A DNA stretch of 64,000 nt from Confluentibacter lentus (GTDB lineage Bacteria > Bacteroidota > Bacteroidia > Flavobacteriales > Flavobacteriaceae), in the NCBI RefSeq assembly GCF_002806995.1, contig NZ_NIHE01000006.1, forward strand, positions 1-64,000. Reading direction: 5' to 3'. A program made the translations under genes and the position numbers. Under the pieces are notes generated by a model. It saw only the letters and a program-made list of their open reading frames with translations, was not told the DNA's origin and made no database searches. Below are positions 1-64,000 of this stretch, one piece after another; within the stretch, counting starts at the first letter, position 1, and the number at the start of each line of letters is the position of its first letter.

Positions 1-82
1 CACCTCTTACCATTCCGAACAGAGTAGTTAAGCCCGTTAGCGCCGATGGTACTGCGAAAGTGGGAGAGTAGGTCGTTGCCTT
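1..82 (+). rRNA. rrf: 5S ribosomal RNA, 3' part (5' end outside window)
   Basis: The first 82 bases read as the 3' two thirds of a bacterial 5S rRNA, with the conserved stretches CATTCCGAACAGAG, TTAAGCCC, GCCGATGGTACTGC and GTGGGAGAGTAGGTCG in the usual order. A strong hairpin terminator follows at once. This implies that an rRNA operon (16S-23S-5S) lies just upstream of the window on the + strand. Confidence 0.95.
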
Positions 83-88
83 TCTTGG

Positions 89-124
89 AAGCCCTTCATA
101 GCAATATGAAGGGCTTTTTTTTAT
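89..124 (+). terminator. Rho-independent terminator of the rRNA operon
   Basis: AAGCCCTTCAta followed by a short loop and taTGAAGGGCTT forms a long perfect stem, then a run of eight T. It sits 7 nt after the end of the 5S sequence. Confidence 0.9.
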
Positions 125-201
125 GAGTGTAAGGAGTGGTATTTATAAAGACTAAGTGGAAATAATTTTTAAACTTAAAAAATTTATTTAATTTAGTCTA
201 C

Positions 202-705
202 ATGAACATAATTATACAATCTACATTAAAAACACTTCAAAAGTCTCAATATATTCTTGCCAATTTATCCAACGAGCAACTATCTAATACCTCGGTATCT
301 CCTTACTATTCAAGTATTGGATCGCATATAAGGCATATTTTGGATTTTTATGATTGTATATTAAATAAGGATTTAAAGAATAGAATCGATTTGACAGCAA
401 GGACCAGAAATAAGGCTGTTGAAAATTGTTGTAATCTAGCAGAAGAGTATTTAAATGTAATCACTGAAAGGCTTAAAGACTCCGATTTTAATATAGATGA
501 TATTATTATAGTTGCAGATGATTTGGGGTTAGGAAAGATTGAAATGTCTTATACCTTAGCAGCGATATTATCGCAAGCTAATAGCCATGCGATACATCAT
601 TATGCTATTATAAACTATATATTAAATGGTTTAAATGTTTCATTAGAAGATTCAGATTTTGGATATAATCCTACCACTCCAAAAAGAGAGAAGCAAAACA
701 ATTAA
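202..705 (+). CDS. DinB-family-like protein
   Basis: A 167-residue all-alpha protein with the DinB/YfiT-type layout: His42 and His45 in SHIRHIL near the end of helix 2 and His129, His132 and His133 in NSHAIHHY in a late helix. DinB-superfamily proteins are four-helix bundles that bind a divalent metal through three such histidines and often act as thiol-dependent transferases; the substrate here is unknown. It is a single gene with its own space after the rRNA terminator and converges on the DUF6095 gene, leaving only 3 nt between stops. The family assignment rests on the histidine pattern; no function is claimed. Confidence 0.75.
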   Translation: MNIIIQSTLKTLQKSQYILANLSNEQLSNTSVSPYYSSIGSHIRHILDFYDCILNKDLKNRIDLTARTRNKAVENCCNLAEEYLNVITERLKDSDFNIDDIIIVADDLGLGKIEMSYTLAAILSQANSHAIHHYAIINYILNGLNVSLEDSDFGYNPTTPKREKQNN

Positions 706-708
706 TGA

Positions 709-939
709 TTATTTTTTAAACATGCTATTCATTATAATTTTAATGCCTTTGAATATTAAAAAGATAGCAAACGCTGAAATTAAGCAGCCTAGTATAAGTA
801 TAGGTAAGTAAAGAGGTTTTTCTTTATTGCTAAGGGCCACACTAAGTAAAATAGGACCCATGAATAGACTTAGCACTGCAAAAATTAATGTTTTTACACC
901 TTTCGCCAAAATTTTTTTATCCGTTTTACTTGTTTCCAT
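709..939 (-). CDS. DUF6095 family small membrane protein
   Basis: A 76-residue protein with two predicted membrane segments (about residues 15-35 and 45-68), a lysine-rich N terminus and a KGIKIIM motif after the second segment, matching the flavobacterial DUF6095 family as I know it. Its start lies inside the 3' end of murQ (14-nt overlap), so it is probably translated from the same mRNA. Function unknown; it would sit in the inner membrane. Confidence 0.75.
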   Translation of the reverse strand: METSKTDKKILAKGVKTLIFAVLSLFMGPILLSVALSNKEKPLYLPILILGCLISAFAIFLIFKGIKIIMNSMFKK

Positions 940-1747
940 GGTGGTAGTTTATTATTGCCAATCGTACATTTTTATATGTATCTAATAAATTTTTTGCTTC
1001 TTGTTGAGAGATATTTAACTCCGACATAATCATTTTAGTGCCTCTATCAACGAGTTTATTGTTGCTTAGTTGCATATCCACCATTTTATTTCCTTTAATA
1101 TGACCTAACTGAATCATAGTAGTAGTGGTTATCATATTTAAAACCATTTTTTGAGCAGTTCCAGCTTTCATTCTAGAACTTCCTGTCACAAATTCTGGGC
1201 CAACGATAACTTCAATCGGATATCTAGCGGTTATAGATAATGGACTATCCTGATTACAAGTGATGCATCCAGTCACAATATCATTTTTGTTGCACATTTC
1301 TAAAGCAGATATCACATAAGGTGTCGTGCCAGAAGCCGCTATACCTATAACAATATCATTTTTGTTGATTTTATAAGATTTTAAATCTTGCCACCCCAGA
1401 GTAGTTGAATCTTCTGCAAACTCGACAGCTTTTCTAATGGCGGTATCACCTCCAGCTATCAATCCGATTACCAAGTCATGCGATACACCAAATGTAGGGG
1501 GACATTCAGAGGCATCTAAAATACCCAGTCTCCCACTAGTACCTGCTCCTAAATAGAATAAGCGTCCGCCGATTTTTAGTTTAGAAACTATTTGTTCGAT
1601 TAAATTTTCAATCTGGGGAAGCGCCTTTTCAACAGCTAATGCAACCGTTTTATCTTCATTATTGATATTTTTAAGCAATTCGGAAACACTCATCTTTTCC
1701 AGATGGTTATAATTAGAATCTTGTTCGGTAGTTTTAATAAAGTTCAT
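926..1747 (-). CDS. murQ: N-acetylmuramic acid 6-phosphate etherase
   Basis: MurQ cleaves the D-lactyl ether of MurNAc-6-phosphate to give GlcNAc-6-phosphate and lactate, in cell-wall sugar recycling. The 273-residue sequence has the SIS-domain phosphosugar loop GAGTSGR at 67-73, the acidic catalytic region ASECPP (Glu81) and the family signature GPEFVTGSSRMKAGTAQK at 183-200. Length is slightly shorter than the usual ~300. It overlaps the DUF6095 gene downstream. No anmK or MurNAc transporter gene is beside it here, so the source of its substrate is not shown by the window. Confidence 0.93.
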   Translation of the reverse strand: MNFIKTTEQDSNYNHLEKMSVSELLKNINNEDKTVALAVEKALPQIENLIEQIVSKLKIGGRLFYLGAGTSGRLGILDASECPPTFGVSHDLVIGLIAGGDTAIRKAVEFAEDSTTLGWQDLKSYKINKNDIVIGIAASGTTPYVISALEMCNKNDIVTGCITCNQDSPLSITARYPIEVIVGPEFVTGSSRMKAGTAQKMVLNMITTTTMIQLGHIKGNKMVDMQLSNNKLVDRGTKMIMSELNISQQEAKNLLDTYKNVRLAIINYHHGNK

Positions 1748-1837
1748 CTGTCAAAAATACACTTTTTTGATAATGTGATTGTAAATCTATCACCTTCCTT
1801 TTGATACTTTATACATAGTTTTGTTTTAAACAAAATT

Positions 1838-2662
1838 TTATTCAATAGTATAAATAAATTGGTCTGCTTCCGATAGTCTAAAATATCCAAAAGGATAGTT
1901 GTCAGGGTTTGTTGTATTAACACAATTACCTCTAATACTGGTAGGTTGGGTTTCAAAAGGACTGCCATTTTCATCTGCCTTTTGTTGGAGTAAAAGAAAA
2001 ATAAACTCATAAAATCGCTTGGAAACTCCATAGTTTCTAATGATTATTTTATCACCTGGATAAAGGTCTTCTTTGCTGAAATATCCAAAAATATCATTTC
2101 CGTTGGTAAATTCATCATCATAAATCTCTAAATCAACCAAAGAATTTTTATCATTAATGAATTCAAAGAAATAATAATTATCTTCATTTTCAGGATCGTT
2201 ATAATAGGCTTTAAGTTCGGTTTCATCACCTGAAAATCCTTTATCATTTTCCTGTTCTACACGGGTAATTGAAGTGACCGATTTTAATATTTCGGTGCCA
2301 ATGTAGGTTTCATTTTTGTAGTTAATAGTTAGGGTGTATTCTTCATCGATTTTAGGAATAAAATCATATGCAACGTAAATGCCTGTATCGCCTTCTTCAT
2401 TAAAAACAAATGTATTGTTACTAGTATCTGTGATTTTTACTTCGGCGTTTATTGCTGGTTGAATTTGCGTATCAAAATAAGGAGCTGATAACGATAATTT
2501 TATTACCTGAAAATTACCAGTAGTTCCTTTAAGCCAATTGATAGAGGCTTCAATAACCAATTTTGGTGGAATACTGGGAGCACCAATTTGGATAACATCT
2601 TCGCAAGCTGTTGTCAATATGCAGATAAAAATGAGTATTGTTTTTTTGAATATTGAATTCAT
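1838..2662 (-). CDS. DUF4249 domain-containing lipoprotein
   Basis: A 274-residue exported lipoprotein: hydrophobic signal (residues 8-19) ending in the lipobox LTTAC with Cys20, then beta-rich segments with the DUF4249 hallmarks (PPKLVIEASI near residue 35, EYTLTINY near 103). DUF4249 proteins are usually encoded just downstream of a TonB-dependent receptor, as here (4-nt gap), and are thought to work with it at the outer membrane. The pair is in one operon. Substrate unknown; this is not a SusC/SusD polysaccharide pair because no SusD-like gene is present. Confidence 0.85.
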   Translation of the reverse strand: MNSIFKKTILIFICILTTACEDVIQIGAPSIPPKLVIEASINWLKGTTGNFQVIKLSLSAPYFDTQIQPAINAEVKITDTSNNTFVFNEEGDTGIYVAYDFIPKIDEEYTLTINYKNETYIGTEILKSVTSITRVEQENDKGFSGDETELKAYYNDPENEDNYYFFEFINDKNSLVDLEIYDDEFTNGNDIFGYFSKEDLYPGDKIIIRNYGVSKRFYEFIFLLLQQKADENGSPFETQPTSIRGNCVNTTNPDNYPFGYFRLSEADQFIYTIE

Positions 2663-2666
2663 GATG

Positions 2667-5045
2667 TTAAAACTTAAAATTATAGGATACAGACGGTACT
2701 ATACCGAATATTGATAATCGCGTTGCTTCATTAAGCCCGCTTGTTTCATTGCTTCCAAAGCGAATAGATGCGGCATTTCTTCTATTATAAGCATTATAAA
2801 TTCCAAAAACCCAATAACTTTGCCAGCCTTCTTTTTTTTCTGGTTTTGGGGTGTATGTTGTTGAAATATCCAAACGATGATATGACGGTAATCTATTGGA
2901 ATTCCTTGGTTCGAAATTGGGAACATTTACACCATTATATATGTATTGCGAATTAGGGTATGTTGTTGGTCTGCCAGTTTGAAATAAAAAATTAGCATTT
3001 AACTTCCATTTTTCAGAATACTTATAGCTTCCGGTTATTGAGATATCATGTGTTCTATCATGGGGTGTATTGTACCAATTACCATTATTAATACCCAATT
3101 CATTAGGTGTTCTTCCTTTGGTTTGTTGCTTTGATTTTGAAAGCGTATAAGCTATCCAACCATTTAACCTTCCTTCATTTTTTTTAAATAAAATCTCTAA
3201 ACCATAAGCTTCGGCATTACCATTTAATATCACTTGTTCTATGGCATTATTTGCTATTAAATCGGCTCCATCAATATAGTCAATTCTATTTTTAACTGTT
3301 TTATAAAAACTTTCAATCTCTAGTGAATAATTTGTATTGTTGAAGTTTTTGAAATAACCCAAGGCAAATTGGTCTAATAATTGGGGCTTTATATATTTTC
3401 CACTTGGAGTCCAAACATCAAGAGGCGTAGGAGAACTTGTATTGGACAATAAATGCAAATATTGGCTCATGCGATTATAGCTTGCTTTCACAGATGAGTT
3501 ATTATTAAGTTGATAAGCAATTGATAGCCTAGGTTCCACATTAAAAAATGATTTTATAACATCACTTCTTTTAAAGTTTTCTGTGCCAATTGGATTTGCT
3601 TTTTCATAAATCTGTAAGTTATCATTAAAAATGACAGCTTGATCATTTTCATAAATATTAAGTTCATCTTGGCCTAAACGTAAAAATGAACTTAATCTTA
3701 ATCCAAATGACACTGCAATTTTATCTGATAATTGATATTCAGAATCCAAATAAACAGCATTCTCAAAAGCATATTTGTCTATAAGTTTAAATGGACTAAT
3801 TCCAGACGTTTGCGTTGTTGGATCAATTTTTCCCGGATTAAATTTGTAATAAATACTGTTTAAACCAAATTCGAGTTTCATTTTATTGCTTAAATAATAT
3901 TTGAAATCGTATTTTAAATTAAAGTTTTGAATCCCAGAGTTCCATTTAAACTCCACAAAATTGAGTTTTAAATCATAGTAATAATCGGAATAAATAAGTG
4001 ATAAATTGGTAAAAAGTTTATTGGAGAATAAATGATTCCATCTTACATTAAGAGTGGAATTTCCATAGATGTTTTCAAAAGAATCTGCAATAGTAAATAC
4101 ATCACGACCAAAATAGCCAGATAAGTAAATATTATTTTTATCATCTATTTTGAAGCTTAACTTGGTGTTTAAATCATAAAAATAAGCTTCATTATTAATG
4201 TCAAACAGAGGTAAAAATAAGTGTGCATAACTAGAGCGCCCTCCAAAAAGAAACGAACTTTTGTCCTTTTTTAAAGGTCCTTCAATAAGAAGTCTGCTAG
4301 AAACAATACCTATGCCACCATTAGCATGGAATTTTTTGCTATTACCATCTTTCTGATAAATATCCAATACAGATGATACCCTGCCACCATATCGTGCAGG
4401 AATGCCTCCTTTGTATAATTTCAGGTCTTTGATGGCATCTGGATTAAAAACTGAAAAGAAGCCAAATAGGTGAGATGAGTTGTAAATGGTGGCTTCATCT
4501 AAAAGAATTAAATTTTGGTCAACCGCGCCACCCCTTACATTAAATCCAGAAGCCCCTTCACCAGCATTTGTCACCCCAGGTAATAATGTGATTGCTTTTA
4601 TAATATCTGCTTCTCCCAAAACAACAGGTATGTTTTTAATGGTATTAGATGTTAAGCTATTAACACTCATTTGAGGCTTTTTAATATCTAGCTTTTCAAT
4701 ATTTTCCGTAATTATTATTTCGTTTAGGGTTTCAATGTTTTCTTCTAAACGATAGTTTTTAGTGATATTTTCCGAAAGATTTAATGTATCGGTTATTGTA
4801 TTATAGCCAATGGATGATATAATTATTTTATGAGTGCCCTTTGGAAGTGTGATCGAGAAAAAACCGTACTCATTTGAAGATGTTCCTAACTCAATTTCAG
4901 GAAAGTAAAGATTAACACCTATGACTGTTTCGTTACTTTTTACTTCAAATATAGTACCACTTAAAGTGAATTTTTCTTGTGAATTTGAATAAAAACAATT
5001 GAAAAAGCAAAGCATGGCAAAGCAGGTAAAGATGTTTTTCATCAA
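2667..5045 (-). CDS. TonB-dependent receptor with N-terminal CarboxypepD-reg domain
   Basis: A 792-residue outer-membrane active transporter. Order: signal peptide (1-22), carboxypeptidase-regulatory-like beta domain (about 27-110, ending in ETLNEIIITE), plug domain (about 130-240) with GFNVRGGAVDQNLILLDE and the motif GGIPARYGGR, then a 22-strand-type barrel ending in an aromatic residue (SYNFKF) as expected for BAM-dependent insertion. The DUF4249 lipoprotein gene follows after 4 nt. The combination is typical of Bacteroidetes uptake or surface systems of unknown ligand. Energy would come from a TonB protein such as the one encoded at 13219-13947, although that link is only inferred. Confidence 0.9.
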   Translation of the reverse strand: MMKNIFTCFAMLCFFNCFYSNSQEKFTLSGTIFEVKSNETVIGVNLYFPEIELGTSSNEYGFFSITLPKGTHKIIISSIGYNTITDTLNLSENITKNYRLEENIETLNEIIITENIEKLDIKKPQMSVNSLTSNTIKNIPVVLGEADIIKAITLLPGVTNAGEGASGFNVRGGAVDQNLILLDEATIYNSSHLFGFFSVFNPDAIKDLKLYKGGIPARYGGRVSSVLDIYQKDGNSKKFHANGGIGIVSSRLLIEGPLKKDKSSFLFGGRSSYAHLFLPLFDINNEAYFYDLNTKLSFKIDDKNNIYLSGYFGRDVFTIADSFENIYGNSTLNVRWNHLFSNKLFTNLSLIYSDYYYDLKLNFVEFKWNSGIQNFNLKYDFKYYLSNKMKLEFGLNSIYYKFNPGKIDPTTQTSGISPFKLIDKYAFENAVYLDSEYQLSDKIAVSFGLRLSSFLRLGQDELNIYENDQAVIFNDNLQIYEKANPIGTENFKRSDVIKSFFNVEPRLSIAYQLNNNSSVKASYNRMSQYLHLLSNTSSPTPLDVWTPSGKYIKPQLLDQFALGYFKNFNNTNYSLEIESFYKTVKNRIDYIDGADLIANNAIEQVILNGNAEAYGLEILFKKNEGRLNGWIAYTLSKSKQQTKGRTPNELGINNGNWYNTPHDRTHDISITGSYKYSEKWKLNANFLFQTGRPTTYPNSQYIYNGVNVPNFEPRNSNRLPSYHRLDISTTYTPKPEKKEGWQSYWVFGIYNAYNRRNAASIRFGSNETSGLNEATRLSIFGIVPSVSYNFKF

Positions 5046-5062
5046 TCAATTTTTGATAAATG

Positions 5063-5094
5063 TAAAAAAAATGCCTCTGATTAAGAGGCATTTT
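5063..5094 (-). terminator. Rho-independent terminator downstream of icd
   Basis: Read on the minus strand, AATGCCTC-ttaatca-GAGGCATT is followed by an eight-T run. It lies 24 nt after the icd stop and just upstream of the TonB-receptor start, separating the two transcription units. Confidence 0.85.
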
Positions 5095-5117
5095 ATATAA
5101 ACTTTATATTAATAATT

Positions 5118-7346
<2,229 letters not shown>

Positions 7347-7513
7347 TTAATAAAGTGCTTAAATTTTGAAAATACACTCATGCATTTTTCGAGTTGCGAA
7401 TATACAAAAATTGATTTTTATTAATTGGCTATTCTTACGTGAAGTGTGCATATTTATTGGAATTATAAAAAAAAATGCTGCTGTAGAGAATTTGTTAAAA
7501 AATAGGTAAGATA

Positions 7514-7567
7514 TTTAAAAAACAAAAGCCATATCATATAGAACTTAATCTATTGTGATATGGCTTT
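7514..7567 (-). terminator. Rho-independent terminator of an orphan minus-strand unit
   Basis: Twelve-base perfect stem AAAGCCATATCA / TGATATGGCTTT (arms 7556-7567 and 7525-7536, read on the minus strand) followed by TTGTTTTTT. No annotated gene ends here: icd starts downstream and rplS has its own terminator at 8118-8149. It therefore marks the end of some other minus-strand transcript. Confidence 0.75.
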
Positions 7568-7669
7568 CTTTGAAGTAGCATGACTTGACCTAATTAGTAT
7601 TGCTACTAAATCAACTTAATCTTTCGATTAATCTTTTCAATGCAAGTATTGCTATTTCAACGAAACATT

Positions 7670-7792
7670 TTAGTAATTTTCAATATGCATTGACATACTA
7701 CTAAAATATTTCTGTTTATTGTTTTTTTTGATGCTTTTCAATCTATCATTTGTTTTCACAACTAATAAATTTCGAAACATTGCTCTTGCCAT
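7670..7792 (-). CDS. Possible 40-residue basic protein
   Basis: ATG-to-TAA frame of 40 codons inside the orphan transcript. The peptide starts MARAMFRNLLVVKTNDRLKS and is strongly basic (about ten Lys/Arg), with AT-rich codons like the neighbours. GAAAGGG lies 6 nt before the ATG, which is unusual in this SD-poor genome. A second, overlapping 27-codon frame (7762-7845) is also open, and the end of the 40-codon frame coincides with an RNA hairpin, so the frame may be fortuitous. I do not recognise the sequence. Confidence 0.22.
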   Translation of the reverse strand: MARAMFRNLLVVKTNDRLKSIKKNNKQKYFSSMSMHIENY

Positions 7793-7850
7793 AATAAGCC
7801 CTTTCGGAACCTATCATTTTCAGAACTTTCAATCATATTAGTCATTTAGC

Positions 7851-7900
7851 TGCTTACACATCTAAATCTATCTATGGTATCATGGTTTTTTGCTTACACA
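7851..7900. repeat. Pair of 10-bp direct repeats, TGCTTACACA
   Basis: TGCTTACACA occurs at 7851-7860 and again at 7891-7900, exactly 40 bp apart start to start. They lie near the middle of the orphan transcript. They could be a protein- or RNA-binding site or chance. Confidence 0.5.
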
Positions 7901-8028
7901 CGCATACACGTGGTGCAAAATAACCTCAAAAAACAATAATTTTTATAAAGAACGTTGCTTCATTTAGAATGTCAATATAAATTCACTTTTACATGAAACC
8001 AACCGAGGGTTGTTATTTAATTCTTATG

Positions 8029-8059
8029 CTAAGATAGTTTAAGAAATGAAAAAACCAAA
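8029..8059 (-). promoter_or_regulatory. Promoter of the orphan minus-strand unit
   Basis: On the minus strand TTTG (8059-8056), 19-nt spacer, TATCTTAG (8036-8029): a full -33 element and a 7-of-8 match to TAnnTTTG with the canonical spacing. It lies downstream of the rplS terminator and points toward icd. Confidence 0.55.
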
Positions 8060-8117
8060 CTTTTTAGGCCATTAGATATCAACGCGTTATAAACCGATGT
8101 TATTAACTTTTGTTCAT

Positions 8118-8149
8118 AAAAAAAGCCTTGATACAATATCAAGGCTTTT
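8118..8149 (-). terminator. Rho-independent terminator of rplS
   Basis: On the minus strand AAAAGCCTTGATA / TATCAAGGCTTTT with a short loop and seven-T tail, 31 nt after the rplS stop. It is nearly symmetrical and could work in both directions. Confidence 0.88.
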
Positions 8150-8179
8150 GAATTTCTGTTTAAAAACAGAAGTATATTT

Positions 8180-8530
8180 TTAGTGTCTACTTTCCTTAAT
8201 TCTAGCTTTTTTACCAGTAAGACCTCTAAAATAGAAGATTCTAGCTCTACGAACTTTACCTTTTTTGTTAACTTCAATTTTTTGCAATGCAGGCAAATTA
8301 ATTGGGAATATACGTTCTACTCCAATAGTACCAGACATTTTTCTGATGGTGAAGGTTTCTGATGCTCCAGTGCCTCTTCTTTGAATAACTACACCTCTAA
8401 AAAACTGAGTACGCACTTTTTCGCCCTCTCTAATTTCATAGTAAACAGTAATTGTGTCTCCAGCTCCAAACTCTGGAAAGTCTTTTTTGGTTACAAACTC
8501 GTCTTGAACAAATTTTACTAAAGATTCCAT
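8180..8530 (-). CDS. rplS: 50S ribosomal protein L19
   Basis: A 116-residue protein (usual 115-130) of the large subunit at the 30S-50S interface. Family motifs: FGAGDTITVYYEIREGEK, FRGVVIQRRG, ETFTIRKMSGTIGVERIFP, KVRRARIFYFRGLTGKKARI. It follows trmD in the same direction with 136 nt between, as in many bacteria, but the gap holds its own TATCTTTG -7 element and a repeat copy. A terminator follows. Confidence 0.97.
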   Translation of the reverse strand: MESLVKFVQDEFVTKKDFPEFGAGDTITVYYEIREGEKVRTQFFRGVVIQRRGTGASETFTIRKMSGTIGVERIFPINLPALQKIEVNKKGKVRRARIFYFRGLTGKKARIKESRH

Positions 8531-8604
8531 ATCTTTAAATTTAATATTGATTAATTCGGAACAACATTCACGATTCTCGCCAGAGGTTAACCCGAAATTG
8601 GCTG

Positions 8605-8612
8605 CAAAGATA
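8605..8612 (-). promoter_or_regulatory. rplS: -7 element upstream of rplS
   Basis: TATCTTTG on the minus strand, a perfect Bacteroidetes -7 box, 75 nt before the rplS start. No clear TTTG at -33. It would give rplS a leader of about 70 nt. Confidence 0.55.
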
Positions 8613-8619
8613 ATTAAAA

Positions 8620-8651
8620 AGTTAAGAGTTAAAAGCTAAAAGCCAAAAGTT
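8620..8651. repeat. Solo copy of the AGTTAAAAGTTAAAAGC repeat
   Basis: This 32-bp element between rplS and trmD matches 28 of 32 positions with the element at 21214-21245 that borders a four-helix-bundle gene. Here there is no ORF beside it. Confidence 0.6.
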
Positions 8652-8666
8652 TTTGAAAATAAGTAT

Positions 8667-9344
8667 TTAATCTTCCAACAAGTCGGGTCGTCGTTGTTTG
8701 GTGCGTTCAAAAGCCTGTTCTTCTCGCCATTTTTCTATTTCAGGTAGGTTGCCGCTAAACAGTAATTCTGGGACTTTCCAACCTTTATACTCACGTGGCT
8801 TGGTATAAATGGGCGGAGCCAATAAATTATCTTGAAACGAATCGGTTAGGGCAGAGGTTTCATTACCTAAAACACCAGGAATTAATCTAATAATCGCATC
8901 ACAAAGTACCGCGGCAGCCAATTCGCCACCAGATAACACATAATCGCCAATAGAAATTTCCCGGGTTATAAAATGATCGCGCACCCGTTGGTCAACCCCT
9001 TTATAGTGGCCACATAAAATAATGATGTTTTCTTTTAATGATAGGTGGTTTGCGATGCCCTGTTTTAGGGTTTCGCCATCAGGCGTCATATAAATGACTT
9101 CATCATAATGGCGTTCTGCTTTTAGTCCAGAAATGCATTTATCAATCGGTTCAATCATCATCACCATACCGGCACCTCCACCAAATTGGGTATCGTCAAC
9201 CGATTTATAATTATCACTCGTGTAATCCCTTAAATTATGAAAATGGACTTCGACCAAATTAGCTTCTATAGCGCGTTTTAATATGGAGGCTTCAAACGGA
9301 CTTTTAAGTAATTCGGGTAAAACGGTGATGATATCTATGCGCAT
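8667..9344 (-). CDS. trmD: tRNA (guanine-N1-)-methyltransferase
   Basis: TrmD methylates N1 of G37 in tRNAs with a G36 (Leu, Pro, Arg), using SAM, to prevent frameshifting. The 225-residue protein has the SPOUT trefoil-knot motifs [40 protein letters not shown] and IPGVLGN, and the conserved C-terminal RRPDLLE. Length is normal. It lies upstream of rplS on the same strand; rimM and rpsP, often adjacent elsewhere, are not here. Confidence 0.97.
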
Positions 9345-9363
9345 GATGGTATTTTAAAACATG

Positions 9364-9371
9364 CAAAGATA
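9364..9371 (-). promoter_or_regulatory. trmD: -7 element upstream of trmD
   Basis: TATCTTTG on the minus strand, perfect match to TAnnTTTG, 20 nt before the trmD start. No clear -33 box. Confidence 0.55.
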
Positions 9372-9547
9372 GTTTATTTGGAGAATATTTTTTTGGTGAG
9401 GGATTTGGTTTTGTTTAACGTGTTAGTGCATGATTAGTTGGGTGGTTGAACAGGAAATTTAGCAAATAAAAAATGAATAGAAAATCTGAGAGGATTTTCG
9501 TAAGTGGCTTGAACTGACAATTAATTTTATACTGTGTTTTGCACAGT

Positions 9548-10483
9548 TTATTCTTCTTCATCGTAATACTCAAAACTTATATCTGAATTCCCAATTGGCT
9601 TTAAATGTTCAAATCTTTCTTTTACATTTTCCAGATCCGTATAAAGCTCCTCAATTTCTCCTTTAATGCTGTATTCTTTATGAAATGAAATGAGGCGATT
9701 TAAGTAATAGTTTGTGTCATACATTTCAAGTTCAAGAGGTGGTTGCTCTTGTAAATATTCTTTGAAATTTATGGGTAATTCAGATTGAATTAAATATTTT
9801 AAAATTTCTTTCTGAACAATCTTCTCCTCACTAAAATCATATTTCTCCGACATAAATATTTTAAATGCCTTTGATTCATAGGGTATTTCGTAAGTGAATA
9901 TTCTTAACCTATAACACTCATCTTTAACTATTTTATAATATTCTTTACAGAACTTTCCAATAGTTTTTCCGACATACTTTTTAATTCGCTCATCATTAGG
10001 TGTGCAACCAATCATTTCAACTGATATTTCAATATCAAGTGACTCTTCCAGAAATTTTATCAGTTGAAGTTTACTTTGATTTGGTCTGTAAACACTCTGC
10101 ATTTGATACATCTCATATCTCGAGCTTTTATAAAATTTGGTTAGTAAAGAGAGAAGTTTTTTATGGTTTTTGCCAAGATTTATCTTTTTATGCTTTTCTA
10201 TTCGAGTATTTAAATCGTCAAGATTGTGTGATATAAGGCTTTCTTCAAATTCTTCTTGATTCGTATCGTCCTTATGTTCGAGAAGTACAATACAAATTTT
10301 TTGAAGTCGCTCAAGTCCAACTGAAATGTTATACAGGAATTCAAAAGCCTCATCTTCATAATAGAAATGCGACATAAGTTCAAAGCTGTAAAGTCCGTTA
10401 TAAATGAAATTTCCAGAAATACTTAATTCGGTGCCTAATCTAAAGTTTTTCCAAAATTCAGTAGGTGTAAAGTCCATTTTCAT
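9548..10483 (-). CDS. Uncharacterised all-alpha protein with a HEPN-like N-terminal half
   Basis: A 311-residue soluble protein I cannot name. Residues ~45-130 look HEPN-like: a helix with VGLERLQKICIVLLEH, then SHNLDDLNTRI, then FYKSSRYEMY where the Arg-x3-Tyr replaces the usual Rx4-6H. HEPN domains occur in RNases of toxin and abortive-infection systems and in nucleotidyltransferase partners. The C-terminal half is helical and acidic, ending FEYYDEEE. It stands alone between trmD and the DUF2490 gene, with no antitoxin or nucleotidyltransferase ORF next to it. A small stem (ACTGTG/CACAGT, 9531-9547) overlaps its stop codon. HEPN assignment is tentative. Confidence 0.6.
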   Translation of the reverse strand: MKMDFTPTEFWKNFRLGTELSISGNFIYNGLYSFELMSHFYYEDEAFEFLYNISVGLERLQKICIVLLEHKDDTNQEEFEESLISHNLDDLNTRIEKHKKINLGKNHKKLLSLLTKFYKSSRYEMYQMQSVYRPNQSKLQLIKFLEESLDIEISVEMIGCTPNDERIKKYVGKTIGKFCKEYYKIVKDECYRLRIFTYEIPYESKAFKIFMSEKYDFSEEKIVQKEILKYLIQSELPINFKEYLQEQPPLELEMYDTNYYLNRLISFHKEYSIKGEIEELYTDLENVKERFEHLKPIGNSDISFEYYDEEE

Positions 10484-10602
10484 ATTGTGCAGAACTTTTA
10501 AGATAAATATAGTTTCAATTATCTAAATCAATAGCTAAACGAATTTAGTCGAAATTTTGTACAATATCAATTTTTAGAAGTAAAAAAATTTAAGCTTTTA
10601 GT

Positions 10603-11343
10603 CTACTTGACAGTTCTACTTTCACTCAAATCCAAATTATGCCGTATTTGCAACCAAAACACGTTTGTTTGTCGGTAAGTTCCAGATGTGGCGGTTGAGA
10701 CATATTGACTATTCCAAGTGGGAGAAACGGATAGATTTTTATTTAATTGAAATACAGGGCTTACCACAAACCTATTTTGGTCAAAAGTCTGGGTGGGTGT
10801 TTCCTTTCCAGTATTTATAAAAATTTCATCACCAACATTCAATAAAAACATACTGTCTGGATTGTTTTTGGAAAGTTTAAAGATGGGCACACTTACAATA
10901 AGACTATATCTAAATCGGAAATTAAAGGTGTTGTTCGGGTTATTTAGCGGATTGAAAAAGCGTTCTTCAACACGAATTCGTTGATTGATTCTTATTTTAT
11001 TGAAATTATTTCTCAGCAATATTTCCTGATGCGGACGGTATTCAACCCTGTTTAAAGTATCTTGAGTATAAAAGCTAGAATAAGCAAAACCAATAGAAAC
11101 CCTGAGATTTTGTTTTATGGAATACCCCAAACCTGTTCTCGCAATAAACTGTGCGTTTTCATCAAAACCATCTCGCCACCTAAAACTAGCATCTGTAAGA
11201 AGCGTCCAGTTTTTGTTTAATTTGGTTTCATTATAATATTGTAACCACTGTTGGTTTTCATGAGTTACGGTTTTGTTTTGAGCCGTTGTGTTATGAATTA
11301 AAAAAACAAAAACAACAACGCTTATTAAATTTTTAAATGTCAT
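10603..11343 (-). CDS. DUF2490 domain-containing outer-membrane protein
   Basis: A 246-residue protein with a signal peptide (1-21, ending TTAQ) and an alternating beta-strand pattern of a small outer-membrane barrel. It shows DUF2490 features: WLQYYNETKLNKNWTLLTD near the start and WLQIRHNLDL near the end. Its ATG lies inside the end of the TerC gene (11-nt overlap), so the two are probably co-translated. Function unknown. Confidence 0.82.
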   Translation of the reverse strand: MTFKNLISVVVFVFLIHNTTAQNKTVTHENQQWLQYYNETKLNKNWTLLTDASFRWRDGFDENAQFIARTGLGYSIKQNLRVSIGFAYSSFYTQDTLNRVEYRPHQEILLRNNFNKIRINQRIRVEERFFNPLNNPNNTFNFRFRYSLIVSVPIFKLSKNNPDSMFLLNVGDEIFINTGKETPTQTFDQNRFVVSPVFQLNKNLSVSPTWNSQYVSTATSGTYRQTNVFWLQIRHNLDLSESRTVK

Positions 11344-12289
11344 TTTTAGAATCCGAATTCTTGATATTTAAAGTAGAAATATAGATGCCAACACCCAAGG
11401 AAAGCGCAATAAATGATAACGAGAACCATTCGGGAATATGAAAAAATTGGGAGCTTATCAACTTTATGGAAACAAACAACAAAATGGAAAACACGCTGTA
11501 TTTAAGATACGCGAATTTTTCAAGCATACTTGAAAGGAAAAAGTAAAGCGAACGCAAACCCATAATAGCAAATATGTTAGAACTATAAACAATAAAGGGG
11601 TCTGTGGTGATTGATAAAATAGCAGGAATACTATCCAATGCAAAAAGCAAATCGGTGAACTCGATGGTAATTAACGCACCAAATAAAGCAGTAAATACTT
11701 TTTTGCCATCAACAACCGTCACAAATTTTTCACCATCAATGATTTTGGTGAGCCTAAAAAACTTTGATAAGCCTTTGCCCTGTTCCTTTTCTTTATGTTC
11801 CACATCATTTTTCAACATTTTTATAGCTGTAAATAATAGGAAAAGACCAAAAATGATACTCATGCTGTGAAAACTATTCATCAGCACAAGACCTAAGTTT
11901 ATTAAAATGGCTCTAAATACAATAGCTCCCAAAATCCCCAAAAACAACAGTCTATGTTGCGATTTCATAGGGATTTTAAATGAGGCAAAAATGGCGGCGA
12001 TAACAAATAAATTGTCAACACTTAATGATAATTCAACCATATAACCGGTTAGATAATTAAGTACTGCTTGGCTGGGAGTAAGGTTGGTTGAGTTATCAAC
12101 ATGTCCTGAACTATAAAACCAATAAATTAAAATAGAAAACAAAAGCCCATTACAAACAAAAAAGATAGTTTCGTAAACGGCTTTTTTGGTAGATGATTGT
12201 GTGCCTTTTTTGTGCAAAACAAAAAAATCAAAAAACAAAAGTGCGAAAGCGTAAACTACTAAAATGATCCAAGGCGTAGTATTTTCCAT
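11333..12289 (-). CDS. TerC/Alx family integral membrane protein
   Basis: A 318-residue inner-membrane protein with about nine hydrophobic segments and the two intramembrane acidic motifs of the TerC family: VELSLSVDNLFV in an early helix and IEFTDLLFALDSIPA in the middle. Members are implicated in Mn2+ export and metalation of exported proteins (Alx, TerC, YkoY); tellurite resistance is the historic name. Overlaps DUF2490. I looked for a yybP-ykoY Mn2+ riboswitch in the leader and did not find one. Confidence 0.9.
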   Translation of the reverse strand: MENTTPWIILVVYAFALLFFDFFVLHKKGTQSSTKKAVYETIFFVCNGLLFSILIYWFYSSGHVDNSTNLTPSQAVLNYLTGYMVELSLSVDNLFVIAAIFASFKIPMKSQHRLLFLGILGAIVFRAILINLGLVLMNSFHSMSIIFGLFLLFTAIKMLKNDVEHKEKEQGKGLSKFFRLTKIIDGEKFVTVVDGKKVFTALFGALITIEFTDLLFALDSIPAILSITTDPFIVYSSNIFAIMGLRSLYFFLSSMLEKFAYLKYSVFSILLFVSIKLISSQFFHIPEWFSLSFIALSLGVGIYISTLNIKNSDSKNDI

Positions 12290-12578
12290 TTTATATTTAG
12301 GATTAAAATTTAAACGAAATTAATTGATTTTGATTTAATAACCTTGAATGTAAGCTGGTTTATTTTTAACCAAACAACTAATTGTTATTTAATGACTTAT
12401 GATTTTGATGTTATGAAATTGTGACAGTTTTTTATACTATAAAAATGAAAAATTGTCATTTGTTCGTTAACTAAATATGTAAAAAATAACAGTTATCTGC
12501 CAAATAATGCTTTGGTATTTTTTTTGTCTGTTATTGGGTAAAGTCAAATAAATAATGTTTAACTAAAAATTTTTAATT
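12290..12578. other. Divergent intergenic region terC/hsp20
   Basis: 289 bp, very AT-rich. It contains an inverted repeat at 12422-12456 (TGACA ... TGTCA around TTTTTATACTATAAAAA) that could be an operator or weak hairpin. No clear TAnnTTTG promoter is visible for either gene; no CIRCE element is present. Confidence 0.5.
12430..12446. promoter_or_regulatory. 17-bp palindromic motif upstream of hsp20
   Basis: TTTTATACTATAAAAAT, a near-perfect palindrome, 133 bp upstream of the hsp20 ATG. The same motif with one change is found just upstream of the TonB gene (13194-13210). Confidence 0.4.
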
Positions 12579-13064
12579 ATGAGCAATTTAGCAACAGTAA
12601 CAAAAAATGGAGGTTTAACAACAGCTAATAAAAACAGATTGTCAAACTTCCCAAATTTATCAACTTGGTTTGAAGATTTTCCTCTAGGGGATTTCCCAAC
12701 CTTGTTTTCTTCAAATTTCAATACAGGGATGTCACTTCCTAAAGTAAATATTAAAGAAGTCGCGGATGCTTTTATAGTTGAAATGGCCGTTCCTGGATTA
12801 AAGAAATCGGATTTCAACATCGATTTAGATAACCATGTTTTGTCTATTTCAGCAGAAATTAAAGAAGAAAATAAAGAAGAAAAAGAAGCAGGCTACACAC
12901 GTAGGGAGTTTGGTTATTCATCATTTAAAAGAACCTTTACCTTACCAGAAACGGTGCAAGACGACAAAATTAAGGCAACCTATAAAGAAGGTATTTTAAG
13001 TGTGCATCTTCCTAAAAAAGAAGAAGCCAAACAAAAACCAGCACGAACCATTGATATTTCATAA
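12579..13064 (+). CDS. Hsp20/alpha-crystallin small heat shock protein
   Basis: A 161-residue cytosolic holdase chaperone. N-terminal flexible arm to about residue 50, then the alpha-crystallin domain (about 50-150): PKVNIKEVADAFIVEMAVPG, HVLSISAEIKEE, YTRREFGYSSFKRTFTLP and the GILSVHLPK beta-strand. The highly charged KEENKEEKEA loop is the dimerisation loop. Monocistronic: long divergent promoter region before, strong terminator after. Stress regulation is expected from the family but no known heat-shock operator is seen. Confidence 0.95.
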   Translation: MSNLATVTKNGGLTTANKNRLSNFPNLSTWFEDFPLGDFPTLFSSNFNTGMSLPKVNIKEVADAFIVEMAVPGLKKSDFNIDLDNHVLSISAEIKEENKEEKEAGYTRREFGYSSFKRTFTLPETVQDDKIKATYKEGILSVHLPKKEEAKQKPARTIDIS

Positions 13065-13095
13065 AAAATTTAATTTTCTTGGTATTATGCTAGAG

Positions 13096-13122
13096 GCTGT
13101 CTTACAAAAGACAGCTTTTTTT
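13096..13122 (+). terminator. Rho-independent terminator of hsp20
   Basis: GCTGTCTT-ACAA-AAGACAGC stem (13096-13115) followed by seven T, 31 nt after the hsp20 stop. Confidence 0.9.
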
Positions 13123-13193
13123 ATTAAAAAATTTCATGATTTTTTGGGTAGTATATGACAATTATCATAGTAAATAATGGCTCATTGAAATAA

Positions 13194-13210
13194 TTTTATA
13201 CCATAAAAAT
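13194..13210. promoter_or_regulatory. 17-bp palindromic motif upstream of tonB
   Basis: TTTTATACCATAAAAAT, 16/17 identical to the motif at 12430-12446, ending 8 nt before the TonB ATG. Position suggests overlap with the transcription or translation start. Confidence 0.4.
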
Positions 13211-13218
13211 TAAGAGTC

Positions 13219-13947
13219 ATGCAAGTTAAAAAGCACCCAGAAGTAGAAATTGGTAGAAATAGCAGTTTGTATTTTGCCATCGGGCTTAATATCATGTTAT
13301 TCTTTACGTGGCAAGCTTTAGAATATAAAACTTATGATAAGGAAGCCATAGATATTGGTATATTAAACTTAGAAAAAGAAGTAGAAGAAGAGATACCAAT
13401 TACCAATATAAATACACCGCCACCACCACCACCTCCTGCCGTAGTAACTGAGACACTTCAAATTGTTGAAGATATAGAAGACATCGAGGAAACTGTTATT
13501 GAGAGTACAGAAGCAAATCAGGACGATAGAATAGCAGAACCTATTGTCACTGTTCGTGACGTAGCAGTTAAGGAAGTAGAAGAAGAAGTAGAAGTGCCAT
13601 TTGCAATCATTGAGGAAGTGCCTATTTTTCCTGGCTGCGAAAATGTAAGTAAAGCTCAAAAAAGAGCTTGTTTTGAACAAAAAATACAAGCACACGTGGT
13701 TAAGAATTTCCAATATCCACAAGTAGCATTAGAATTAGGAATACATGGGCGGGTTTCTGTCATATTTACTATCGATAAAGATGGTAGCATAACAAAAATA
13801 AGGACTAGGGGGCCGGATAAGGTTTTAGAAAATGAGGCTGTAAGGATCATAAGTACATTGCCTAAGATGATTCCCGGTAAACAAAGAGGAAAACCAGTAC
13901 CTGTACCATTTAGCTTGCCAATAAATTTTGTAGTGGCAGTAAATTAA
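13219..13947 (+). CDS. tonB: Energy transducer TonB
   Basis: A 242-residue TonB: cytoplasmic start, one membrane helix (about 20-36), an acidic periplasmic stretch with a proline run (TPPPPPPPAV near 66-75), and the C-terminal TonB domain (about 150-242) with GIHGRVSVIFTIDKDGSI and PGKQRGKPVPVPFSLPI. It transmits proton-motive force from ExbB/ExbD to outer-membrane receptors; exbBD are not in this window. The CENVSK...ACFEQ cysteine pair (near 140-152) before the domain is common in Bacteroidetes TonBs. Monocistronic, with a terminator after it. Confidence 0.93.
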   Translation: MQVKKHPEVEIGRNSSLYFAIGLNIMLFFTWQALEYKTYDKEAIDIGILNLEKEVEEEIPITNINTPPPPPPPAVVTETLQIVEDIEDIEETVIESTEANQDDRIAEPIVTVRDVAVKEVEEEVEVPFAIIEEVPIFPGCENVSKAQKRACFEQKIQAHVVKNFQYPQVALELGIHGRVSVIFTIDKDGSITKIRTRGPDKVLENEAVRIISTLPKMIPGKQRGKPVPVPFSLPINFVVAVN

Positions 13948-13987
13948 AAAGATAAACCGTTAGGTTTTATATTGAGTTTGATTGTTT

Positions 13988-14026
13988 TAAACGGTTAACC
14001 ATGTACATGTGGTTAGCCGTTTTTTA
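13988..14026 (+). terminator. Rho-independent terminator of tonB
   Basis: AAACGGTTAACC / GGTTAGCCGTTT stem with one G-U pair, 10-nt loop and a T run, 41 nt after the tonB stop. Confidence 0.88.
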
Positions 14027-14138
14027 TTGTAGTTATTTAAAATAACATTTCAGCAACAATAAATGACGGTTCGGTTAATACCTTTTTTATTTTTTTAACT
14101 TCCATAAGATATTTGCTTCATAATTTAAAAACACGATT

Positions 14139-14267
14139 ATGAAACATCTCATTCCTATGGCCATCTTATTGGTTTCGGCCTTGCCAAACGGACAACCGAA
14201 ATTAAAAATCCCATCCAAACTTTTTACTAACTTTAAAGCAGAAACACCATTACAAAAATCGACTTAA
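14139..14267 (+). CDS. Small signal-peptide-like ORF upstream of the LytS kinase
   Basis: A 42-codon ATG frame whose start MKHLIPMAILLVSALPNGQ looks like a Bacteroidetes Sec signal peptide ending in Gly-Gln, followed by a short cationic tail (about 23 residues, KLKIPSKLF near its middle, with five Lys). The stop lies 28 nt before the kinase ATG and 240 nt after the tonB terminator region, so it may open the kinase operon. It may encode a secreted peptide, a leader peptide, or be the relic of a longer exported protein. Not recognised. Confidence 0.35.
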   Translation: MKHLIPMAILLVSALPNGQPKLKIPSKLFTNFKAETPLQKST

Positions 14268-14295
14268 ATAATACTTGTAACTTGAAGAAAATACT

Positions 14296-15642
14296 ATGAC
14301 AAAATTGACAAAAAATATCATCTTAACCTTTGTAATTGGATGTCTAGTATATGTTATTGGAAATTTTTTATTTCATGGTTTTCAATATGAAAGTTTGAAT
14401 CAAGGTTTAGCCGATTTTTTAATTTTCCAGTTATATGCTTTTCTTCTCGGGTTTTCTAACATGTACTTTTTCAATTATCTGGAAAAACTTGAATGGAAAA
14501 AAACGGATAGAATAAAGCGAATAGTCATTGGGATTATTGGTTCTACGCTAATAACATTAATGGGCTTGTTTCTTTTAAGAGCCATGAAAGCGGTGATGTT
14601 TAATGGTGAATCATTTTTTGAGTTTGTAGCAGGTGAACGTTTTAAGTATTATCAATTCGGACTCTGGATGACTTTAACCATAGTCATCATTTTTCACGTT
14701 GTATATTTCTACAACAGATATCAGCAAAACAAAATAAAAGAACAAAAGGTTATTGCAGGAACGGCAAGTGCCAAGTTTGATGCTTTAAAAAATCAGTTAG
14801 ACCCGCATTTTTTATTCAATAGTTTAAATGTGCTGACGAGTTTAATTGAAGAAAATCCGGAAAATGCTCAAAGATTTACCACATCGCTATCCAAAGTCTA
14901 TCGTTATGTTTTAGAACAAAAGGATAAAGAATTGGTTTCGGTTGATGAAGAATTGGAATTCGCAAAAACCTATATGTCCTTATTAAAAATGCGTTTTGAA
15001 GATAGTATCATTTTTGAAATGCCCGATAAGTCGACAAATTCAGAAAGTAAAGTGGTTCCTTTATCATTACAACTGCTTTTAGAGAATGCCGTAAAGCATA
15101 ATATGGTAACATCAAACAAGCCTTTGCATATTAAAATTTATGAAGACAGTAATTATTTAGTTGTCGAAAATAATCTTCAACTTAAAGACATCGTAAAAAA
15201 GAGTAGCGGCGTGGGTTTAAGCAACATCATGCAACGCTACGATTTATTAACAACCAAAAAAATAAACATTAACAAAGAAGCCAATAGGTTTACTGTAGCT
15301 ATACCTATGCTTACAAAACAAATATCAATTATGAGAACACAACAATCAGAATCTAGAATGGAAGATAGCTATATAAGAGCTCGTAACCATGTTGAAGAAC
15401 TTAAGAATTTTTATTACAGCCTCATTTCCTATGTCTTTGTAATACCGTTTTTAATATACATTAATTATAGAACCTATTGGGGTTTCCAATGGTTTTGGTT
15501 CCCAATGTTAGGCTGGGGCTTAGGCTTATCAATTCAAGCTTTTAGGGTATATGTCAGTGATAAATTTTTAGGAAGTAACTGGGAAAAACGCAAGATAGAA
15601 CAGTTTATGAGACAAGAAGAAGATCAAAAACGTTGGAATTAA
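14296..15642 (+). CDS. LytS/YehU-type sensor histidine kinase with C-terminal 2TM domain
   Basis: A 448-residue kinase. Four N-terminal membrane helices (about 8-28, 40-60, 77-95, 121-141), then the His_kinase domain with NQLDPHFLFNSLNVL (phosphoacceptor His171), an HATPase domain with LLLENAVKHN and GVGLSNI, and finally a 2TM domain (about 352-448) with YIRARNHVEELKNFYY, two membrane segments and SNWEKRKIEQFM. The last module is homologous to the whole next gene. The LytTR regulator encoded at 16061 is the obvious partner. The catalytic core is thus tethered to the membrane at both ends, which is unusual for this family. Confidence 0.92.
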   Translation: MTKLTKNIILTFVIGCLVYVIGNFLFHGFQYESLNQGLADFLIFQLYAFLLGFSNMYFFNYLEKLEWKKTDRIKRIVIGIIGSTLITLMGLFLLRAMKAVMFNGESFFEFVAGERFKYYQFGLWMTLTIVIIFHVVYFYNRYQQNKIKEQKVIAGTASAKFDALKNQLDPHFLFNSLNVLTSLIEENPENAQRFTTSLSKVYRYVLEQKDKELVSVDEELEFAKTYMSLLKMRFEDSIIFEMPDKSTNSESKVVPLSLQLLLENAVKHNMVTSNKPLHIKIYEDSNYLVVENNLQLKDIVKKSSGVGLSNIMQRYDLLTTKKININKEANRFTVAIPMLTKQISIMRTQQSESRMEDSYIRARNHVEELKNFYYSLISYVFVIPFLIYINYRTYWGFQWFWFPMLGWGLGLSIQAFRVYVSDKFLGSNWEKRKIEQFMRQEEDQKRWN

Positions 15643-15655
15643 AACATATAGAATC

Positions 15656-15955
15656 ATGGAAAATTTTAAAAAAGAAGACGCTTACATCAGAGCTGAAAAA
15701 AGGTTGAAAGAACTAAAAGGGTTTTACTGGCATGCATTCTGGTATGTGGTGGTCAATTTATTTTTAATTGGTATGGCTGTGGTAAATGGAAATGATATCA
15801 CGCATTTTGGCACCTATTCTACAGCACTTTTTTGGGGCATCGGTTTGGGGTTTCATGCCTTGGGTGTATTTGGTAAAAACCTGATGTTCTCTAAAAATTG
15901 GGAAGACCGAAAAGTTCAGGAATTTATGGATAAGGATAAAAAGAATTGGGAGTGA
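15656..15955 (+). CDS. 2TM domain-containing protein
   Basis: A 99-residue membrane protein: YIRAEKRLKELKGFYWHAFW, two hydrophobic segments (about 30-45 and 58-76) and NWEDRKVQEFM at the end, the same pattern as the C terminus of the kinase encoded 13 nt upstream. 2TM (PF13239-like) proteins are typically found beside LytTR systems in Flavobacteria. It may associate with the kinase through the paralogous domain; this is inference. Confidence 0.88.
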   Translation: MENFKKEDAYIRAEKRLKELKGFYWHAFWYVVVNLFLIGMAVVNGNDITHFGTYSTALFWGIGLGFHALGVFGKNLMFSKNWEDRKVQEFMDKDKKNWE

Positions 15956-16060
15956 GCATAGCTTTCAGTCGCAGTCACAATTTTTAGTCGGGTTCAAGTG
16001 AAAATTTGATAAGTTTAGCAACTTTGAACCTTAAACCCAGAACCTAGAACCTTAAAGAGA

Positions 16061-16816
16061 ATGAACGTAATTATTATAGAAGACGAAAAACCATCCGCTC
16101 GCCGTTTGCAACGTATGTTGGAAAAACTGGACATTCAGGCGAAAACCATGTTACATTCGGTTGAGGAATCGTTGGAGTGGTTTCAAAAAAACCAACATCC
16201 CGATTTAATTTTTCTGGATATCCAATTGAGCGATGGTTTGTCGTTTGAGATTTTTGAAACCATCGATATTAAAAGTGCCGTTATTTTCACCACCGCTTAT
16301 GATGAGTATGCGTTGCAGGCTTTTAAACTAAATAGCATCGATTATTTATTAAAGCCCATTGATGAAGACGATTTAGCAAAAGCCGTAAAAAAATACCAAG
16401 AGCGCATCCCGCAAAAGCAAACCGTGAATATCGATTTTAATGATATTAAAAAACTATTGGTGAACCCGATAGATCGCGAATATAAAAAGCGTTTTTCGGT
16501 AAAAGTTGGGCAACATATTAAGCTTATTAATATAGACGACATTGAGTGTTTTTACAGCGAAAACAAAGGCACCTATTTACATTGTACAGACGGTAGAAAT
16601 TATTTGTTGGATACGACTTTAGAACTCTTGGAAAATGAGCTGGAACCACGAACTTTTTTTAGAATAAACCGTAAGTTTTTTGTAAACATTCATGCCATAA
16701 AAGATATGGTAAGCTACACCAACTCGCGATTGCAAATAAAACTAAAAACGTACAATGCTGAAGAAGTTATTGTGGCTAGGGAACGGGTTAAGGATTTTAA
16801 GGATTGGTTGGAGTAG
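16061..16816 (+). CDS. LytR/AlgR-type response regulator (receiver + LytTR)
   Basis: A 251-residue regulator. Receiver domain with acidic pair EDE (7-9), phospho-acceptor Asp53 in LIFLDIQL, Thr/Ala region TTAYDEYA and Lys near 104 in YLLKPID. LytTR DNA-binding domain about 145-250 with FSVKVGQHIKLI, CFYSENKGTYLH, FFRINRKFFVN and VARERVKDFKDW. It belongs with the LytS-type kinase upstream; the 105-nt gap contains words related to AACCTTAAA rather than an evident promoter, so co-transcription is likely. Confidence 0.95.
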   Translation: MNVIIIEDEKPSARRLQRMLEKLDIQAKTMLHSVEESLEWFQKNQHPDLIFLDIQLSDGLSFEIFETIDIKSAVIFTTAYDEYALQAFKLNSIDYLLKPIDEDDLAKAVKKYQERIPQKQTVNIDFNDIKKLLVNPIDREYKKRFSVKVGQHIKLINIDDIECFYSENKGTYLHCTDGRNYLLDTTLELLENELEPRTFFRINRKFFVNIHAIKDMVSYTNSRLQIKLKTYNAEEVIVARERVKDFKDWLE

Positions 16817-16880
16817 TAAATGAATTTTCTTTATTATTAGAATCAATTTTTTATAAACTTGAATTATAATTCTTTATATT

Positions 16881-17921
16881 TTATTTAATTTTATCAATCA
16901 ATTTTTCAATAAAAAGAGGATTATTTGGCTCATTTTCCTTTCCAATATAACCTGTTTTTTGATGAGAAAAAATTGATAAAGCAGCTTGAACAATTAATTT
17001 ATCTTTTCCTTCTGATGTTTCTGCTCTATTTAAAAGGGCTAAAGCTGCGGCAAATGAATTTTCTTTGTGAGCATTTATAGTTTTGTTATGCATATGTGCA
17101 TTATAATTTTTGATACTAAAAACTAATATGTAGACGCATATACTAATAATAAAAAGTCTAAAGATTAATGACTTTATAATCTCATACCACAATATCTGAT
17201 TTCCACAATCATCACAAACTGATTTATAACTTGATAATGTTTCAATTGAGAAACAATTTAAATCAAAACAAAAATATTTTAAAATAATAAATAATGTAAA
17301 TGAAAGCAATAAGAGAGAAAAAATTATTCCCCCTAGCCAATATAGAGACATTTTTTTATGGTCATCCGCCTCTTTTTTAAATATGTCTTGTTGGGCTAAA
17401 AACTCTCCAGAGGTAAGTAAATCTTTGTAGCGTTTATCAAAATTTTCAAGTTCAAATTGAAGAGTTTTTTTTATTTCTTCAATAGCATCTGCATCAGATT
17501 GTACTTTATCATTCTGTTTTTTTAGTTCATCTGCAACTTTTTGATTTACAATCTTACCCTTCTCAATTTCAGATTCTAATTCTTTAATTAATTGTTTGTA
17601 TTCAGTTTTATTATCTAAATTAAAATTTATTATAGCAGCAATTTGTCCCCAATAACCTAGTATTTGCTCTTTTGATGATTTTAAATTATTTAAAACTGTC
17701 TGACGTTGAGAAACAAATTGACCATCATTATAATTGATTGTTTGACCTATTTGTTGAATAATTTCATTATATATTCTTATAATTTGTTCTAAAATAGAAT
17801 CACCAACTTGTTCAGCATTTTCTAAAATTAGATAAAGTTTACTTGAGAAATCTATTATTAAAGGTTCTGATTCGATCAAAGATGCTTCTCCTAACTCTTT
17901 TCTGTAAAATTTTTTAATCAA
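16881..17921 (-). CDS. Uncharacterised coiled-coil membrane protein
   Basis: A 346-residue protein I do not recognise. Helical N-terminal region, a long coiled coil (about 100-180: KELESEIEKGKIV, VADELKKQNDKVQSD), two membrane helices (about 193-213 and 247-270) separated by a cysteine-bearing loop (CDDCG), and a conserved-looking cytoplasmic tail (NKTINAHKENSFAAALAL, NRAETSEGKDKLI, SHQKTGYIG). Start is TTG at 17919-17921 and overlaps the stop of a tiny upstream frame (TTGATTAA), a translational-coupling arrangement. It converges on the LytTR gene and is flanked by core genes, looking like an accessory insertion. Confidence 0.7.
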   Translation of the reverse strand: MIKKFYRKELGEASLIESEPLIIDFSSKLYLILENAEQVGDSILEQIIRIYNEIIQQIGQTINYNDGQFVSQRQTVLNNLKSSKEQILGYWGQIAAIINFNLDNKTEYKQLIKELESEIEKGKIVNQKVADELKKQNDKVQSDADAIEEIKKTLQFELENFDKRYKDLLTSGEFLAQQDIFKKEADDHKKMSLYWLGGIIFSLLLLSFTLFIILKYFCFDLNCFSIETLSSYKSVCDDCGNQILWYEIIKSLIFRLFIISICVYILVFSIKNYNAHMHNKTINAHKENSFAAALALLNRAETSEGKDKLIVQAALSIFSHQKTGYIGKENEPNNPLFIEKLIDKIK

Positions 17922-18006
17922 TATTTTTTAATTGTTCATATAAACTAACTAATTGATTTATTTTTGTTTGTGACCCCATTTTTTCAAATTCTTCTAAATG
18001 ATAAAT
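17914..18006 (-). pseudogene. Relic 3' end of a gene coupled to the coiled-coil membrane protein
   Basis: An open frame of 30 codons without a good start (ATG only at 17979) ends in TAA within the TTG start region of the 346-residue gene. Its translation includes LEEFEKMGSQTKINQLVSLY, which reads like the helical C-terminal tail of a larger protein. The upstream part is missing: a stop precedes it at 18007 and miaA ends at 18069. This suggests deletion of a partner gene. Confidence 0.35.
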
Positions 18007-18068
18007 TCAAAACTACTTAATAGTTTAGCACGAAATTAATTAATTTTTCTTACATATTTACTTAAATT

Positions 18069-18977
18069 TCAATCGAATATTTTAACTTCAATACTTTTAA
18101 TAACAACTTCAACATCACTCAAATAATCAAACCACAAAATACTCTCATCTTTTTTAAACCAAGTGAGTTGGCGTTTGGCAAAACGGCGTGTGTTTTTTTT
18201 AATTTCAGAAATGGCAAAATCTAAATCCCAGTCACCATTTAAATAGTTGAATAATTCTTTGTAACCAACCGTATTTAAAGCGTTTAAATGTTGGTAAGGC
18301 AACAAGCTTTCAACTTCTTTCAACAAACCTGCTTGCATCATGATATCGACTCGTTGGTTGATGCGGTTGTAAATAATGGGTCTATCGGCAGTGAGTCCAA
18401 TCGTAATCGTTTTAAAATCACGTTTGGTTTTCTCTTTGTTTAAAAAAGAGGAATAAGGTTTGTTGGTGCCAATACAAATTTCCAACGCACGAGTCACCCG
18501 ATGCGGATTATCAATCGCAATCGTGTTATAAGATGTTATATCTAAGGTTTTTAATTGTTCCTGTAAATAAGGAAGGCCTTTGGTTTCTAAATCGGCATTT
18601 AAGTTTTCTCTAATTTGGCTATCAACTTCAGGGAAATCATCCAAACCTTTGGTAATGGCATCTACATACAATCCGGAGCCTCCAACAATAATAACCACAT
18701 CTTTGGTTTTAAAAAGAGTCTCTAAGCATTGCAGCGCCTCTTTTTCAAAAGCACCAACATTGTAATTATCTATAATGGATTTATGATGAATAAAATGATG
18801 CTTAGCAGCAGCTAATTCTTCTTTATTCGGTGCCGCTGTGCCAATATGCATGTCTTTAAAAAACTGCCTAGAATCTGCCGAAATAATCTCCGTTTTAAAA
18901 TGTTGCGCCAGTTTAATGCTTAAAGCGGTTTTGCCAATGGCCGTTGGCCCCACAATGGAAATTAAAAATTTAGTCAT
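18069..18977 (-). CDS. miaA: tRNA dimethylallyltransferase
   Basis: MiaA transfers a dimethylallyl group to N6 of A37 in tRNAs reading UNN codons. From ATG at 18977 the protein is 302 residues, opening MTKFLISIVGPTAIGKTALS with the P-loop GPTAIGKT; then SADSRQFFKDMHIGTA, GGSGLYVDAITKGLDD and the C-terminal KRQLTWFKKDESILWFD. I prefer 18977 to an upstream in-frame ATG at 19040 because the family begins just before the P-loop and the start then overlaps the upstream stop as ATGACTAA, a coupling overlap of 8 nt. Confidence 0.95.
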   Translation of the reverse strand: MTKFLISIVGPTAIGKTALSIKLAQHFKTEIISADSRQFFKDMHIGTAAPNKEELAAAKHHFIHHKSIIDNYNVGAFEKEALQCLETLFKTKDVVIIVGGSGLYVDAITKGLDDFPEVDSQIRENLNADLETKGLPYLQEQLKTLDITSYNTIAIDNPHRVTRALEICIGTNKPYSSFLNKEKTKRDFKTITIGLTADRPIIYNRINQRVDIMMQAGLLKEVESLLPYQHLNALNTVGYKELFNYLNGDWDLDFAISEIKKNTRRFAKRQLTWFKKDESILWFDYLSDVEVVIKSIEVKIFD

Positions 18978-19815
18978 CGTGTAATTTATGTCCGCAGTTA
19001 TAACAAAATTCGGCTTTTCCCATGTGGTCTTGTTCGCCACAACTAGGGCAAGGGTTTCGGTTTCCGACTAAAAAGATGCTTCCTTTACGCTTATTTTGAG
19101 CCAGTTCAGCAGTAACAATACCCGTAGGAACGGCAATAATACCATAACCTAAAATCATGATAAAGGATGCTACTACTTGCCCCAATGGTGTTATAGGGTG
19201 TATGTCTCCATATCCAACTGTTGTTAGAGTGACAATACACCAATAAATACTCACAGGAATACTTGTAAATCCATTTTCCTTGCCTTCAATAACATACATT
19301 AATGAGCCTAAAAGCACGCAAACCACCAACACAAAATAAATGAAAACCAAAATTTTAACTCTGCTTGTTTTAAGGGCTAATCTTAGTTGGGATGCTTGTC
19401 CTGTAAAACTGACTAGATTAAGTATTCTGAATAATCGCAAAAGTCTTAATGCCCTAACAACCGAAAGTATTTGTGCACCACCTAAGAAAAATGATAAATA
19501 CATGGGTAAAATGGCAATAAAATCAATAATGCCATAAAAACTAAAAATATATTCAGAAGGTTTTTTTATGGAAATGATGCGTAATATATACTCAATGGTG
19601 AAAAATATAGTAATAATCCATTCACAAATAAGAAGAATATTATGGTACTTAACATCTATAAAATCCACGGTTTCGAGCATCACCATGAGTACACTCAATA
19701 ATATGAGCCCAAGTAGCACAAGATCAAACAACCTGCCCATCATGGTATTTGTTCCATAAATAATGATGTGCACTTTCTGCCTGAAGATATCGAATTTAGA
19801 TTTTTCTGTATCCAT
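18970..19815 (-). CDS. Voltage-gated potassium channel family ion transporter with zinc ribbon
   Basis: A 281-residue six-helix channel. S1-S4 voltage-sensor-like region (S4 with RALRLLRLFRIL), pore helix and the K+ selectivity filter TTVGYGD before S6 (VASFIMILGYGIIAVPTGI). The cytoplasmic C terminus ends in a CPSCGEQDH...CYNCGHKL zinc-ribbon-like pair of CxxC motifs. It overlaps miaA by 8 nt. A TAGATTTG -7 box lies 16 nt upstream of its start. Selectivity is from the filter; gating is not known. Confidence 0.92.
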   Translation of the reverse strand: MDTEKSKFDIFRQKVHIIIYGTNTMMGRLFDLVLLGLILLSVLMVMLETVDFIDVKYHNILLICEWIITIFFTIEYILRIISIKKPSEYIFSFYGIIDFIAILPMYLSFFLGGAQILSVVRALRLLRLFRILNLVSFTGQASQLRLALKTSRVKILVFIYFVLVVCVLLGSLMYVIEGKENGFTSIPVSIYWCIVTLTTVGYGDIHPITPLGQVVASFIMILGYGIIAVPTGIVTAELAQNKRKGSIFLVGNRNPCPSCGEQDHMGKAEFCYNCGHKLHDD

Positions 19816-19830
19816 AAAAAACTATAGACT

Positions 19831-19838
19831 CAAATCTA
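19831..19838 (-). promoter_or_regulatory. -7 element upstream of the ion channel/miaA pair
   Basis: TAGATTTG on the minus strand, perfect TAnnTTTG match, 16 nt before the channel ATG. No clear -33 box. Confidence 0.45.
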
Positions 19839-19844
19839 CAAAAA

Positions 19845-21206
19845 TTATAGATGGATAATTTTTAAATCCTTCCTCTTTCTTAAATAACTTTGAATAATAT
19901 GCTGGGTATCTCTATTATTTTCCATTTTAGTAATGATAGATTCCAAAACCTCAATGTTGTTTATTTGATAGTTCAGATTGAAAAAGCCCAAACCTTTAAA
20001 AACACCGCTTTCAATGAGTATGGCGCTTCGTTCATCAATATCACGACCTCTGTCAATAATCACCATGTTTTTATTTTTGTAACTATTTTTATTGATGAGG
20101 GCCTCTACGCGTTTATTATAATCTTCTGGTGCTTCTTTTTGGATACAGGCACCAGCACATTCCTTGATGTCGTATTTAAAACAACTCGTTTTTGTATTGT
20201 AAATACCCGTTAGTTTTTGACATAATTGGTACTCTTCAACGGCATTAAACATAAAGGATTTTCCGCTTTGCCTATTTGCAAAGGTGGTAATAGGATTTTT
20301 ACGGCCATCTGCAATATCAATCTTAAGATTGATATACCCATGTTCATCAACAAAACTATACAATGCATGTGTGAATACTTTTCGGCGTAACGCTCTGTTG
20401 TAAATAGGGTTGTTGCGTTTTATTTCTTCACTTTCTTTTAAAAGAGCTACCAATTCACTGCCAGTAGCATCATAAGTGACAGCAGCTACTTGCATTTGTA
20501 TTTTTTTGGACTTCGGATTGGTATTCGTAAAATGTTGATTAATGCGTTTTTTTATATTGTTGCTTTTGCCAATATATATAATTTCACCGTCCGATTTATG
20601 CATATAATAAACACCAGTAATAGCAGGCATTTGTTCGATAATGTTGATATGCCTAGGCTCTAATTGATATTTAGGGTTTAAACGAATGGATTCTTGAATG
20701 ATGCTTTTTGTGGAATCTTTATCCAATAACATTTTAAATAACTTAACTGTCGCCATAGCATCTCCAGCAGCTCTGTGTCTATCCGCCACAGGAATGCCAA
20801 GTGCTCTAACCAATTTTCCTAAACTATACGATTCTTGATTTGGAATCAAATCTTTCGCCAATTCAACTGTACAGAGTGATGGACGTTCAAATTCAAATCC
20901 CAATCGTCTAAATTCCGTGCATAAAATACGGTAATCAAATTGAGCGTTGTGGGCGACTAAAATGCAATCTTCGGTAATTTCAACAACACGTTTTGCGATT
21001 TCATAAAACTTAGGTGCATTGCGCAACATGCTACTATTAATACCTGTAAGATTCACTACAAAGGGTTGAATCTCACGTTCCGGATTTATTAGACTGATGA
21101 ATTGATCAACGATTTCATGACCATCGTATTTGTAGATTGCAATTTCGGTGATGCCTTCTTCATTATACTTGCCTCCAGTCGTTTCTATGTCTAATATTGC
21201 GTACAA
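19845..21206 (-). CDS. DnaQ-like 3'-5' exonuclease fused to a UvrC-like GIY-YIG domain
   Basis: A 453-residue fusion. Residues 1-165: DEDDh exonuclease (AILDIETTGG, LVAHNAQFDYRIL, ADRHRAAGDAMATV) related to the epsilon subunit of DNA polymerase III. Residues ~190-275: GIY-YIG nuclease (ITGVYYMHKSDGEIIYIGKS, IKKRINQHF). Residues ~329-354: four cysteines C-x12-C-x7-C-x3-C, resembling the iron-sulfur ligands of UvrC. The UvrB-binding and helix-hairpin-helix parts of UvrC are absent. Probable role in DNA repair or end processing, like Cho-type nucleases; inference. The next gene downstream (21250) is across a repeat. Confidence 0.9.
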   Translation of the reverse strand: MYAILDIETTGGKYNEEGITEIAIYKYDGHEIVDQFISLINPEREIQPFVVNLTGINSSMLRNAPKFYEIAKRVVEITEDCILVAHNAQFDYRILCTEFRRLGFEFERPSLCTVELAKDLIPNQESYSLGKLVRALGIPVADRHRAAGDAMATVKLFKMLLDKDSTKSIIQESIRLNPKYQLEPRHINIIEQMPAITGVYYMHKSDGEIIYIGKSNNIKKRINQHFTNTNPKSKKIQMQVAAVTYDATGSELVALLKESEEIKRNNPIYNRALRRKVFTHALYSFVDEHGYINLKIDIADGRKNPITTFANRQSGKSFMFNAVEEYQLCQKLTGIYNTKTSCFKYDIKECAGACIQKEAPEDYNKRVEALINKNSYKNKNMVIIDRGRDIDERSAILIESGVFKGLGFFNLNYQINNIEVLESIITKMENNRDTQHIIQSYLRKRKDLKIIHL

Positions 21207-21213
21207 AAAATTT

Positions 21214-21250
21214 AGTTAAAAGTTAAAAGCTAAAAATTAAAAGTTAAAAC
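21214..21250. repeat. AT-rich repeat, downstream arm at the first four-helix-bundle gene
   Basis: AGTTAAAAGTTAAAAGC and following bases. Positions 21221-21250 are complementary in 24 of 30 positions to 21611-21640 on the other side of the gene. A solo relative is at 8620-8651. Confidence 0.6.
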
Positions 21251-21606
21251 TACTGTGGTTTTAACTTCATTGTGTTAATTGTAGAAACCAACATTTTTAT
21301 GAGTTCTTGGTTTAAGTCTATTAATTTATTGAAATTTTCTGATTCTAAATAATCGGAATCTTTAAGTAACAAGAGCCAATACTCAGTTTCACTGGATTCT
21401 TTAAGAGCTATGCTCATTTTGCTTATGAAATCTTTATTTGATTGCGCAAATTCAGCTTCCCTAATATTAGCTCCTATAGAAGTGCCACTTTTTAGTAATT
21501 GTCTACTTAATGTGAATTCTTTCTTGTTTGAAGAAATGGATTTATAAGTTTCAATAATTTGTAATGCAAAATGATAACTCTTATTTTTTAAAATTGATTC
21601 CTTCAT
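21250..21606 (-). CDS. Four-helix-bundle protein (23S rRNA intervening-sequence protein family)
   Basis: A 118-residue helical protein with the IVP/S23 family core: LSRQLLKSGTSIGANIREAE, FISKMSIALKESSETEYWL and a final amphipathic helix. The family was first seen inside 23S rRNA intervening sequences and its biochemical role is unknown. Here the gene is bracketed by imperfect inverted AT-rich repeats (21221-21250 and 21611-21640) between the exonuclease fusion and yggS. A paralogue lies at 31224-31574. Confidence 0.93.
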   Translation of the reverse strand: MKESILKNKSYHFALQIIETYKSISSNKKEFTLSRQLLKSGTSIGANIREAEFAQSNKDFISKMSIALKESSETEYWLLLLKDSDYLESENFNKLIDLNQELIKMLVSTINTMKLKPQ

Positions 21607-21610
21607 CCAA

Positions 21611-21640
21611 CTATTAACTTTTCACTTTTAGATATTAACT
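21611..21640. repeat. AT-rich repeat, upstream arm at the first four-helix-bundle gene
   Basis: Inverted relative of 21221-21250 (24/30 complementary). It lies 4 nt before the four-helix-bundle ATG and overlaps the last bases of yggS. Confidence 0.5.
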
Positions 21641-22297
21641 TCTAATACCGAAAATACTGCTTCCAACACGTATCATAGTACTTCCACAATCTATGGCAAG
21701 TTTATAATCGCCACTCATACCCATGCTTATAATTTCTGGCTTAAAGTTAAAAGATTCTATGGGTTTAAGACTATCAAATGTGGTTTTTAACAAGGTGAAC
21801 TCATTTTTTATTTGGTTGAGGTCATCCGTAAAAGTCGCCATGCCCATAACACCAACAATCTTAATATTTTTTAATTCTGAAAACGCTTTAGATTGAATCA
21901 TTTTTGGAGCCTCGTCCGGTTCCATTCCGAATTTAGAATCTTCCGAAGCTATTTTAATTTGAAGTAAACAATCAATCACTCGGTTATTTTTTAGGGCTTC
22001 TTTGTTTATCACTTCCAAAAGTTTGAAATTATCAACGCCATGTATCAAACTTACAAAAGGTGCCATATATTTTACTTTATTACGCTGAACATGACCAATC
22101 ATGTGCCACTCAATATCTTTTGGCATTTGCTCATGTTTTTCAACCATTTCTTGGATTTTATTTTCTCCAAAAATGCGTTGCCCTGCATGATAGGCTTCCA
22201 TTAAATCGCTTATGGGTTTTGTTTTGGAAACAGCAACAAGGGTAACATGGGATGGTAACTCGGATTTTATTTGAATGAGGCTTTCTTTTATGGACAT
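21635..22297 (-). CDS. YggS family pyridoxal-phosphate-binding protein
   Basis: A 220-residue PLP-binding TIM-barrel protein of the YggS/PROSC/YBL036C family, involved in PLP homeostasis. PLP lysine is in LVAVSKTKPISD (Lys near 26); other motifs are GENKIQEMVEK, WHMIGHVQRNKVK, KFGMEPDEA, VGVMGMATF and the phosphate-binding SMGMSGDYKLAID...STMIRVGSSIFG. Slightly short but complete. It sits next to the first four-helix-bundle gene. Confidence 0.95.
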   Translation of the reverse strand: MSIKESLIQIKSELPSHVTLVAVSKTKPISDLMEAYHAGQRIFGENKIQEMVEKHEQMPKDIEWHMIGHVQRNKVKYMAPFVSLIHGVDNFKLLEVINKEALKNNRVIDCLLQIKIASEDSKFGMEPDEAPKMIQSKAFSELKNIKIVGVMGMATFTDDLNQIKNEFTLLKTTFDSLKPIESFNFKPEIISMGMSGDYKLAIDCGSTMIRVGSSIFGIRS

Positions 22298-22376
22298 TTT
22301 TGTTGTTTAGGCGTTTAATTGTTTAACTGTTTAATTGTTTTTAAGTTTAAACGCATAAACGGTTAAACGAATAAAC

Positions 22377-23267
22377 TTACTTCAAGAATTGTTTAGATAC
22401 TTTTTCGGCTTTTTTACTTTCAGAATAATCATAAAATCCTTCACCAGATTTTACGCCTAATTTACCAGCGTTTACCATATTTACCAACAGGGGGCAAGGA
22501 GCATATTTCGGATTTTTAAAGCCATCATACATCACATTTAAGATAGACAAGCAAATATCTAACCCGATGAAATCTGCTAATTGTAGAGATCCCATAGGGT
22601 GCGCCATCCCTAGTTTCATCACGGTATCAATCTCATGAACGCCAGCAACGCCATTATAAAGTGTTTCTATGGATTCGTTAATCATGGGCATTAAAATACG
22701 GTTAGCGACAAATCCAGGGAAATCGTTGACTTCAATAGCTGTTTTTCCCAATTGCTTGGAAATAGTCATGATGGTTTTGATGACTTCTTCACTGGTATTA
22801 TACCCTTTTATAATTTCAACCAAGGGCATTAATGGTACTGGATTCATAAAATGCATGCCAATAACCATGTGAGGTCTGGTGGTTACCGATGCTATTTGCG
22901 TTATGGAAATGGATGAGGTATTGGTGGCTAAAATGGTATCATCTGGGCAAGCACCATCCAACTGTTTAAAAATAGAAAGCTTTAAATCGACGTTTTCAGT
23001 AGCTGCTTCAATCACCAAACTGGCGTATTCAACACCTTCTTTAATATTAGTGAATGTGGTAATATTTGAAAGTGTCTCCGTTTTTTTTTCTTCGGAAATG
23101 GTTTCTTTCGTCACCATTCTATCCAAATTTTTTGAAATGGTTTCTAAGGCTTTTTTTAAAGCAGGCTCACTGATATCAATAAGCTGCACTTTAAATCCGT
23201 ACTGAGCAAAGGTGTGTGCAATACCATTGCCCATGGTACCTGCTCCAATAACTGCTACGTTTTTCAT
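22377..23267 (-). CDS. 3-hydroxybutyryl-CoA / 3-hydroxyacyl-CoA dehydrogenase
   Basis: A 296-residue NAD(P)-dependent enzyme oxidising L-3-hydroxyacyl-CoA. Rossmann loop VIGAGTMGNGIAHTFA at the N terminus, substrate loop IGMHFMNPVPLMPLVEIIKG with the catalytic His, NDFPGFVANRILMP, and the C-terminal helical domain GMAHPMGSLQLADFIGLD ... GVKSGEGFYDY. I start at ATG 23267; the frame stays open to 23312 but that adds MMRFPPRGNEKNTIQ encoded by a palindrome at 23287-23305 and is not family sequence. Stand-alone Hbd type rather than FadB fusion. Confidence 0.94.
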   Translation of the reverse strand: MKNVAVIGAGTMGNGIAHTFAQYGFKVQLIDISEPALKKALETISKNLDRMVTKETISEEKKTETLSNITTFTNIKEGVEYASLVIEAATENVDLKLSIFKQLDGACPDDTILATNTSSISITQIASVTTRPHMVIGMHFMNPVPLMPLVEIIKGYNTSEEVIKTIMTISKQLGKTAIEVNDFPGFVANRILMPMINESIETLYNGVAGVHEIDTVMKLGMAHPMGSLQLADFIGLDICLSILNVMYDGFKNPKYAPCPLLVNMVNAGKLGVKSGEGFYDYSESKKAEKVSKQFLK

Positions 23268-23286
23268 TTGAATAGTATTTTTTTCA

Positions 23287-23305
23287 TTTCCTCGAGGAGG
23301 AAATC
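23287..23305. repeat. Palindrome upstream of the hydroxyacyl-CoA dehydrogenase gene
   Basis: ATTTCCTC-GAG-GAGGAAAT, an 8-bp perfect stem. It lies 20 nt before the dehydrogenase ATG, so it could fold in the mRNA leader. Confidence 0.5.
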
Positions 23306-23345
23306 TCATCAAAGTGATTTCTTAGGCAATTGATTTTTTTAATGT

Positions 23346-23380
23346 GATTACTTCGTCGTTTCTCTCCTCGTGATGACGTT
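23346..23380. repeat. Degenerate GTCATTGCGAGG-type dispersed repeat
   Basis: Reading the minus strand, ACGTCATCACGAGGAGA followed by AACGACGAAGTAATC matches the family of the 37152-37285 copies with several changes. Confidence 0.6.
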
Positions 23381-23387
23381 TATTTCA

Positions 23388-24347
23388 TCAAAAACAATTA
23401 ATAATCTGATTCGCCACACGCAACGCTTCGGTACCATCATGTAGCGTAACCGCAGGTTTTGTGTTATTGTTTATCGCATCAGCAAAGCTTTCCAATTCAT
23501 CTAGAATGGAATTATTTTCTGGTATGGGCGGATTATCAAAATAAATCTGTTTTTTCACGCCTTCGGCATTTTCAAGAACCATATCAAAATCCCCAGGATT
23601 TTCCGGAGCGTCCTTCATTTTTACTACTTCACATTGCTTCGTTAAAAAGTCCACCGAAATGTAAGCATCCTTTTGAAAAAAGCGAATCTTACGCATTTTT
23701 TTCAACGAAATTCTACTGGCAGTTAAGTTGGCAACACAGCCATTGGTGAATTCAATACGTGCATTGGCAATATCGGGTGTGTCACTGATAACAGCTACGC
23801 CACTTGCGGAAATATGTTTTATTTTAGAATTAACCGTACTTAAAATAATATCAATATCATGAATCATTAAATCCAATACCACAGGCACATCGGTACCTCT
23901 TGGATTAAATTCCGCCAAGCGATGCGATTCAATAAACATGGGCGATTTTACTTCATCCTTTACGGCCAAGTACGCCGGATTAAAACGTTCTACATGGCCT
24001 ACTTGTCCTTTTACATTGTGCAAGGCTACCAACGCTCTTATTTCTTCGGCTTCTTCAACCGTATTGGTAATGGGTTTTTCAATAAAAATATGTTTGCCTT
24101 TTATAACGGCTTGTTTGGCACATTCGTAATGAGAAAGGGTAGGAGTTACAATATCCACGACATCTACGGCGTCAATAAGCGTTTCAATAGAATTAAAGAA
24201 TTTATAACCGAATTCAGTTTCCACCCTTTTGCCGTTAGCTTCATCCGCATCATAAAAACCAACAAGATTGAATTTTTCGGATTGTTTTAAGAGTCTTAAA
24301 TGAATTTTCCCAAGATGACCTGCGCCAAGTACTCCAACTTTTAGCAT
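23388..24347 (-). CDS. Gfo/Idh/MocA family oxidoreductase
   Basis: A 319-residue NAD(P)-dependent oxidoreductase. Rossmann loop VGVLGAGHLGKIH, AIKGKHIFIEKPI-like motif (VIKGKHIFIEKPITN, the EKP catalytic lysine), then HVERFNPAYLA and MIHDIDIILS typical of the C-terminal alpha/beta domain. Substrates in this family are usually sugars or cyclitols; none can be assigned here. No sugar-biosynthesis neighbours are present. Confidence 0.92.
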   Translation of the reverse strand: MLKVGVLGAGHLGKIHLRLLKQSEKFNLVGFYDADEANGKRVETEFGYKFFNSIETLIDAVDVVDIVTPTLSHYECAKQAVIKGKHIFIEKPITNTVEEAEEIRALVALHNVKGQVGHVERFNPAYLAVKDEVKSPMFIESHRLAEFNPRGTDVPVVLDLMIHDIDIILSTVNSKIKHISASGVAVISDTPDIANARIEFTNGCVANLTASRISLKKMRKIRFFQKDAYISVDFLTKQCEVVKMKDAPENPGDFDMVLENAEGVKKQIYFDNPPIPENNSILDELESFADAINNNTKPAVTLHDGTEALRVANQIINCF

Positions 24348-24492
24348 AATTTATTCGTTTTAAACAAAAATAGCATAATTAACACATGATTTTGGTATAA
24401 CGCAGCTAAATTTTAATCACAAATTATTAAAAATAAATTCTGTTTAAATAGTTTTAAGCTTAAAAATGTTTGACTAATTTTAGCATTGAGAA

Positions 24493-25146
24493 ATGACGCA
24501 ACTTTTGAAAGATACATTTAAGCATAAAGGATTACGACAGCAATTAGTTACTGTTTTAAAAGGCAAGGGAATAACGGATGCAAATGTTTTGAAAGCCATA
24601 GGAAATGTGCCCCGGCATTTATTTATGGATTCTGGGTTTTTAGATTATGCTTATAAGGATATGGCATTCCCGATTGCGGCCGACCAAACCATTTCCCAAC
24701 CTTACACCGTAGCATTCCAAACGGAATTACTTCAAGTTAAAAAAGATGATAAAATTCTTGAAATAGGTACAGGTAGTGGCTATCAAGCCGCTGTTTTATG
24801 CGAACTTGGCGCCCGGGTTTACAGTATAGAGCGCCAACAAGAGTTGTTTAAAAAAACGAGTTTGTTTTTACCTAAAATAGGCTATCGCCCCAAAAAATTG
24901 GTTTTTGGTGATGGTTATAAAGGTCTGCCTGAAGAATCTCCTTTCGATAGTATTATTGTCACCGCTGGCGCACCTTTTGTACCAAAACCTTTGTTGAGTC
25001 AGTTAAAAATAGGCGGTAGGTTGGTGATTCCTGTTGGGGAACCTACACAAATTATGACTTTGATTATTAGAAAGGACATCAAAGAATTTGAACAGCATGA
25101 ATTTGGTGAATTTCGTTTTGTGCCGTTGTTGGAGGACAAGAATTAA
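24493..25146 (+). CDS. pcm: Protein-L-isoaspartate O-methyltransferase
   Basis: A 217-residue SAM-dependent repair enzyme that methylates L-isoaspartyl residues in damaged proteins. Motifs: FPIAADQTISQPYTVAF, the SAM-binding ILEIGTGSGYQAAVL, VYSIERQQEL, FGDGYKG, DSIIVTAGAPFVPKPLL and IGGRLVIPVG. Full length. It converges on the CarboxypepD-reg gene at 25152 with only 5 nt between stops. Confidence 0.96.
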   Translation: MTQLLKDTFKHKGLRQQLVTVLKGKGITDANVLKAIGNVPRHLFMDSGFLDYAYKDMAFPIAADQTISQPYTVAFQTELLQVKKDDKILEIGTGSGYQAAVLCELGARVYSIERQQELFKKTSLFLPKIGYRPKKLVFGDGYKGLPEESPFDSIIVTAGAPFVPKPLLSQLKIGGRLVIPVGEPTQIMTLIIRKDIKEFEQHEFGEFRFVPLLEDKN

Positions 25147-25151
25147 ACTAT

Positions 25152-25910
25152 TTATTCTTTTATTTTTCCCTGTTCGTAATCAGATAAAAAGGTTTTAAAA
25201 GCTTTACTGTGTTTGAATAATTCCTCTAACAAAAACATGCTATTAGCATCATTTAAAAAAGTGCCGTTCATGTTTTGGGCTTCACAATATTCGAAGAATA
25301 AGGGCTTATATTCCAAAGGTATTTTTAACTCATTCACTAAAAATGTGTCATTTAAAAATTTGTCCTTAGAGAACAAGGAATCGAGTTGTTTGTAATTAAT
25401 GGGTTCTATAACATCAGGTTTGACTTTATCCTTTTTGAAAAGTTTGACAATGAGTGAAGCAATCCCAATAAAATCTAAACCATAACTTGGAGCCTGTCCA
25501 TATAAATGCGGATTATTTTTAATATCTTCAGTAATTTGTACTTTTAAATCCGTTGTATATTCTTCTGCGTCAAACACTTTTTTTTTTGAATGATCATTTA
25601 CAACAACTTCATCCAGATTATTCATTATTTTTTTTAATTCAATAATCATTTTGTTTTCAAAATCGAGTTTGGTTATGACTTGCTTTTTTTGTTCATAAAA
25701 CAAGGAATAAAAAACGAGTGTGTCGTTAACAGAAGCGTTTATTGAGAAGTTGCCCGCATCATCGGAATAGGTTGCTATTTTTTTTGAAAGATTGGTAACT
25801 TTTATATCTTTTAGTTTGGATTCTGCATCATAAATGACGCCCTTTATATTTTGGGAATTCATAGTTAATGGCAATAAAAATAAAAGAAGCAGGTAAATAG
25901 TGCTTTTCAT
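25152..25910 (-). CDS. CarboxypepD-reg-like domain protein without barrel (paralogue 1)
   Basis: A 252-residue exported protein: signal peptide (1-19), a CarboxypepD_reg-like beta domain (about 22-102; GNFSINASVNDTLVFYS, then NLDEVVVNDH), followed by ~150 residues without plug or barrel that resemble the C-terminal part of the protein encoded at 26062-26850 (a GI-SLIVKLFKK stretch, then conserved helices). The N-terminal domain is the type that precedes TonB receptors. Function unknown; probably periplasmic. Confidence 0.8.
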   Translation of the reverse strand: MKSTIYLLLLFLLPLTMNSQNIKGVIYDAESKLKDIKVTNLSKKIATYSDDAGNFSINASVNDTLVFYSLFYEQKKQVITKLDFENKMIIELKKIMNNLDEVVVNDHSKKKVFDAEEYTTDLKVQITEDIKNNPHLYGQAPSYGLDFIGIASLIVKLFKKDKVKPDVIEPINYKQLDSLFSKDKFLNDTFLVNELKIPLEYKPLFFEYCEAQNMNGTFLNDANSMFLLEELFKHSKAFKTFLSDYEQGKIKE

Positions 25911-26061
25911 TACACTGTTGGATTTTGATGGCTTTAATCAAATGTATAGAATCCATGTAATAAAAAGATTACTATTAACAAAGTTTAACACAGGTAAACC
26001 AAACGTTATATGTGTTAGATGTTGAGATTACTTTTTTTTGGAGGGAATTTAGTAGCGACTA

Positions 26062-26850
26062 TTACAATTTACCTTCTCTATCCCTGTTAAGTACTTTGTA
26101 TTCTTCATAGCACTCGCTTATGGCATCCAGTATTTGAAGGTCGTTTGCCGTTTGTATAAACCCTTTGGAGTAGTTGCACTGACTGACGATTTCGTCTAAA
26201 TCCACTTTATTGACTTGTAGTAAAACAGTCAACATTTCACGGTCAAAGCGTGAGGCGAGCAGATTTCTAATTTCATCATCTTCCTTCATCTTTTTCAGCT
26301 TTCGCAATTCATTTGGTTTTTTGCCAAACATGCGATGTAAAAAATCGGCGGGATTAAAAATAGAACCTAATACTTTATTTATGGTAGATTGTCTTCCGGC
26401 CTCATAACCTGTACTTGGTAGCCCAGAAATGCTGTAACGGTAATTGGTGTTCATAGCAGGAACTTGTTTGATGTCAACCTCCAAATACCCTGTTAATTTT
26501 AATTGGTTTACAACCACTTCCTCAAGAGCTAGGGCTAGTTCGGTCAGTTTTATGGTGGTAGTGCTAGCATCGCTATACTTTAACCAGTCGTTAGTAACAC
26601 GCACTTTTATGGATTTGAAACCTAAATAAGAGAAGTGCAACGTATCATTTACTTTAGCGGGAATTTCAAACTCACCATTACTATTGGTACTTGTACCAAT
26701 AACCTTGTTGAGGTTTACGATGTTTACGCTCTCTAAAATTTTGTCGTTGGAAGCATCAACAACAACACCTTTTACTCTTCCTTCCTCTTCTTGTGAAAAA
26801 CAAAAAACTGAAGACAATAATAATGAAAAAAGTAAAAGGTATTGCCTCAT
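26062..26850 (-). CDS. CarboxypepD-reg-like domain protein without barrel (paralogue 2)
   Basis: A 262-residue protein with signal peptide (1-19, CFSQ), CarboxypepD_reg-like domain (about 25-112; VKGVVVDASNDKILESVNIV, GEFEIPAKVNDTLHFSYLGF, LEEVVVN), then a region with LPSTGYEAGR, SIFNPADFLHRMFGKKP and charged helices. Similar in plan to its neighbour at 25152, with a 151-nt gap, so they are probably diverged tandem duplicates. No transport barrel; function unknown. Confidence 0.82.
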   Translation of the reverse strand: MRQYLLLFSLLLSSVFCFSQEEEGRVKGVVVDASNDKILESVNIVNLNKVIGTSTNSNGEFEIPAKVNDTLHFSYLGFKSIKVRVTNDWLKYSDASTTTIKLTELALALEEVVVNQLKLTGYLEVDIKQVPAMNTNYRYSISGLPSTGYEAGRQSTINKVLGSIFNPADFLHRMFGKKPNELRKLKKMKEDDEIRNLLASRFDREMLTVLLQVNKVDLDEIVSQCNYSKGFIQTANDLQILDAISECYEEYKVLNRDREGKL

Positions 26851-26955
26851 GTTATATAATAGGTTAATTCTAATTTAGTCATAAAAATACTAAACTAAAC
26901 CTTAATTATAGATTTTAGAATTTTATTTTGACTTAAAATTAACAAATAGTGTTGA

Positions 26956-28857
26956 TTAACGTCTTGAACGTCTTGGTCTTTCTATATTGGATTCGCTTGG
27001 CTTTGAGTCACTTCCAGAACGTCTTGCAGCTCTGTTAGGGCCAGAATTACCAGATTTAAAATCGCCACCAGAACGTCTTGGTCTTGAGGCATCATCACTT
27101 CGTCTGTCACCTCTATTTCCAAAATCACCTCTTGGAGCAGAACGTCTTTCACCACCACGTTTATCGTCACGTCTTCCGCCACGGCTTCTGTCATCGCGTC
27201 TTCCGCCGCCACCGCCACCACGGTTTTCAGAGACTTCAACATTTACAAATCTATCATTGTGTTTAAAGTCGGTGAAAAAAGCCAGTACTTTATCCTTTAA
27301 TTCCTTTTCGGTATTAAAGAATGAAAAACTTTCTTTTACTTCCACTTTAAAAACATCATCCCTTCCAAGTTCTAAAACATCTTTTAAAAAGTCTTTTAAA
27401 CTCATCCAGTCGTAACCATCTTTGCTACCCACATTAATAAAATAGCGTGTAGAATCGGATGCACTTCCGCCAAAATCACGACTACGTTCCCTGCCACCTT
27501 CTCTTCTTTCTTCACGATCGTCACTTCTGCCTTCAGAAACATTCAGGTTTTTGGATTTTTTATAGTAATTATAGAAGCGTGTGAACTCTACAGAGAAGAA
27601 TTTCTTGATTAATTCGTCTTTAGTAGTATCAGCAAATAATTCGTTGATGTTGGTTAAATATTTATCAATTTCATGATTGATTTCAGTGTTATGGATTTTA
27701 TTGGCAAGCGACATTAATTGTTTCTCGCAAATTTCCATACCTTCTGGAATCTCTTTCTTTATAAAGTCTCTTTTAATGATGCGCTCAATGGTTTTTATTT
27801 TACGTACTTCACTTTTAGAAACAATAACCATGGAAACACCTGTTTTTCCGGCACGACCAGTACGTCCAGAACGGTGCGTGTAGGTTTCGATTTCATCTGG
27901 CAATTGGTAGTTTATAACGTGTGTAATATCATCTACATCAATACCACGAGCGGCAACATCGGTCGCTACCAGCATTTGAATTTGGTTTTTACGAAACGAA
28001 TTCATGACCAAATCTCTTTGGTTCTGACTCAAATCGCCATGCAGGGCACCAGCACTATAACCATCTTCAATAAGTTGTTCCGCTACTTTTTGGGTATCAC
28101 GTTTCGTTCTACAAAATACCACAGAAAAAATATCAGGATTCGCATCAGCCAAACGTTTTAAGGCATCATAACGATCTCTAGAATTTATCAAATAATATTC
28201 GTGGGATACTTGAGTGGTGCTTTCATTTTTATTTCCAACTGTAATTTCCTCAGGATTATCCATGAATTTTTTGGCAATCACAGAGACTTCTCTTGGCATG
28301 GTTGCCGAAAATAACCAAGTACATTTATCTTGAGGGGTATGCGATAAAATATCGGTAATATCTTCGTAAAAGCCCATGTTAAGCATTTCGTCAGCTTCAT
28401 CTAAAACAGCATATTGTATTGCGGAAATATCCACTAATCTTCTGCTAATCATATCTTTCATGCGTCCAGGTGTTGCCACAATAATTTGAGCGCCTTTTTT
28501 TATGTCCCTAGCTTGGTCTGTAATACTAGAACCACCATAAACGGCTACTACGTTAAGTCCTTTGCAGTACTTACCATATTGTTTCATTTCGTTGGTGATT
28601 TGCAAACAAAGTTCGCGGGTTGGTGATAAAATTAAACCTTGAGTAGTTCTACTTTCAATATCTATTTTTTGCAACATAGGAAAACCAAACGCAGCTGTTT
28701 TACCAGTTCCTGTTTGCGCCAAAGCGACTAAATCGGTTTCTTTTTCCAGTAAAATTGGGATGGCTTTGCTTTGTACATCACTAGGGGTTACAAACCCTAA
28801 ATCGGTAATAGCATGCAAAAGGTCTTCATTAAGACCTAAATCTTGGAATGTGTTCAT
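26956..28857 (-). CDS. DEAD-box ATP-dependent RNA helicase (DeaD/CsdA-like)
   Basis: A 633-residue RNA helicase. Q motif (TPSDVQSKAIP), Walker A AQTGTGKT, DEAD box DEADEMLNMGFYE, SAT, and motif VI HRSGRTGRAGK in the two RecA domains (1-370). After a helical linker comes a DbpA-type RNA-binding domain (about 470-545; RYFINVGSKDGYDWMSLKDF) and an Arg/Gly/Ser-rich tail (RGGGGGGRRDD..., to the end), typical of Bacteroidetes CsdA-like proteins. Likely roles: ribosome assembly and mRNA unwinding in the cold. The ~130-nt leader is structured (28888-28983), suggesting post-transcriptional control. Confidence 0.95.
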   Translation of the reverse strand: MNTFQDLGLNEDLLHAITDLGFVTPSDVQSKAIPILLEKETDLVALAQTGTGKTAAFGFPMLQKIDIESRTTQGLILSPTRELCLQITNEMKQYGKYCKGLNVVAVYGGSSITDQARDIKKGAQIIVATPGRMKDMISRRLVDISAIQYAVLDEADEMLNMGFYEDITDILSHTPQDKCTWLFSATMPREVSVIAKKFMDNPEEITVGNKNESTTQVSHEYYLINSRDRYDALKRLADANPDIFSVVFCRTKRDTQKVAEQLIEDGYSAGALHGDLSQNQRDLVMNSFRKNQIQMLVATDVAARGIDVDDITHVINYQLPDEIETYTHRSGRTGRAGKTGVSMVIVSKSEVRKIKTIERIIKRDFIKKEIPEGMEICEKQLMSLANKIHNTEINHEIDKYLTNINELFADTTKDELIKKFFSVEFTRFYNYYKKSKNLNVSEGRSDDREERREGGRERSRDFGGSASDSTRYFINVGSKDGYDWMSLKDFLKDVLELGRDDVFKVEVKESFSFFNTEKELKDKVLAFFTDFKHNDRFVNVEVSENRGGGGGGRRDDRSRGGRRDDKRGGERRSAPRGDFGNRGDRRSDDASRPRRSGGDFKSGNSGPNRAARRSGSDSKPSESNIERPRRSRR

Positions 28858-28887
28858 TCGTGTATAAGTATTCGATTTTATTATGTG

Positions 28888-28983
28888 GTGTTACATAAGA
28901 AGCGAATCGACATACTTAACTTAACCTTCTTGTAACACATCCTCACTCTGAGGAATTTAACTCAAATATTATTTTTTTGAGTT
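28888..28983 (-). promoter_or_regulatory. Structured 5' leader of the helicase mRNA
   Basis: Three consecutive inverted repeats in the leader: arms 28926-28938 and 28888-28902 (GTGTTAC core plus AAGAAG, with a 2-nt bulge), CCTC-actct-GAGG at 28941-28953, and AACTCAAA...TTTGAGTT at 28959-28983. All lie between a -7 element (28992-28999) and the ATG. Confidence 0.5.
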
Positions 28984-28991
28984 TCAAGTGG

Positions 28992-28999
28992 CAAAGATA
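28992..28999 (-). promoter_or_regulatory. -7 element of the helicase promoter
   Basis: TATCTTTG on the minus strand, perfect match to TAnnTTTG, about 135 nt upstream of the helicase ATG. No clear TTTG at -33. Confidence 0.5.
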
Positions 29000-29012
29000 C
29001 ACTATTATTTGG

Positions 29013-29040
29013 GATTGACGATTTTTGATTGACGATTTTT
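29013..29040. repeat. 14-bp tandem repeat, two copies
   Basis: GATTGACGATTTTT occurs twice head to tail (29013-29026, 29027-29040) and a third partial copy follows. It lies just upstream of the helicase promoter, in the -20 to -50 zone. Confidence 0.8.
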
Positions 29041-29090
29041 GATTTTTTAATTATTGGTGCGTTTTAACATGTTTCCGCTGTATCTTTTTA

Positions 29091-29124
29091 ACGTTCATTG
29101 TGAAGGAGGAACGACGAAGCAATC
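29091..29124. repeat. Degenerate GTCATTGCGAGG-type dispersed repeat
   Basis: ACGTTCATTGTGAAGGAGG and the following AACGACGAAGCAATC resemble the copies at 37152-37285. Confidence 0.6.
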
Positions 29125-29248
29125 TTTTTATCATAAGTAAAAACTTATTTATAATTATCTAAATTTTGAAATTCATGCTTACTTTATAAATATATTACTA
29201 TACTTTTAGTATTATGTATTTTGCTGAAAATATTGAGCAATTAATTAA

Positions 29249-29899
29249 ATGGAAAAAAAAGATACTTTACGATTTGGCTTCGGTACCTCTGAAAAACCTG
29301 GTAGCAGTATCTGGAGACTAAATACATCCAAAAATGGTGATGTTTTTTTGAATTTAATACCAGAACATGGTAATGAGACTCATTTTTCTCTGCATGCTTC
29401 GGGGGAATTTCATGTAAAACAATTCTCGGGTAAATATGTTAAAATAACAGGACCTGCTTTTTTGGAATCTGGCTTGTATATTGGTTTAGTTATTGAATTT
29501 CATAAGTGGGGTAATAGTTCTATACCGCCAATCAAAGTAACAGGTAAAGCTTCATTAATTAACTGGTTAGGTTGGCCTCAAGAAAAACACTTTTTAAGAG
29601 TTGTGTTATTTTACAGTAATATTGATGAAGATGTATTATTAAATGATAATATGATAAGAATTGCAACTGTTCAAGGTGTAAAGCTATTTGATGAGAATAT
29701 GAATTTGCATGTTATAAAAGAAGAAGTAAAGATAATCGATAACCAAATAAATTCTACCATCAATTCTATTGATGATAATTGTGGTGATATTGAAAAAACT
29801 CCAGATGGCATGGAATTTATTCATATTTCAAGTAATTCTCTATTTACAATAATAAGTCATAAAAATTTTGAGTTAAAAGATGGAAAAATGTTCTTTTAG
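29249..29899 (+). CDS. Uncharacterised protein (orphan)
   Basis: A 216-residue soluble protein without signal peptide or membrane helix. The N-terminal half is beta-rich: RFGFGTSEKPGSSIWRLNTS, then DVFLNLIPEHG and THFSLHASGEFHVKQ. I recall a family of unknown function with the same S-S-x-W-R-L...SLH-x-SG plan in diverse bacteria, but I cannot assign a role. The C-terminal ~60 residues are low in conserved-looking features. Divergent from the helicase with 390 bp between, single gene, AT-rich like its flanks. Confidence 0.65.
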   Translation: MEKKDTLRFGFGTSEKPGSSIWRLNTSKNGDVFLNLIPEHGNETHFSLHASGEFHVKQFSGKYVKITGPAFLESGLYIGLVIEFHKWGNSSIPPIKVTGKASLINWLGWPQEKHFLRVVLFYSNIDEDVLLNDNMIRIATVQGVKLFDENMNLHVIKEEVKIIDNQINSTINSIDDNCGDIEKTPDGMEFIHISSNSLFTIISHKNFELKDGKMFF

Positions 29900-29946
29900 T
29901 GAAGGTTTTATTTTTGAAATGAATTTTATTAGGTTTTTCTTGAAAT

Positions 29947-31179
29947 CTATTTCCTCAAATTATTAATCCGTTCCAACAACGTAGGATGCGAATAATGCAT
30001 AAAAACATACGCCGGGTGTGGTGTTAAATTGCTCAAACTATTTTTGGATAGTTTTTTTAATGATGTAATTAATGGTTCAGATTTATAGGTGTTTTTGGCA
30101 TAATCGTCCGCTTGGTATTCAAATTTTCTGGAAAACAGATTCATAATTAATCCTGTAATTTCAGAAATTGGTGCATACAACAATCCAAACGCAATTAATC
30201 CAATATGAAAGCTAGGTATTTGAACACCTAATGCATTTGACAATATAGGGTTTGATATAAACAGTGATAAAATATAAAGCATGAGTCCCGTCATTAAAAT
30301 GGAAGCAAACAGATTAAAAATGATGTGCTTCTTTTTATAATGTCCCACTTCATGTGCCAGAACAGCCACAATTTCTTCTTCCTCTAAATCATTAATCAAC
30401 GTATCATAAAGTGTTACACGTTTTTCACTTCCAAATCCCGAAAAATACGCATTGGCTTTGGTGCTACGTTTTGAGCCGTCAATCACAAAAATTTTGTCCA
30501 ATTTAAAACCAACGGTTTGGGCATAGTCGGATATTTTATCTCTTAAACTTCCAGCTTCCAATGGTTTTTGTTTGTTGAACAACGGTACAATCAGTTTGGA
30601 ATAAAACATATTCATAAATAATACAAATACCGCAACTAAACCCCAGGCATACAACCAAAAATAGGTTCCGGTAGATTGGTAAAACCAAATAATTAAGGCT
30701 AAAATGCCGCCACCGACAATAGCCATCATGAGCCAACCTTTGAGTTTGTCTAGAAAAAAAGTGGCTTTGGTTGTTTTGTTGAAACCGAATTTTTCTTCAA
30801 TGACAAACGTGCTGTAATACGAAAAAGGGGTTGTTAAGATATCACTACCTATCATAATGATTCCGAAGAAAATCAAAGCGATCACGATTGAATTATCACT
30901 AAAGCCCCTAGCGATATCGTCAACAAATTCAAAACCGTCAAAAAACAAAAAAGCGAGGGTTAACACCAACGAAAATGTGGAAGTGATGAGTCCGAATCGG
31001 TAATTTGTGGCCTTGTAGTTCTGTGATTTTTTGTATTCTGTTTCATCATAAACATCTTCTAGATCCTTTGGAAGGGTGTCGTTAAAATGTTTGGCATTTA
31101 AAGCATCTAAAATCTTATCAACTATAAAGTTGACTAAGATTATGGCGATGATGATGTAGAATAGTGTTATTGAGGTCAT
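29947..31179 (-). CDS. M48 family metalloprotease (CAAX prenyl protease 1/Ste24-like)
   Basis: A 410-residue membrane zinc protease. N-terminal membrane helix, several further helices (about 60-80, 100-120, 155-205), the zinc-binding helix VLAHEVGHYKKKH (HExxH near residue 274), and a downstream glutamate ligand in SRKFEYQADDYA. Length and topology match the Ste24-type M48A family. In bacteria these proteases degrade damaged membrane proteins; the substrate here is unknown. Confidence 0.94.
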   Translation of the reverse strand: MTSITLFYIIIAIILVNFIVDKILDALNAKHFNDTLPKDLEDVYDETEYKKSQNYKATNYRFGLITSTFSLVLTLAFLFFDGFEFVDDIARGFSDNSIVIALIFFGIIMIGSDILTTPFSYYSTFVIEEKFGFNKTTKATFFLDKLKGWLMMAIVGGGILALIIWFYQSTGTYFWLYAWGLVAVFVLFMNMFYSKLIVPLFNKQKPLEAGSLRDKISDYAQTVGFKLDKIFVIDGSKRSTKANAYFSGFGSEKRVTLYDTLINDLEEEEIVAVLAHEVGHYKKKHIIFNLFASILMTGLMLYILSLFISNPILSNALGVQIPSFHIGLIAFGLLYAPISEITGLIMNLFSRKFEYQADDYAKNTYKSEPLITSLKKLSKNSLSNLTPHPAYVFMHYSHPTLLERINNLRK

Positions 31180-31193
31180 AATAGATGATGAGT

Positions 31194-31212
31194 AATTAAT
31201 AATGAATGATTA
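31194..31212. repeat. 19-bp inverted repeat, downstream arm at the second four-helix-bundle gene
   Basis: AATTAATAATGAATGATTA. Its exact reverse complement is at 31596-31614, on the other side of the gene. Additional related words (TAATAATGTGTGATTAAT) follow. Confidence 0.8.
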
Positions 31213-31223
31213 ATAATGTGTGA

Positions 31224-31574
31224 TTAATCTTTTGATGATTGAATTATTTTGAAAAGTATTTTTAGGATGCTGTTAAGTTCATTTTCTAGTTCTATGAATT
31301 CTTCATTAGAAATATAGTCGGAATCTTTAAGGAGCCTTAACCAATAGTGTGTTTCTCTAGCTTCTTTATAAGAAATGGACATTTTAGCTCGAAAATCTTT
31401 TTTTGAAATGCCGCCTATAGCTTCTTCAACATTTGCCCCAATCGAAGTCCCTGATCTTAAAATCTGCTTTGAAAGAACATATTCATTTTTAGCAATCAAT
31501 ATCCTATTTAATTTAATGATACTAAGTGCTAATGCATAGGTTTTGGTTGCTATTAAATTTTCTTTAAGTATCAT
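31224..31574 (-). CDS. Four-helix-bundle protein (23S rRNA intervening-sequence protein family), paralogue 2
   Basis: A 116-residue helical protein with LSKQILRSGTSIGANVEEA, FRAKMSISYKEARETHYWL and LLKDSDYI, homologous to the protein encoded at 21250-21606 (shared RSGTSIGAN and KDSDY blocks). Role unknown. It is inserted between the M48 protease and RNA methyltransferase genes and is enclosed by an exact 19-bp inverted repeat (31194-31212/31596-31614), so its RNA could close into a long stem-loop like a rRNA intervening sequence. Confidence 0.93.
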   Translation of the reverse strand: MILKENLIATKTYALALSIIKLNRILIAKNEYVLSKQILRSGTSIGANVEEAIGGISKKDFRAKMSISYKEARETHYWLRLLKDSDYISNEEFIELENELNSILKILFKIIQSSKD

Positions 31575-31595
31575 TAATTGTTCATTATTAATTAC

Positions 31596-31614
31596 TAATC
31601 ATTCATTATTAATT
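31596..31614. repeat. 19-bp inverted repeat, upstream arm at the second four-helix-bundle gene
   Basis: TAATCATTCATTATTAATT, exact reverse complement of 31194-31212, 21 nt before the ATG of the four-helix-bundle gene. It is embedded in a longer run of related AT-rich words from 31573 to 31645. Confidence 0.8.
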
Positions 31615-31640
31615 GCACATTACTAATTAGACATTACTAA

Positions 31641-32435
31641 TCATTTCCTCCTCTGTCTCTTCACCTCAAAAATAAGAATGCCTGCAGCGACCGACACATT
31701 CATGGAATCGATGTCGCCTTCCATGGGAATGATGATATTTTGCGTGGCGTTATTTAACCACTCATCACACAAACCTGTTGCTTCTGTTCCGACAACAATA
31801 GCGGTTGGTTTGGTGAAATCTTGTGTGTCATAATTCACTGAAGCCTGCAAAGCAGCGCAATAAATGTTTATGTCTTTTGATTTTAGAAACTCAATAATTT
31901 CCGAAGTTGTACCTGTGGCTATGGGATTTGTAAACACACAACCAACACTGGAGCGGATGATATTCGGATTATACAAATCCGTTTTTGGGTTGGCTATAAT
32001 AACAGCATCCACTCGGGCCGCATCGGCAGTTCTTAAAAGCGCACCGATGTTTCCTGGTTTTTCGGGAGCTTCGGCTACTAAAATTAATGGATTTTTAGTT
32101 TTAAATGTCAGTTCAGTTAGATTATGTTCTTTGCTTTTTGCAACGGCTAAAACGCCTTCGGTGGTGTCGCGATAGGCTAATTTTTGATAGACCTCTGTGG
32201 TAATTTCGATAGTGTTTAGCTGTTTAGTTGTTAAGTTTTTTAGTTGTTCAGAACTGATGATTTCTGGATTAAACAACACAGTTTCCAACTCATACCCACC
32301 TTTTAATGCCAGCATGATTTCGCGTTCACCTTCAATTAAAAACAAACCGCTTTTTTTACGTTCGCGCGACTTATCTTTTAGCTGAATTAACTGTTTGATA
32401 TATGGATTTTGTGTACTGCTAATTTGTTTATTCAT
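31641..32435 (-). CDS. TrmH/SpoU family RNA 2'-O-methyltransferase
   Basis: A 264-residue SPOUT methyltransferase. N-terminal RNA-binding substrate domain (about 1-100; GLFLIEGEREIMLAL), then the knot domain with APEKPGNIGALLRTADA (motif 1), VVGTEATGLCDEW (motif 2) and IPMEGDIDSMNVSVAAGILIFE (motif 3). Target (tRNA or 23S rRNA) cannot be told from sequence. Its ATG overlaps the DUF3810 stop by 8 nt, so the two are translationally linked. Confidence 0.93.
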   Translation of the reverse strand: MNKQISSTQNPYIKQLIQLKDKSRERKKSGLFLIEGEREIMLALKGGYELETVLFNPEIISSEQLKNLTTKQLNTIEITTEVYQKLAYRDTTEGVLAVAKSKEHNLTELTFKTKNPLILVAEAPEKPGNIGALLRTADAARVDAVIIANPKTDLYNPNIIRSSVGCVFTNPIATGTTSEIIEFLKSKDINIYCAALQASVNYDTQDFTKPTAIVVGTEATGLCDEWLNNATQNIIIPMEGDIDSMNVSVAAGILIFEVKRQRRK

Positions 32436-33510
32436 TGTAAATTAAATCAGATTCTTTTTCAAAATAATTAACCAAAAGTGCCACCACATAACTGTAACTT
32501 TCCATGCCTTTGGCTTGATTGTTGGCTTTTAAGAAATTACTATAAAATCCTTTAAAAAACGGCTCTAACGGATTATCATGTGCTTCCCAAAACTCACGGG
32601 ATTCTTTGTAATTATCTAAAATACCCGGATTTATGGTTTTCAAAAAACCATCAAATAAATCTTTGTCACGATTATTAATTTCATTCAAGCAGAAACGCAA
32701 AGCAAAGGTATAACCACAATATTTAAAGTACATATCATCATGGTTTATAGCGGCTAAGCAGCCAATAAAATTAGCTTCGTTTTCGGCGGCATAACCTAAT
32801 TGGTGGGCGATTTCATGCGTGGTTGTCGTTGGGAATAAGTATGCGGGAATCAAACCGTCAACCTGTGCTTCATTGGTAAACGGATTTAAATAACCACTAA
32901 AACCCATATAAGTCAGAGGATAACTGTACAATGATTTTTTTACACTTTCAGGATGGTATTCCAAATGAGGAAATGTTTGTTTTAAATTATCATAACCCAA
33001 TGGAGCCAATTCTAAAATTTCAGATTTACTATAAGGTAGGTCGATTTTTGTTGTGTCGTTTTTTTTGATTTCAACAAATAGGGCATTCGACTTTGCAATT
33101 AATTTTTTGGTGACTACAATCAATTGTTCAGTGGTATAATCCGCTTCCAAATTTAGGTTTTTGTGTAGTGGCAAGCGGTGATAGTTCATGCCCCACAATA
33201 CATGAAAGGCAAAATAACATATAGCTACTGCCGAAAACACGTCTATAAACCATTGTTTGGTGTCTAATCTTAATCGTTTTCTATTTATAAAAAGCCATCT
33301 TAAGCCATAAATAATAGCCAAACCATAAACCAAATCGCCAAAAGAAAACGGTATCCAACCAAGGGTGTGTCTGAATATTTTAGACACCAATTGGTAAAAA
33401 CCATTACTATAATACTGTTCAATAAACTCAGGGTACCGCGACAACCACTTTATAATGATATACTGCGGAATTAGGGACAGTGCCAGTATGGTTTTTTTGT
33501 CTTTAAGCAT
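32428..33510 (-). CDS. DUF3810 family membrane protein with HExxH motif
   Basis: A 360-residue protein with three N-terminal hydrophobic segments (about 6-20, 53-72, 86-105) and a periplasm-side domain carrying HEIAHQLGYAAENEANFIG near 233-250: HExxH with a glutamate further on, a gluzincin-like zinc-protease signature. This is the flavobacterial DUF3810 family. Catalytic activity is inferred from the motif. It precedes the SpoU methyltransferase gene with an 8-nt overlap. Confidence 0.87.
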   Translation of the reverse strand: MLKDKKTILALSLIPQYIIIKWLSRYPEFIEQYYSNGFYQLVSKIFRHTLGWIPFSFGDLVYGLAIIYGLRWLFINRKRLRLDTKQWFIDVFSAVAICYFAFHVLWGMNYHRLPLHKNLNLEADYTTEQLIVVTKKLIAKSNALFVEIKKNDTTKIDLPYSKSEILELAPLGYDNLKQTFPHLEYHPESVKKSLYSYPLTYMGFSGYLNPFTNEAQVDGLIPAYLFPTTTTHEIAHQLGYAAENEANFIGCLAAINHDDMYFKYCGYTFALRFCLNEINNRDKDLFDGFLKTINPGILDNYKESREFWEAHDNPLEPFFKGFYSNFLKANNQAKGMESYSYVVALLVNYFEKESDLIYNE

Positions 33511-33598
33511 GCTTCAAAAATAGATAAAAATTTGTACCCAATTGTAGTCGACCATTTATTTAGGTTTCTACCTGCTTTTCACTATATCTTTTAATTTT

Positions 33599-33627
33599 GT
33601 CATTCCTGCGTAGGCAGGAATCCACAA
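33599..33627. repeat. TCATTCCTGC-type palindromic repeat
   Basis: GTCATTCCTGCGTAGGCAGG, continuing AATCC; the arms ATTCCTGC and GCAGGAAT form an 8-bp stem. Relatives at 58148-58177 and 61785-61808. Confidence 0.75.
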
Positions 33628-33672
33628 TTAAAAGGATGCCGTTTCAATCAGGAGTAAAAGCCAGAATCAGTG

Positions 33673-33680
33673 TATTTTTG
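33673..33680 (+). promoter_or_regulatory. pepD: -7 element of the pepD promoter
   Basis: TATTTTTG, perfect TAnnTTTG match, 31 nt before the pepD ATG; a second match TAACTTTG is at 33682-33689. Their position supports ATG 33711 as start. Confidence 0.5.
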
Positions 33681-33710
33681 CTAACTTTGTTCTACTTTAA
33701 AAATAACTTA

Positions 33711-35174
33711 ATGAATTCAGAAATAAGAAACCTTCAACCAAAATCCCTTTGGAATAAATTCGCAGATTTAAATGCCATCCCCAGAGCCTCTAAAAAAGAA
33801 GCGCGTGTGATTGCGTTCATGAAAGATTTCGGAAAGTCGTTGGGATTGGAAACCATCGAAGATGCCGTTGGAAATGTCATTATAAAAAAACCGGCGACCA
33901 AAGGCATGGAGAATAGAACTACCATTGTGATGCAATCGCATTTGGATATGGTGCACCAAAAAAATAGTGATACGGTTTTCGACTTTGACACGCAAGGGAT
34001 TGATATGTATGTTGATGGCGATTGGGTACGGGCGAAAGGCACGACTTTGGGAGCGGATAATGGTTTGGGCGTTGCCACCATTATGGCTCTATTAGAAAGT
34101 AAAGAGATCCCGCATCCAGCTATTGAAGCCTTATTTACTATCGATGAGGAAACAGGCATGACAGGTGCTATGGGATTGCAAGGTGGTTTATTGACTGGCG
34201 GTATTTTATTGAATTTAGATACGGAGGAAGATAATGAAATAGGTGTGGGGTGTGCTGGCGGTTTGGATGTCACGGCAACACGCGAGTATCAGGAAGAAGA
34301 AACCCCTGAATTTAAAATCGGGTTTAAAATCACCGTGAAAGGTTTGCAGGGCGGGCACTCGGGGATGCAAATCCATGAAGGTTTGGGCAATGCCAATAAA
34401 ATCATGAACCGTTTGTTATTTGACGGTTTTGAGAATTTTGGATTACGGATTTCGGAAATGGAAGGCGGGAGTTTACGAAATGCCATTCCAAGAGAAAGTC
34501 AAGCTATTGTTGCGATTGATGCCATTCATGAAGCAGTTTTTTTATGGGAAATGGCCGCTTTGGCAGACACGATTAAAACGGAGTTTAAGACGATGGAGCC
34601 CCATTTAGAAATCAGTGTTTCTAAATGTGAAACGCCCAAAATGATTATGGATTTAGGAATTCAAGAAGGTTTTACCAGAGCCTTGTACGCGGCTCAAAAT
34701 GGTGTTTACAGCATGAGTGCTGATATTCCTAATTTGGTGGAAACCTCTAATAATATTGCCAAAGTGGTTATTAAAAACGGAACTATTAAAGTGGATTGTC
34801 TCACACGGTCTTCGGTGGAAACGGCTAAAATGGATTTGGCAAATTCGTTGCGCGCTTGTTTTGAGTTAACGGGTTGTGAAGTCACGTTTTCGGGTGATTA
34901 TCCGGGGTGGACACCCAATATGGATTCGCCCATATTAAAAGTCATGACCAAACTCTATGAAGATTTAAATGGCGAAAAACCCCATGTAGCGGCTTGCCAT
35001 GCCGGATTGGAATGTGGCATTTTAGGTAAAAACTACCCCAATATGGATATGATTAGTTTTGGCCCCAACATTAAAGGCGCCCACTCCCCAGATGAACGTG
35101 CACAAATTTCATCGGTACAAAAATATTGGGAATTTGTGTTGGAGATTTTGAAGGGGATTCCTGATAAAAAGTAG
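33711..35174 (+). CDS. pepD: Aminoacyl-histidine dipeptidase (cytosol nonspecific dipeptidase)
   Basis: A 487-residue M20C di-zinc peptidase that cleaves Xaa-His and other dipeptides. Motifs: VMQSHLDMVHQ (zinc His, Asp), TLGADNGLGVATIMALLE (bridging Asp), ALFTIDEETGMTGAMGL (catalytic and zinc Glu), GLQGGHSGMQIHEG, and HAGLECGILG ... FGPNIKGAHSPDERAQI near the C terminus. An ORF upstream to 33597 is in frame but translates a palindromic repeat and the promoter, so I use ATG 33711, where the family sequence MNSEIRNLQPKSLWNKFADL begins. Confidence 0.95.
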   Translation: MNSEIRNLQPKSLWNKFADLNAIPRASKKEARVIAFMKDFGKSLGLETIEDAVGNVIIKKPATKGMENRTTIVMQSHLDMVHQKNSDTVFDFDTQGIDMYVDGDWVRAKGTTLGADNGLGVATIMALLESKEIPHPAIEALFTIDEETGMTGAMGLQGGLLTGGILLNLDTEEDNEIGVGCAGGLDVTATREYQEEETPEFKIGFKITVKGLQGGHSGMQIHEGLGNANKIMNRLLFDGFENFGLRISEMEGGSLRNAIPRESQAIVAIDAIHEAVFLWEMAALADTIKTEFKTMEPHLEISVSKCETPKMIMDLGIQEGFTRALYAAQNGVYSMSADIPNLVETSNNIAKVVIKNGTIKVDCLTRSSVETAKMDLANSLRACFELTGCEVTFSGDYPGWTPNMDSPILKVMTKLYEDLNGEKPHVAACHAGLECGILGKNYPNMDMISFGPNIKGAHSPDERAQISSVQKYWEFVLEILKGIPDKK

Positions 35175-35263
35175 TTTTTTTGTTATTAAAAATTGAATAA
35201 ATCAGATAAAAATTTACTGGATTTTTGAAAAGTCTAGAACCAAGGAATTATTTTTTCATGGTG

Positions 35264-36103
35264 TTACCAAACGTTTTTATATTCAGATAAATCTTTGATA
35301 CAAGTATATTTTTTATCGTTGACGAAATAAACAAAAATATGCGAGCCTAATTCGTCAATATGAAAGAACTCTTTATCAAAGCCAAGTGATTTATTTAATT
35401 TTACATTCAATAGATTATTTGATAAATCCCATTCTCCATATCTGTTAACATTATTTAACCAAGTAACTTTTAGTTTGTTTAATCCGTTTTCATTATATAA
35501 AAATAATTGTCCATTTTTAAATTTCCATTTTCCAAGTAAGTCAGAATTTTGATAATTGTATGGATTTATTTTCTTGTTAATTTTCATGTTTTGGAATAAT
35601 TCCCAAGTGAATTCAGGATAATTGTTTTCTCCAAAAATTGGGTAATACTCTTTGTAGTTAGCTATAAGTTTGTTTACTTTTTCGTCAAATTGTTCTTTAG
35701 TTAATAATTCACTTTCATAAATATTTTTTAAATTTTGGTATTCAGTCGATTTGTGTATTTTGTCAATAATTATCTGCTCTTCTATTATATTAATCTTTTC
35801 TTGATACTCGGTTTCTGTTAATACTCCTTTATCTTTAAGAATTTGAATACTTTGTTTTTGTTCATTAATTGAAATTTTCGATTTTTCGGTTTTGTGTTGA
35901 TATTTGTAATTGTTTGAAGATGAGTTTTTTGTGGTATTAAAAAAGTAAATTAAAATAGCTAAAATCCATTGAAGAGGCGGAAAAAGAAAACAAATTGTTA
36001 AAAACACTTTTTGCGAATAAGTGAAATTTTCAGATTTCCATATCAAACTGGTTGTTCCAATTGTAATCCCAATTATAAGTGCAATACCTATTTCAGTATT
36101 CAT
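35264..36103 (-). CDS. Uncharacterised membrane protein with two SHOCT-like segments
   Basis: A 279-residue protein I cannot name. Two membrane helices (about 4-20 and 32-54), a charged linker, then two short SHOCT-like motifs: IQILKDKGVLTETEYQEKI (near 84-103) and LKNIYESELLTKEQFDEKV (near 123-142). The C-terminal half (LLGKWKFKNGQLFLYNENGL ...) is beta-rich and lipocalin-like in pattern. Overlaps the upstream gene by 4 nt (ATGA). SHOCT motifs are thought to mediate oligomerisation. AT-rich, no relatives recognised nearby. Confidence 0.65.
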   Translation of the reverse strand: MNTEIGIALIIGITIGTTSLIWKSENFTYSQKVFLTICFLFPPLQWILAILIYFFNTTKNSSSNNYKYQHKTEKSKISINEQKQSIQILKDKGVLTETEYQEKINIIEEQIIIDKIHKSTEYQNLKNIYESELLTKEQFDEKVNKLIANYKEYYPIFGENNYPEFTWELFQNMKINKKINPYNYQNSDLLGKWKFKNGQLFLYNENGLNKLKVTWLNNVNRYGEWDLSNNLLNVKLNKSLGFDKEFFHIDELGSHIFVYFVNDKKYTCIKDLSEYKNVW

Positions 36104-36600
36104 ATTTTTATTCTATTTTCGATTTTTTCAAAAAGACCATAATAAGAATTTTTTTGTCTTTTTTGTTTCAAAACAACCTTATTTATAACAGGGTTGTTTA
36201 GAAAAAATACCATGCCATTTTCCCAAGAATTCCAAACTTCTTTAGGGATTCTTCCCATTGTTCTCCAAAGATATTCCTCTGCGCAAAAATTCAAATAATC
36301 TATTATTAACTTTTCATTTTCAGGTGTGAGTTGATATTTTTCATTTTGCTCTGATTTCTCAATTATTTCTTCTAAAGCATTATTGAATGTTTTATCATAT
36401 TTAGTATTGAATTCTGTAAATAGTTCTTTGAATAATTTATCATTTTCAGTTTTGTACTGTCTAATTCCAAGCGATAGTGAAATTCCAGTAGCAATAATAG
36501 CTCCTAAAACTTCAACTCTCTCTTTGGTCAAATAAAAAAATCCAATACCAATTATCATTGAAATTAGATTTATTAATATTATGTCTGCGTATTTTTTCAA
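36100..36600 (-). CDS. Uncharacterised small membrane protein
   Basis: A 166-residue protein with two closely spaced N-terminal membrane segments (about 6-22 and 30-46) and a cytoplasmic helical domain: YLNFCAEEYLWRTMGRIPKE, then WENGMVFFLNNPVINKVV. This resembles DUF4760-like membrane proteins in plan, but I am not sure. Its stop overlaps the start of the 279-residue protein (ATGA), so the two form one operon and likely one system. No function assigned. Confidence 0.6.
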   Translation of the reverse strand: MKKYADIILINLISMIIGIGFFYLTKERVEVLGAIIATGISLSLGIRQYKTENDKLFKELFTEFNTKYDKTFNNALEEIIEKSEQNEKYQLTPENEKLIIDYLNFCAEEYLWRTMGRIPKEVWNSWENGMVFFLNNPVINKVVLKQKRQKNSYYGLFEKIENRIKI

Positions 36601-36729
36601 ATGTGTGGTAACTTTAAGAGATGGATTGTTTTAATTATCTATATCGATATTTAAACGAAGTTCGACATTTTTTCTCACAAAATCAAAATAATAATTAGAA
36701 ATCAAAAGAACTACAGAAAGCAAATAATT

Positions 36730-37095
36730 TTAAGAACCCCGCAATATCTTCTCCATCTTCCGTCCCTTTGCCAATTCATCTACTAACTTATCTAAATACC
36801 TTACCTGTTGTGTTAATGAGTTTTGAATTTCTTCAACACGATAGCCACATATAACACCAGTAATCAGTTGCGCGTTTGGATTTAAATTAGCTTCCTTAAA
36901 AAATTGTTCAAAGGTTACTTTTTTATCTATGAGTTCTTGGAGTTTTTTCTCGTCATAACCTGTCAGCCACGAAATGACTTGATGTAACTCGTCTTTCGTT
37001 CTGCCTTTCTTTTCCACCTTAGTGACGTAATGAGGGTAGACTGAGGCAAAGGTCATGTTTGCTATACGCGCGTCGTGGTGGCTGGTGTCGTTCAT
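36730..37095 (-). CDS. DUF2200 domain-containing protein
   Basis: A 121-residue soluble protein matching DUF2200: [20 protein letters not shown], then [19 protein letters not shown], and [13 protein letters not shown]. The family is widespread and uncharacterised. Full length for the family. Single gene; a cluster of dispersed palindromic repeats lies upstream at 37152-37285. Confidence 0.88.
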
Positions 37096-37151
37096 AATAG
37101 TCGCATTGTTGTAAAACGAATATAATTGAAATTTTTTATAGAGTCAAGAAA

Positions 37152-37285
37152 ACGTCATTGCGAGGAGGCACGACGAAGCAATCTGTTTAATTTGGTTCTG
37201 CATCATGAGATTGCTTCGTGCCTCGCAATGACGGTTGAATTTAGTTCTACATCATGAGATTGCTTCACTTCGTTCGCAATGACGG
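37152..37285. repeat. Cluster of three GTCATTGCGAGG-type palindromic repeats
   Basis: Unit 1 at 37152-37184 (CGTCATTGCGAGGAGGCACG then ACGAAGCAATC); units 2 and 3 in the opposite orientation at 37207-37234 and 37256-37285. Units 2 and 3 are preceded by similar 20-bp words ending CATCATGAGATTGCTTC, so the last two arose as a tandem duplication. Confidence 0.85.
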
Positions 37286-37294
37286 TTTGCAACG

Positions 37295-37516
37295 TTAAGG
37301 CACAGGATCATAACCCGAACCGCCCCAAGGATGGCAACTAAAAACACGTTTTATGGCTAACCAACCACCTTTAAACAAGCCATGTTTTTGTAAAGCTTCT
37401 TTACTGTAGTGCGAGCAAGTGGGTTGGTAGCGGCAGGTTGCAGGCGTTAATGGCGATATAATGGTTTGGTAGATTTTAATTAAGAACAGAAACGGAGCGA
37501 TTAATAATTTTTTCAT
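37295..37516 (-). CDS. yidD: Membrane protein insertion efficiency factor YidD
   Basis: A 73-residue YidD with the invariant cysteines: [51 protein letters not shown]. YidD assists YidC-dependent membrane insertion. Usual genomic partners rnpA/rpmH/yidC are not adjacent here; it lies between DUF2200 and cysS. Confidence 0.95.
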
Positions 37517-37661
37517 TTCAATAGTTTAATCGTTTAAACGAAAGTATATCGAACGGTTTTACAACTAAATAACAAATTTTAATGCCAGTTGTTATAGCTT
37601 GTTGTCAAGTCGAAATGTACAAGACAGTTAAACAATTACACGATTAAACAAATCCACAACA

Positions 37662-39143
37662 TTACGACAAAGAAAAAGTAGTTCCTTCCTTCCCATCCTT
37701 CAACTGAATACCAGCTTCAGCCAATTCATCACGGATTTTATCAGATAGTGCAAAATCTTTATTAGCTCTGGCGTCTTGTCTTAATTTGATTAGAATATCT
37801 ACAGCCGCTGATAATTTATCCGTTCCAGAATCGGTTTTAGTCACGTTTTTTAAACCTAAAACATCAAAAGCAAAAGCATTTAAGGTTTCTTTTAAAAGCA
37901 ATAAATCCTCTGAATTTAATGTTTGCGAACCTTCTTTAAGTTGATTGATATATTTAACCGCTTCAAACAAATTCGCAATTAAAATAGGGGAATTGAAATC
38001 ATCATTCATGGCATCATAACACGATTGTTTCCATGATTTTACATCAATTGTAGATGTTTCCGAAGCTTTTAATTCATCCAACAAATTAATGGCATCCATT
38101 AATCTGTAAAAGCCTTTTTCGCTTGATAATAAACCATCATCCGTTAAATCGAGAACACTTCTATAATGGGCTTGGGCGTTAAAAAATCGGATGACACTTG
38201 GCGCAAATGCTTTACTGAAAAAGTTATTATTTCCAGATAATAATTCATCTGGATTCACAATGTTTCCAGTGGATTTCGACATACGTTGTCCGTTTAATTG
38301 CAACATATTGGCATGCATCCAATAATTTACGGGTGACTGACCTTTAGCAGCTTGGTTTTGGGCAATTTCACATTCATGATGTGGAAATTTCAAGTCCATG
38401 CCACCACCATGAATATCAAAATGATCGCCTAAATATTTTGTGCTCATGGCTGTACATTCCAAATGCCAACCAGGGAATCCATCGCTCCAAGGTGACGGCC
38501 AACGCATGATGTGTTGTGGTTCGGCTTTTTTCCAAAGGGCAAAATCTTGTGGATTTTTTTTGTCGGATTGTCCGTCCAATTCACGGGTATTATGAATTAA
38601 ATCGTCTAATTTTCGTTTGCTCAATATGCCGTAATCGTTGGTTTCATTGTATTTATGAACATCAAAATACACAGAGCCATTGGCTACATAAGCAAAGCCG
38701 TTGTCGATGATGCTTTTAATAAGTTCGATTTGTTCAATAATATGACCAGTCGCCGTTGGTTCAATACTCGGTGGCAAAAAATTGAAGGTGTTTAAAATGT
38801 TATGAAAATCAACGGTGTAACGTTGCACGATTTCCATAGGTTCAATTTGTTCTAAACGTGCTTTTTTGGTTATTTTATCTTCACCGGCATCGGCATCATT
38901 TTCCAAATGCCCCGCATCGGTAATATTTCTAACATAACGCACTTTATAGCCAAGATGTTTCAGATATCTAAAAATCATATCAAAAGACATAAATGTTCTC
39001 ACATTCCCTAAATGCACATTGCTGTAAACGGTCGGCCCACACACATACATGCCCACATGACCTTCATTTATAGGCTTGAAAGATTCTTTTTTTCCTGAAA
39101 GTGAATTGTATATCTCTAGTTTTTGATGCTGAAAAAGATGCAT
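37662..39143 (-). CDS. cysS: Cysteinyl-tRNA synthetase
   Basis: Charges tRNA-Cys. 493 residues, class [21 protein letters not shown] carries the zinc Cys and the HIGH-like HLGN; the second zinc region is WHLECTAMS and HHECEIAQ; the KMSKS loop is MSKSTGN. C-terminal anticodon-binding helices end in [11 protein letters not shown]. Full length. The leader has TTGTTTAGTCGTTGAG-type word repeats (39140-39200). Confidence 0.97.
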
Positions 39144-39218
39144 TGTTGTTAGTTGTTTAGTCGTTGAGTTGTTTAGTCGTTGAGTTGTTTAGTTAGTAAA
39201 TAAACTCAACAACAAACA

Positions 39219-39896
39219 TTAGAACTTAGTGTCAAGTTTTATATAATCTAAAAATTCCCTGCGTGTGGCTTCTTCCTTGAATTTTCCGCCGAATTCTGAT
39301 GTTACGGTGCTACTTTCCACATCCCTTATGCCTCTAGAATTTACGCATAAATGTTTGGCATCAATAACGCAAGCTACATCTTGAGTATCTAAAACTTCTT
39401 GAAGTTCTTTAACAACTTGTATGGTTAAACGTTCTTGTACTTGCGGACGTTTAGCGTAATAATCTACAATGCGGTTCATTTTGGAAAGTCCAACAACGCG
39501 TCCGCTAGAAATATAAGCAATGTGTGCTTTACCAACGATTGGCAACAAATGGTGCTCGCAAGTAGAATACACAGTAATGTTTTTTTCAACCAACATTTCG
39601 CCGTATTTGTATTTGTTTTCGAAAGTAGAAGCACTTGGTTTTTTCTTTGGGTCCAATCCGCCAAACAATTCTTTTACAAACATTTTGGCAACTCTGTTTG
39701 GCGTGCCGTTTAAACTATCGTCTGTTAAGTCCAATCCCAACGTTTCCATAATATGGCGAACATCGTCTTTAATGATTTCTATTTTTTCTTCAACAGAAAG
39801 TTTAAAAGCATCCTGTCTCATAGGTGTATTCGATGAGGTTCCAATATGATCTTCACCCAAAGCATCAAAATCCTCAATGTTTTTCTCAATTTTCAT
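39219..39896 (-). CDS. folE: GTP cyclohydrolase I
   Basis: Converts GTP to 7,8-dihydroneopterin triphosphate, the first step of folate synthesis. 225 residues; motifs VYSTCEHHLLPIVGKAHIAY (zinc Cys and catalytic His), GLSKMNRIVDYYAKRPQVQE and ACVIDAKHLCVNSRGI (second zinc Cys). The N-terminal ~40 residues are variable. Monocistronic with its own -7 element (39924-39931). folP, later in the same pathway, is at 56619-57443. Confidence 0.96.
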   Translation of the reverse strand: MKIEKNIEDFDALGEDHIGTSSNTPMRQDAFKLSVEEKIEIIKDDVRHIMETLGLDLTDDSLNGTPNRVAKMFVKELFGGLDPKKKPSASTFENKYKYGEMLVEKNITVYSTCEHHLLPIVGKAHIAYISSGRVVGLSKMNRIVDYYAKRPQVQERLTIQVVKELQEVLDTQDVACVIDAKHLCVNSRGIRDVESSTVTSEFGGKFKEEATRREFLDYIKLDTKF

Positions 39897-39923
39897 GTGT
39901 TCAAAAAACTAATTTTTAGTCAG

Positions 39924-39931
39924 CAAAGATA
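39924..39931 (-). promoter_or_regulatory. folE: -7 element of the folE promoter
   Basis: TATCTTTG on the minus strand, perfect match, 28 nt before the folE ATG. Confidence 0.55.
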
Positions 39932-40017
39932 AGTAATTCCGATTTGTTATGTTTTGTATTAACAAACAATTAATCCTGCTGTAAATTAATGGGAGATTTA
40001 AAGTCATTTATAAAACG

Positions 40018-40049
40018 AAAAAGCCTGAACTTTTGGGTTTAGGCTTTTT
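40018..40049 (-). terminator. Rho-independent terminator downstream of the FadL-like gene
   Basis: AAAAGCCTAAACC / GGTTCAGGCTTTT type stem (one G-U pair) with a T tail on the minus strand (arms AAGCCTGAAC and GTTTAGGCTT on +). It ends the 40070-42637 unit. Confidence 0.82.
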
Positions 40050-40069
40050 AAATATAAGTTGAAAATGTG

Positions 40070-41575
40070 TTAAATATTGAAAGCTAACGATAGCGTTACA
40101 TTTGAATTTTTATTCAGAATATTAGCTGTATCTGTCAAGCCAACATTGTATAATGGCGTTTCAGAGTTTCTTTCAAAAGTATCAAAAGTTAAATCCAATT
40201 TGGTGTTTCCAAAGTTGTAACCTAAACCTAATGAGTAGCCAGTTAAATCACCAACCGTAAAACCGTTTACATAAGGACTTTCCTCAAAGCGGTAACCGCC
40301 TCTAAAGCTCAATTGTTTTACCTTGTATTCACCACCAATTCTGTAAGTTGATGCCGATGTTAACACATTGGCTACATCACTATTTAAACCAGTAAAATCA
40401 CCTGCAGGTTTAAATTTAGTAGTGCTATAATCTTTTACTGAATAATCAAAACTGATTAAACCTTGCGTGCCAAAAACATACGCCAAACTACCCGTTATTT
40501 TTGCAGGTGTTTGTAATCTGTAATCTGGATAGATGTTTACGATTTGAGGGTTGATGGTTTTGGGACCAAAATCTCCATCAGTAAATAAATATTGAGTTGT
40601 TTCTTCCGAAATGCTGTACCATGTTGGTGAATCGTAGGTTAAACCAACTCTAAATTCGTTGGTTAATTTTAATATACCGCCTAACTGAAACGAAAATCCA
40701 TTACCTGTAGTTGATAAGGTGTTTCCAAATTCTATATTATTTACCAATGAGTTGTTATTAGAATTATCCTCATATAAAGACGTTGTACGGTTATAATTTA
40801 TAAAGTGGGAATTCAAATTTACACCTAAATATAGATTGTCTCCGTATTGCGCCGCCATATTGAAAGCAATTTTGCCATTTAATCCTGTAGCTGTATAATA
40901 ATAATCATGGTCAAAAGTACCATTGGCAAGATTTGAAGTATAAGAGGTATTGTTATCGTCATCTACATCTGGTTCAAGAATATAGGATTGATAACCTAAA
41001 AAGGCTTGTTGATGACCAAAACCAAACACATCGCCAATATCGGCATAAGCATCGGTTATAGATTCATTACCTATTAATGAAATGTCTCCCAATCTCACTC
41101 CATTGGCATAATTTAAAAAGTAAAAATCAATGGATTGGTTATTTGTGTTTGTGCCAACGGCATTCCACGTATCATCATAGTTATTTGTTTTGTCATAAGC
41201 CACACCAATTGTGAATTTCTTCCAAGGAGAATTGGAATTATTATTTGCAAATACAAAGGACACGCCACCTTGATTGATATCAAAGTCCGTTTCAGAAATA
41301 GAGGTAAACCCATTAAAATATTGGGTATCATTTTTTGTGCTTAAATTCGAAAGGGAAAATGAGGCATGGCTTTGCGAAAAAATAGCCGAACCGGCAGGGT
41401 TGATGCTTATGGCACTCATATCACCTCCTAATGCTCCAAACGCACCACTTAAGGCTCTAAAACGAGCGGTTCCTTGAATTTCACTTTGTGAATATCTCAC
41501 AGCATCGGAGATGTCTTGTGCGTATATTGTGGTCGCAGACATTAAGCCTATGAATAGGAATTGTAGCTTTTTCAT
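40070..41575 (-). CDS. OmpP1/FadL-family outer-membrane transport protein
   Basis: A 501-residue outer-membrane barrel. Signal peptide (1-19, TIYAQ), then ISDAVRYSQSEIQGTARFRA and LSGAFGALGGDMSAISINPA with the NPAG hallmark of the FadL N-terminal hatch, and many amphipathic strands ending NVTLSLAFNI. FadL relatives import hydrophobic compounds such as fatty acids; the substrate is not shown. It follows the Gly/Tyr-rich lipoprotein gene by 24 nt in the same operon. Confidence 0.9.
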   Translation of the reverse strand: MKKLQFLFIGLMSATTIYAQDISDAVRYSQSEIQGTARFRALSGAFGALGGDMSAISINPAGSAIFSQSHASFSLSNLSTKNDTQYFNGFTSISETDFDINQGGVSFVFANNNSNSPWKKFTIGVAYDKTNNYDDTWNAVGTNTNNQSIDFYFLNYANGVRLGDISLIGNESITDAYADIGDVFGFGHQQAFLGYQSYILEPDVDDDNNTSYTSNLANGTFDHDYYYTATGLNGKIAFNMAAQYGDNLYLGVNLNSHFINYNRTTSLYEDNSNNNSLVNNIEFGNTLSTTGNGFSFQLGGILKLTNEFRVGLTYDSPTWYSISEETTQYLFTDGDFGPKTINPQIVNIYPDYRLQTPAKITGSLAYVFGTQGLISFDYSVKDYSTTKFKPAGDFTGLNSDVANVLTSASTYRIGGEYKVKQLSFRGGYRFEESPYVNGFTVGDLTGYSLGLGYNFGNTKLDLTFDTFERNSETPLYNVGLTDTANILNKNSNVTLSLAFNI

Positions 41576-41599
41576 ATGTGAATTTTATATTTTTTAATA

Positions 41600-42637
41600 T
41601 TATCGTCTTCTACCACCACCTGACGAACCGCCTGAGCTGCCTGAACTACCACCTCCAGAAGACCTAGAGAATGAGCCTGAGTTACTGCTGCCACTATTAG
41701 TAGATCTAGAATAATTTCCTGAATTATTGCTGGAGCTATTACTGTCGCTTCTTCTATATTGGGTAGAATTGTTATTAGAAGATGGAGAAGATGTTGTATT
41801 GCTACTATTCCTTCTTGACGAATTATTGTATATAGTTGATTGTGAATTGCTACTACGATTTGTTGAACTATATGGACTAACAGTACTACTTCTTCTATAA
41901 GAACTATTATATCTAGATGTGGTGCCATTATTGTTGTAAGAGGAACTTCTGGTACCTATGTTATTTGATGGATAGCTATTTCGTCTGCTGGCACTATAAG
42001 ACACATTGTTTCTACCATAATATGCGCCTCCGTAAAAGTTATTGTATCCATTAAACACATAAAATCCAGGGTTATACCAGCCACCATAAAAGCCGCCATA
42101 GAATCCACCATAAAAGGGATCATAGAATCCCCAATTATTCCAGCGATTGCCATAGAAACCACCATAAAAAGGATCATAAAAACCACCCCAATTGTTCCAA
42201 CGGTTGCCGTAAAAACCGCCATAGAAAGGCCTGTTCCACATGCCAAAACCACCCCAGCCAAAGCTCGGTTGCACATTAATGGTTACTTGACTGTTGGTTT
42301 GTCCCCAACCGCCATATCCTTGGTAATTGTTATTTATAGAATCATTTTCATAATTATTGCTTTGGTAAGAATCAATGTCAGTGAAAATAGTACCCTCATT
42401 GTTTACACTTTCATATTCTAAAGCCTTGCTTTTAAAATAATTTTTATAGTAATCATTAGAATTATTTTGAACGACGACAGTTTCATCATTTTGAGAAATA
42501 GTTCGTGGAGTTTCGCCATAAATGCCATCATTGTCCACACCAACATATTGGTATGAACCGCATGATGCCACAGCTAATAGCAATGTGAAAACTGCTATTA
42601 ATGGCATTTTTCTTTTTAAGTAGATTATATTTTTCAC
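41600..42637 (-). CDS. Gly/Tyr-rich repetitive lipoprotein
   Basis: A 345-residue lipoprotein. Hydrophobic signal (about 11-26) with lipobox VASCG, a spacer of ~95 residues with VGVDNDGIYGETPRTISQND, then an aromatic-glycine repeat region (about 120-190): PFYGGFYGNRWNNWGGFYDP is repeated with small changes, followed by a Ser/Asn/Arg low-complexity tail ending SSGGSSGGGRRR. No enzymatic domain. Likely surface-exposed or periplasmic structural protein co-expressed with the porin encoded next. A second possible ATG is codon 11. Confidence 0.75.
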   Translation of the reverse strand: MKNIIYLKRKMPLIAVFTLLLAVASCGSYQYVGVDNDGIYGETPRTISQNDETVVVQNNSNDYYKNYFKSKALEYESVNNEGTIFTDIDSYQSNNYENDSINNNYQGYGGWGQTNSQVTINVQPSFGWGGFGMWNRPFYGGFYGNRWNNWGGFYDPFYGGFYGNRWNNWGFYDPFYGGFYGGFYGGWYNPGFYVFNGYNNFYGGAYYGRNNVSYSASRRNSYPSNNIGTRSSSYNNNGTTSRYNSSYRRSSTVSPYSSTNRSSNSQSTIYNNSSRRNSSNTTSSPSSNNNSTQYRRSDSNSSSNNSGNYSRSTNSGSSNSGSFSRSSGGGSSGSSGGSSGGGRRR

Positions 42638-42668
42638 ATTTCAAGCATTATTTTTATGTTGAACATAA

Positions 42669-42676
42669 CAAAAATA
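42669..42676 (-). promoter_or_regulatory. -7 element of the lipoprotein/porin operon
   Basis: TATTTTTG on the minus strand, perfect match, 32 nt upstream of the lipoprotein ATG; back to back with the proS -7 element. Confidence 0.5.
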
Positions 42677-42678
42677 GT

Positions 42679-42686
42679 TAGTTTTG
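42679..42686 (+). promoter_or_regulatory. proS: -7 element of the proS promoter
   Basis: TAGTTTTG, perfect match, 54 nt before the proS ATG; GTTG is present about 17 nt upstream as a possible -33 box. Only 2 bp separate it from the divergent -7 box. Confidence 0.5.
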
Positions 42687-42739
42687 CCAAACTATTTCGA
42701 TATTTAACATAGTCACAATTTTTGTGCCAAAACAATTGT

Positions 42740-44218
42740 ATGAGTAAAAAACTTACCAGTAGAGCAGAAGATTATTCAAAATGGTATAATGAGCTTGTTG
42801 TAAAGGCTGATTTAGCTGAGAATTCGGCTGTTAGAGGTTGCATGGTAATTAAGCCCTATGGCTATGCTATTTGGGAAAAAATGCAGGCGGAATTAGATAA
42901 AATGTTTAAGGAAACAGGACATCAAAATGCGTATTTTCCTCTTTTTGTTCCAAAAAGTTTGTTTGAGGCTGAAGAAAAAAATGCCGAAGGCTTTGCTAAG
43001 GAATGTGCCATTGTAACACATTATAGATTACAAACCGATCCCGATAGACCAGGTAAATTGCGAGTAGATCCAGACGCTAAACTGGAAGAGGAATTGATTG
43101 TAAGACCAACATCTGAAGCCATTATTTGGAATACGTATAGAGGCTGGATACAATCTTACAGGGATTTACCTTTATTAATCAATCAATGGGCCAATGTGGT
43201 GCGTTGGGAAATGCGTACCCGATTATTTTTACGCACAGCGGAATTCTTATGGCAAGAAGGTCATACAGCTCATGCAACTAAGGCGGAAGCCATTGCGGAA
43301 GCGGAATTGATGAACAACGTATATGCCACATTTGCGGAAAATTTCATGGCAATTCCAGTTATACAAGGACTAAAAACCGAAAGCGAACGTTTTGCTGGTG
43401 CCGATGAAACCTATTGTATAGAAGCATTGATGCAAGATGGAAAAGCGTTGCAGGCTGGTACATCGCATTTCTTGGGTCAGAATTTCGCAAAAGCATTCGA
43501 TGTGAAATTTGCTAACAAAGAAGGCAAGCAAGATTATGTTTGGGCAACCTCTTGGGGCGTTTCAACACGATTGATGGGGGCTTTAATTATGACACATAGT
43601 GATGATAACGGTTTGGTGTTGCCTCCAACGTTGGCTCCTAATCAAGTGGTGATTGTGCCTATTTATAAAAGTGAGGAAGAATTGAATGCCATAGATGTGG
43701 TAGCAAACGGTATTTTAAAAGAGTTAAGAAGCAAAAATATATCCGTTAAGTACGATAATAGGGATACACAACGTCCAGGTGCAAAATTTGCCCAATATGA
43801 ATTGCAAGGTGTTCCTTTGCGTATTGCTATAGGTCCAAAGGATTTAGAAAATGGTACGGTTGAAATAGCAAGACGTGATACATTGACAAAAGATGTTGTC
43901 CCTTTAATTAATTTGACTGATGTAGTGGAAAATTTGTTGGCAGATATCCAAAAAGCATTATTTAAAAAAGCATTGGATTTTAGGGATTCCCATATAACAG
44001 AAGTAAATAATTTCGAAGAATTTAAGTCCGTTTTAGAAAATAAAGGTGGATTTATCTCGGCACATTGGGATGGAACCAATGAAACAGAAGAGAAAATAAA
44101 AGAGCTTACCAAAGCCACTATTAGATGTATTCCATTGAATAATAAGCAAGAAGCAGGCGTTTGTGTGTACACAGGAAACCCTTCAAAAGCAAGAGTATTA
44201 TTCGCAAAAGCATACTAA
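42740..44218 (+). CDS. proS: Prolyl-tRNA synthetase
   Basis: Charges tRNA-Pro. From ATG 42740, 492 residues of the short (archaeal/eukaryotic-like) ProRS type without the editing insertion: [20 protein letters not shown], class II motif 2 [29 protein letters not shown], and [20 protein letters not shown] (motif 3), anticodon-binding domain near 290-400, C-terminal zinc-type domain ending FAKAY. An in-frame TTG at 42722 would add six residues that are not family sequence, so ATG is preferred. Confidence 0.96.
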
Positions 44219-44251
44219 TTTAATTTTTTTTCAAAAAAGATTAAGTAGGTC

Positions 44252-44281
44252 TTGTGACATTTAAAAATAGTTGTATTTTTG
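44252..44281 (+). promoter_or_regulatory. Promoter P1 upstream of tRNA-Glu/rpsT
   Basis: TTG (44252-44254), 19-nt spacer, TATTTTTG (44274-44281): a canonical Bacteroidetes housekeeping promoter. The P1 transcript would include a CAATG-gaaa-CATTG hairpin at 44288-44301. Confidence 0.7.
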
Positions 44282-44319
44282 CATCCGCAATGGAAACATT
44301 GTAAGTTATTTGAAAAGTG

Positions 44320-44349
44320 TTGCAAGTTTAAATATTATAATTATATTTG
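44320..44349 (+). promoter_or_regulatory. Promoter P2 upstream of tRNA-Glu/rpsT
   Basis: TTG (44320-44322), 19-nt spacer, TATATTTG (44342-44349). Identical geometry to P1, 68 bp further downstream and 18 bp before the tRNA. Confidence 0.75.
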
Positions 44350-44367
44350 CGCTCTCAAAAAAATAAT

Positions 44368-44439
44368 GGCCCGTTCGTCTATCGGTTAGGACGCCAGGTT
44401 TTCATCCTGGTAAGAGGGGTTCGATTCCCCTACGGGCTA
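44368..44439 (+). tRNA. tRNA-Glu (anticodon TTC)
   Basis: Folds as a cloverleaf: acceptor GGCCCGT/ACGGGCT (first pair G-U), D arm with CGGTTAGGACG, anticodon stem CCAGG/CCTGG with loop TTTTCAT giving anticodon TTC, and T arm GAGGGGTTCGATTCCCC. CCA is not encoded. It is transcribed with rpsT from two tandem promoters. Confidence 0.97.
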
Positions 44440-44462
44440 CAATTAAAAAAAACAAAATTAAA

Positions 44463-44714
44463 ATGGCAAATCATAAGTCATCGTTAAAAAGAATTAGAAG
44501 TAACGAAACTAAACGTACAGTAAACAAATATCAGCATAAAACAACTCGTAATGCTATAAAAAAATTACGTGAGTTAACTGATAAAAATGAAGCTGAAACG
44601 TTATTTCCTTCAGTAGCTTCTATGTTAGATAAATTAGCTAAGAAAAATGTTATACACGCTAATAAAGCGGCTAACCTTAAATCTGGCTTGTCTAAACATA
44701 TAGCTGCGCTTTAA
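44463..44714 (+). CDS. rpsT: 30S ribosomal protein S20
   Basis: An 83-residue basic helical protein of the small subunit: [52 protein letters not shown]. Full length. Only 23 nt after tRNA-Glu, so tRNA processing would generate its mRNA 5' end. A strong terminator follows. Confidence 0.96.
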
Positions 44715-44738
44715 GACTCAGATACAAATTGTATCCAT

Positions 44739-44777
44739 AAAAAAACCACTTCAAATTAAATTGAAGTGGTTTTTTTG
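44739..44777 (+). terminator. Rho-independent terminator of tRNA-Glu/rpsT
   Basis: AAAAAACCACTTCAA / TTGAAGTGGTTTTTT with 6-nt loop and T tail; near-symmetrical, so it may also stop transcription from the minus strand. A second small palindrome (GATACAAATTGTATC) precedes it. Confidence 0.9.
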
Positions 44778-44798
44778 TTTTATGTGTTAACTCTGAGT

Positions 44799-45560
44799 TT
44801 AGGTGGTTTCTAAAAGAACCTTCCTTAATTTACTGGTTCTTTTTACGCGGATGTATTTTGTTACTTTAAGTTTATAATACTCATACAAGATAATAAATCC
44901 AATAACCGCACTTACAGCAAAGAACACTAAAAATTTGGCTTCATAGTAAATAACGCCCGCTACAATTCCTCCAGCTAAGTATGAAGCTGCAATGGCTAGC
45001 AGCACATTGAATTTAGAACGTAACTGTTTATTTTGTCTGTACTTCTTTTTAGTAAACATGGCTGTTAGAATTCCAACATCTGTAGTCAATCCAGTTAAAT
45101 GTGTCGTTTTTACCGAAAAGTTTGAAATACTAGCTGTTAATCCATTTTGTATGCCCATGGCGAAAAGCATGGTTGCTACCATTATCTCTGTTTCGGATAA
45201 TGTTTCCCGATAATGGAAATGTCCATAATAACCAACTGCCAATAAACAAATAATTTCTATTATTAATGGAGCGGAATGAGCCGCATAAGAGTTTTTCTGA
45301 TTATAATTTATAATAATAATGTTGGAAACAAAGTTCCCTATAAAGAACATAAAGATCCATGCAAAAACCACAGAAGCTTGGTACCAATTCCCTTTTGAAA
45401 TCTCTTCGGCCAATATGGCATAATGCCCGGTAACGTTGGAAGTAAAAGCAAAAAATATGATTAGGGATGTAACATTTACCATGCCAGCAGAAAAAGCCGA
45501 AAGTGACCCCAATTGGATGTTGTCCTTTAATGTTCTACTATTACTAAATTTTCTGAGCAT
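44799..45560 (-). CDS. YoaK/DUF1275 family membrane protein
   Basis: A 253-residue inner-membrane protein with about six hydrophobic segments and the family features SLSAFSAGMVNVTSLIIFFA, TSNVTGHYAILAEE, MGIQNGLTASISN and KTTHLTGLTTDVGI. DUF1275 proteins are of unknown function. It is the last gene of a three-gene unit (46525 to 44799), overlapping the lipocalin-like gene upstream by 17 nt. Confidence 0.9.
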   Translation of the reverse strand: MLRKFSNSRTLKDNIQLGSLSAFSAGMVNVTSLIIFFAFTSNVTGHYAILAEEISKGNWYQASVVFAWIFMFFIGNFVSNIIIINYNQKNSYAAHSAPLIIEIICLLAVGYYGHFHYRETLSETEIMVATMLFAMGIQNGLTASISNFSVKTTHLTGLTTDVGILTAMFTKKKYRQNKQLRSKFNVLLAIAASYLAGGIVAGVIYYEAKFLVFFAVSAVIGFIILYEYYKLKVTKYIRVKRTSKLRKVLLETT

Positions 45561-46035
45561 AGTTGTCTTCTTTTATTTTTTCAAAAGTCATTTTCACAAT
45601 ACCTTTGGCCTGTATGTCTGTACTGAAATAGAGAACCATTTTATCATTATTTAAGACTTGAATATTGTAATGTTCAATTTTATTGGTTTTGTGCGATAGT
45701 TCTAAAATATTACCTCGTCCTTTCATGGTCCATGATAATGTTTCATTGTTCGTATCCGATGTCAACTCCAGATTTCCGCCTGATAAGAAATTCCAAACTT
45801 CGGCTTCATGTATGATTAATTCTTTACATATTTCAGTTTTTATTGCGTTACTTATTTTTTTATCGAAATTGGCATTTTCTGATTTTTCGTATTCCCAAGA
45901 TATTTCTTTCCAAGAGCCTTCAATATGCTCTGTTGGAGAGACCAATACCATAGTATTCACAATGGAAATTATAAATCCGACAACCAATAAAACGGTGGAA
46001 ATTAAAACGATAAGATTTGAGTTTTTTATATTCAT
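45544..46035 (-). CDS. Uncharacterised membrane-anchored protein, lipocalin-like pattern
   Basis: A 163-residue protein with one N-terminal membrane helix (about 8-31) and an extracytoplasmic domain of alternating strands: HIEGSWKEISWEYEKSE near the start and KGIVKMTFEKIKED at the end, the G-x-W start being lipocalin-like. Its 3' end overlaps the DUF1275 start by 17 nt and it follows the UspA-like gene by 4 nt. I do not know a named family. Confidence 0.65.
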   Translation of the reverse strand: MNIKNSNLIVLISTVLLVVGFIISIVNTMVLVSPTEHIEGSWKEISWEYEKSENANFDKKISNAIKTEICKELIIHEAEVWNFLSGGNLELTSDTNNETLSWTMKGRGNILELSHKTNKIEHYNIQVLNNDKMVLYFSTDIQAKGIVKMTFEKIKEDNYAQKI

Positions 46036-46039
46036 AATC

Positions 46040-46525
46040 TTATGAGGTTAGAAGTTTGAATAAGCTGCTTCCTTGTGCAGACGTTGCATATTCTTTTGTG
46101 TAGCTAACAGTTTCTGTAAGCAAATTGGATTTTTTTATAAATGGTACGATGTCAAACCCTTGTTTGTAATTATAATCCATAGCTTCATCAGATTCAGGGA
46201 TTACCGAATAATCGATTTTGTTTCCTTCAATATAGTTATTAAATGCGTTTTGGTTAAATCCATGAAAAAGTTCAACCCTGAGGGAATTAATTTTAGAACT
46301 GTATTTGTTCATGATAATTTCTTTAGCTTCGGTAAATTCGTCGTCTTCCAATTCTTTTAGGACACTTTTTGTGGAGTAGAAAAGAAGATCGGATATAGAC
46401 CATGATAGCCTTTTTCCGTAGCCAAGGATGATATTTACTTTTTCGTCTTTTTCGCTATTTAAAGCGTTTTTTAAAATAGATATGGAGTCTGCAGTAAAAT
46501 CAGTTGGGATAAGAATTGTTTTCAT
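46040..46525 (-). CDS. Universal-stress-protein-like protein
   Basis: A 161-residue single Usp-type domain opening MKTILIPTDFTADSISILKN, the usual beta1-alpha1 of UspA. The middle and end (IDYSVIPESDE, SLFKLLTS) are poorly conserved; the ATP-binding G-x2-G-x9-G-S/T motif is not evident, so it is probably a degenerate member. First gene of the unit, 31 nt after a -7 element, and close to a sensor kinase operon. Confidence 0.65.
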   Translation of the reverse strand: MKTILIPTDFTADSISILKNALNSEKDEKVNIILGYGKRLSWSISDLLFYSTKSVLKELEDDEFTEAKEIIMNKYSSKINSLRVELFHGFNQNAFNNYIEGNKIDYSVIPESDEAMDYNYKQGFDIVPFIKKSNLLTETVSYTKEYATSAQGSSLFKLLTS

Positions 46526-46556
46526 AGATATTGCTTTTTTGTTATTTTGTTTGAAG

Positions 46557-46564
46557 CAAATCTA
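46557..46564 (-). promoter_or_regulatory. -7 element of the Usp/DUF1275 operon
   Basis: TAGATTTG on the minus strand, perfect match, 32 nt before the Usp-like ATG. No clear -33 box. Confidence 0.45.
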
Positions 46565-46620
46565 TACCTACGGTTTTAAAAGGGTTTTAAAATGAGATTA
46601 GAATGAGATTAGAAAATATG

Positions 46621-47991
46621 TTAAGAAAATTTAAAAAGAGGCAGTTTTATTTCAACTATGGTTTCAACGTTTTCTTCGGAAGATACAATTAATTCGCCAT
46701 CATGCATTTTTATAAGGTTTCTGGTAAGGGGTAAACCAATACCATATCCTTCATGAATGCCAACGTTTGAAGCTCTGAAGAAAGGATCGTATATATAAGG
46801 CATATCTTTTTTTGGGATTCCTATACCATGGTCCTTGATAATGATGATGGCATAGGTATCTGAAACCGCTAAAGCGACATATACATCTTTTTTATCAGAA
46901 TACTTGCAGGCATTAATCAGTAAATTTGAAATGGCAAGTTCCAATAATTGAGAATTTCCCATAATTTTAAGCTTATCCGATGTTTCAGGAAGCAAACTAA
47001 AATCTATATGTATTTTGTTATTGCTATAAAGCTTTTCAACAGTTTGAACGGCATCCAAAAGGACTTGGTCTACTCTTAATAACTTATTTTTTTGGACTTT
47101 CCCATTAAATCCTGTTTGCGCTAAATATAGGAGTGCTTGGGTTTTTTTGCTCAGTTTATCAGCCTCTTCAAGTATATTCGTTAATGCCGCTTCATAATCT
47201 TCAGTGCTTCTTTCCTTATTAAGGGTAACTTCTGCTTCTCCTATAATATTGGTTAATGGTGTATTAAGTTCATGGGACGCATTACTTATAAAATTGTTTT
47301 GCGTTTCAAACGATGCCTCCAACCTATTCAGCATATTATTAAAGGTAAGAGAAAGTAATCTTAGTTCTGCATTTTTTCTAGGAATATCCAAGCGTAAATT
47401 CAAATTTTTGGTGCTAATGGTGTTCATTTTTTTAATTATACTCCTTAATGGTTTTACAACCAAACGTGAAAAAAAGTACGATATTAGAAAAATAATAACA
47501 ACCGAAAATATAATGGCGGTAATCAGGGAATTCTCTAAATAAGCCATGTGATGCGTGCTATAATAATTTTCGGCTGAAGCAAAAACCAAATAGTCTTTCT
47601 TTTCAGAAGATGTGTAATACACTAAAGAATAGAATGTTTTGTCCTTTTTATAAAATGCACGTTTTTCTTCTTTTCCTTTTTCTATAAAAGCATTTGGTAA
47701 GCCTAATTTTTTTAAATCTGCTTCAGCGGTATTACTATCTAAATCTACGATGGTTATCTTTTCGTTAGGTAACTCCTCTAAATATTCTTGCCTAATTTCC
47801 TGTATAGCTCTGGTATCATTTCCGCTTTCTAGTTGTATGGTTGCCGATGTTATTGCTCTAATTTCAAGTCTTTTATAAAAATCATCATAAGAATAGTTGG
47901 CTATGGAGTAATAGATGAAGCCACTAAATATGAGTGTAAATAGTAAAAAGATGGATGATAATAATAGAATGATTTTATTTTGTGTTTTCAT
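46621..47991 (-). CDS. OmpR-partner sensor histidine kinase (HAMP, HisKA, HATPase)
   Basis: A 456-residue inner-membrane kinase. TM1 about 9-29, periplasmic sensor about 30-150, TM2 about 152-173, HAMP about 174-226 (FFSRLVVKPLRSIIKKMNTI), HisKA with FISNASHELNTPLTNIIGEAE (phospho-His near 241), HATPase with N box NLLINACKYS, KDHGIGIPKKDMPYIYDPFF and GYGIGLPLTRNL. Its start overlaps the response-regulator stop by 17 nt, so the two form an operon. The signal is unknown; neighbouring Usp and DUF1275 genes hint at envelope or general stress. Confidence 0.95.
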   Translation of the reverse strand: MKTQNKIILLLSSIFLLFTLIFSGFIYYSIANYSYDDFYKRLEIRAITSATIQLESGNDTRAIQEIRQEYLEELPNEKITIVDLDSNTAEADLKKLGLPNAFIEKGKEEKRAFYKKDKTFYSLVYYTSSEKKDYLVFASAENYYSTHHMAYLENSLITAIIFSVVIIFLISYFFSRLVVKPLRSIIKKMNTISTKNLNLRLDIPRKNAELRLLSLTFNNMLNRLEASFETQNNFISNASHELNTPLTNIIGEAEVTLNKERSTEDYEAALTNILEEADKLSKKTQALLYLAQTGFNGKVQKNKLLRVDQVLLDAVQTVEKLYSNNKIHIDFSLLPETSDKLKIMGNSQLLELAISNLLINACKYSDKKDVYVALAVSDTYAIIIIKDHGIGIPKKDMPYIYDPFFRASNVGIHEGYGIGLPLTRNLIKMHDGELIVSSEENVETIVEIKLPLFKFS

Positions 47992-48691
47992 CTGGTTCTT
48001 TTAGTACATAGCCCATGCCAATAATGGTTTGTATTAACCTCACTGAATTTGGACGCTCTAATTTTTTTCTTAGATAATTTATATAAACATCAACTACATT
48101 GGTTCCAAGATTAAAGTTTATCCCCCAAACATGATCTAAAATAGTATTCCGGGAAATGACCCGTTCTTTATTATTTAAAAACAGAAGTAATAATTTATAT
48201 TCAGTTAATGTTAGGGATAATTCCATGCCATTTCTTTTAACGATTTTTTTTGAATCATTTACCTCAATATCTGAATAGGTGTAAATATCTTCTTCTTCAG
48301 GGTTAAATTCGTAATCCTCAGAGCGCCTTATTAAACTGTTTATTCTGGCTGTTAATTCAATGAATTTGAAAGGCTTCACTAAATAATCATCGGCACCAAT
48401 ATCCAATCCAAGGGCTATATTTTCAACGCTTCCAAGTGCAGTTAGGAATAATATAGGAACTTGTTGATTGCTGTTCCTTATTTTCTTACAGATTTCAATT
48501 CCATTAATATCAGGTAACATGATGTCGATAATAATCAGATTGAATTTATTGCCAAGGGCCCAATCAAGTCCGTGTTCGCCATTTAAAGCTATCGTTACCT
48601 CAAACCCTTTTTCGGTAAGTCCCTTGTTTATAAAGGCGCATACTTTGGTGTCATCTTCAATAAGTAATATTTTCTTTTTCGAGTTTGGCAT
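47975..48691 (-). CDS. OmpR-family response regulator
   Basis: A 238-residue regulator: receiver with EDD (12-14), phospho-Asp near 56 in LIIIDIMLPDINGIEI, Thr near 84 (FLTALGS), Lys near 106 (YLVKPFKF); then a winged-helix domain (about 140-232) with LSLTLTEYKLLLLFL, VISRNTILDHVWG and VVDVYINYLRKKLE. It is translated first, with the kinase overlapping its end by 17 nt. Confidence 0.95.
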   Translation of the reverse strand: MPNSKKKILLIEDDTKVCAFINKGLTEKGFEVTIALNGEHGLDWALGNKFNLIIIDIMLPDINGIEICKKIRNSNQQVPILFLTALGSVENIALGLDIGADDYLVKPFKFIELTARINSLIRRSEDYEFNPEEEDIYTYSDIEVNDSKKIVKRNGMELSLTLTEYKLLLLFLNNKERVISRNTILDHVWGINFNLGTNVVDVYINYLRKKLERPNSVRLIQTIIGMGYVLKEPDENTK

Positions 48692-48746
48692 ATGATAAAT
48701 ATAAAACTTTACCGATTTAAATATAGCTATAAATTGGATTTCAAAA

Positions 48747-48781
48747 AAAATGCTTTTGAAATGGTCTTTTCAAAAGCATTT
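48747..48781 (-). terminator. Rho-independent terminator of rho
   Basis: On the minus strand AATGCTTTTGAA / TTTCAAAAGCATT with an eight-T tail, 24-58 nt after the rho stop. Confidence 0.87.
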
Positions 48782-48804
48782 TATATAAATTTTTTAAAAA
48801 GCTT

Positions 48805-50460
48805 TTATCCGTTCATGGATATTAAAAACTCTTCATTATTTTTAGTTTGTTTAAAACGTTCGTTAATGAATTCCATGGCTTCAACAGGATTCATATCCGC
48901 AAGGTATTTACGCATTACCCACATACGTTGAATGGTATTTTCATCCAATAATAAATCATCACGACGTGTGCTTGAAGATGTCAAGTCAATGGCAGGGAAT
49001 ATTCTACGGTTCGATATTTTTCTGTCCAATTGAAGTTCCATATTACCAGTTCCTTTAAATTCCTCGAAAATCACTTCGTCCATTTTAGAGCCTGTTTCTG
49101 TGAGAGCAGTAGCAATGATAGTTAAAGAACCACCATTTTCAATGTTTCGGGCAGCACCAAAAAAACGTTTTGGTTTGTGTAACGCATTGGCATCAACACC
49201 GCCACTTAATATTTTACCAGAGGCTGGTTGCACGGTATTGTAAGCTCTTGCTAAACGCGTAATGGAATCTAAAAGAATCACCACATCATGTCCGCACTCA
49301 ACCAAACGCTTTGCTTTTTCTAAAACGATATTGGCGATTTTCACGTGCTCATGAGCTTCTTTATCAAATGTTGAAGCAATCACTTCGCCGCGCACATTAC
49401 GTTGCATATCTGTTACCTCTTCAGGACGTTCGTCAATAAGCAATATCATTTGGTAAACCTCAGGATGATTAGCAGCTATAGCATTCGCCACATCTTTAAG
49501 CAACATGGTTTTACCTGTTTTAGGTTGTGATACAATCATACCACGCTGTCCTTTTCCAATAGGAGAAAACAAATCCATGATTCTTGTAGAAATCGTGCTT
49601 TGTTTTTCTGCTAATTTGAATTTTTCTTTAGGAAATAATGGCGTTAAATGTTCGAATGACACACGGTCTCTTACTACATTTGGATTCTGCCCATTAATTT
49701 TGCTCACTTTTATTAAAGGGAAATATTTTTCACCTTCTTTTGGAGGTCTTACGTGGCCTAAAACGGTATCGCCGGTTTTTAAGCCAAATAAACGTATTTG
49801 GGATTGTGATACATAAATATCATCTGGAGATGATAGGTAATTATAATCTGAAGATCTTAAAAATCCATAACCATCAACCATGATATCCAAGACACCTTCA
49901 CTTTCTATAATGGCATCAAATTCAAAATCGGGTTCACGGTAACGATTTCTACTGTCTTTATTGCCAGCATCCACATTCCCATTTTTCTGATTTGGGTTTT
50001 GGTTTGGATTTTGATTAGGATTTTGGTTTTTATTTTTGTGTTGGGGAAGATTGTCTCTTTTTTGATGCGGTTTTTGGGCGTCTTTTGGTCTAGGATTCGG
50101 AACATTTTTTATAGGCTGTTCTTCTTTCTTTGGAGCTTCAATAGCAATAGGCTCGGAAGGAGCTTCATTTGTTACAGTCTCAACTACAGGTTTTTCTTCC
50201 CTCTTTGGTTGCGGTGTATTTTTAATAGGTTTTTGAACGCGAGCTCGCGGTTTTTTTACTTCATCATTAGATTTTTCCTCGCTAAACAATGTAGGTTCTA
50301 CGGTGTTTTTCACAACTTTTGGGTCGGCTGCCTGTTTGTCTAATATTTGGTAAACTAAATCTTGTTTTTTTAATGTGCGGTATTTTGGTATGTCCAAATT
50401 TTGCGCAATCTCTTGTAAGTCAGAGAGTTTTTTATCGTTTAACTGTGAAATTTCAAACAT
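48805..50460 (-). CDS. rho: Transcription termination factor Rho
   Basis: RNA-dependent hexameric ATPase that ends transcription. 551 residues against ~420 in E. coli: the normal N-terminal helical domain (1-46, [20 protein letters not shown]) is followed by a ~130-residue hydrophilic insert (about 50-180) with [11 protein letters not shown] repeats, then the RNA-binding cold-shock-like domain ([22 protein letters not shown]) and RecA domain with Walker [28 protein letters not shown] and the Q/R loops [20 protein letters not shown]. Such inserts are normal for Bacteroidetes Rho. Leader of about 110 nt. Confidence 0.97.
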
Positions 50461-50626
50461 TGATGTTGAATTGAATATTTTATTTTGAAAAAAAATTTGA
50501 ATTATTCTGAAAAAATGATTTTTTAATCTGAAGAATTAACAACTTACTAGTGTGATTGTTGTGAATTGTTACTGCAATTATACAACTTATTTTTAATTTT
50601 TAGCACTAATTTTATAAAGAAACTAT

Positions 50627-50634
50627 TATTTTTG
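50627..50634 (+). promoter_or_regulatory. -7 element upstream of the DUF4293 gene
   Basis: TATTTTTG, perfect TAnnTTTG match, 22 nt before the ATG. Confidence 0.5.
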
Positions 50635-50655
50635 CTTCCAAGTTTTTAAAACAAT

Positions 50656-51066
50656 ATGTTACAACGCATACAAACCATATATTTATTAATAGCTTCCATA
50701 ATTTCTGGAGGTTTCATATTTATGTTCCCCATTTGGAAATTGAATGACGGAGTTGAGGTGTTTGCAATAAGCAGTACGTTATATTCAGGATTGTTTTTTG
50801 GTTCTACAATATTGTCATTAATAGCTATCTTCATGTTTAAAAACAGGAAGCTCCAGTTTGTTTTGGGGCGACTTGCCATCATATTAAACTTTATTTTACT
50901 AGGATTTTTTGTGTATCAATCTCTAACGGTATCTGGAGAGGCCGAGGCTTCTGAGAAAGGTATTGGGATGTTCCTTCCTATTGTTTCTATCGTTTTTTTG
51001 GCTTTGGCCAATAAAGCCATCAAAAAGGATGAAGATCTCGTAAAATCTGTAGATCGATTGCGATAA
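50656..51066 (+). CDS. DUF4293 family membrane protein
   Basis: A 136-residue four-helix membrane protein starting MLQRIQTIYLLIASIISGG, the DUF4293 hallmark, with further segments at about 38-58, 66-88 and 100-118. Divergent from rho, a position I associate with this family in Bacteroidetes. Function unknown. A terminator follows 29 nt after the stop. Confidence 0.88.
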   Translation: MLQRIQTIYLLIASIISGGFIFMFPIWKLNDGVEVFAISSTLYSGLFFGSTILSLIAIFMFKNRKLQFVLGRLAIILNFILLGFFVYQSLTVSGEAEASEKGIGMFLPIVSIVFLALANKAIKKDEDLVKSVDRLR

Positions 51067-51095
51067 ACCTAACATCTTAGTAGTATTAGTGCGTT

Positions 51096-51126
51096 AGCCC
51101 AAGGTGAAGATCTTGGGCTTTTTTAC
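51096..51126 (+). terminator. Rho-independent terminator of the DUF4293 gene
   Basis: AGCCCAAG-gtgaagat-CTTGGGCT followed by six T. Confidence 0.9.
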
Positions 51127-51143
51127 TTTAAATTAGAAATGTA

Positions 51144-51641
51144 TCAATAGCGTTTTTCAAACTCTATCACTTCTAAATTTTCAATTTTACTGCCATCAAT
51201 CGTAAAACGTAACATGGTACGTGTTTTATGAAATCCGTGTTTACCAACAGCCCCTGGGTTCATATGAAGCAGATTTAACTTTTTGTCTGGCATCACTTTT
51301 AAAATATGCGAATGTCCACAAATAAACAGTTTTGGCGGATTTAACCTAATTTCGTCTCTAATTCTAGCATTATAAGCACCCGGATAGCCACCAATATGGG
51401 TTATCCAAACATCTACATCTTCACACATAAAACGATTATTTTCGGGAAATTCCATGCGAATGTTAGTGTCATCAATATTTCCAAAAACAGCTTTTAAGGG
51501 TTTCAATTTTTTAATGGCATCGGTTACTTTTAAATCGCCAATATCTCCAGCATGCCAAACTTCATCCGCTTGTTTTACATATTTTAATATGTCATCATCT
51601 ATATAGCCGTGTGTATCAGAAAGTAATAATATTTTTATCAT
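51144..51641 (-). CDS. YfcE/MJ0936-type metallophosphoesterase
   Basis: A 165-residue two-metal phosphoesterase: LLSDTHGYIDDDI (Asp, His), WHAGDIGD, VFGNIDD, and CGHSHILKV with conserved His. Small MJ0936/YfcE proteins hydrolyse phosphodiesters; the natural substrate is unknown. Monocistronic, converging on the DUF4293 gene. Confidence 0.94.
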   Translation of the reverse strand: MIKILLLSDTHGYIDDDILKYVKQADEVWHAGDIGDLKVTDAIKKLKPLKAVFGNIDDTNIRMEFPENNRFMCEDVDVWITHIGGYPGAYNARIRDEIRLNPPKLFICGHSHILKVMPDKKLNLLHMNPGAVGKHGFHKTRTMLRFTIDGSKIENLEVIEFEKRY

Positions 51642-51649
51642 AAAATCCG

Positions 51650-51668
51650 TTCCGCTGTAGCGGACATC
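51650..51668. repeat. Short palindrome TTCCGCTGTAGCGGA
   Basis: TCCGCTGTAGCGGA flanked by GTT/CATC, 9 nt upstream of the phosphoesterase ATG; looks like a further small dispersed palindrome rather than a terminator (no T run on either side long enough). Confidence 0.45.
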
Positions 51669-51719
51669 TTTTTAATATTTAATTAAGAAAGCTAACTTCG
51701 CAAGATTAACAAAACTGTC

Positions 51720-51727
51720 TATCTTTG
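51720..51727 (+). promoter_or_regulatory. truA: -7 element of the truA promoter
   Basis: TATCTTTG, perfect match, 29 nt before the truA TTG start. Confidence 0.55.
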
Positions 51728-51755
51728 TCATTTTAACAAAAGTATTAAAAATAGC

Positions 51756-52499
51756 TTGAGGTATTTTATTGAACTTTCTTATAATGGTAAGGCTTATCAT
51801 GGTTGGCAGAACCAGCCAAAATCTATTTCTGTACAAGAAGTCATAGAAGATAGTTTATCTAAATTATTAAGTGAAACCATAGCTATTGTTGGTGCTGGGA
51901 GAACGGATACAGGCGTGCACGCATCGCAAATGTTCGCTCATTTTGATACCGAAATGGCTTTTATGGAAGACGATTTGGTTTTTAAACTAAACTCTTTTTT
52001 GCCGAAAGATATTGCGGTGCATACTATTTTTAAAGTGAAAGCCGAAGCTCATGCGCGTTTTGATGCATTGAGCAGAACGTATTTATATAGGATTACATTA
52101 AAAAAAAATGTGTTTACTTTTGATAACGTTTTTTATGTGAAGCAAGATTTAGATGTTGACAAAATGAATGAGGCATCACAAACGTTGTTTCAGTATAAAG
52201 ATTTTCAATGTTTTTCAAAAAGTAAAACAGATGTTAAAACCTTTGATTGTGATATTATGAAAGCAGAGTGGTTTTTTAAGGATGGCGAACTTCATTTTGT
52301 CATTAAAGCCGATAGGTTTTTACGTAATATGGTGAGGGCCATTGTTGGAACTATGATTAATATAGGCTTAGGTAAATTGAATCTAGACGATTTACATCAT
52401 ATAATTACATCTAAAAATAGGAGCGAAGCTGGTTTTTCTGTGCCTGCCCATGCGTTGTATTTAATAGAGGTTGCATATCCAAATAATTTAAAACTTTAA
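51756..52499 (+). CDS. truA: tRNA pseudouridine(38-40) synthase
   Basis: TruA isomerises U38-U40 of tRNA anticodon arms. 247 residues: YFIELSYNGKAYHGWQNQP, the catalytic-Asp motif GAGRTDTGVHASQMFAHFD, and RFLRNMVRAIVGTMI. The start is TTG at 51756 (TTG-AGG-TAT): no ATG is available in frame upstream, and the family begins exactly at this point. The stop TAA is directly followed by the ATG of the ABC exporter gene, so both are co-transcribed. Confidence 0.95.
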   Translation: MRYFIELSYNGKAYHGWQNQPKSISVQEVIEDSLSKLLSETIAIVGAGRTDTGVHASQMFAHFDTEMAFMEDDLVFKLNSFLPKDIAVHTIFKVKAEAHARFDALSRTYLYRITLKKNVFTFDNVFYVKQDLDVDKMNEASQTLFQYKDFQCFSKSKTDVKTFDCDIMKAEWFFKDGELHFVIKADRFLRNMVRAIVGTMINIGLGKLNLDDLHHIITSKNRSEAGFSVPAHALYLIEVAYPNNLKL

Positions 52500-54266
52500 A
52501 TGAGCAGTAAAAAGGAAAACAAGTTTGATGTTAATTTATTTTCGCGGTTGTTTAAATATATAAGGCCTTATACAGCAGTTTTTGTAGGTGTTTTAGTATC
52601 GGTGCTTATTATTGCTGTATTGGCGGCATTAACGCCTCATATTTTACAAATAGCAGTCGATGAAAATTTAGCAAAAGACAAACTTGAAGGGTTTTCATTC
52701 TACATTGTTTTAATGATCATCCTTTTAATTCTGGAGTTTGCATTTCAGCTTATATTTATCTATTATTCAAGTTGGCTAGGACAACATGTCGTGAAGGATG
52801 TTCGTGTGAAATTATTCAATCACCTACTTAATTTTAAAATGAAGTATTACGATAATTCTTCAGTAGGTGTACTTATTACCCGTTCTGTAACGGATATGGA
52901 ACGTATTGCAGATATTTTTGGACAAGGATTATTTACCATTTTTAGGGAATTACTTACCATGATAGTTGTTTCTGGCTTTATGTTTTACAAAAGCTGGAAG
53001 CTAAGTCTCATCGTATTTATAGTGTTGCCTTTGTTGATGTACGCGACACGGTTGTTTCAAAAATACATGAAAATCGCTTTTGAGGATGTTCGTAATGAAG
53101 TATCAAACCTAAATTCCTTTGTTCAAGAGCGTTTAACGGGCATGAAAATACTCCAGCTTTTTGTCAGGGAAGATATTGAAAGTAAAAAATTCAGAGAGAT
53201 CAATGAGCGTCATAAAAAAGCATGGTTAAAAACCATTTGGTACAACTCCATATTTTTCCCTATAGCAGATTTGGCATCGTCTCTAGCCATTGGTTTGGTA
53301 GTCTGGTATGCCGGTTTGGCCATGGTAATAAGCGATGGCGCAACGCAAGGTCTTATTTTTGCTTTTATCATGTACATACCTAAACTTTTTAGGCCATTGA
53401 GTAGGATTGCAGATAATTTTAACGCACTGCAAATGGGTATGGTCGCTGCCAATAGAGTTTTTAATATTTTGGATACGAATTCGCAAATTGATGATAAGGG
53501 CACTAAAAACATTACGCATTTTAAAGGCGATATTGTTTTTAATGATATTTACTTCAGCTACGTTGAGGATGAAACGGTTTTAAAAGGAGTGTCTTTTGAA
53601 GTAGAAGCAGGACAAACCGTTGCCATTGTTGGAGCTACGGGCGCAGGAAAATCTACCATTATTAATTTATTAAGTCGATTTTATGAAATTGATAAAGGTG
53701 TTATAACTGTTGATGGCATTGATATTAAAGATGTGACTTTGTTTTCTTTAAGAAATCAGATTTCAGTAGTTTTACAAGATGTCTTTTTATTTGCAGATAC
53801 CATTTTAAGCAACATTACGCTTAATAAACCAAACATCACGGAAGCTGAAGTGCACCAAGCTGCGAAAGATATTGGCATCCACGATTTTATTATGAGTTTG
53901 CCCGATGGCTATCATTATAACGTAAAAGAACGCGGGGCCATGTTATCTTCCGGTCAGCGTCAACTTATTTCATTTTTAAGAGCTTATGTTTCAAATCCGA
54001 GTATTTTGGTTTTGGATGAAGCAACTTCTTCTGTAGATTCCCATTCAGAACAACTTATTCAAAATGCGACCGATAAAATAACAACGGGTAGAACATCTAT
54101 TGTTATCGCTCACCGATTGGCAACTATCAAGAAAGCCGATAAAATTATTGTTATGGATTCTGGTGAAATCGTAGAGCAAGGTACCCACAATGAATTGCTT
54201 AAAAAAGAAAATGGATACTACAAAAATTTATATGAAGTCCAGTTTTTAAAGGAAGAAGTTATTTAA
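52500..54266 (+). CDS. ABC exporter, fused permease/ATPase (MsbA/MdlB-like)
   Basis: A 588-residue half-transporter: six-helix membrane domain (about 20-310, with YDNSSVGVLITRSVTDMERI), then nucleotide-binding domain with Walker A VGATGAGKST, Q loop, ABC signature LSSGQRQLISFLRAY, Walker B ILVLDEATSSVDS and H loop IAHRLATI. It acts as a homodimer exporting an unknown lipid, drug or peptide. Its ATG follows the truA stop with no gap. Confidence 0.95.
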   Translation: MSSKKENKFDVNLFSRLFKYIRPYTAVFVGVLVSVLIIAVLAALTPHILQIAVDENLAKDKLEGFSFYIVLMIILLILEFAFQLIFIYYSSWLGQHVVKDVRVKLFNHLLNFKMKYYDNSSVGVLITRSVTDMERIADIFGQGLFTIFRELLTMIVVSGFMFYKSWKLSLIVFIVLPLLMYATRLFQKYMKIAFEDVRNEVSNLNSFVQERLTGMKILQLFVREDIESKKFREINERHKKAWLKTIWYNSIFFPIADLASSLAIGLVVWYAGLAMVISDGATQGLIFAFIMYIPKLFRPLSRIADNFNALQMGMVAANRVFNILDTNSQIDDKGTKNITHFKGDIVFNDIYFSYVEDETVLKGVSFEVEAGQTVAIVGATGAGKSTIINLLSRFYEIDKGVITVDGIDIKDVTLFSLRNQISVVLQDVFLFADTILSNITLNKPNITEAEVHQAAKDIGIHDFIMSLPDGYHYNVKERGAMLSSGQRQLISFLRAYVSNPSILVLDEATSSVDSHSEQLIQNATDKITTGRTSIVIAHRLATIKKADKIIVMDSGEIVEQGTHNELLKKENGYYKNLYEVQFLKEEVI

Positions 54267-54270
54267 TTTT

Positions 54271-55059
54271 TTATTTAGTGGGAGTGGGCATCAAATCTTG
54301 AAGGGATAGGTTTTCTGTAATAATTACTAAGATGATCATTATTATAGAGATCACCACGTAAAAGATGAAGCCCAAAGGCAAAAAAGCAAGTGTTTTCATT
54401 AGCATTTGTTTTCCATTTAGTTTAAATAACCTTTTTAAAAGAAAAATGTGATAAATAAACAATAGAAAAATAAATGATAAACTATAAGTCATATAACTTT
54501 TAGGGGCAATCAAAACAATGCTTACTGTAGAAAATATGGACACTATGGAAGAGAATGACATGGTGTATAAATAAATAACAACATGCTCCGTCAAATTGTA
54601 TTTCTTATTTATAAACACCATCCAAGAAATAATTGCAAAAGCAGGGATTATAGTAAAGTATAACAACGAATTATAATCAAACATAAAATTAAATATAGCG
54701 TCATTAAGTTTTTCTTGTCCTTGATAACTAGTTATGCTTGACAAATCCATCCCTTCTTTCATCTTATCTTTCAAAAAGAATAAATAAAAACCAGAAAGTG
54801 TAAAGGAGATTGCTAAAAAACTAATAGGATTTATATACTTTTTTCTAACGCCGTCGGTATAACTTTCAATAACAACTTCTGGTTTTACAAATAAATGAAT
54901 AACTGTTTGTATAAACTTATTATCGTAGTTTAAATAGGTTTCGGTAAAATGCTCTAATAAATTTTTGAATGTGAGCCTGTTTTTAATAACCTGAGCACCA
55001 CAAGAATTGCAATATTGGCTTTCTTCGGTTAATAAACGATGACAATTTTTACAGTTCAT
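54271..55059 (-). CDS. DUF3667 family membrane protein with zinc ribbon
   Basis: A 262-residue protein: N-terminal zinc ribbon CKNCHRLL...YCNSCGAQ (two CxxC pairs, residues 3-22), the conserved FTETYLNYDNKFIQTVIHLF and YINPISFLAISF, and five hydrophobic segments. This is the Bacteroidetes DUF3667 family of unknown function. Its ATG directly follows the cdaA stop (TAAATG), indicating coupled translation with the c-di-AMP synthase. Confidence 0.88.
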   Translation of the reverse strand: MNCKNCHRLLTEESQYCNSCGAQVIKNRLTFKNLLEHFTETYLNYDNKFIQTVIHLFVKPEVVIESYTDGVRKKYINPISFLAISFTLSGFYLFFLKDKMKEGMDLSSITSYQGQEKLNDAIFNFMFDYNSLLYFTIIPAFAIISWMVFINKKYNLTEHVVIYLYTMSFSSIVSIFSTVSIVLIAPKSYMTYSLSFIFLLFIYHIFLLKRLFKLNGKQMLMKTLAFLPLGFIFYVVISIIMIILVIITENLSLQDLMPTPTK

Positions 55060-55845
55060 TTAAGCCAAATCATTTTTAATAATTTCAGCAAGCTCCGCAT
55101 TGTCTTTAAACAACACAAATTCGCCATCCTTAAAATAAGAAATATGCCCAGTTTCTTCACTTACAGCCAATGCTACGGCATCTGTTTTTTCGGTAACACC
55201 AATGGCAGCTCTGTGGCGTAAACCAAAACGTCGTGGGATCACCTTATCATTATTAACAGGAAGGATGACACGGGTTGCTTTTACAATGTTATTACTGATT
55301 ATAATCGCGCCATCGTGTAGCGGACTATTTTTAAAGAAGATACTTTCTATAATGGGCTGTGTGACCTTAATATTCATTTCGTCACCTGTGGCGGTTAGGA
55401 AATCTAAATTATTATTACGTTCAAAAACGATTAAAGCTCCCGTTTTAGACATCGACATTTTATTGCAAGCGGAAATAATAGTATCAACATTGGTTTCATC
55501 GCCAGTTTCAGTTTGCAAAAATTTAAACTGACCTAAAATTTTTCCTTTTTTACTAAAATTGGTGGAACCAACCATGAGCAGAAATTTTCTAATCTCTGGC
55601 TGAAAAACCACAATAAGCGCAATAATTCCCACTTTCATAAACCCACCAAGAATACTGGTAAGCAAGGCCATATTTAAAAAATTAGTAAGTCTGAAAACCA
55701 GATAAATAATAATGATGCCAATAAAAATATTAATGGCGACCGTCCCTTTTATCAACTTGTAGATGTAATAGAGTAGAAGCGCTACCAAAAAGACATCTAT
55801 AATGTCTATAACCGTAAATTTTAAAAGGTCTTTAAAGATTTCCAA
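55060..55845 (-). CDS. cdaA: Diadenylate cyclase CdaA
   Basis: Makes cyclic di-AMP from two ATP. 261 residues: three N-terminal membrane helices (about 10-30, 36-56, 60-82), then the DAC (DisA_N) domain with the catalytic NSPLHDGAIII (DGA) and FGLRHRAAIGVTEKTDA (RHR) motifs and AVSEETGHIS. It lies between a lipoprotein gene downstream of folP and DUF3667, rather than in the glmM cluster known from Firmicutes. Implies c-di-AMP signalling in this organism. Confidence 0.95.
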   Translation of the reverse strand: MEIFKDLLKFTVIDIIDVFLVALLLYYIYKLIKGTVAINIFIGIIIIYLVFRLTNFLNMALLTSILGGFMKVGIIALIVVFQPEIRKFLLMVGSTNFSKKGKILGQFKFLQTETGDETNVDTIISACNKMSMSKTGALIVFERNNNLDFLTATGDEMNIKVTQPIIESIFFKNSPLHDGAIIISNNIVKATRVILPVNNDKVIPRRFGLRHRAAIGVTEKTDAVALAVSEETGHISYFKDGEFVLFKDNAELAEIIKNDLA

Positions 55846-55881
55846 AGGTAACTGGGTTTTGGTAAATTTAGTAAAATATGG

Positions 55882-56565
55882 TTAATTATATAAGAACTCT
55901 TGATTTGATATTTTAAGATTTTTAAAATCAGATTTTAACACCATGGATTTATAGGTAATGTACTCTTGAAAAGTCAGTTTTTCATTGAAATTAAAATACA
56001 ACGTGCTTTCAATAGTATCCATTTTTTTTAAATCATTTATCAACTGGTTTTTGTTGGTCATTATTATAAATGGCTCGGAATTCGGATTGATAATGGAAAT
56101 GTCCCCATTCAAATTAAAGCTAATGGGTTTTAAGTTTTTTGCATCTTCAAATTCTGAAATTTTTGCCATGTAGGTTTCAGAAGATTCTTCATGATAAATC
56201 ACATCCGTAAACTCCATAAACCCAAGATTTTTTCTGCCCAAATCATTGCAGGTAAAATAATTTTTGGCATTTTCATTTTTGTGTTCCGAATTTTGCTTTT
56301 TATTCTGAAGAAATTTTAGTTGTGGAAACACTTGTTTTAAGGTTAAACGTTTATCAACATTTACTAACCAATTGGTGGTACTTATTAAGTTTTTTCTATT
56401 GAGTTCGAAACCTTCAGAATTGGATTTATCATAAAATAGATAAGCAGCAGATACATCACTTATTTCAGAAATATCTGAATGATTAATTTCAGGAAGTTGA
56501 ACCACTTTATCCTTTCCGCAGGAAATAATAAATAGTAAAATGATGAGTAAGTATATATTTTTCAT
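55882..56565 (-). CDS. Uncharacterised lipoprotein
   Basis: A 227-residue lipoprotein; signal MKNIYLLIILLFIISCGKDK with lipobox IISC. ATG 56565 is used; an in-frame TTG at 56577 adds four residues before the signal. The body (FELNRKNLISTTNWLVN, LGRKNLGFMEFTDVIY) shows no domain I recognise. It lies between folP and cdaA on the same strand and is probably in their operon. Confidence 0.75.
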   Translation of the reverse strand: MKNIYLLIILLFIISCGKDKVVQLPEINHSDISEISDVSAAYLFYDKSNSEGFELNRKNLISTTNWLVNVDKRLTLKQVFPQLKFLQNKKQNSEHKNENAKNYFTCNDLGRKNLGFMEFTDVIYHEESSETYMAKISEFEDAKNLKPISFNLNGDISIINPNSEPFIIMTNKNQLINDLKKMDTIESTLYFNFNEKLTFQEYITYKSMVLKSDFKNLKISNQEFLYN

Positions 56566-56618
56566 GGAAATAGACAACTAGGTAGTTATACGATTAATCA
56601 ATTCAACAGTTAAACAAT

Positions 56619-57443
56619 TCAACAACTTAAAGACTCAACTAATTTGATGCATTCCACAGCCTCTTTAACATCATGTACCCGTAATATGGAAGCGCCTTTT
56701 TGTAAAGCAATGGTATTCAAAACAGTGGTGCCATTTAAGGCTTCATCAGGAGTTGTTTGTAAAGTTTTGTAAATCATGGATTTTCTTGAAACCCCCACAA
56801 GGATTGGTTTTTCTAGTATTTTAAATAATTCCAAATGGTTTAATAAATCAAAACTTTGTTCGCATGTTTTTGCAAAACCAAAACCAGGATCGACAATAAT
56901 ATCTATAATTCCTAATTGTTTGGCAGCAGCTATTCTTTCCGAAAAATAAAACAAAACGTCTTTCACAAGGTTATCATAATCGGTTTGCTTTAGCATATTT
57001 TGCGGTGACCCTTTCATGTGCATCATCACATAAGGCACTTTCAAATTGGCAACGGTTTGTAGCATATTCTCATCCAATTTCCCAGCAGAAATATCATTAA
57101 TTAAAGCAGCACCAGCTTCAATACATTTTTTAGCGATTTGGCTTCTAAAAGTATCGATGGAAAGTAAGGTTTCTGGGAATTTTTTCAGAATTAAATCAAC
57201 AATAGGAAGTATGCGTTTTAATTCCTCATCTTCCTTAATATGTTCGGCATTGGGTCTAGAACTGTAAGCACCAACATCAATAAACGTAGCACCTTCATTG
57301 AGCATTTTTTCAACATGAATCAACACATTGGTTTCATTTTTGTGCTTTCCACCATCATAAAATGAATCTGGTGTGATGTTTAAAACACCCATCACTTTTG
57401 GTGATGTTAAATTGATAAGTTGCCCTTTGCAGTTAATAGTCAT
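56619..57443 (-). CDS. folP: Dihydropteroate synthase
   Basis: Joins p-aminobenzoate with 6-hydroxymethyl-dihydropterin pyrophosphate in folate synthesis; target of sulfonamides. 274 residues: MGVLNITPDSFYDGGKH (pterin pyrophosphate loop), GATFIDVGAYSSRPNAE, TLLSIDTFRSQIAKKCIEAGA, INDISAGK, MHMKGSPQNM, VDPGFGFAKT, VGVSRKSM and the final ILRVHDVKEAVE. Full length. Divergent from the DUF1599 gene. Confidence 0.96.
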   Translation of the reverse strand: MTINCKGQLINLTSPKVMGVLNITPDSFYDGGKHKNETNVLIHVEKMLNEGATFIDVGAYSSRPNAEHIKEDEELKRILPIVDLILKKFPETLLSIDTFRSQIAKKCIEAGAALINDISAGKLDENMLQTVANLKVPYVMMHMKGSPQNMLKQTDYDNLVKDVLFYFSERIAAAKQLGIIDIIVDPGFGFAKTCEQSFDLLNHLELFKILEKPILVGVSRKSMIYKTLQTTPDEALNGTTVLNTIALQKGASILRVHDVKEAVECIKLVESLSC

Positions 57444-57605
57444 TTATATTGTTCTAAATTCAATGTTTTAGGTTCAAAGTTAAGCTAATTATTCAAAAAA
57501 AATGAAGCATGAAAACATGGAACTTAAAACTTTGAACTTTAAATTGTAGAAACTTTGAACTTTAAACTATTTAATCGAAATTTACAAAAAATTCAATTGA
57601 TTTAA

Positions 57606-58145
57606 ATGCAAGATACGTCGAAACAATATGATGCGGTTATAGAGATTTGTAAAAGTCTGTTCATAAAAAAAATGAGTGATTATGGAAGTGCTTGGCGGAT
57701 TTTAAGATTACCATCATTAACCGACCAGATTTTTATAAAAGCCCAACGCATACGTAGTTTGCAGCAAAATGCTGTTAGAAAAGTAGATGAAGGTGAGGCT
57801 AGTGAGTTTATTGGCATCATCAATTATTGCATCATGGCATTGATTCAGTTGGATAAAGGTGTTGTGGAGCAACCCGATTTATCAGCTGAGGAAGCCACAA
57901 AATTATATTCTGAGAAAGTCGCTATCACCAAAAAATTAATGGAAGATAAAAACCATGATTATGGTGAGGCTTGGCGCGATATGCGGGTGAGTAGTTTAAC
58001 CGATTTAATTTTGCAAAAACTATTGCGCGTAAAACAAATTGAAGATAATGCTGGAAAAACTTTGGTTAGCGAAGGCATTGATGCCAATTATCAGGATATG
58101 ATAAATTATGCGGTTTTTGCATTAATTCATCTAAACGAAAAATAA
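57606..58145 (+). CDS. DUF1599 domain-containing protein
   Basis: A 179-residue protein made of two tandem repeats (about 10-80 and 97-175): SLFIKKMSDYGSAWRILRLP, SLTDQIFIKAQRI and KKLMEDKNHDYGEAWRDMRV, SLTDLILQKLLRV. This is the Bacteroidetes DUF1599 family, reminiscent of nucleotide-binding all-alpha (MazG/dUTPase-like) proteins, but function is not shown. Opens the DUF1599/BT_3928/permease/TlpA/tpiA/prmA/clpS run, conserved in order in Bacteroidetes as far as I recall. Confidence 0.88.
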   Translation: MQDTSKQYDAVIEICKSLFIKKMSDYGSAWRILRLPSLTDQIFIKAQRIRSLQQNAVRKVDEGEASEFIGIINYCIMALIQLDKGVVEQPDLSAEEATKLYSEKVAITKKLMEDKNHDYGEAWRDMRVSSLTDLILQKLLRVKQIEDNAGKTLVSEGIDANYQDMINYAVFALIHLNEK

Positions 58146-58147
58146 AT

Positions 58148-58211
58148 GTCATTCCTGCTCAGGCAGGAATCCAAAATAAAACTAATCAAATAAATTCCTG
58201 CCCACACAGGA
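58148..58211. repeat. TCATTCCTGC-type palindromic repeats
   Basis: A full copy at 58148-58177 (GTCATTCCTGCTCAGGCAGG, then AATCC) and a degenerate second copy at 58193-58211 (ATTCCTGCCCACACAGGAT), 10 nt before the next ATG. Confidence 0.75.
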
Positions 58212-58221
58212 TAGCAACATT

Positions 58222-59316
58222 ATGAAAATCATTATTCACATTTCAAGATTCTTAGTAGGAGCCTTATTTATTTTTTCAGGATTTATAAAATTGAACGATC
58301 CACTAGGGTTTTCTTATAAGTTACAGGAATTTTTCACCCCCGATGTTTTAAATCTTCCTTTTTTAGAACCTTATGCCTTATTAATCGCTGTTTTTGTAGT
58401 GGTTTTTGAAGTGGTTTTGGGCGTGTTTTTGCTGATAGGTTACAAGCCAAAATTCACGGTGTGGAGTTTGTTGATTATGATCGTATTTTTCACATTTTTA
58501 ACCTTCTACGCATGGTATTTTGATAAAGTTAAGGATTGTGGCTGTTTCGGGGACTTTTTAAAGTTAAAACCAGTGGAGAGTTTTATAAAAGATGTTATTT
58601 TATTGGTTTTTATACTCATTCTATTTTTTGGCATCAAGCATATAAAACCCTTATTTGGCAAGTTGCCAACAACTATTTTAGCTCTATTGGGTTTCATTGT
58701 AAGTTTATGGTTTGCGTATCATGTATTAATGCATTTACCTTTAATTGACTTTAGGGCCTACAAAGTGGGAAATAATATTAAAGAAGGGATGAGTATTCCT
58801 GAGAATGCAGCAAAGCCCATTCAGGAATTTTATTGGAAATTTAAAATAAATGGCAAAGAAGAAATTATTACAACTGATGGGTCTTATCCAGAGGTAGATG
58901 GTGAATATATTAGTTATGAAAACAAAATTATAAGTGAAGGTTACCAACCACCTATTCAAGATTTTTCGATAGAAAGTGATGAAGAAGATTTAACCGACTA
59001 TTTTTTAAGTGAAGAAAAACTAATTATGATTGTTTCTTATAGCTTAGAGCATATTGAAAGAGATTCTTTAAAGAAATTAAAAAAAATGACGGACGAAGCC
59101 ATTAAAAAAGGATACACCGTCATTGGTTTAACAGCTTCGGGAGCAGATGCTAAAAAGAATATCAAAGACACTTATAAATTAGATTTCGATTTTTATTTAT
59201 GTGATGAAAAAGCGCTAAAAACTGTGGTGCGCGCCAATCCAGGTATTTTAAAATTGAATAAAGGAACAGTCATTCAAAAATTACATTATAATGATATGGA
59301 TGATTTGGAACTGTAG
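58222..59316 (+). CDS. BT_3928 family protein (DoxX-like membrane domain plus thioredoxin-like tail)
   Basis: A 364-residue inner-membrane protein: four DoxX-like helices (about 7-26, 47-67, 75-95, 117-140) with a CGCFGDFLKLKP loop after the third helix (cysteines exposed), one further helix near 155-175, then a ~180-residue periplasmic thioredoxin-fold-like domain (EEKLIMIVSYSLEHIERD, KKGYTVIGLTASG). The BT_3928 family is uncharacterised; the Cys pair and the TlpA-like gene two positions downstream suggest a redox role. Confidence 0.88.
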   Translation: MKIIIHISRFLVGALFIFSGFIKLNDPLGFSYKLQEFFTPDVLNLPFLEPYALLIAVFVVVFEVVLGVFLLIGYKPKFTVWSLLIMIVFFTFLTFYAWYFDKVKDCGCFGDFLKLKPVESFIKDVILLVFILILFFGIKHIKPLFGKLPTTILALLGFIVSLWFAYHVLMHLPLIDFRAYKVGNNIKEGMSIPENAAKPIQEFYWKFKINGKEEIITTDGSYPEVDGEYISYENKIISEGYQPPIQDFSIESDEEDLTDYFLSEEKLIMIVSYSLEHIERDSLKKLKKMTDEAIKKGYTVIGLTASGADAKKNIKDTYKLDFDFYLCDEKALKTVVRANPGILKLNKGTVIQKLHYNDMDDLEL

Positions 59317-59363
59317 TTTACAATCAATTAACAGCTAAACACCAAACTTAACACAAACGATAA

Positions 59364-60440
59364 CTGATAAATTATCTATTAAATAAAACCTTTTATGCAC
59401 TGCTCACTTTGTTTGGAGTGGTGACGGTTATTTTCTTTTTATTTAATGTGCTTCCTGGCGATCCTGCTCAAATGATGCTGGGTCAGAATGAAGATAGTGA
59501 GCAATTGGCAATCATCAAGAAAAAGTATGGGTTTGATAAGCCAATCAGCACCCAGTATTTGTATTATTTAAATGATTTGTCACTTGTTTCATTTCATTCA
59601 AAAAACGCTGAAGATTACACGTTTTTGAGTCCGAATAAATACGCAGCTACTGAATTATTTTCCATCGGAAACACCACAACAGTTTTAAAGTTTCCTTATT
59701 TACGGGAATCTTTCACAAAACAAGGAAAAAAAGTGAGCGAAGTATTAACTGAAACCTTACCAAATACCTTTGTTTTGGCTGTAACCGCCATCATTATTGC
59801 CATGCTTTTAGGGGTGTTTTTAGGCATAGTTTCAGCGCTTTATAAAGATACTTGGCTCGATAAAACCATACAGATTTTAAGTACGTTTGGCATGAGTATT
59901 CCATCGTTTTTTAGTGCTATTTTATTCGCATGGTTTTTCGGATATATTTTGCACAGATATACCCATTTAGAAATGACTGGCAGTTTATATGAGATGGATG
60001 ATTTTGGTGAAGCCATTCACATTAAATGGAAAAATTTAATACTTCCCGCGGTAGTTTTGGGCATTCGTCCGTTAGCTGTTGTCATTCAATTGATGCGCAA
60101 TTCTTTGTTAGAAGTTTTTAATCAAGATTATATTCGTACTGCTAGGGCAAAAGGGTTGAGTGAATATCAAATCATTTGGAAGCATGCGGTTAAAAATGCC
60201 ATGAATCCAGTCGTAACGGCTATTTCTGGTTGGTTTGCATCCATGTTGGCCGGTGCCGTTTTTGTGGAATATATTTTTGGTTGGAACGGGCTCGGAAAGG
60301 AAATTGTAAATGCCTTGAATACTTTGGATTTACCAGTTATTATGGGTTCGGTTTTAATTATTGCCATATTATTTATTATCATAAATATTTTAGTAGATAT
60401 CATCTATGTTTGGTTAGATCCTAAGGTGAAACTCGACTAA
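59364..60440 (+). CDS. DppB/OppB-like ABC transporter permease
   Basis: A six-helix peptide-type permease, 358 residues as extended here. Motifs: FNVLPGDPAQMMLGQ, a long extracytoplasmic insert after helix 1 (YLYYLNDLSLVSFHSKNA...), and the EAA loop ARAKGLSEYQIIWKHAVKNA. The frame has no ATG: TTG 59409 would cut helix 1 to FGVVTVIFFLFNV, while the upstream open codons (from CTG 59364: INYLLNKTFYALLTLFG) restore the usual N terminus of OppB. I therefore place the start at about 59364, a non-ATG codon. No DppC, ATPase or binding protein gene is nearby. Confidence 0.85.
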   Translation: MINYLLNKTFYALLTLFGVVTVIFFLFNVLPGDPAQMMLGQNEDSEQLAIIKKKYGFDKPISTQYLYYLNDLSLVSFHSKNAEDYTFLSPNKYAATELFSIGNTTTVLKFPYLRESFTKQGKKVSEVLTETLPNTFVLAVTAIIIAMLLGVFLGIVSALYKDTWLDKTIQILSTFGMSIPSFFSAILFAWFFGYILHRYTHLEMTGSLYEMDDFGEAIHIKWKNLILPAVVLGIRPLAVVIQLMRNSLLEVFNQDYIRTARAKGLSEYQIIWKHAVKNAMNPVVTAISGWFASMLAGAVFVEYIFGWNGLGKEIVNALNTLDLPVIMGSVLIIAILFIIINILVDIIYVWLDPKVKLD

Positions 60441-60465
60441 ACACTTTTACTAAAAATCTTAAAGA

Positions 60466-60954
60466 ATGAAAAAAATAACATACATATTTATTTTAGCAAT
60501 CAGTTTTTTCAGTTGTAAAACTGAAACACCAAAAACATTTTCTGATGAGGCCTTAAACGACACCTTTATCACATTGGATGGTGATTCCATGCCGTTTAAA
60601 GATGTTTTAGAAGCTCACAAAGGTAAAACCATTGTTATTGATATTTGGGCGTCTTGGTGCAGTGATTGTATAAAAGGCATGCCGAAAGTTAAAGTCTTAC
60701 AAAGTAATTTTAAAGATGCCACCTATATCTTTTTGTCATTGGATAAAAGCCAAGAAGCTTGGAAAAAAGGGATTAAAAAATATGATGTACAAGGAGTGCA
60801 TTATTTTATGCAATCTGGATGGAAAGGCCCTTTTGGAACGTTTGTGGAATTGGATTGGATTCCGCGCTATATGATTGTTGACCCAGATGGAACAATAAAA
60901 GCATTTAAAGCAATAGAAGCTGACGATAATAAGCTGATAGAAGCATTAAAATAA
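60466..60954 (+). CDS. TlpA/thioredoxin-family lipoprotein
   Basis: A 162-residue periplasmic thiol-disulfide protein. Lipobox FFSCK with Cys17; thioredoxin fold with active site WASWCSDCIKGMPK (CxxC) near 63-70, the cis-Pro loop DWIPRYMIVDPDG. It follows the permease by 25 nt. Likely reduces or isomerises exported thiols with the BT_3928 protein; inference from position. Confidence 0.9.
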   Translation: MKKITYIFILAISFFSCKTETPKTFSDEALNDTFITLDGDSMPFKDVLEAHKGKTIVIDIWASWCSDCIKGMPKVKVLQSNFKDATYIFLSLDKSQEAWKKGIKKYDVQGVHYFMQSGWKGPFGTFVELDWIPRYMIVDPDGTIKAFKAIEADDNKLIEALK

Positions 60955-60955
60955 C

Positions 60956-60963
60956 TATTTTTG
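60956..60963 (+). promoter_or_regulatory. tpiA: -7 element upstream of tpiA
   Basis: TATTTTTG, perfect match, 64 nt before the tpiA ATG and immediately after the TlpA stop. No clear -33 box. Confidence 0.5.
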
Positions 60964-61026
60964 CACAGATAAATTTAATTAGTAACTATAATAAAATTCC
61001 TTCTTAATTGGAAGGTTATATTGGTA

Positions 61027-61776
61027 ATGAGAAAACAAATAGTAGCAGGAAACTGGAAAATGAATAATGACTTAGCGCAAACAGAGACGTTAATATCAGA
61101 CTTAAAGAAATACACAAAAATATCTGATGCGGCCGTAATGGTAGCACCAACTTTTACAAATTTGTGGCATGCTTATCAATCTTTAAAAGGCTCAAATATT
61201 GAAGTGATAGCTCAAAATATGCATTTTGCTAAAAATGGCGCTTACACAGGGGAAATAAGTGCTAGTATGTTGAAAAGCATCGGTGTTGAAACCGTTATTT
61301 TAGGGCATAGTGAGCGTCGTGAATATTTTAATGAAACCGATGAGTTATTAGCAAAAAAGGTAGATGCGGCTTTAGATTGTGGTATGAAAGTGATTTTTTG
61401 TTTTGGTGAAGTATTAGCGGATAGAAAGTCTGGTAACCATGAAAAAGTAGTAGAAAGCCAAATAAAAAACGCTTTATTTCATTTGGAAGCAGCATCATTT
61501 TTTAATATCATATTGGCTTATGAACCAGTTTGGGCCATCGGTACGGGCGAAACAGCTAGTCCGGAGCAAGCTCAAGACATGCATGCGTTCATTAGAAAAA
61601 CATTATCAAACAAATATGGTTCTGATGTGGCTGAAGGTGTTTCCATTCTTTATGGAGGCAGTGTAAAACCAAATAATGCCAAAGAAATTTTCTCAAAACC
61701 AGATGTTGATGGTGGGTTAATTGGTGGTGCAGCATTAAATGCGGAAGATTTTTTTGCTATTGTTAACGCGTTCTAA
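61027..61776 (+). CDS. tpiA: Triosephosphate isomerase
   Basis: Interconverts glyceraldehyde-3-phosphate and dihydroxyacetone phosphate in glycolysis. 249 residues from ATG 61027: MRKQIVAGNWKMN (Lys), ILGHSERREYF (catalytic His near 95), LAYEPVWAIGTGETA (catalytic Glu near 167 with loop 6), YGGSVKPNNA and DGGLIGGAAL phosphate loops. A TTG six bases earlier only adds two residues and is not used. Has its own -7 element. Confidence 0.97.
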   Translation: MRKQIVAGNWKMNNDLAQTETLISDLKKYTKISDAAVMVAPTFTNLWHAYQSLKGSNIEVIAQNMHFAKNGAYTGEISASMLKSIGVETVILGHSERREYFNETDELLAKKVDAALDCGMKVIFCFGEVLADRKSGNHEKVVESQIKNALFHLEAASFFNIILAYEPVWAIGTGETASPEQAQDMHAFIRKTLSNKYGSDVAEGVSILYGGSVKPNNAKEIFSKPDVDGGLIGGAALNAEDFFAIVNAF

Positions 61777-61784
61777 AAATTCAT

Positions 61785-61808
61785 GTCATTTCTGCGAAAG
61801 TAGAAATC
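61785..61808. repeat. Degenerate TCATTCCTGC-type palindrome
   Basis: GTCATTTCTGCGAAAGTAGA then AATC; stem ATTTCTGC/GTAGAAAT. Divergent relative of 33599-33627. Confidence 0.6.
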
Positions 61809-61816
61809 TTTAATAA

Positions 61817-62653
61817 ATGTCAAATACAATTTATATAGGTTACGAATTCAAAGTCAGCCCAATTCAACCTGGTGTTGAAATATTAATTGCTGAATTGGGA
61901 TATGCTGGCTTTGAAAGTTTTGTTGAAACCGAGGAAGGTGTGTCTGCTTACATCCAAAAAGACGAATGGAACGATGCCATTTTAGAGGATATTCAAATAC
62001 TAAAATCTCCAGAATTTGAAATCAGTTATAGTTTCAATGATATTGAACAGGTTAATTGGAATGCAGAATGGGAAAAGAATTTCAATCCCATCATTGTTGA
62101 TGGTGAATGTTCTGTTCGTGCGCCGTTTCACGAAAAACCCGATACAAAATTCGATATCATTATTGAACCTAAAATGAGTTTTGGTACGGGACATCATGAA
62201 ACCACACACATGATGATTCAGCATATTTTAAAAACAGATTTACAAAACAAATCGGTTTTAGATATGGGTTGTGGCACGGGTGTTTTGGCTATTCTTGCAG
62301 AAATGAAAGGGGCAAGACCCATTGATGCGGTTGATTATGATAATTGGTGCTATTTGAATAGTTTAGAAAATGTTGAAAGGAATAATTGCAAATACATCAC
62401 GGTTATAGAAGGTGATGCCTCTGTACTAGAAGGCAAACATTACGATGTGATTATTGCGAACATCAATCGGAATATCTTATTAAATGACATGGGAACTTAT
62501 GTATCCTCACTCAATAAAAATGGCATCTTATTTTTAAGCGGTTTTTATAACGATGATATTCCTACAATCCAAGCCGAATGTGAAAAGTATAAGTTAAAGT
62601 TTGAAGAAAAGTTAGAAAGAAACAATTGGGTTTCGCTAAAATTTTTAAATTAG
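61817..62653 (+). CDS. prmA: Ribosomal protein L11 methyltransferase
   Basis: Trimethylates L11 lysines using SAM. 278 residues: N-terminal L11-binding domain, then EPKMSFGTGHHETTHMMIQH, SAM motif VLDMGCGTGVLAI, and IIANINRNILL (NPPY-like). Full length. Sits between tpiA and clpS. Confidence 0.95.
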   Translation: MSNTIYIGYEFKVSPIQPGVEILIAELGYAGFESFVETEEGVSAYIQKDEWNDAILEDIQILKSPEFEISYSFNDIEQVNWNAEWEKNFNPIIVDGECSVRAPFHEKPDTKFDIIIEPKMSFGTGHHETTHMMIQHILKTDLQNKSVLDMGCGTGVLAILAEMKGARPIDAVDYDNWCYLNSLENVERNNCKYITVIEGDASVLEGKHYDVIIANINRNILLNDMGTYVSSLNKNGILFLSGFYNDDIPTIQAECEKYKLKFEEKLERNNWVSLKFLN

Positions 62654-62704
62654 TAACCTAAATCGTTTTTCCTTTGAGAAATTCTTAAACACTAAATAAT
62701 AGCT

Positions 62705-62977
62705 ATGAGTACAAAAGAAAAAGCCTCAGAATTATTACTTGAAGAAGCAGTAAACACTCAAAATGAAATTGTTCTCTATAATGATGATGTGAACACGTTC
62801 GATCATGTTATAGAAACGCTTATTTACGCTTGTGACCACTCTATGGAACAAGCTGAGCAATGCTCAATCATTGTACATTATAAAGGACAATGTACTGTAA
62901 AAACAGGATTGTACGACGACTTAAAGCCGCGTTGTTCTATGCTGCTGGAAGCGGGTTTAAGTGCTGAAATTATTTAA
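62705..62977 (+). CDS. clpS: ATP-dependent Clp protease adaptor ClpS
   Basis: Delivers N-degron substrates to the ClpAP protease. 90 residues: EIVLYNDDVNTFDHVIETL, HSMEQAEQCSIIVHYKG, LKPRCSMLLEAGLSAEI, the family core with the binding pocket His in VIVHYKG position. No clpA gene is in the window. Confidence 0.92.
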   Translation: MSTKEKASELLLEEAVNTQNEIVLYNDDVNTFDHVIETLIYACDHSMEQAEQCSIIVHYKGQCTVKTGLYDDLKPRCSMLLEAGLSAEII

Positions 62978-63086
62978 AAAGCACTCATTACATTTTTTAT
63001 TATAGTCCAGTTTGCTTGGAGCTTACTTTTGTTTATTTATTGTTGCTTTCAAAAACTGAATCTAATTTTCTGTTTTTAAACTAGCT

Positions 63087-63293
63087 TTATTTTTTCGTTT
63101 TGCATGTGTTTATGCCTAATGGTAAATAAAGCGGACAAAAACTAATAAAGCTAGTCAGTACAAAAATGGCCGAAAATGCCATTAAAATATAGGCTAAAGT
63201 ACCTTCAATGGTATCTGTAAAATATAATACAGCAATAACGATCGCAATTACAATCCTAATGCCTCTGTCTAAATCACCCATGTTTTTTTTCAT
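63087..63293 (-). CDS. DUF2892 (YgaP-like) membrane protein
   Basis: A 68-residue protein with two membrane helices (about 13-30 and 34-52): MKKNMGDLDRGIRIVIAIV and FCPLYLPLGINTCKTKK, typical of the DUF2892 family often linked to rhodaneses. It follows the rhodanese gene by 23 nt. Confidence 0.88.
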   Translation of the reverse strand: MKKNMGDLDRGIRIVIAIVIAVLYFTDTIEGTLAYILMAFSAIFVLTSFISFCPLYLPLGINTCKTKK

Positions 63294-63316
63294 AATTAAA
63301 TCAATTTAAATTTGTA

Positions 63317-64000
63317 TTAAAGTGTTGTAGGGCAAACATAATCTGTTAATGGTGCATCGGTTTTTTTAAGGGCATCAATGCCACCTGATATATCAATTAA
63401 ATTATTAAATCCTCTTGCTTTTAATATGGAGGCTGCTATGGCTGAACGATAGCCGCCGGCACAATGAATATAATAGGTTTTGTCTTTGCTTATGGCATTC
63501 ATGTGGTCGTTAATGTAATCCAGAGCAAAATGTTGAACGTTGTTCCCTTTTAGATGTGTGGATTGATATTCACTATCTTTTCGAACATCAAGTACATTCA
63601 AATCTTCATTTTTAATACGTTTTGAAAATGCTTCAGCGGAAATGGAATCTAGCATTTCAACATCTTTTCCAGAAGCTTTCCAAGTACCAAAACCACCATC
63701 TAAAAAACCGAGTGTATTATCATAACCCACACGGGATAATCGTGTCACGGTTTCTTTTTCTTTACCAATAGGGGTTATTAATAAAATAGGTTGTTTTAAG
63801 TCGGTTATTAATGCCCCAACCCAAGGTGCAAATGCGCCATTTAAACCTATGAAAATTGAATTTGGAATATGTCCTTTGGCAAATTCCTGCTCCGTTCTCA
63901 CATCTAAAACCAAGGCATTTTCGTGGTTCGCAATAGATTCAAAATCTTCTGCGCTTAATGCAATATTTCCTTTTTTAAGAACAGTTTCAAAGGTGTCGTA
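63317..64000 (-). CDS. MBL-fold/rhodanese protein, C-terminal part (cut by window edge)
   Basis: The frame runs to base 64000, giving 227 residues of a larger protein. Two tandem rhodanese domains: the first with LVLDVRTEQEFAKGHIPNSI and a loop lacking the active Cys, the second with NVLDVRKDSEYQSTHLKG and IHCAGGYRSAIAASILKARG (active-site Cys). This is the C terminus of the MBL-fold persulfide-dioxygenase-like family with rhodanese tail; the MBL part lies outside the window. Linked to DUF2892. Confidence 0.87.
   Translation of the reverse strand, partial: YDTFETVLKKGNIALSAEDFESIANHENALVLDVRTEQEFAKGHIPNSIFIGLNGAFAPWVGALITDLKQPILLITPIGKEKETVTRLSRVGYDNTLGFLDGGFGTWKASGKDVEMLDSISAEAFSKRIKNEDLNVLDVRKDSEYQSTHLKGNNVQHFALDYINDHMNAISKDKTYYIHCAGGYRSAIAASILKARGFNNLIDISGGIDALKKTDAPLTDYVCPTTL

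Follow-up and report, generated by a model that had tools for sequence, protein, structure and literature searches.

Analysis of a 64,000-nt stretch of the Confluentibacter lentus genome (the window) revealed an ORF of the S23/IVP four-helix-bundle family located between genes encoding a SpoU-family methyltransferase and an M48 metalloprotease, and not inside a 23S rRNA gene. The features of this locus, and of a second S23 cassette in the window, are as follows:

29947-31179, minus strand: M48 (CAAX) metalloprotease gene, by profile match; downstream host gene
31180-31223, no strand assigned: heptamer array downstream of S23, inverted relative to the upstream array and reaching the M48 start codon; weaker period-7 stretch at 31186-31218
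31194-31212, no strand assigned: left arm of the 19-bp exact inverted repeat
31224-31574, minus strand: S23/IVP four-helix-bundle ORF, 116 aa (PF05635, TIGR02436, structure match 2rld)
31575-31643, no strand assigned: heptamer array upstream of S23; period-7 stretch at 31568-31623; the first SpoU-side unit contains the SpoU TGA stop
31596-31614, no strand assigned: right arm of the 19-bp exact inverted repeat
31641-32435, minus strand: SpoU-family rRNA/tRNA methyltransferase gene; upstream host gene, adjoining M48 in the 22 host-family loci with both
21250-21606, minus strand: second S23 cassette, flanked by genes for a YggS-family protein and a DnaQ-type exonuclease; its arrays span about 21205-21258 and 21609-21637

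Profile searches assigned the ORF to S23/IVP (PF05635, E 1.2e-27; TIGR02436, E 1.3e-29), with 2rld as the nearest solved structure (E 1.8e-24), in agreement with the identity given in an earlier note on this DNA; PF05635 was the sole match in Pfam, and a known transposase domain (DDE/HUH) was not found in that search. The earlier note had also reported an exact 19-bp inverted repeat around the gene, 11 nt from its stop and with the partner 21 nt before its ATG, and both positions and spacing were correct: AATTAATAATGAATGATTA (31194-31212) recurs at 31596-31614 as its exact reverse complement, and its length far exceeds chance, as 500 dinucleotide shuffles of 31150-31660 gave no exact inverted repeat longer than 13 (arms spaced by 200 nt or more) vs the 19 observed. 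The full arms are, however, bigger and less exact than described, with 40 nt at 85% (31178-31217/31570-31609) and 55 nt at 71% (31172-31226/31596-31650), as each flank consists of a period-7 array, and the two arrays pair with each other in several registers; stretches with elevated lag-7 identity were detected with a scan window of 35 in the upstream and of 21 in the weaker downstream array. The 19-bp arms are the best register of two degenerate 7-nt tandem arrays in opposite orientation, which take up the gap between the stop codon of SpoU and the start codon of M48, and the related AT-rich words seen by the earlier note beyond the arms are units of these arrays. Folding of the cassette as RNA gave a minimum-free-energy structure in which the arms pair, as the proposed stem would have it, but with an unexceptional overall energy (z -1.40; 9 of 100 shuffles equally good), and global RNA stability was rejected as proof of a stem. 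Further period-7 stretches lacking S23 are present in the window at 8604-8656, 16015-16061, 29013-29055 and 57521-57570.

Regarding the distribution of the cassette, M48 was found in 24 of the 40 genomes searched (host included), and 22 of these loci also had SpoU. S23 was detected between the two genes in two of these 22 host-family loci, those of the host and of the congener G004 (S23 protein 95% identical), and no S23 match was detected at the SpoU/M48 junction of the other 20, including the three congeners G001, G002 and G003. The gene is thus not fixed at this locus in all relatives, and the earlier suggestion of a mobile cassette is supported by this distribution as well as by the precise empty sites of other cassettes described below. 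Inspection of the gap sequences of 21 of the 22 loci revealed 76, 83 and 17 nt between the SpoU and M48 matches of the S23-free congeners, and the SpoU C-terminus reads KRQRRK followed by TGA inside the array in the host vs KRQRKFK followed by TAA in G001 and G002. Empty sites joined exactly at the repeats, which the earlier note had looked to as support for mobility, were found in cyanobacterial plasmids but not at the window locus, where the junction has diverged in the relatives and, by eye, some S23-free copies carry other heptamer words (G002, G011, G017). From the distribution we infer that S23 was probably gained at the window junction.

The host genome contains 11 PF05635 genes, and each cassette has its own repeat words, of which those upstream reappear reverse-complemented downstream in most cases; nine of the 11 loci exceed the 95th percentile (11) of arm pairing in 687 control genes. 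All 11 cassettes are located between co-directional genes. Neighbours identified by profile include those encoding a class-I glutamine amidotransferase and a TrpD-type N-terminal domain, thiolase and acyl-CoA dehydrogenase, GHMP kinase and threonine synthase, YggS and the DnaQ-type exonuclease, and a TrmN-type methyltransferase, as well as sufC/sufD, atpA/atpG, mraY/murD and moaE/moaC; other neighbours we take to be lepB, WbqC and DUF1292-like genes by our own reading. At the YggS/DnaQ junction of the second window cassette, S23 was detected in G004 and G021, with no S23 match in G001, G002, G003, G010 and G023. For the ten host cassettes other than that between SpoU and M48, an S23 match was found in 20 of the 66 junction regions covered from seven relatives (70 were possible, four being left out as a flank was missing or distant); one of these 20 copies is truncated and one lies on a cut contig. 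At one and the same junction the S23 family can differ between genomes, and the words with it (moaE/moaC), and S23-free junctions may instead hold other hairpin repeats, another gene or a spacer of only 1-13 nt. The lepB junction of G004 gave no S23 match across approximately 400 nt; another open frame is present there, with an unconvincing best E of 6.6e-4 (113 queries). Hairpin repeats at the same operon junctions were of the type gtcattcctgcgaaggcaggaatc... at five S23-free junctions (L146, L150, L167, L177, L185) and of the type cccctc...ggagaggaaa at three others (L179, L181, L184), and look like separate MITE- or REP-like families.

Among host-family genomes PF05635 was detected in 113 of 149, and in the sample of the phylum Bacteroidota in 157 of 198 genomes. 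A set of 113 host-family loci was compiled from top-scoring PF05635 matches, from which L053 was dropped for stop codons within the match. Flank identity in these loci peaks at lags of 7, 14, 21 and 28, with no such peaks inside the gene or 330-400 nt upstream, and is 0.43 at lag 7 vs approximately 0.29 at most other lags; a lag-7 stretch was detected in an arm of 82 of the 113 loci vs one of 113 control stretches. Pairing of a copy's own arms had a median of 12.5 vs 7.0 for swapped arms, with 61 of 113 loci above the swapped 95th percentile, while only 66 of the 113 exceed the 95th percentile of the 687 control genes. The advantage of own over swapped arms persists when 26 loci from a single orthologous junction are compared (permutation p 0.0005). 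A copy's arms thus resemble one another more closely than they resemble the arms of other copies found there, and so change together. The 5' arm is richer in G than in C in 94 and the 3' arm richer in C in 88 of the 113 loci, and neighbours are co-directional at 98 of 102 host-family S23 loci vs 403 of 690 genes at large, a baseline taken from our own simple gene caller.

Similarly, 25 loci elsewhere in Bacteroidota show period 7 and copy-specific words in the arms. At least 80 further named loci were found by one motif and, after one was dropped for short flanks, comprised 39 listed as Bacteroidota and 40 others, nearly all of other phyla; the former list follows record titles and includes two Balneolota by NCBI ranks, the latter includes one member of the Bacteroidota (L296), and one record title (Bordetella parapertussis, a MAG) looks mislabelled. 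Locus L338 was kept despite a masked upstream flank. In the 40 loci outside the Bacteroidota list, lag-7 identity was 0.42/0.41 and arm pairing was 15 for true vs 6.5 for swapped arms; 28 of the 40 loci lay above the 95th percentile. Enclosure of the ORF by a stem outside rRNA, noted earlier for the window copy, is general across the 113 host-family, 25 other Bacteroidota and 40 further loci. Heptamer arms were also detected in GC-rich loci (Pseudaminobacter, Chitiniphilus, Chloroploca), and in Pseudanabaena galeata the arms are not inverted, both having AAAAGCT/AAAAGCC on one strand. Co-directional context outside Bacteroidota is near the baseline (22 of 37 among the loci listed). Location of S23 in rRNA was rejected for the 20 non-Bacteroidota loci scanned, none of which had an LSU rRNA match, and a search of a phage collection with one query gave no S23 match. 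The S23 tree is poorly resolved, with 17 of 76 inner branches well supported; the Bacteroidota need 15 label changes on it, of which the starred branches force only 4, which suggests that S23 may have been transferred between phyla. Five polar residues are near-invariant (Q37, S44, N48, E51 and E74, window numbering) among 188 sequences, a set partly picked by motif and hence biased as to conservation, and suggest a putative binding or active site.

Filled and empty forms of the same site were found in cyanobacterial plasmids. Site T, which Trichormus variabilis ATCC 29413 carries, is separated by one gene from a VirB10-type gene downstream of it and is filled by arrays and S23 in Trichormus (net insert of 428 bp) and Scytonema, and consists of 13 nt in Microchaete, Nostoc carneum and Aulosira; six records gave two-piece matches at 97.5-97.9% identity, and the three of these that were examined are empty. 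A truncated copy occupies the site in Nostoc C052. At site N, a single plasmid operon, S23 is present at the A/B junction in three plasmids, in one of which it is nested and split, and a different S23 is present at the B/C junction in another plasmid, with a net insert of 505 bp and flanks identical throughout the 30 and 18 nt compared; the empty forms examined have 0-3 nt. The split S23 of Nostoc N6 (L403, 530-1093) is interrupted by additional sequence containing the same heptamers, which looks like a nested insertion. Two Calothrix NIES-22 plasmids carry a cassette at site C, whereas the site is empty (3 nt) in each of the three relatives examined; the two filled loci lie in a common 3.6-kb block and were rejected as separate insertions. 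Direct repeats, which a DDE-type transposon would leave at constant length, are inconsistent at the element ends: they were found at site T (5-bp GTAAT), are absent at N B/C and are ambiguous at N A/B. The empty forms of T, N and C have neither arrays nor S23, so that gene and arrays must have come or gone together there.

The elements at T and N A/B are 77.9% identical over 420 nt, arms included, and form one lineage, of which Aulosira contains a third locus (81.1% identical). Nostoc C052 contains a 170-nt copy with both ends and only a short ORF remnant, and Nostoc TCL26-01 a gutted copy; the flanks of these five loci are unrelated except for one 20-nt blastn match. In Anabaena 90, cas6 and cas4 are separated by S23 and a long GGTGACA/GGGAACA array, which makes up most of the 363 nt after cas6, and TGTCACC units lie within the annotated cas4 start; a Dolichospermum locus 98.7% identical to it has an unrelated GTAGGTTGGGTTGA... 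hairpin element at cas6/cas4 (L391, 1120-1345), and Nostoc UHCC 0302 a gap of 23 nt. The cas6/cas4 S23 cassettes in the type I-D CRISPR operons of Anabaena sp. 90 and Pseudanabaena galeata (L384, L386) have differing heptamer words. Antisense S23 copies were detected in Calothrix PCC 7716 and, between nrdA and nrdB, in Nostoc edaphicum, with none at the latter position in Calothrix NIES-4105; an nrdA stop codon supplied by the array was rejected, as the Calothrix locus without S23 has an identical TAA stop.

Arrays also occur away from S23. In 800 kb of one host contig, 17 period-7 stretches were detected vs 0 to 3 at periods which are not multiples of 7, and a looser setting revealed 22 intergenic period-7 arrays with only two S23 genes, 20 of the arrays lying between co-directional genes. 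This excess could be explained if the arrays were a host feature of operon junctions, either slippage-born spacers or translational elements, into which S23 lands by array recombination and hitch-hikes, and the discussion of heptamer arrays as regulators or G4 elements in the accessible text of two papers (PMC4679880, PMC4692102) agrees with such an S23-independent role. AACTGNN arrays were moreover found in four S23-free Bacteroidota genomes (G251, G235, G257, G266), and a phylum-wide test of these arrays gave no link with S23 (22 of 157 genomes with vs 4 of 41 without S23; p 0.61). G257 has 15 matches of AACTGCC-type arrays on several contigs, and may either have lost S23 or have acquired arrays which spread without it. 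Against this explanation, the cyanobacterial empty sites lack the arrays too, and within the host family three array words are present in 50 of 113 genomes with vs one of 36 without S23 (p 6e-7), the exception being 75% complete; among large complete genomes the counts are 44 of 89 vs 0 of 16. Array density in 400 kb of three S23-free genomes was near background (5.0/Mb vs 3.0), compared with 35/Mb vs 4.6 in the host, and 19 arrays located apart from S23 are more similar to the S23 arms of the host itself than to random sets of others (p 0.005). As the host-family link holds and the one-word phylum-wide test failed, dependence of the arrays on S23 is supported in the host family only. We regard the host-feature explanation as unlikely, though it is the strongest of the alternatives. 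A different periodicity was seen in the S23-free genome G051 (L367-L373), which has 38 period-9 stretches in 140 kb, far above other periods except 18.

Comparison of species shows the gene and both arrays as one block which ends at the outer array edges and is present or absent at operon junctions, one lineage at several unrelated loci and an internally deleted copy which keeps its ends. S23 genes with heptamer arms are thus mobile elements outside rRNA, because filled and empty sites are precise, one element occurs at unrelated loci and a copy with an ORF remnant retains both ends; absence from the window locus in congeners, the same element at unrelated loci and empty sites bounded by the ends are the marks of a mobile element. 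The window very probably holds one copy of such an element, in which an S23/IVP gene is bounded on both sides by inverted, degenerate heptamer arrays and which is inserted between SpoU and M48. Regarding the mechanism, the inverted arrays would fold as a hairpin in single-stranded DNA or RNA, and S23 may recognise this hairpin and help to move or copy the cassette; we infer this role as mobility factor for an ORF whose only Pfam match is PF05635. ORF-less arrays would be moved in trans or be remnants, arrays may lengthen by 7-nt slippage, and template switching between the arms could keep both alike. In the window copy SpoU takes its stop codon from an array unit, so that junctions of this kind would tolerate the landing of an element.

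REP/REPIN elements, which have a RAYT transposase, and MITEs end in inverted hairpins, include non-coding copies, have end families linked to a gene and spread through intergenic regions. The S23 cassettes share these features, with S23 lacking the HUH (Y1) domain; Y1_Tnp was not found in the host genome or in G002. Movement could alternatively proceed through a cassette RNA hairpin copied in trans by a reverse transcriptase, as S23 and Avd of diversity-generating retroelements belong to the same protein family by the resemblance of PF05635 to Avd given in the accessible part of PMC10053308, and as, in Bacteroidota, S23 almost always reads in the same direction as the neighbouring genes. Unlike diversity-generating retroelements, however, most S23-bearing host-family genomes (82 of 113) have no RVT_1 match, including G011 with 16 and G010 with 11 S23 genes, and the host has one match (52 bits) on another contig. 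Together with the antisense copies in Nostoc edaphicum and Calothrix PCC 7716, this argues against obligatory movement at the RNA level and makes retro-mobility improbable; neither a reverse transcriptase nor a Y1 transposase was accepted as a general required partner, as many S23-rich genomes have no match.

The window cassette is like the 23S rRNA intervening sequences (IVSs) of Leptospira and Coxiella in its S23-family ORF, complementary ends, size and patchy distribution. The Coxiella IVS, of 428 nt with a 28-bp stem and an S23-family ORF, is patchily distributed and has been termed a selfish element (PMC4990558, as far as its accessible text goes). By analogy with these IVSs, which share the gene family and complementary ends and are excised by RNase III according to that text, the cassette could be an RNA-processing unit without present mobility, its stem being cut so that two operon genes are decoupled. 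This is doubtful to the same degree as retro-mobility: the cassette is not in rRNA, and precise insertion polymorphism with copies at unrelated loci requires mobility in any case. S23 cassettes further differ from IVSs in being located between protein genes, with copy-specific heptamer-array ends, an ORF-deleted copy and many copies per genome. Chance similarity in AT-rich low-complexity sequence around an ordinary vertically inherited gene, to which the AT-rich flanks and modest fold z-score might point, is refuted by the shuffles, swapped pairs, control genes, GC-rich examples and empty sites and has a negligible probability.

Heptamer arrays have been described as TAACTGA repeats in Beggiatoaceae, Cyanobacteria and Bacteroidetes (PMC4679880) and as GGGAATC and GGGGA(C/T)T repeats in Xanthomonas and Nostoc (PMC4692102). 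As far as the accessible text of these papers goes, the published arrays are, like the S23 arms, 7-nt tandem repeats which are mostly intergenic, with neither S23 nor four helix bundle mentioned in either, and heptamer repeats are stated to be generally not found with mobile elements (PMC4692102). Three further papers, in their accessible parts, merely name such genes (PMC5524665, PMC5787105, PMC10910872). In a literature search mostly without subscription papers, no publication was found which ties heptamer arrays to S23 or reports mobile S23 units outside rRNA; the arrays and the rRNA IVSs have each been published, and for the joining of both we found no paper.

A wider reading, which we put forward tentatively and hold to be somewhat less probable than its negation, is that S23/IVP proteins may drive a transposable-element class of their own across the bacteria, which would travel as a hairpin, have interchangeable heptamer arrays as its ends and use no known recombinase or reverse transcriptase; solo arrays would be its non-autonomous copies and remnants, and rRNA IVSs those copies that landed in rRNA genes. 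The mobile-element reading predicts that S23 binds the arrays, that array turnover depends on S23 and that new insertions arise between neighbouring genes. It offers a candidate answer to the role of the widespread S23 or 'four helix bundle' genes and to the over-representation of 7-nt tandem repeats in many bacterial genomes. Such elements enter core operons, including F-type ATPase, peptidoglycan, Suf, Thr and Trp genes in the host and CRISPR genes in cyanobacterial plasmids, and may retune these.
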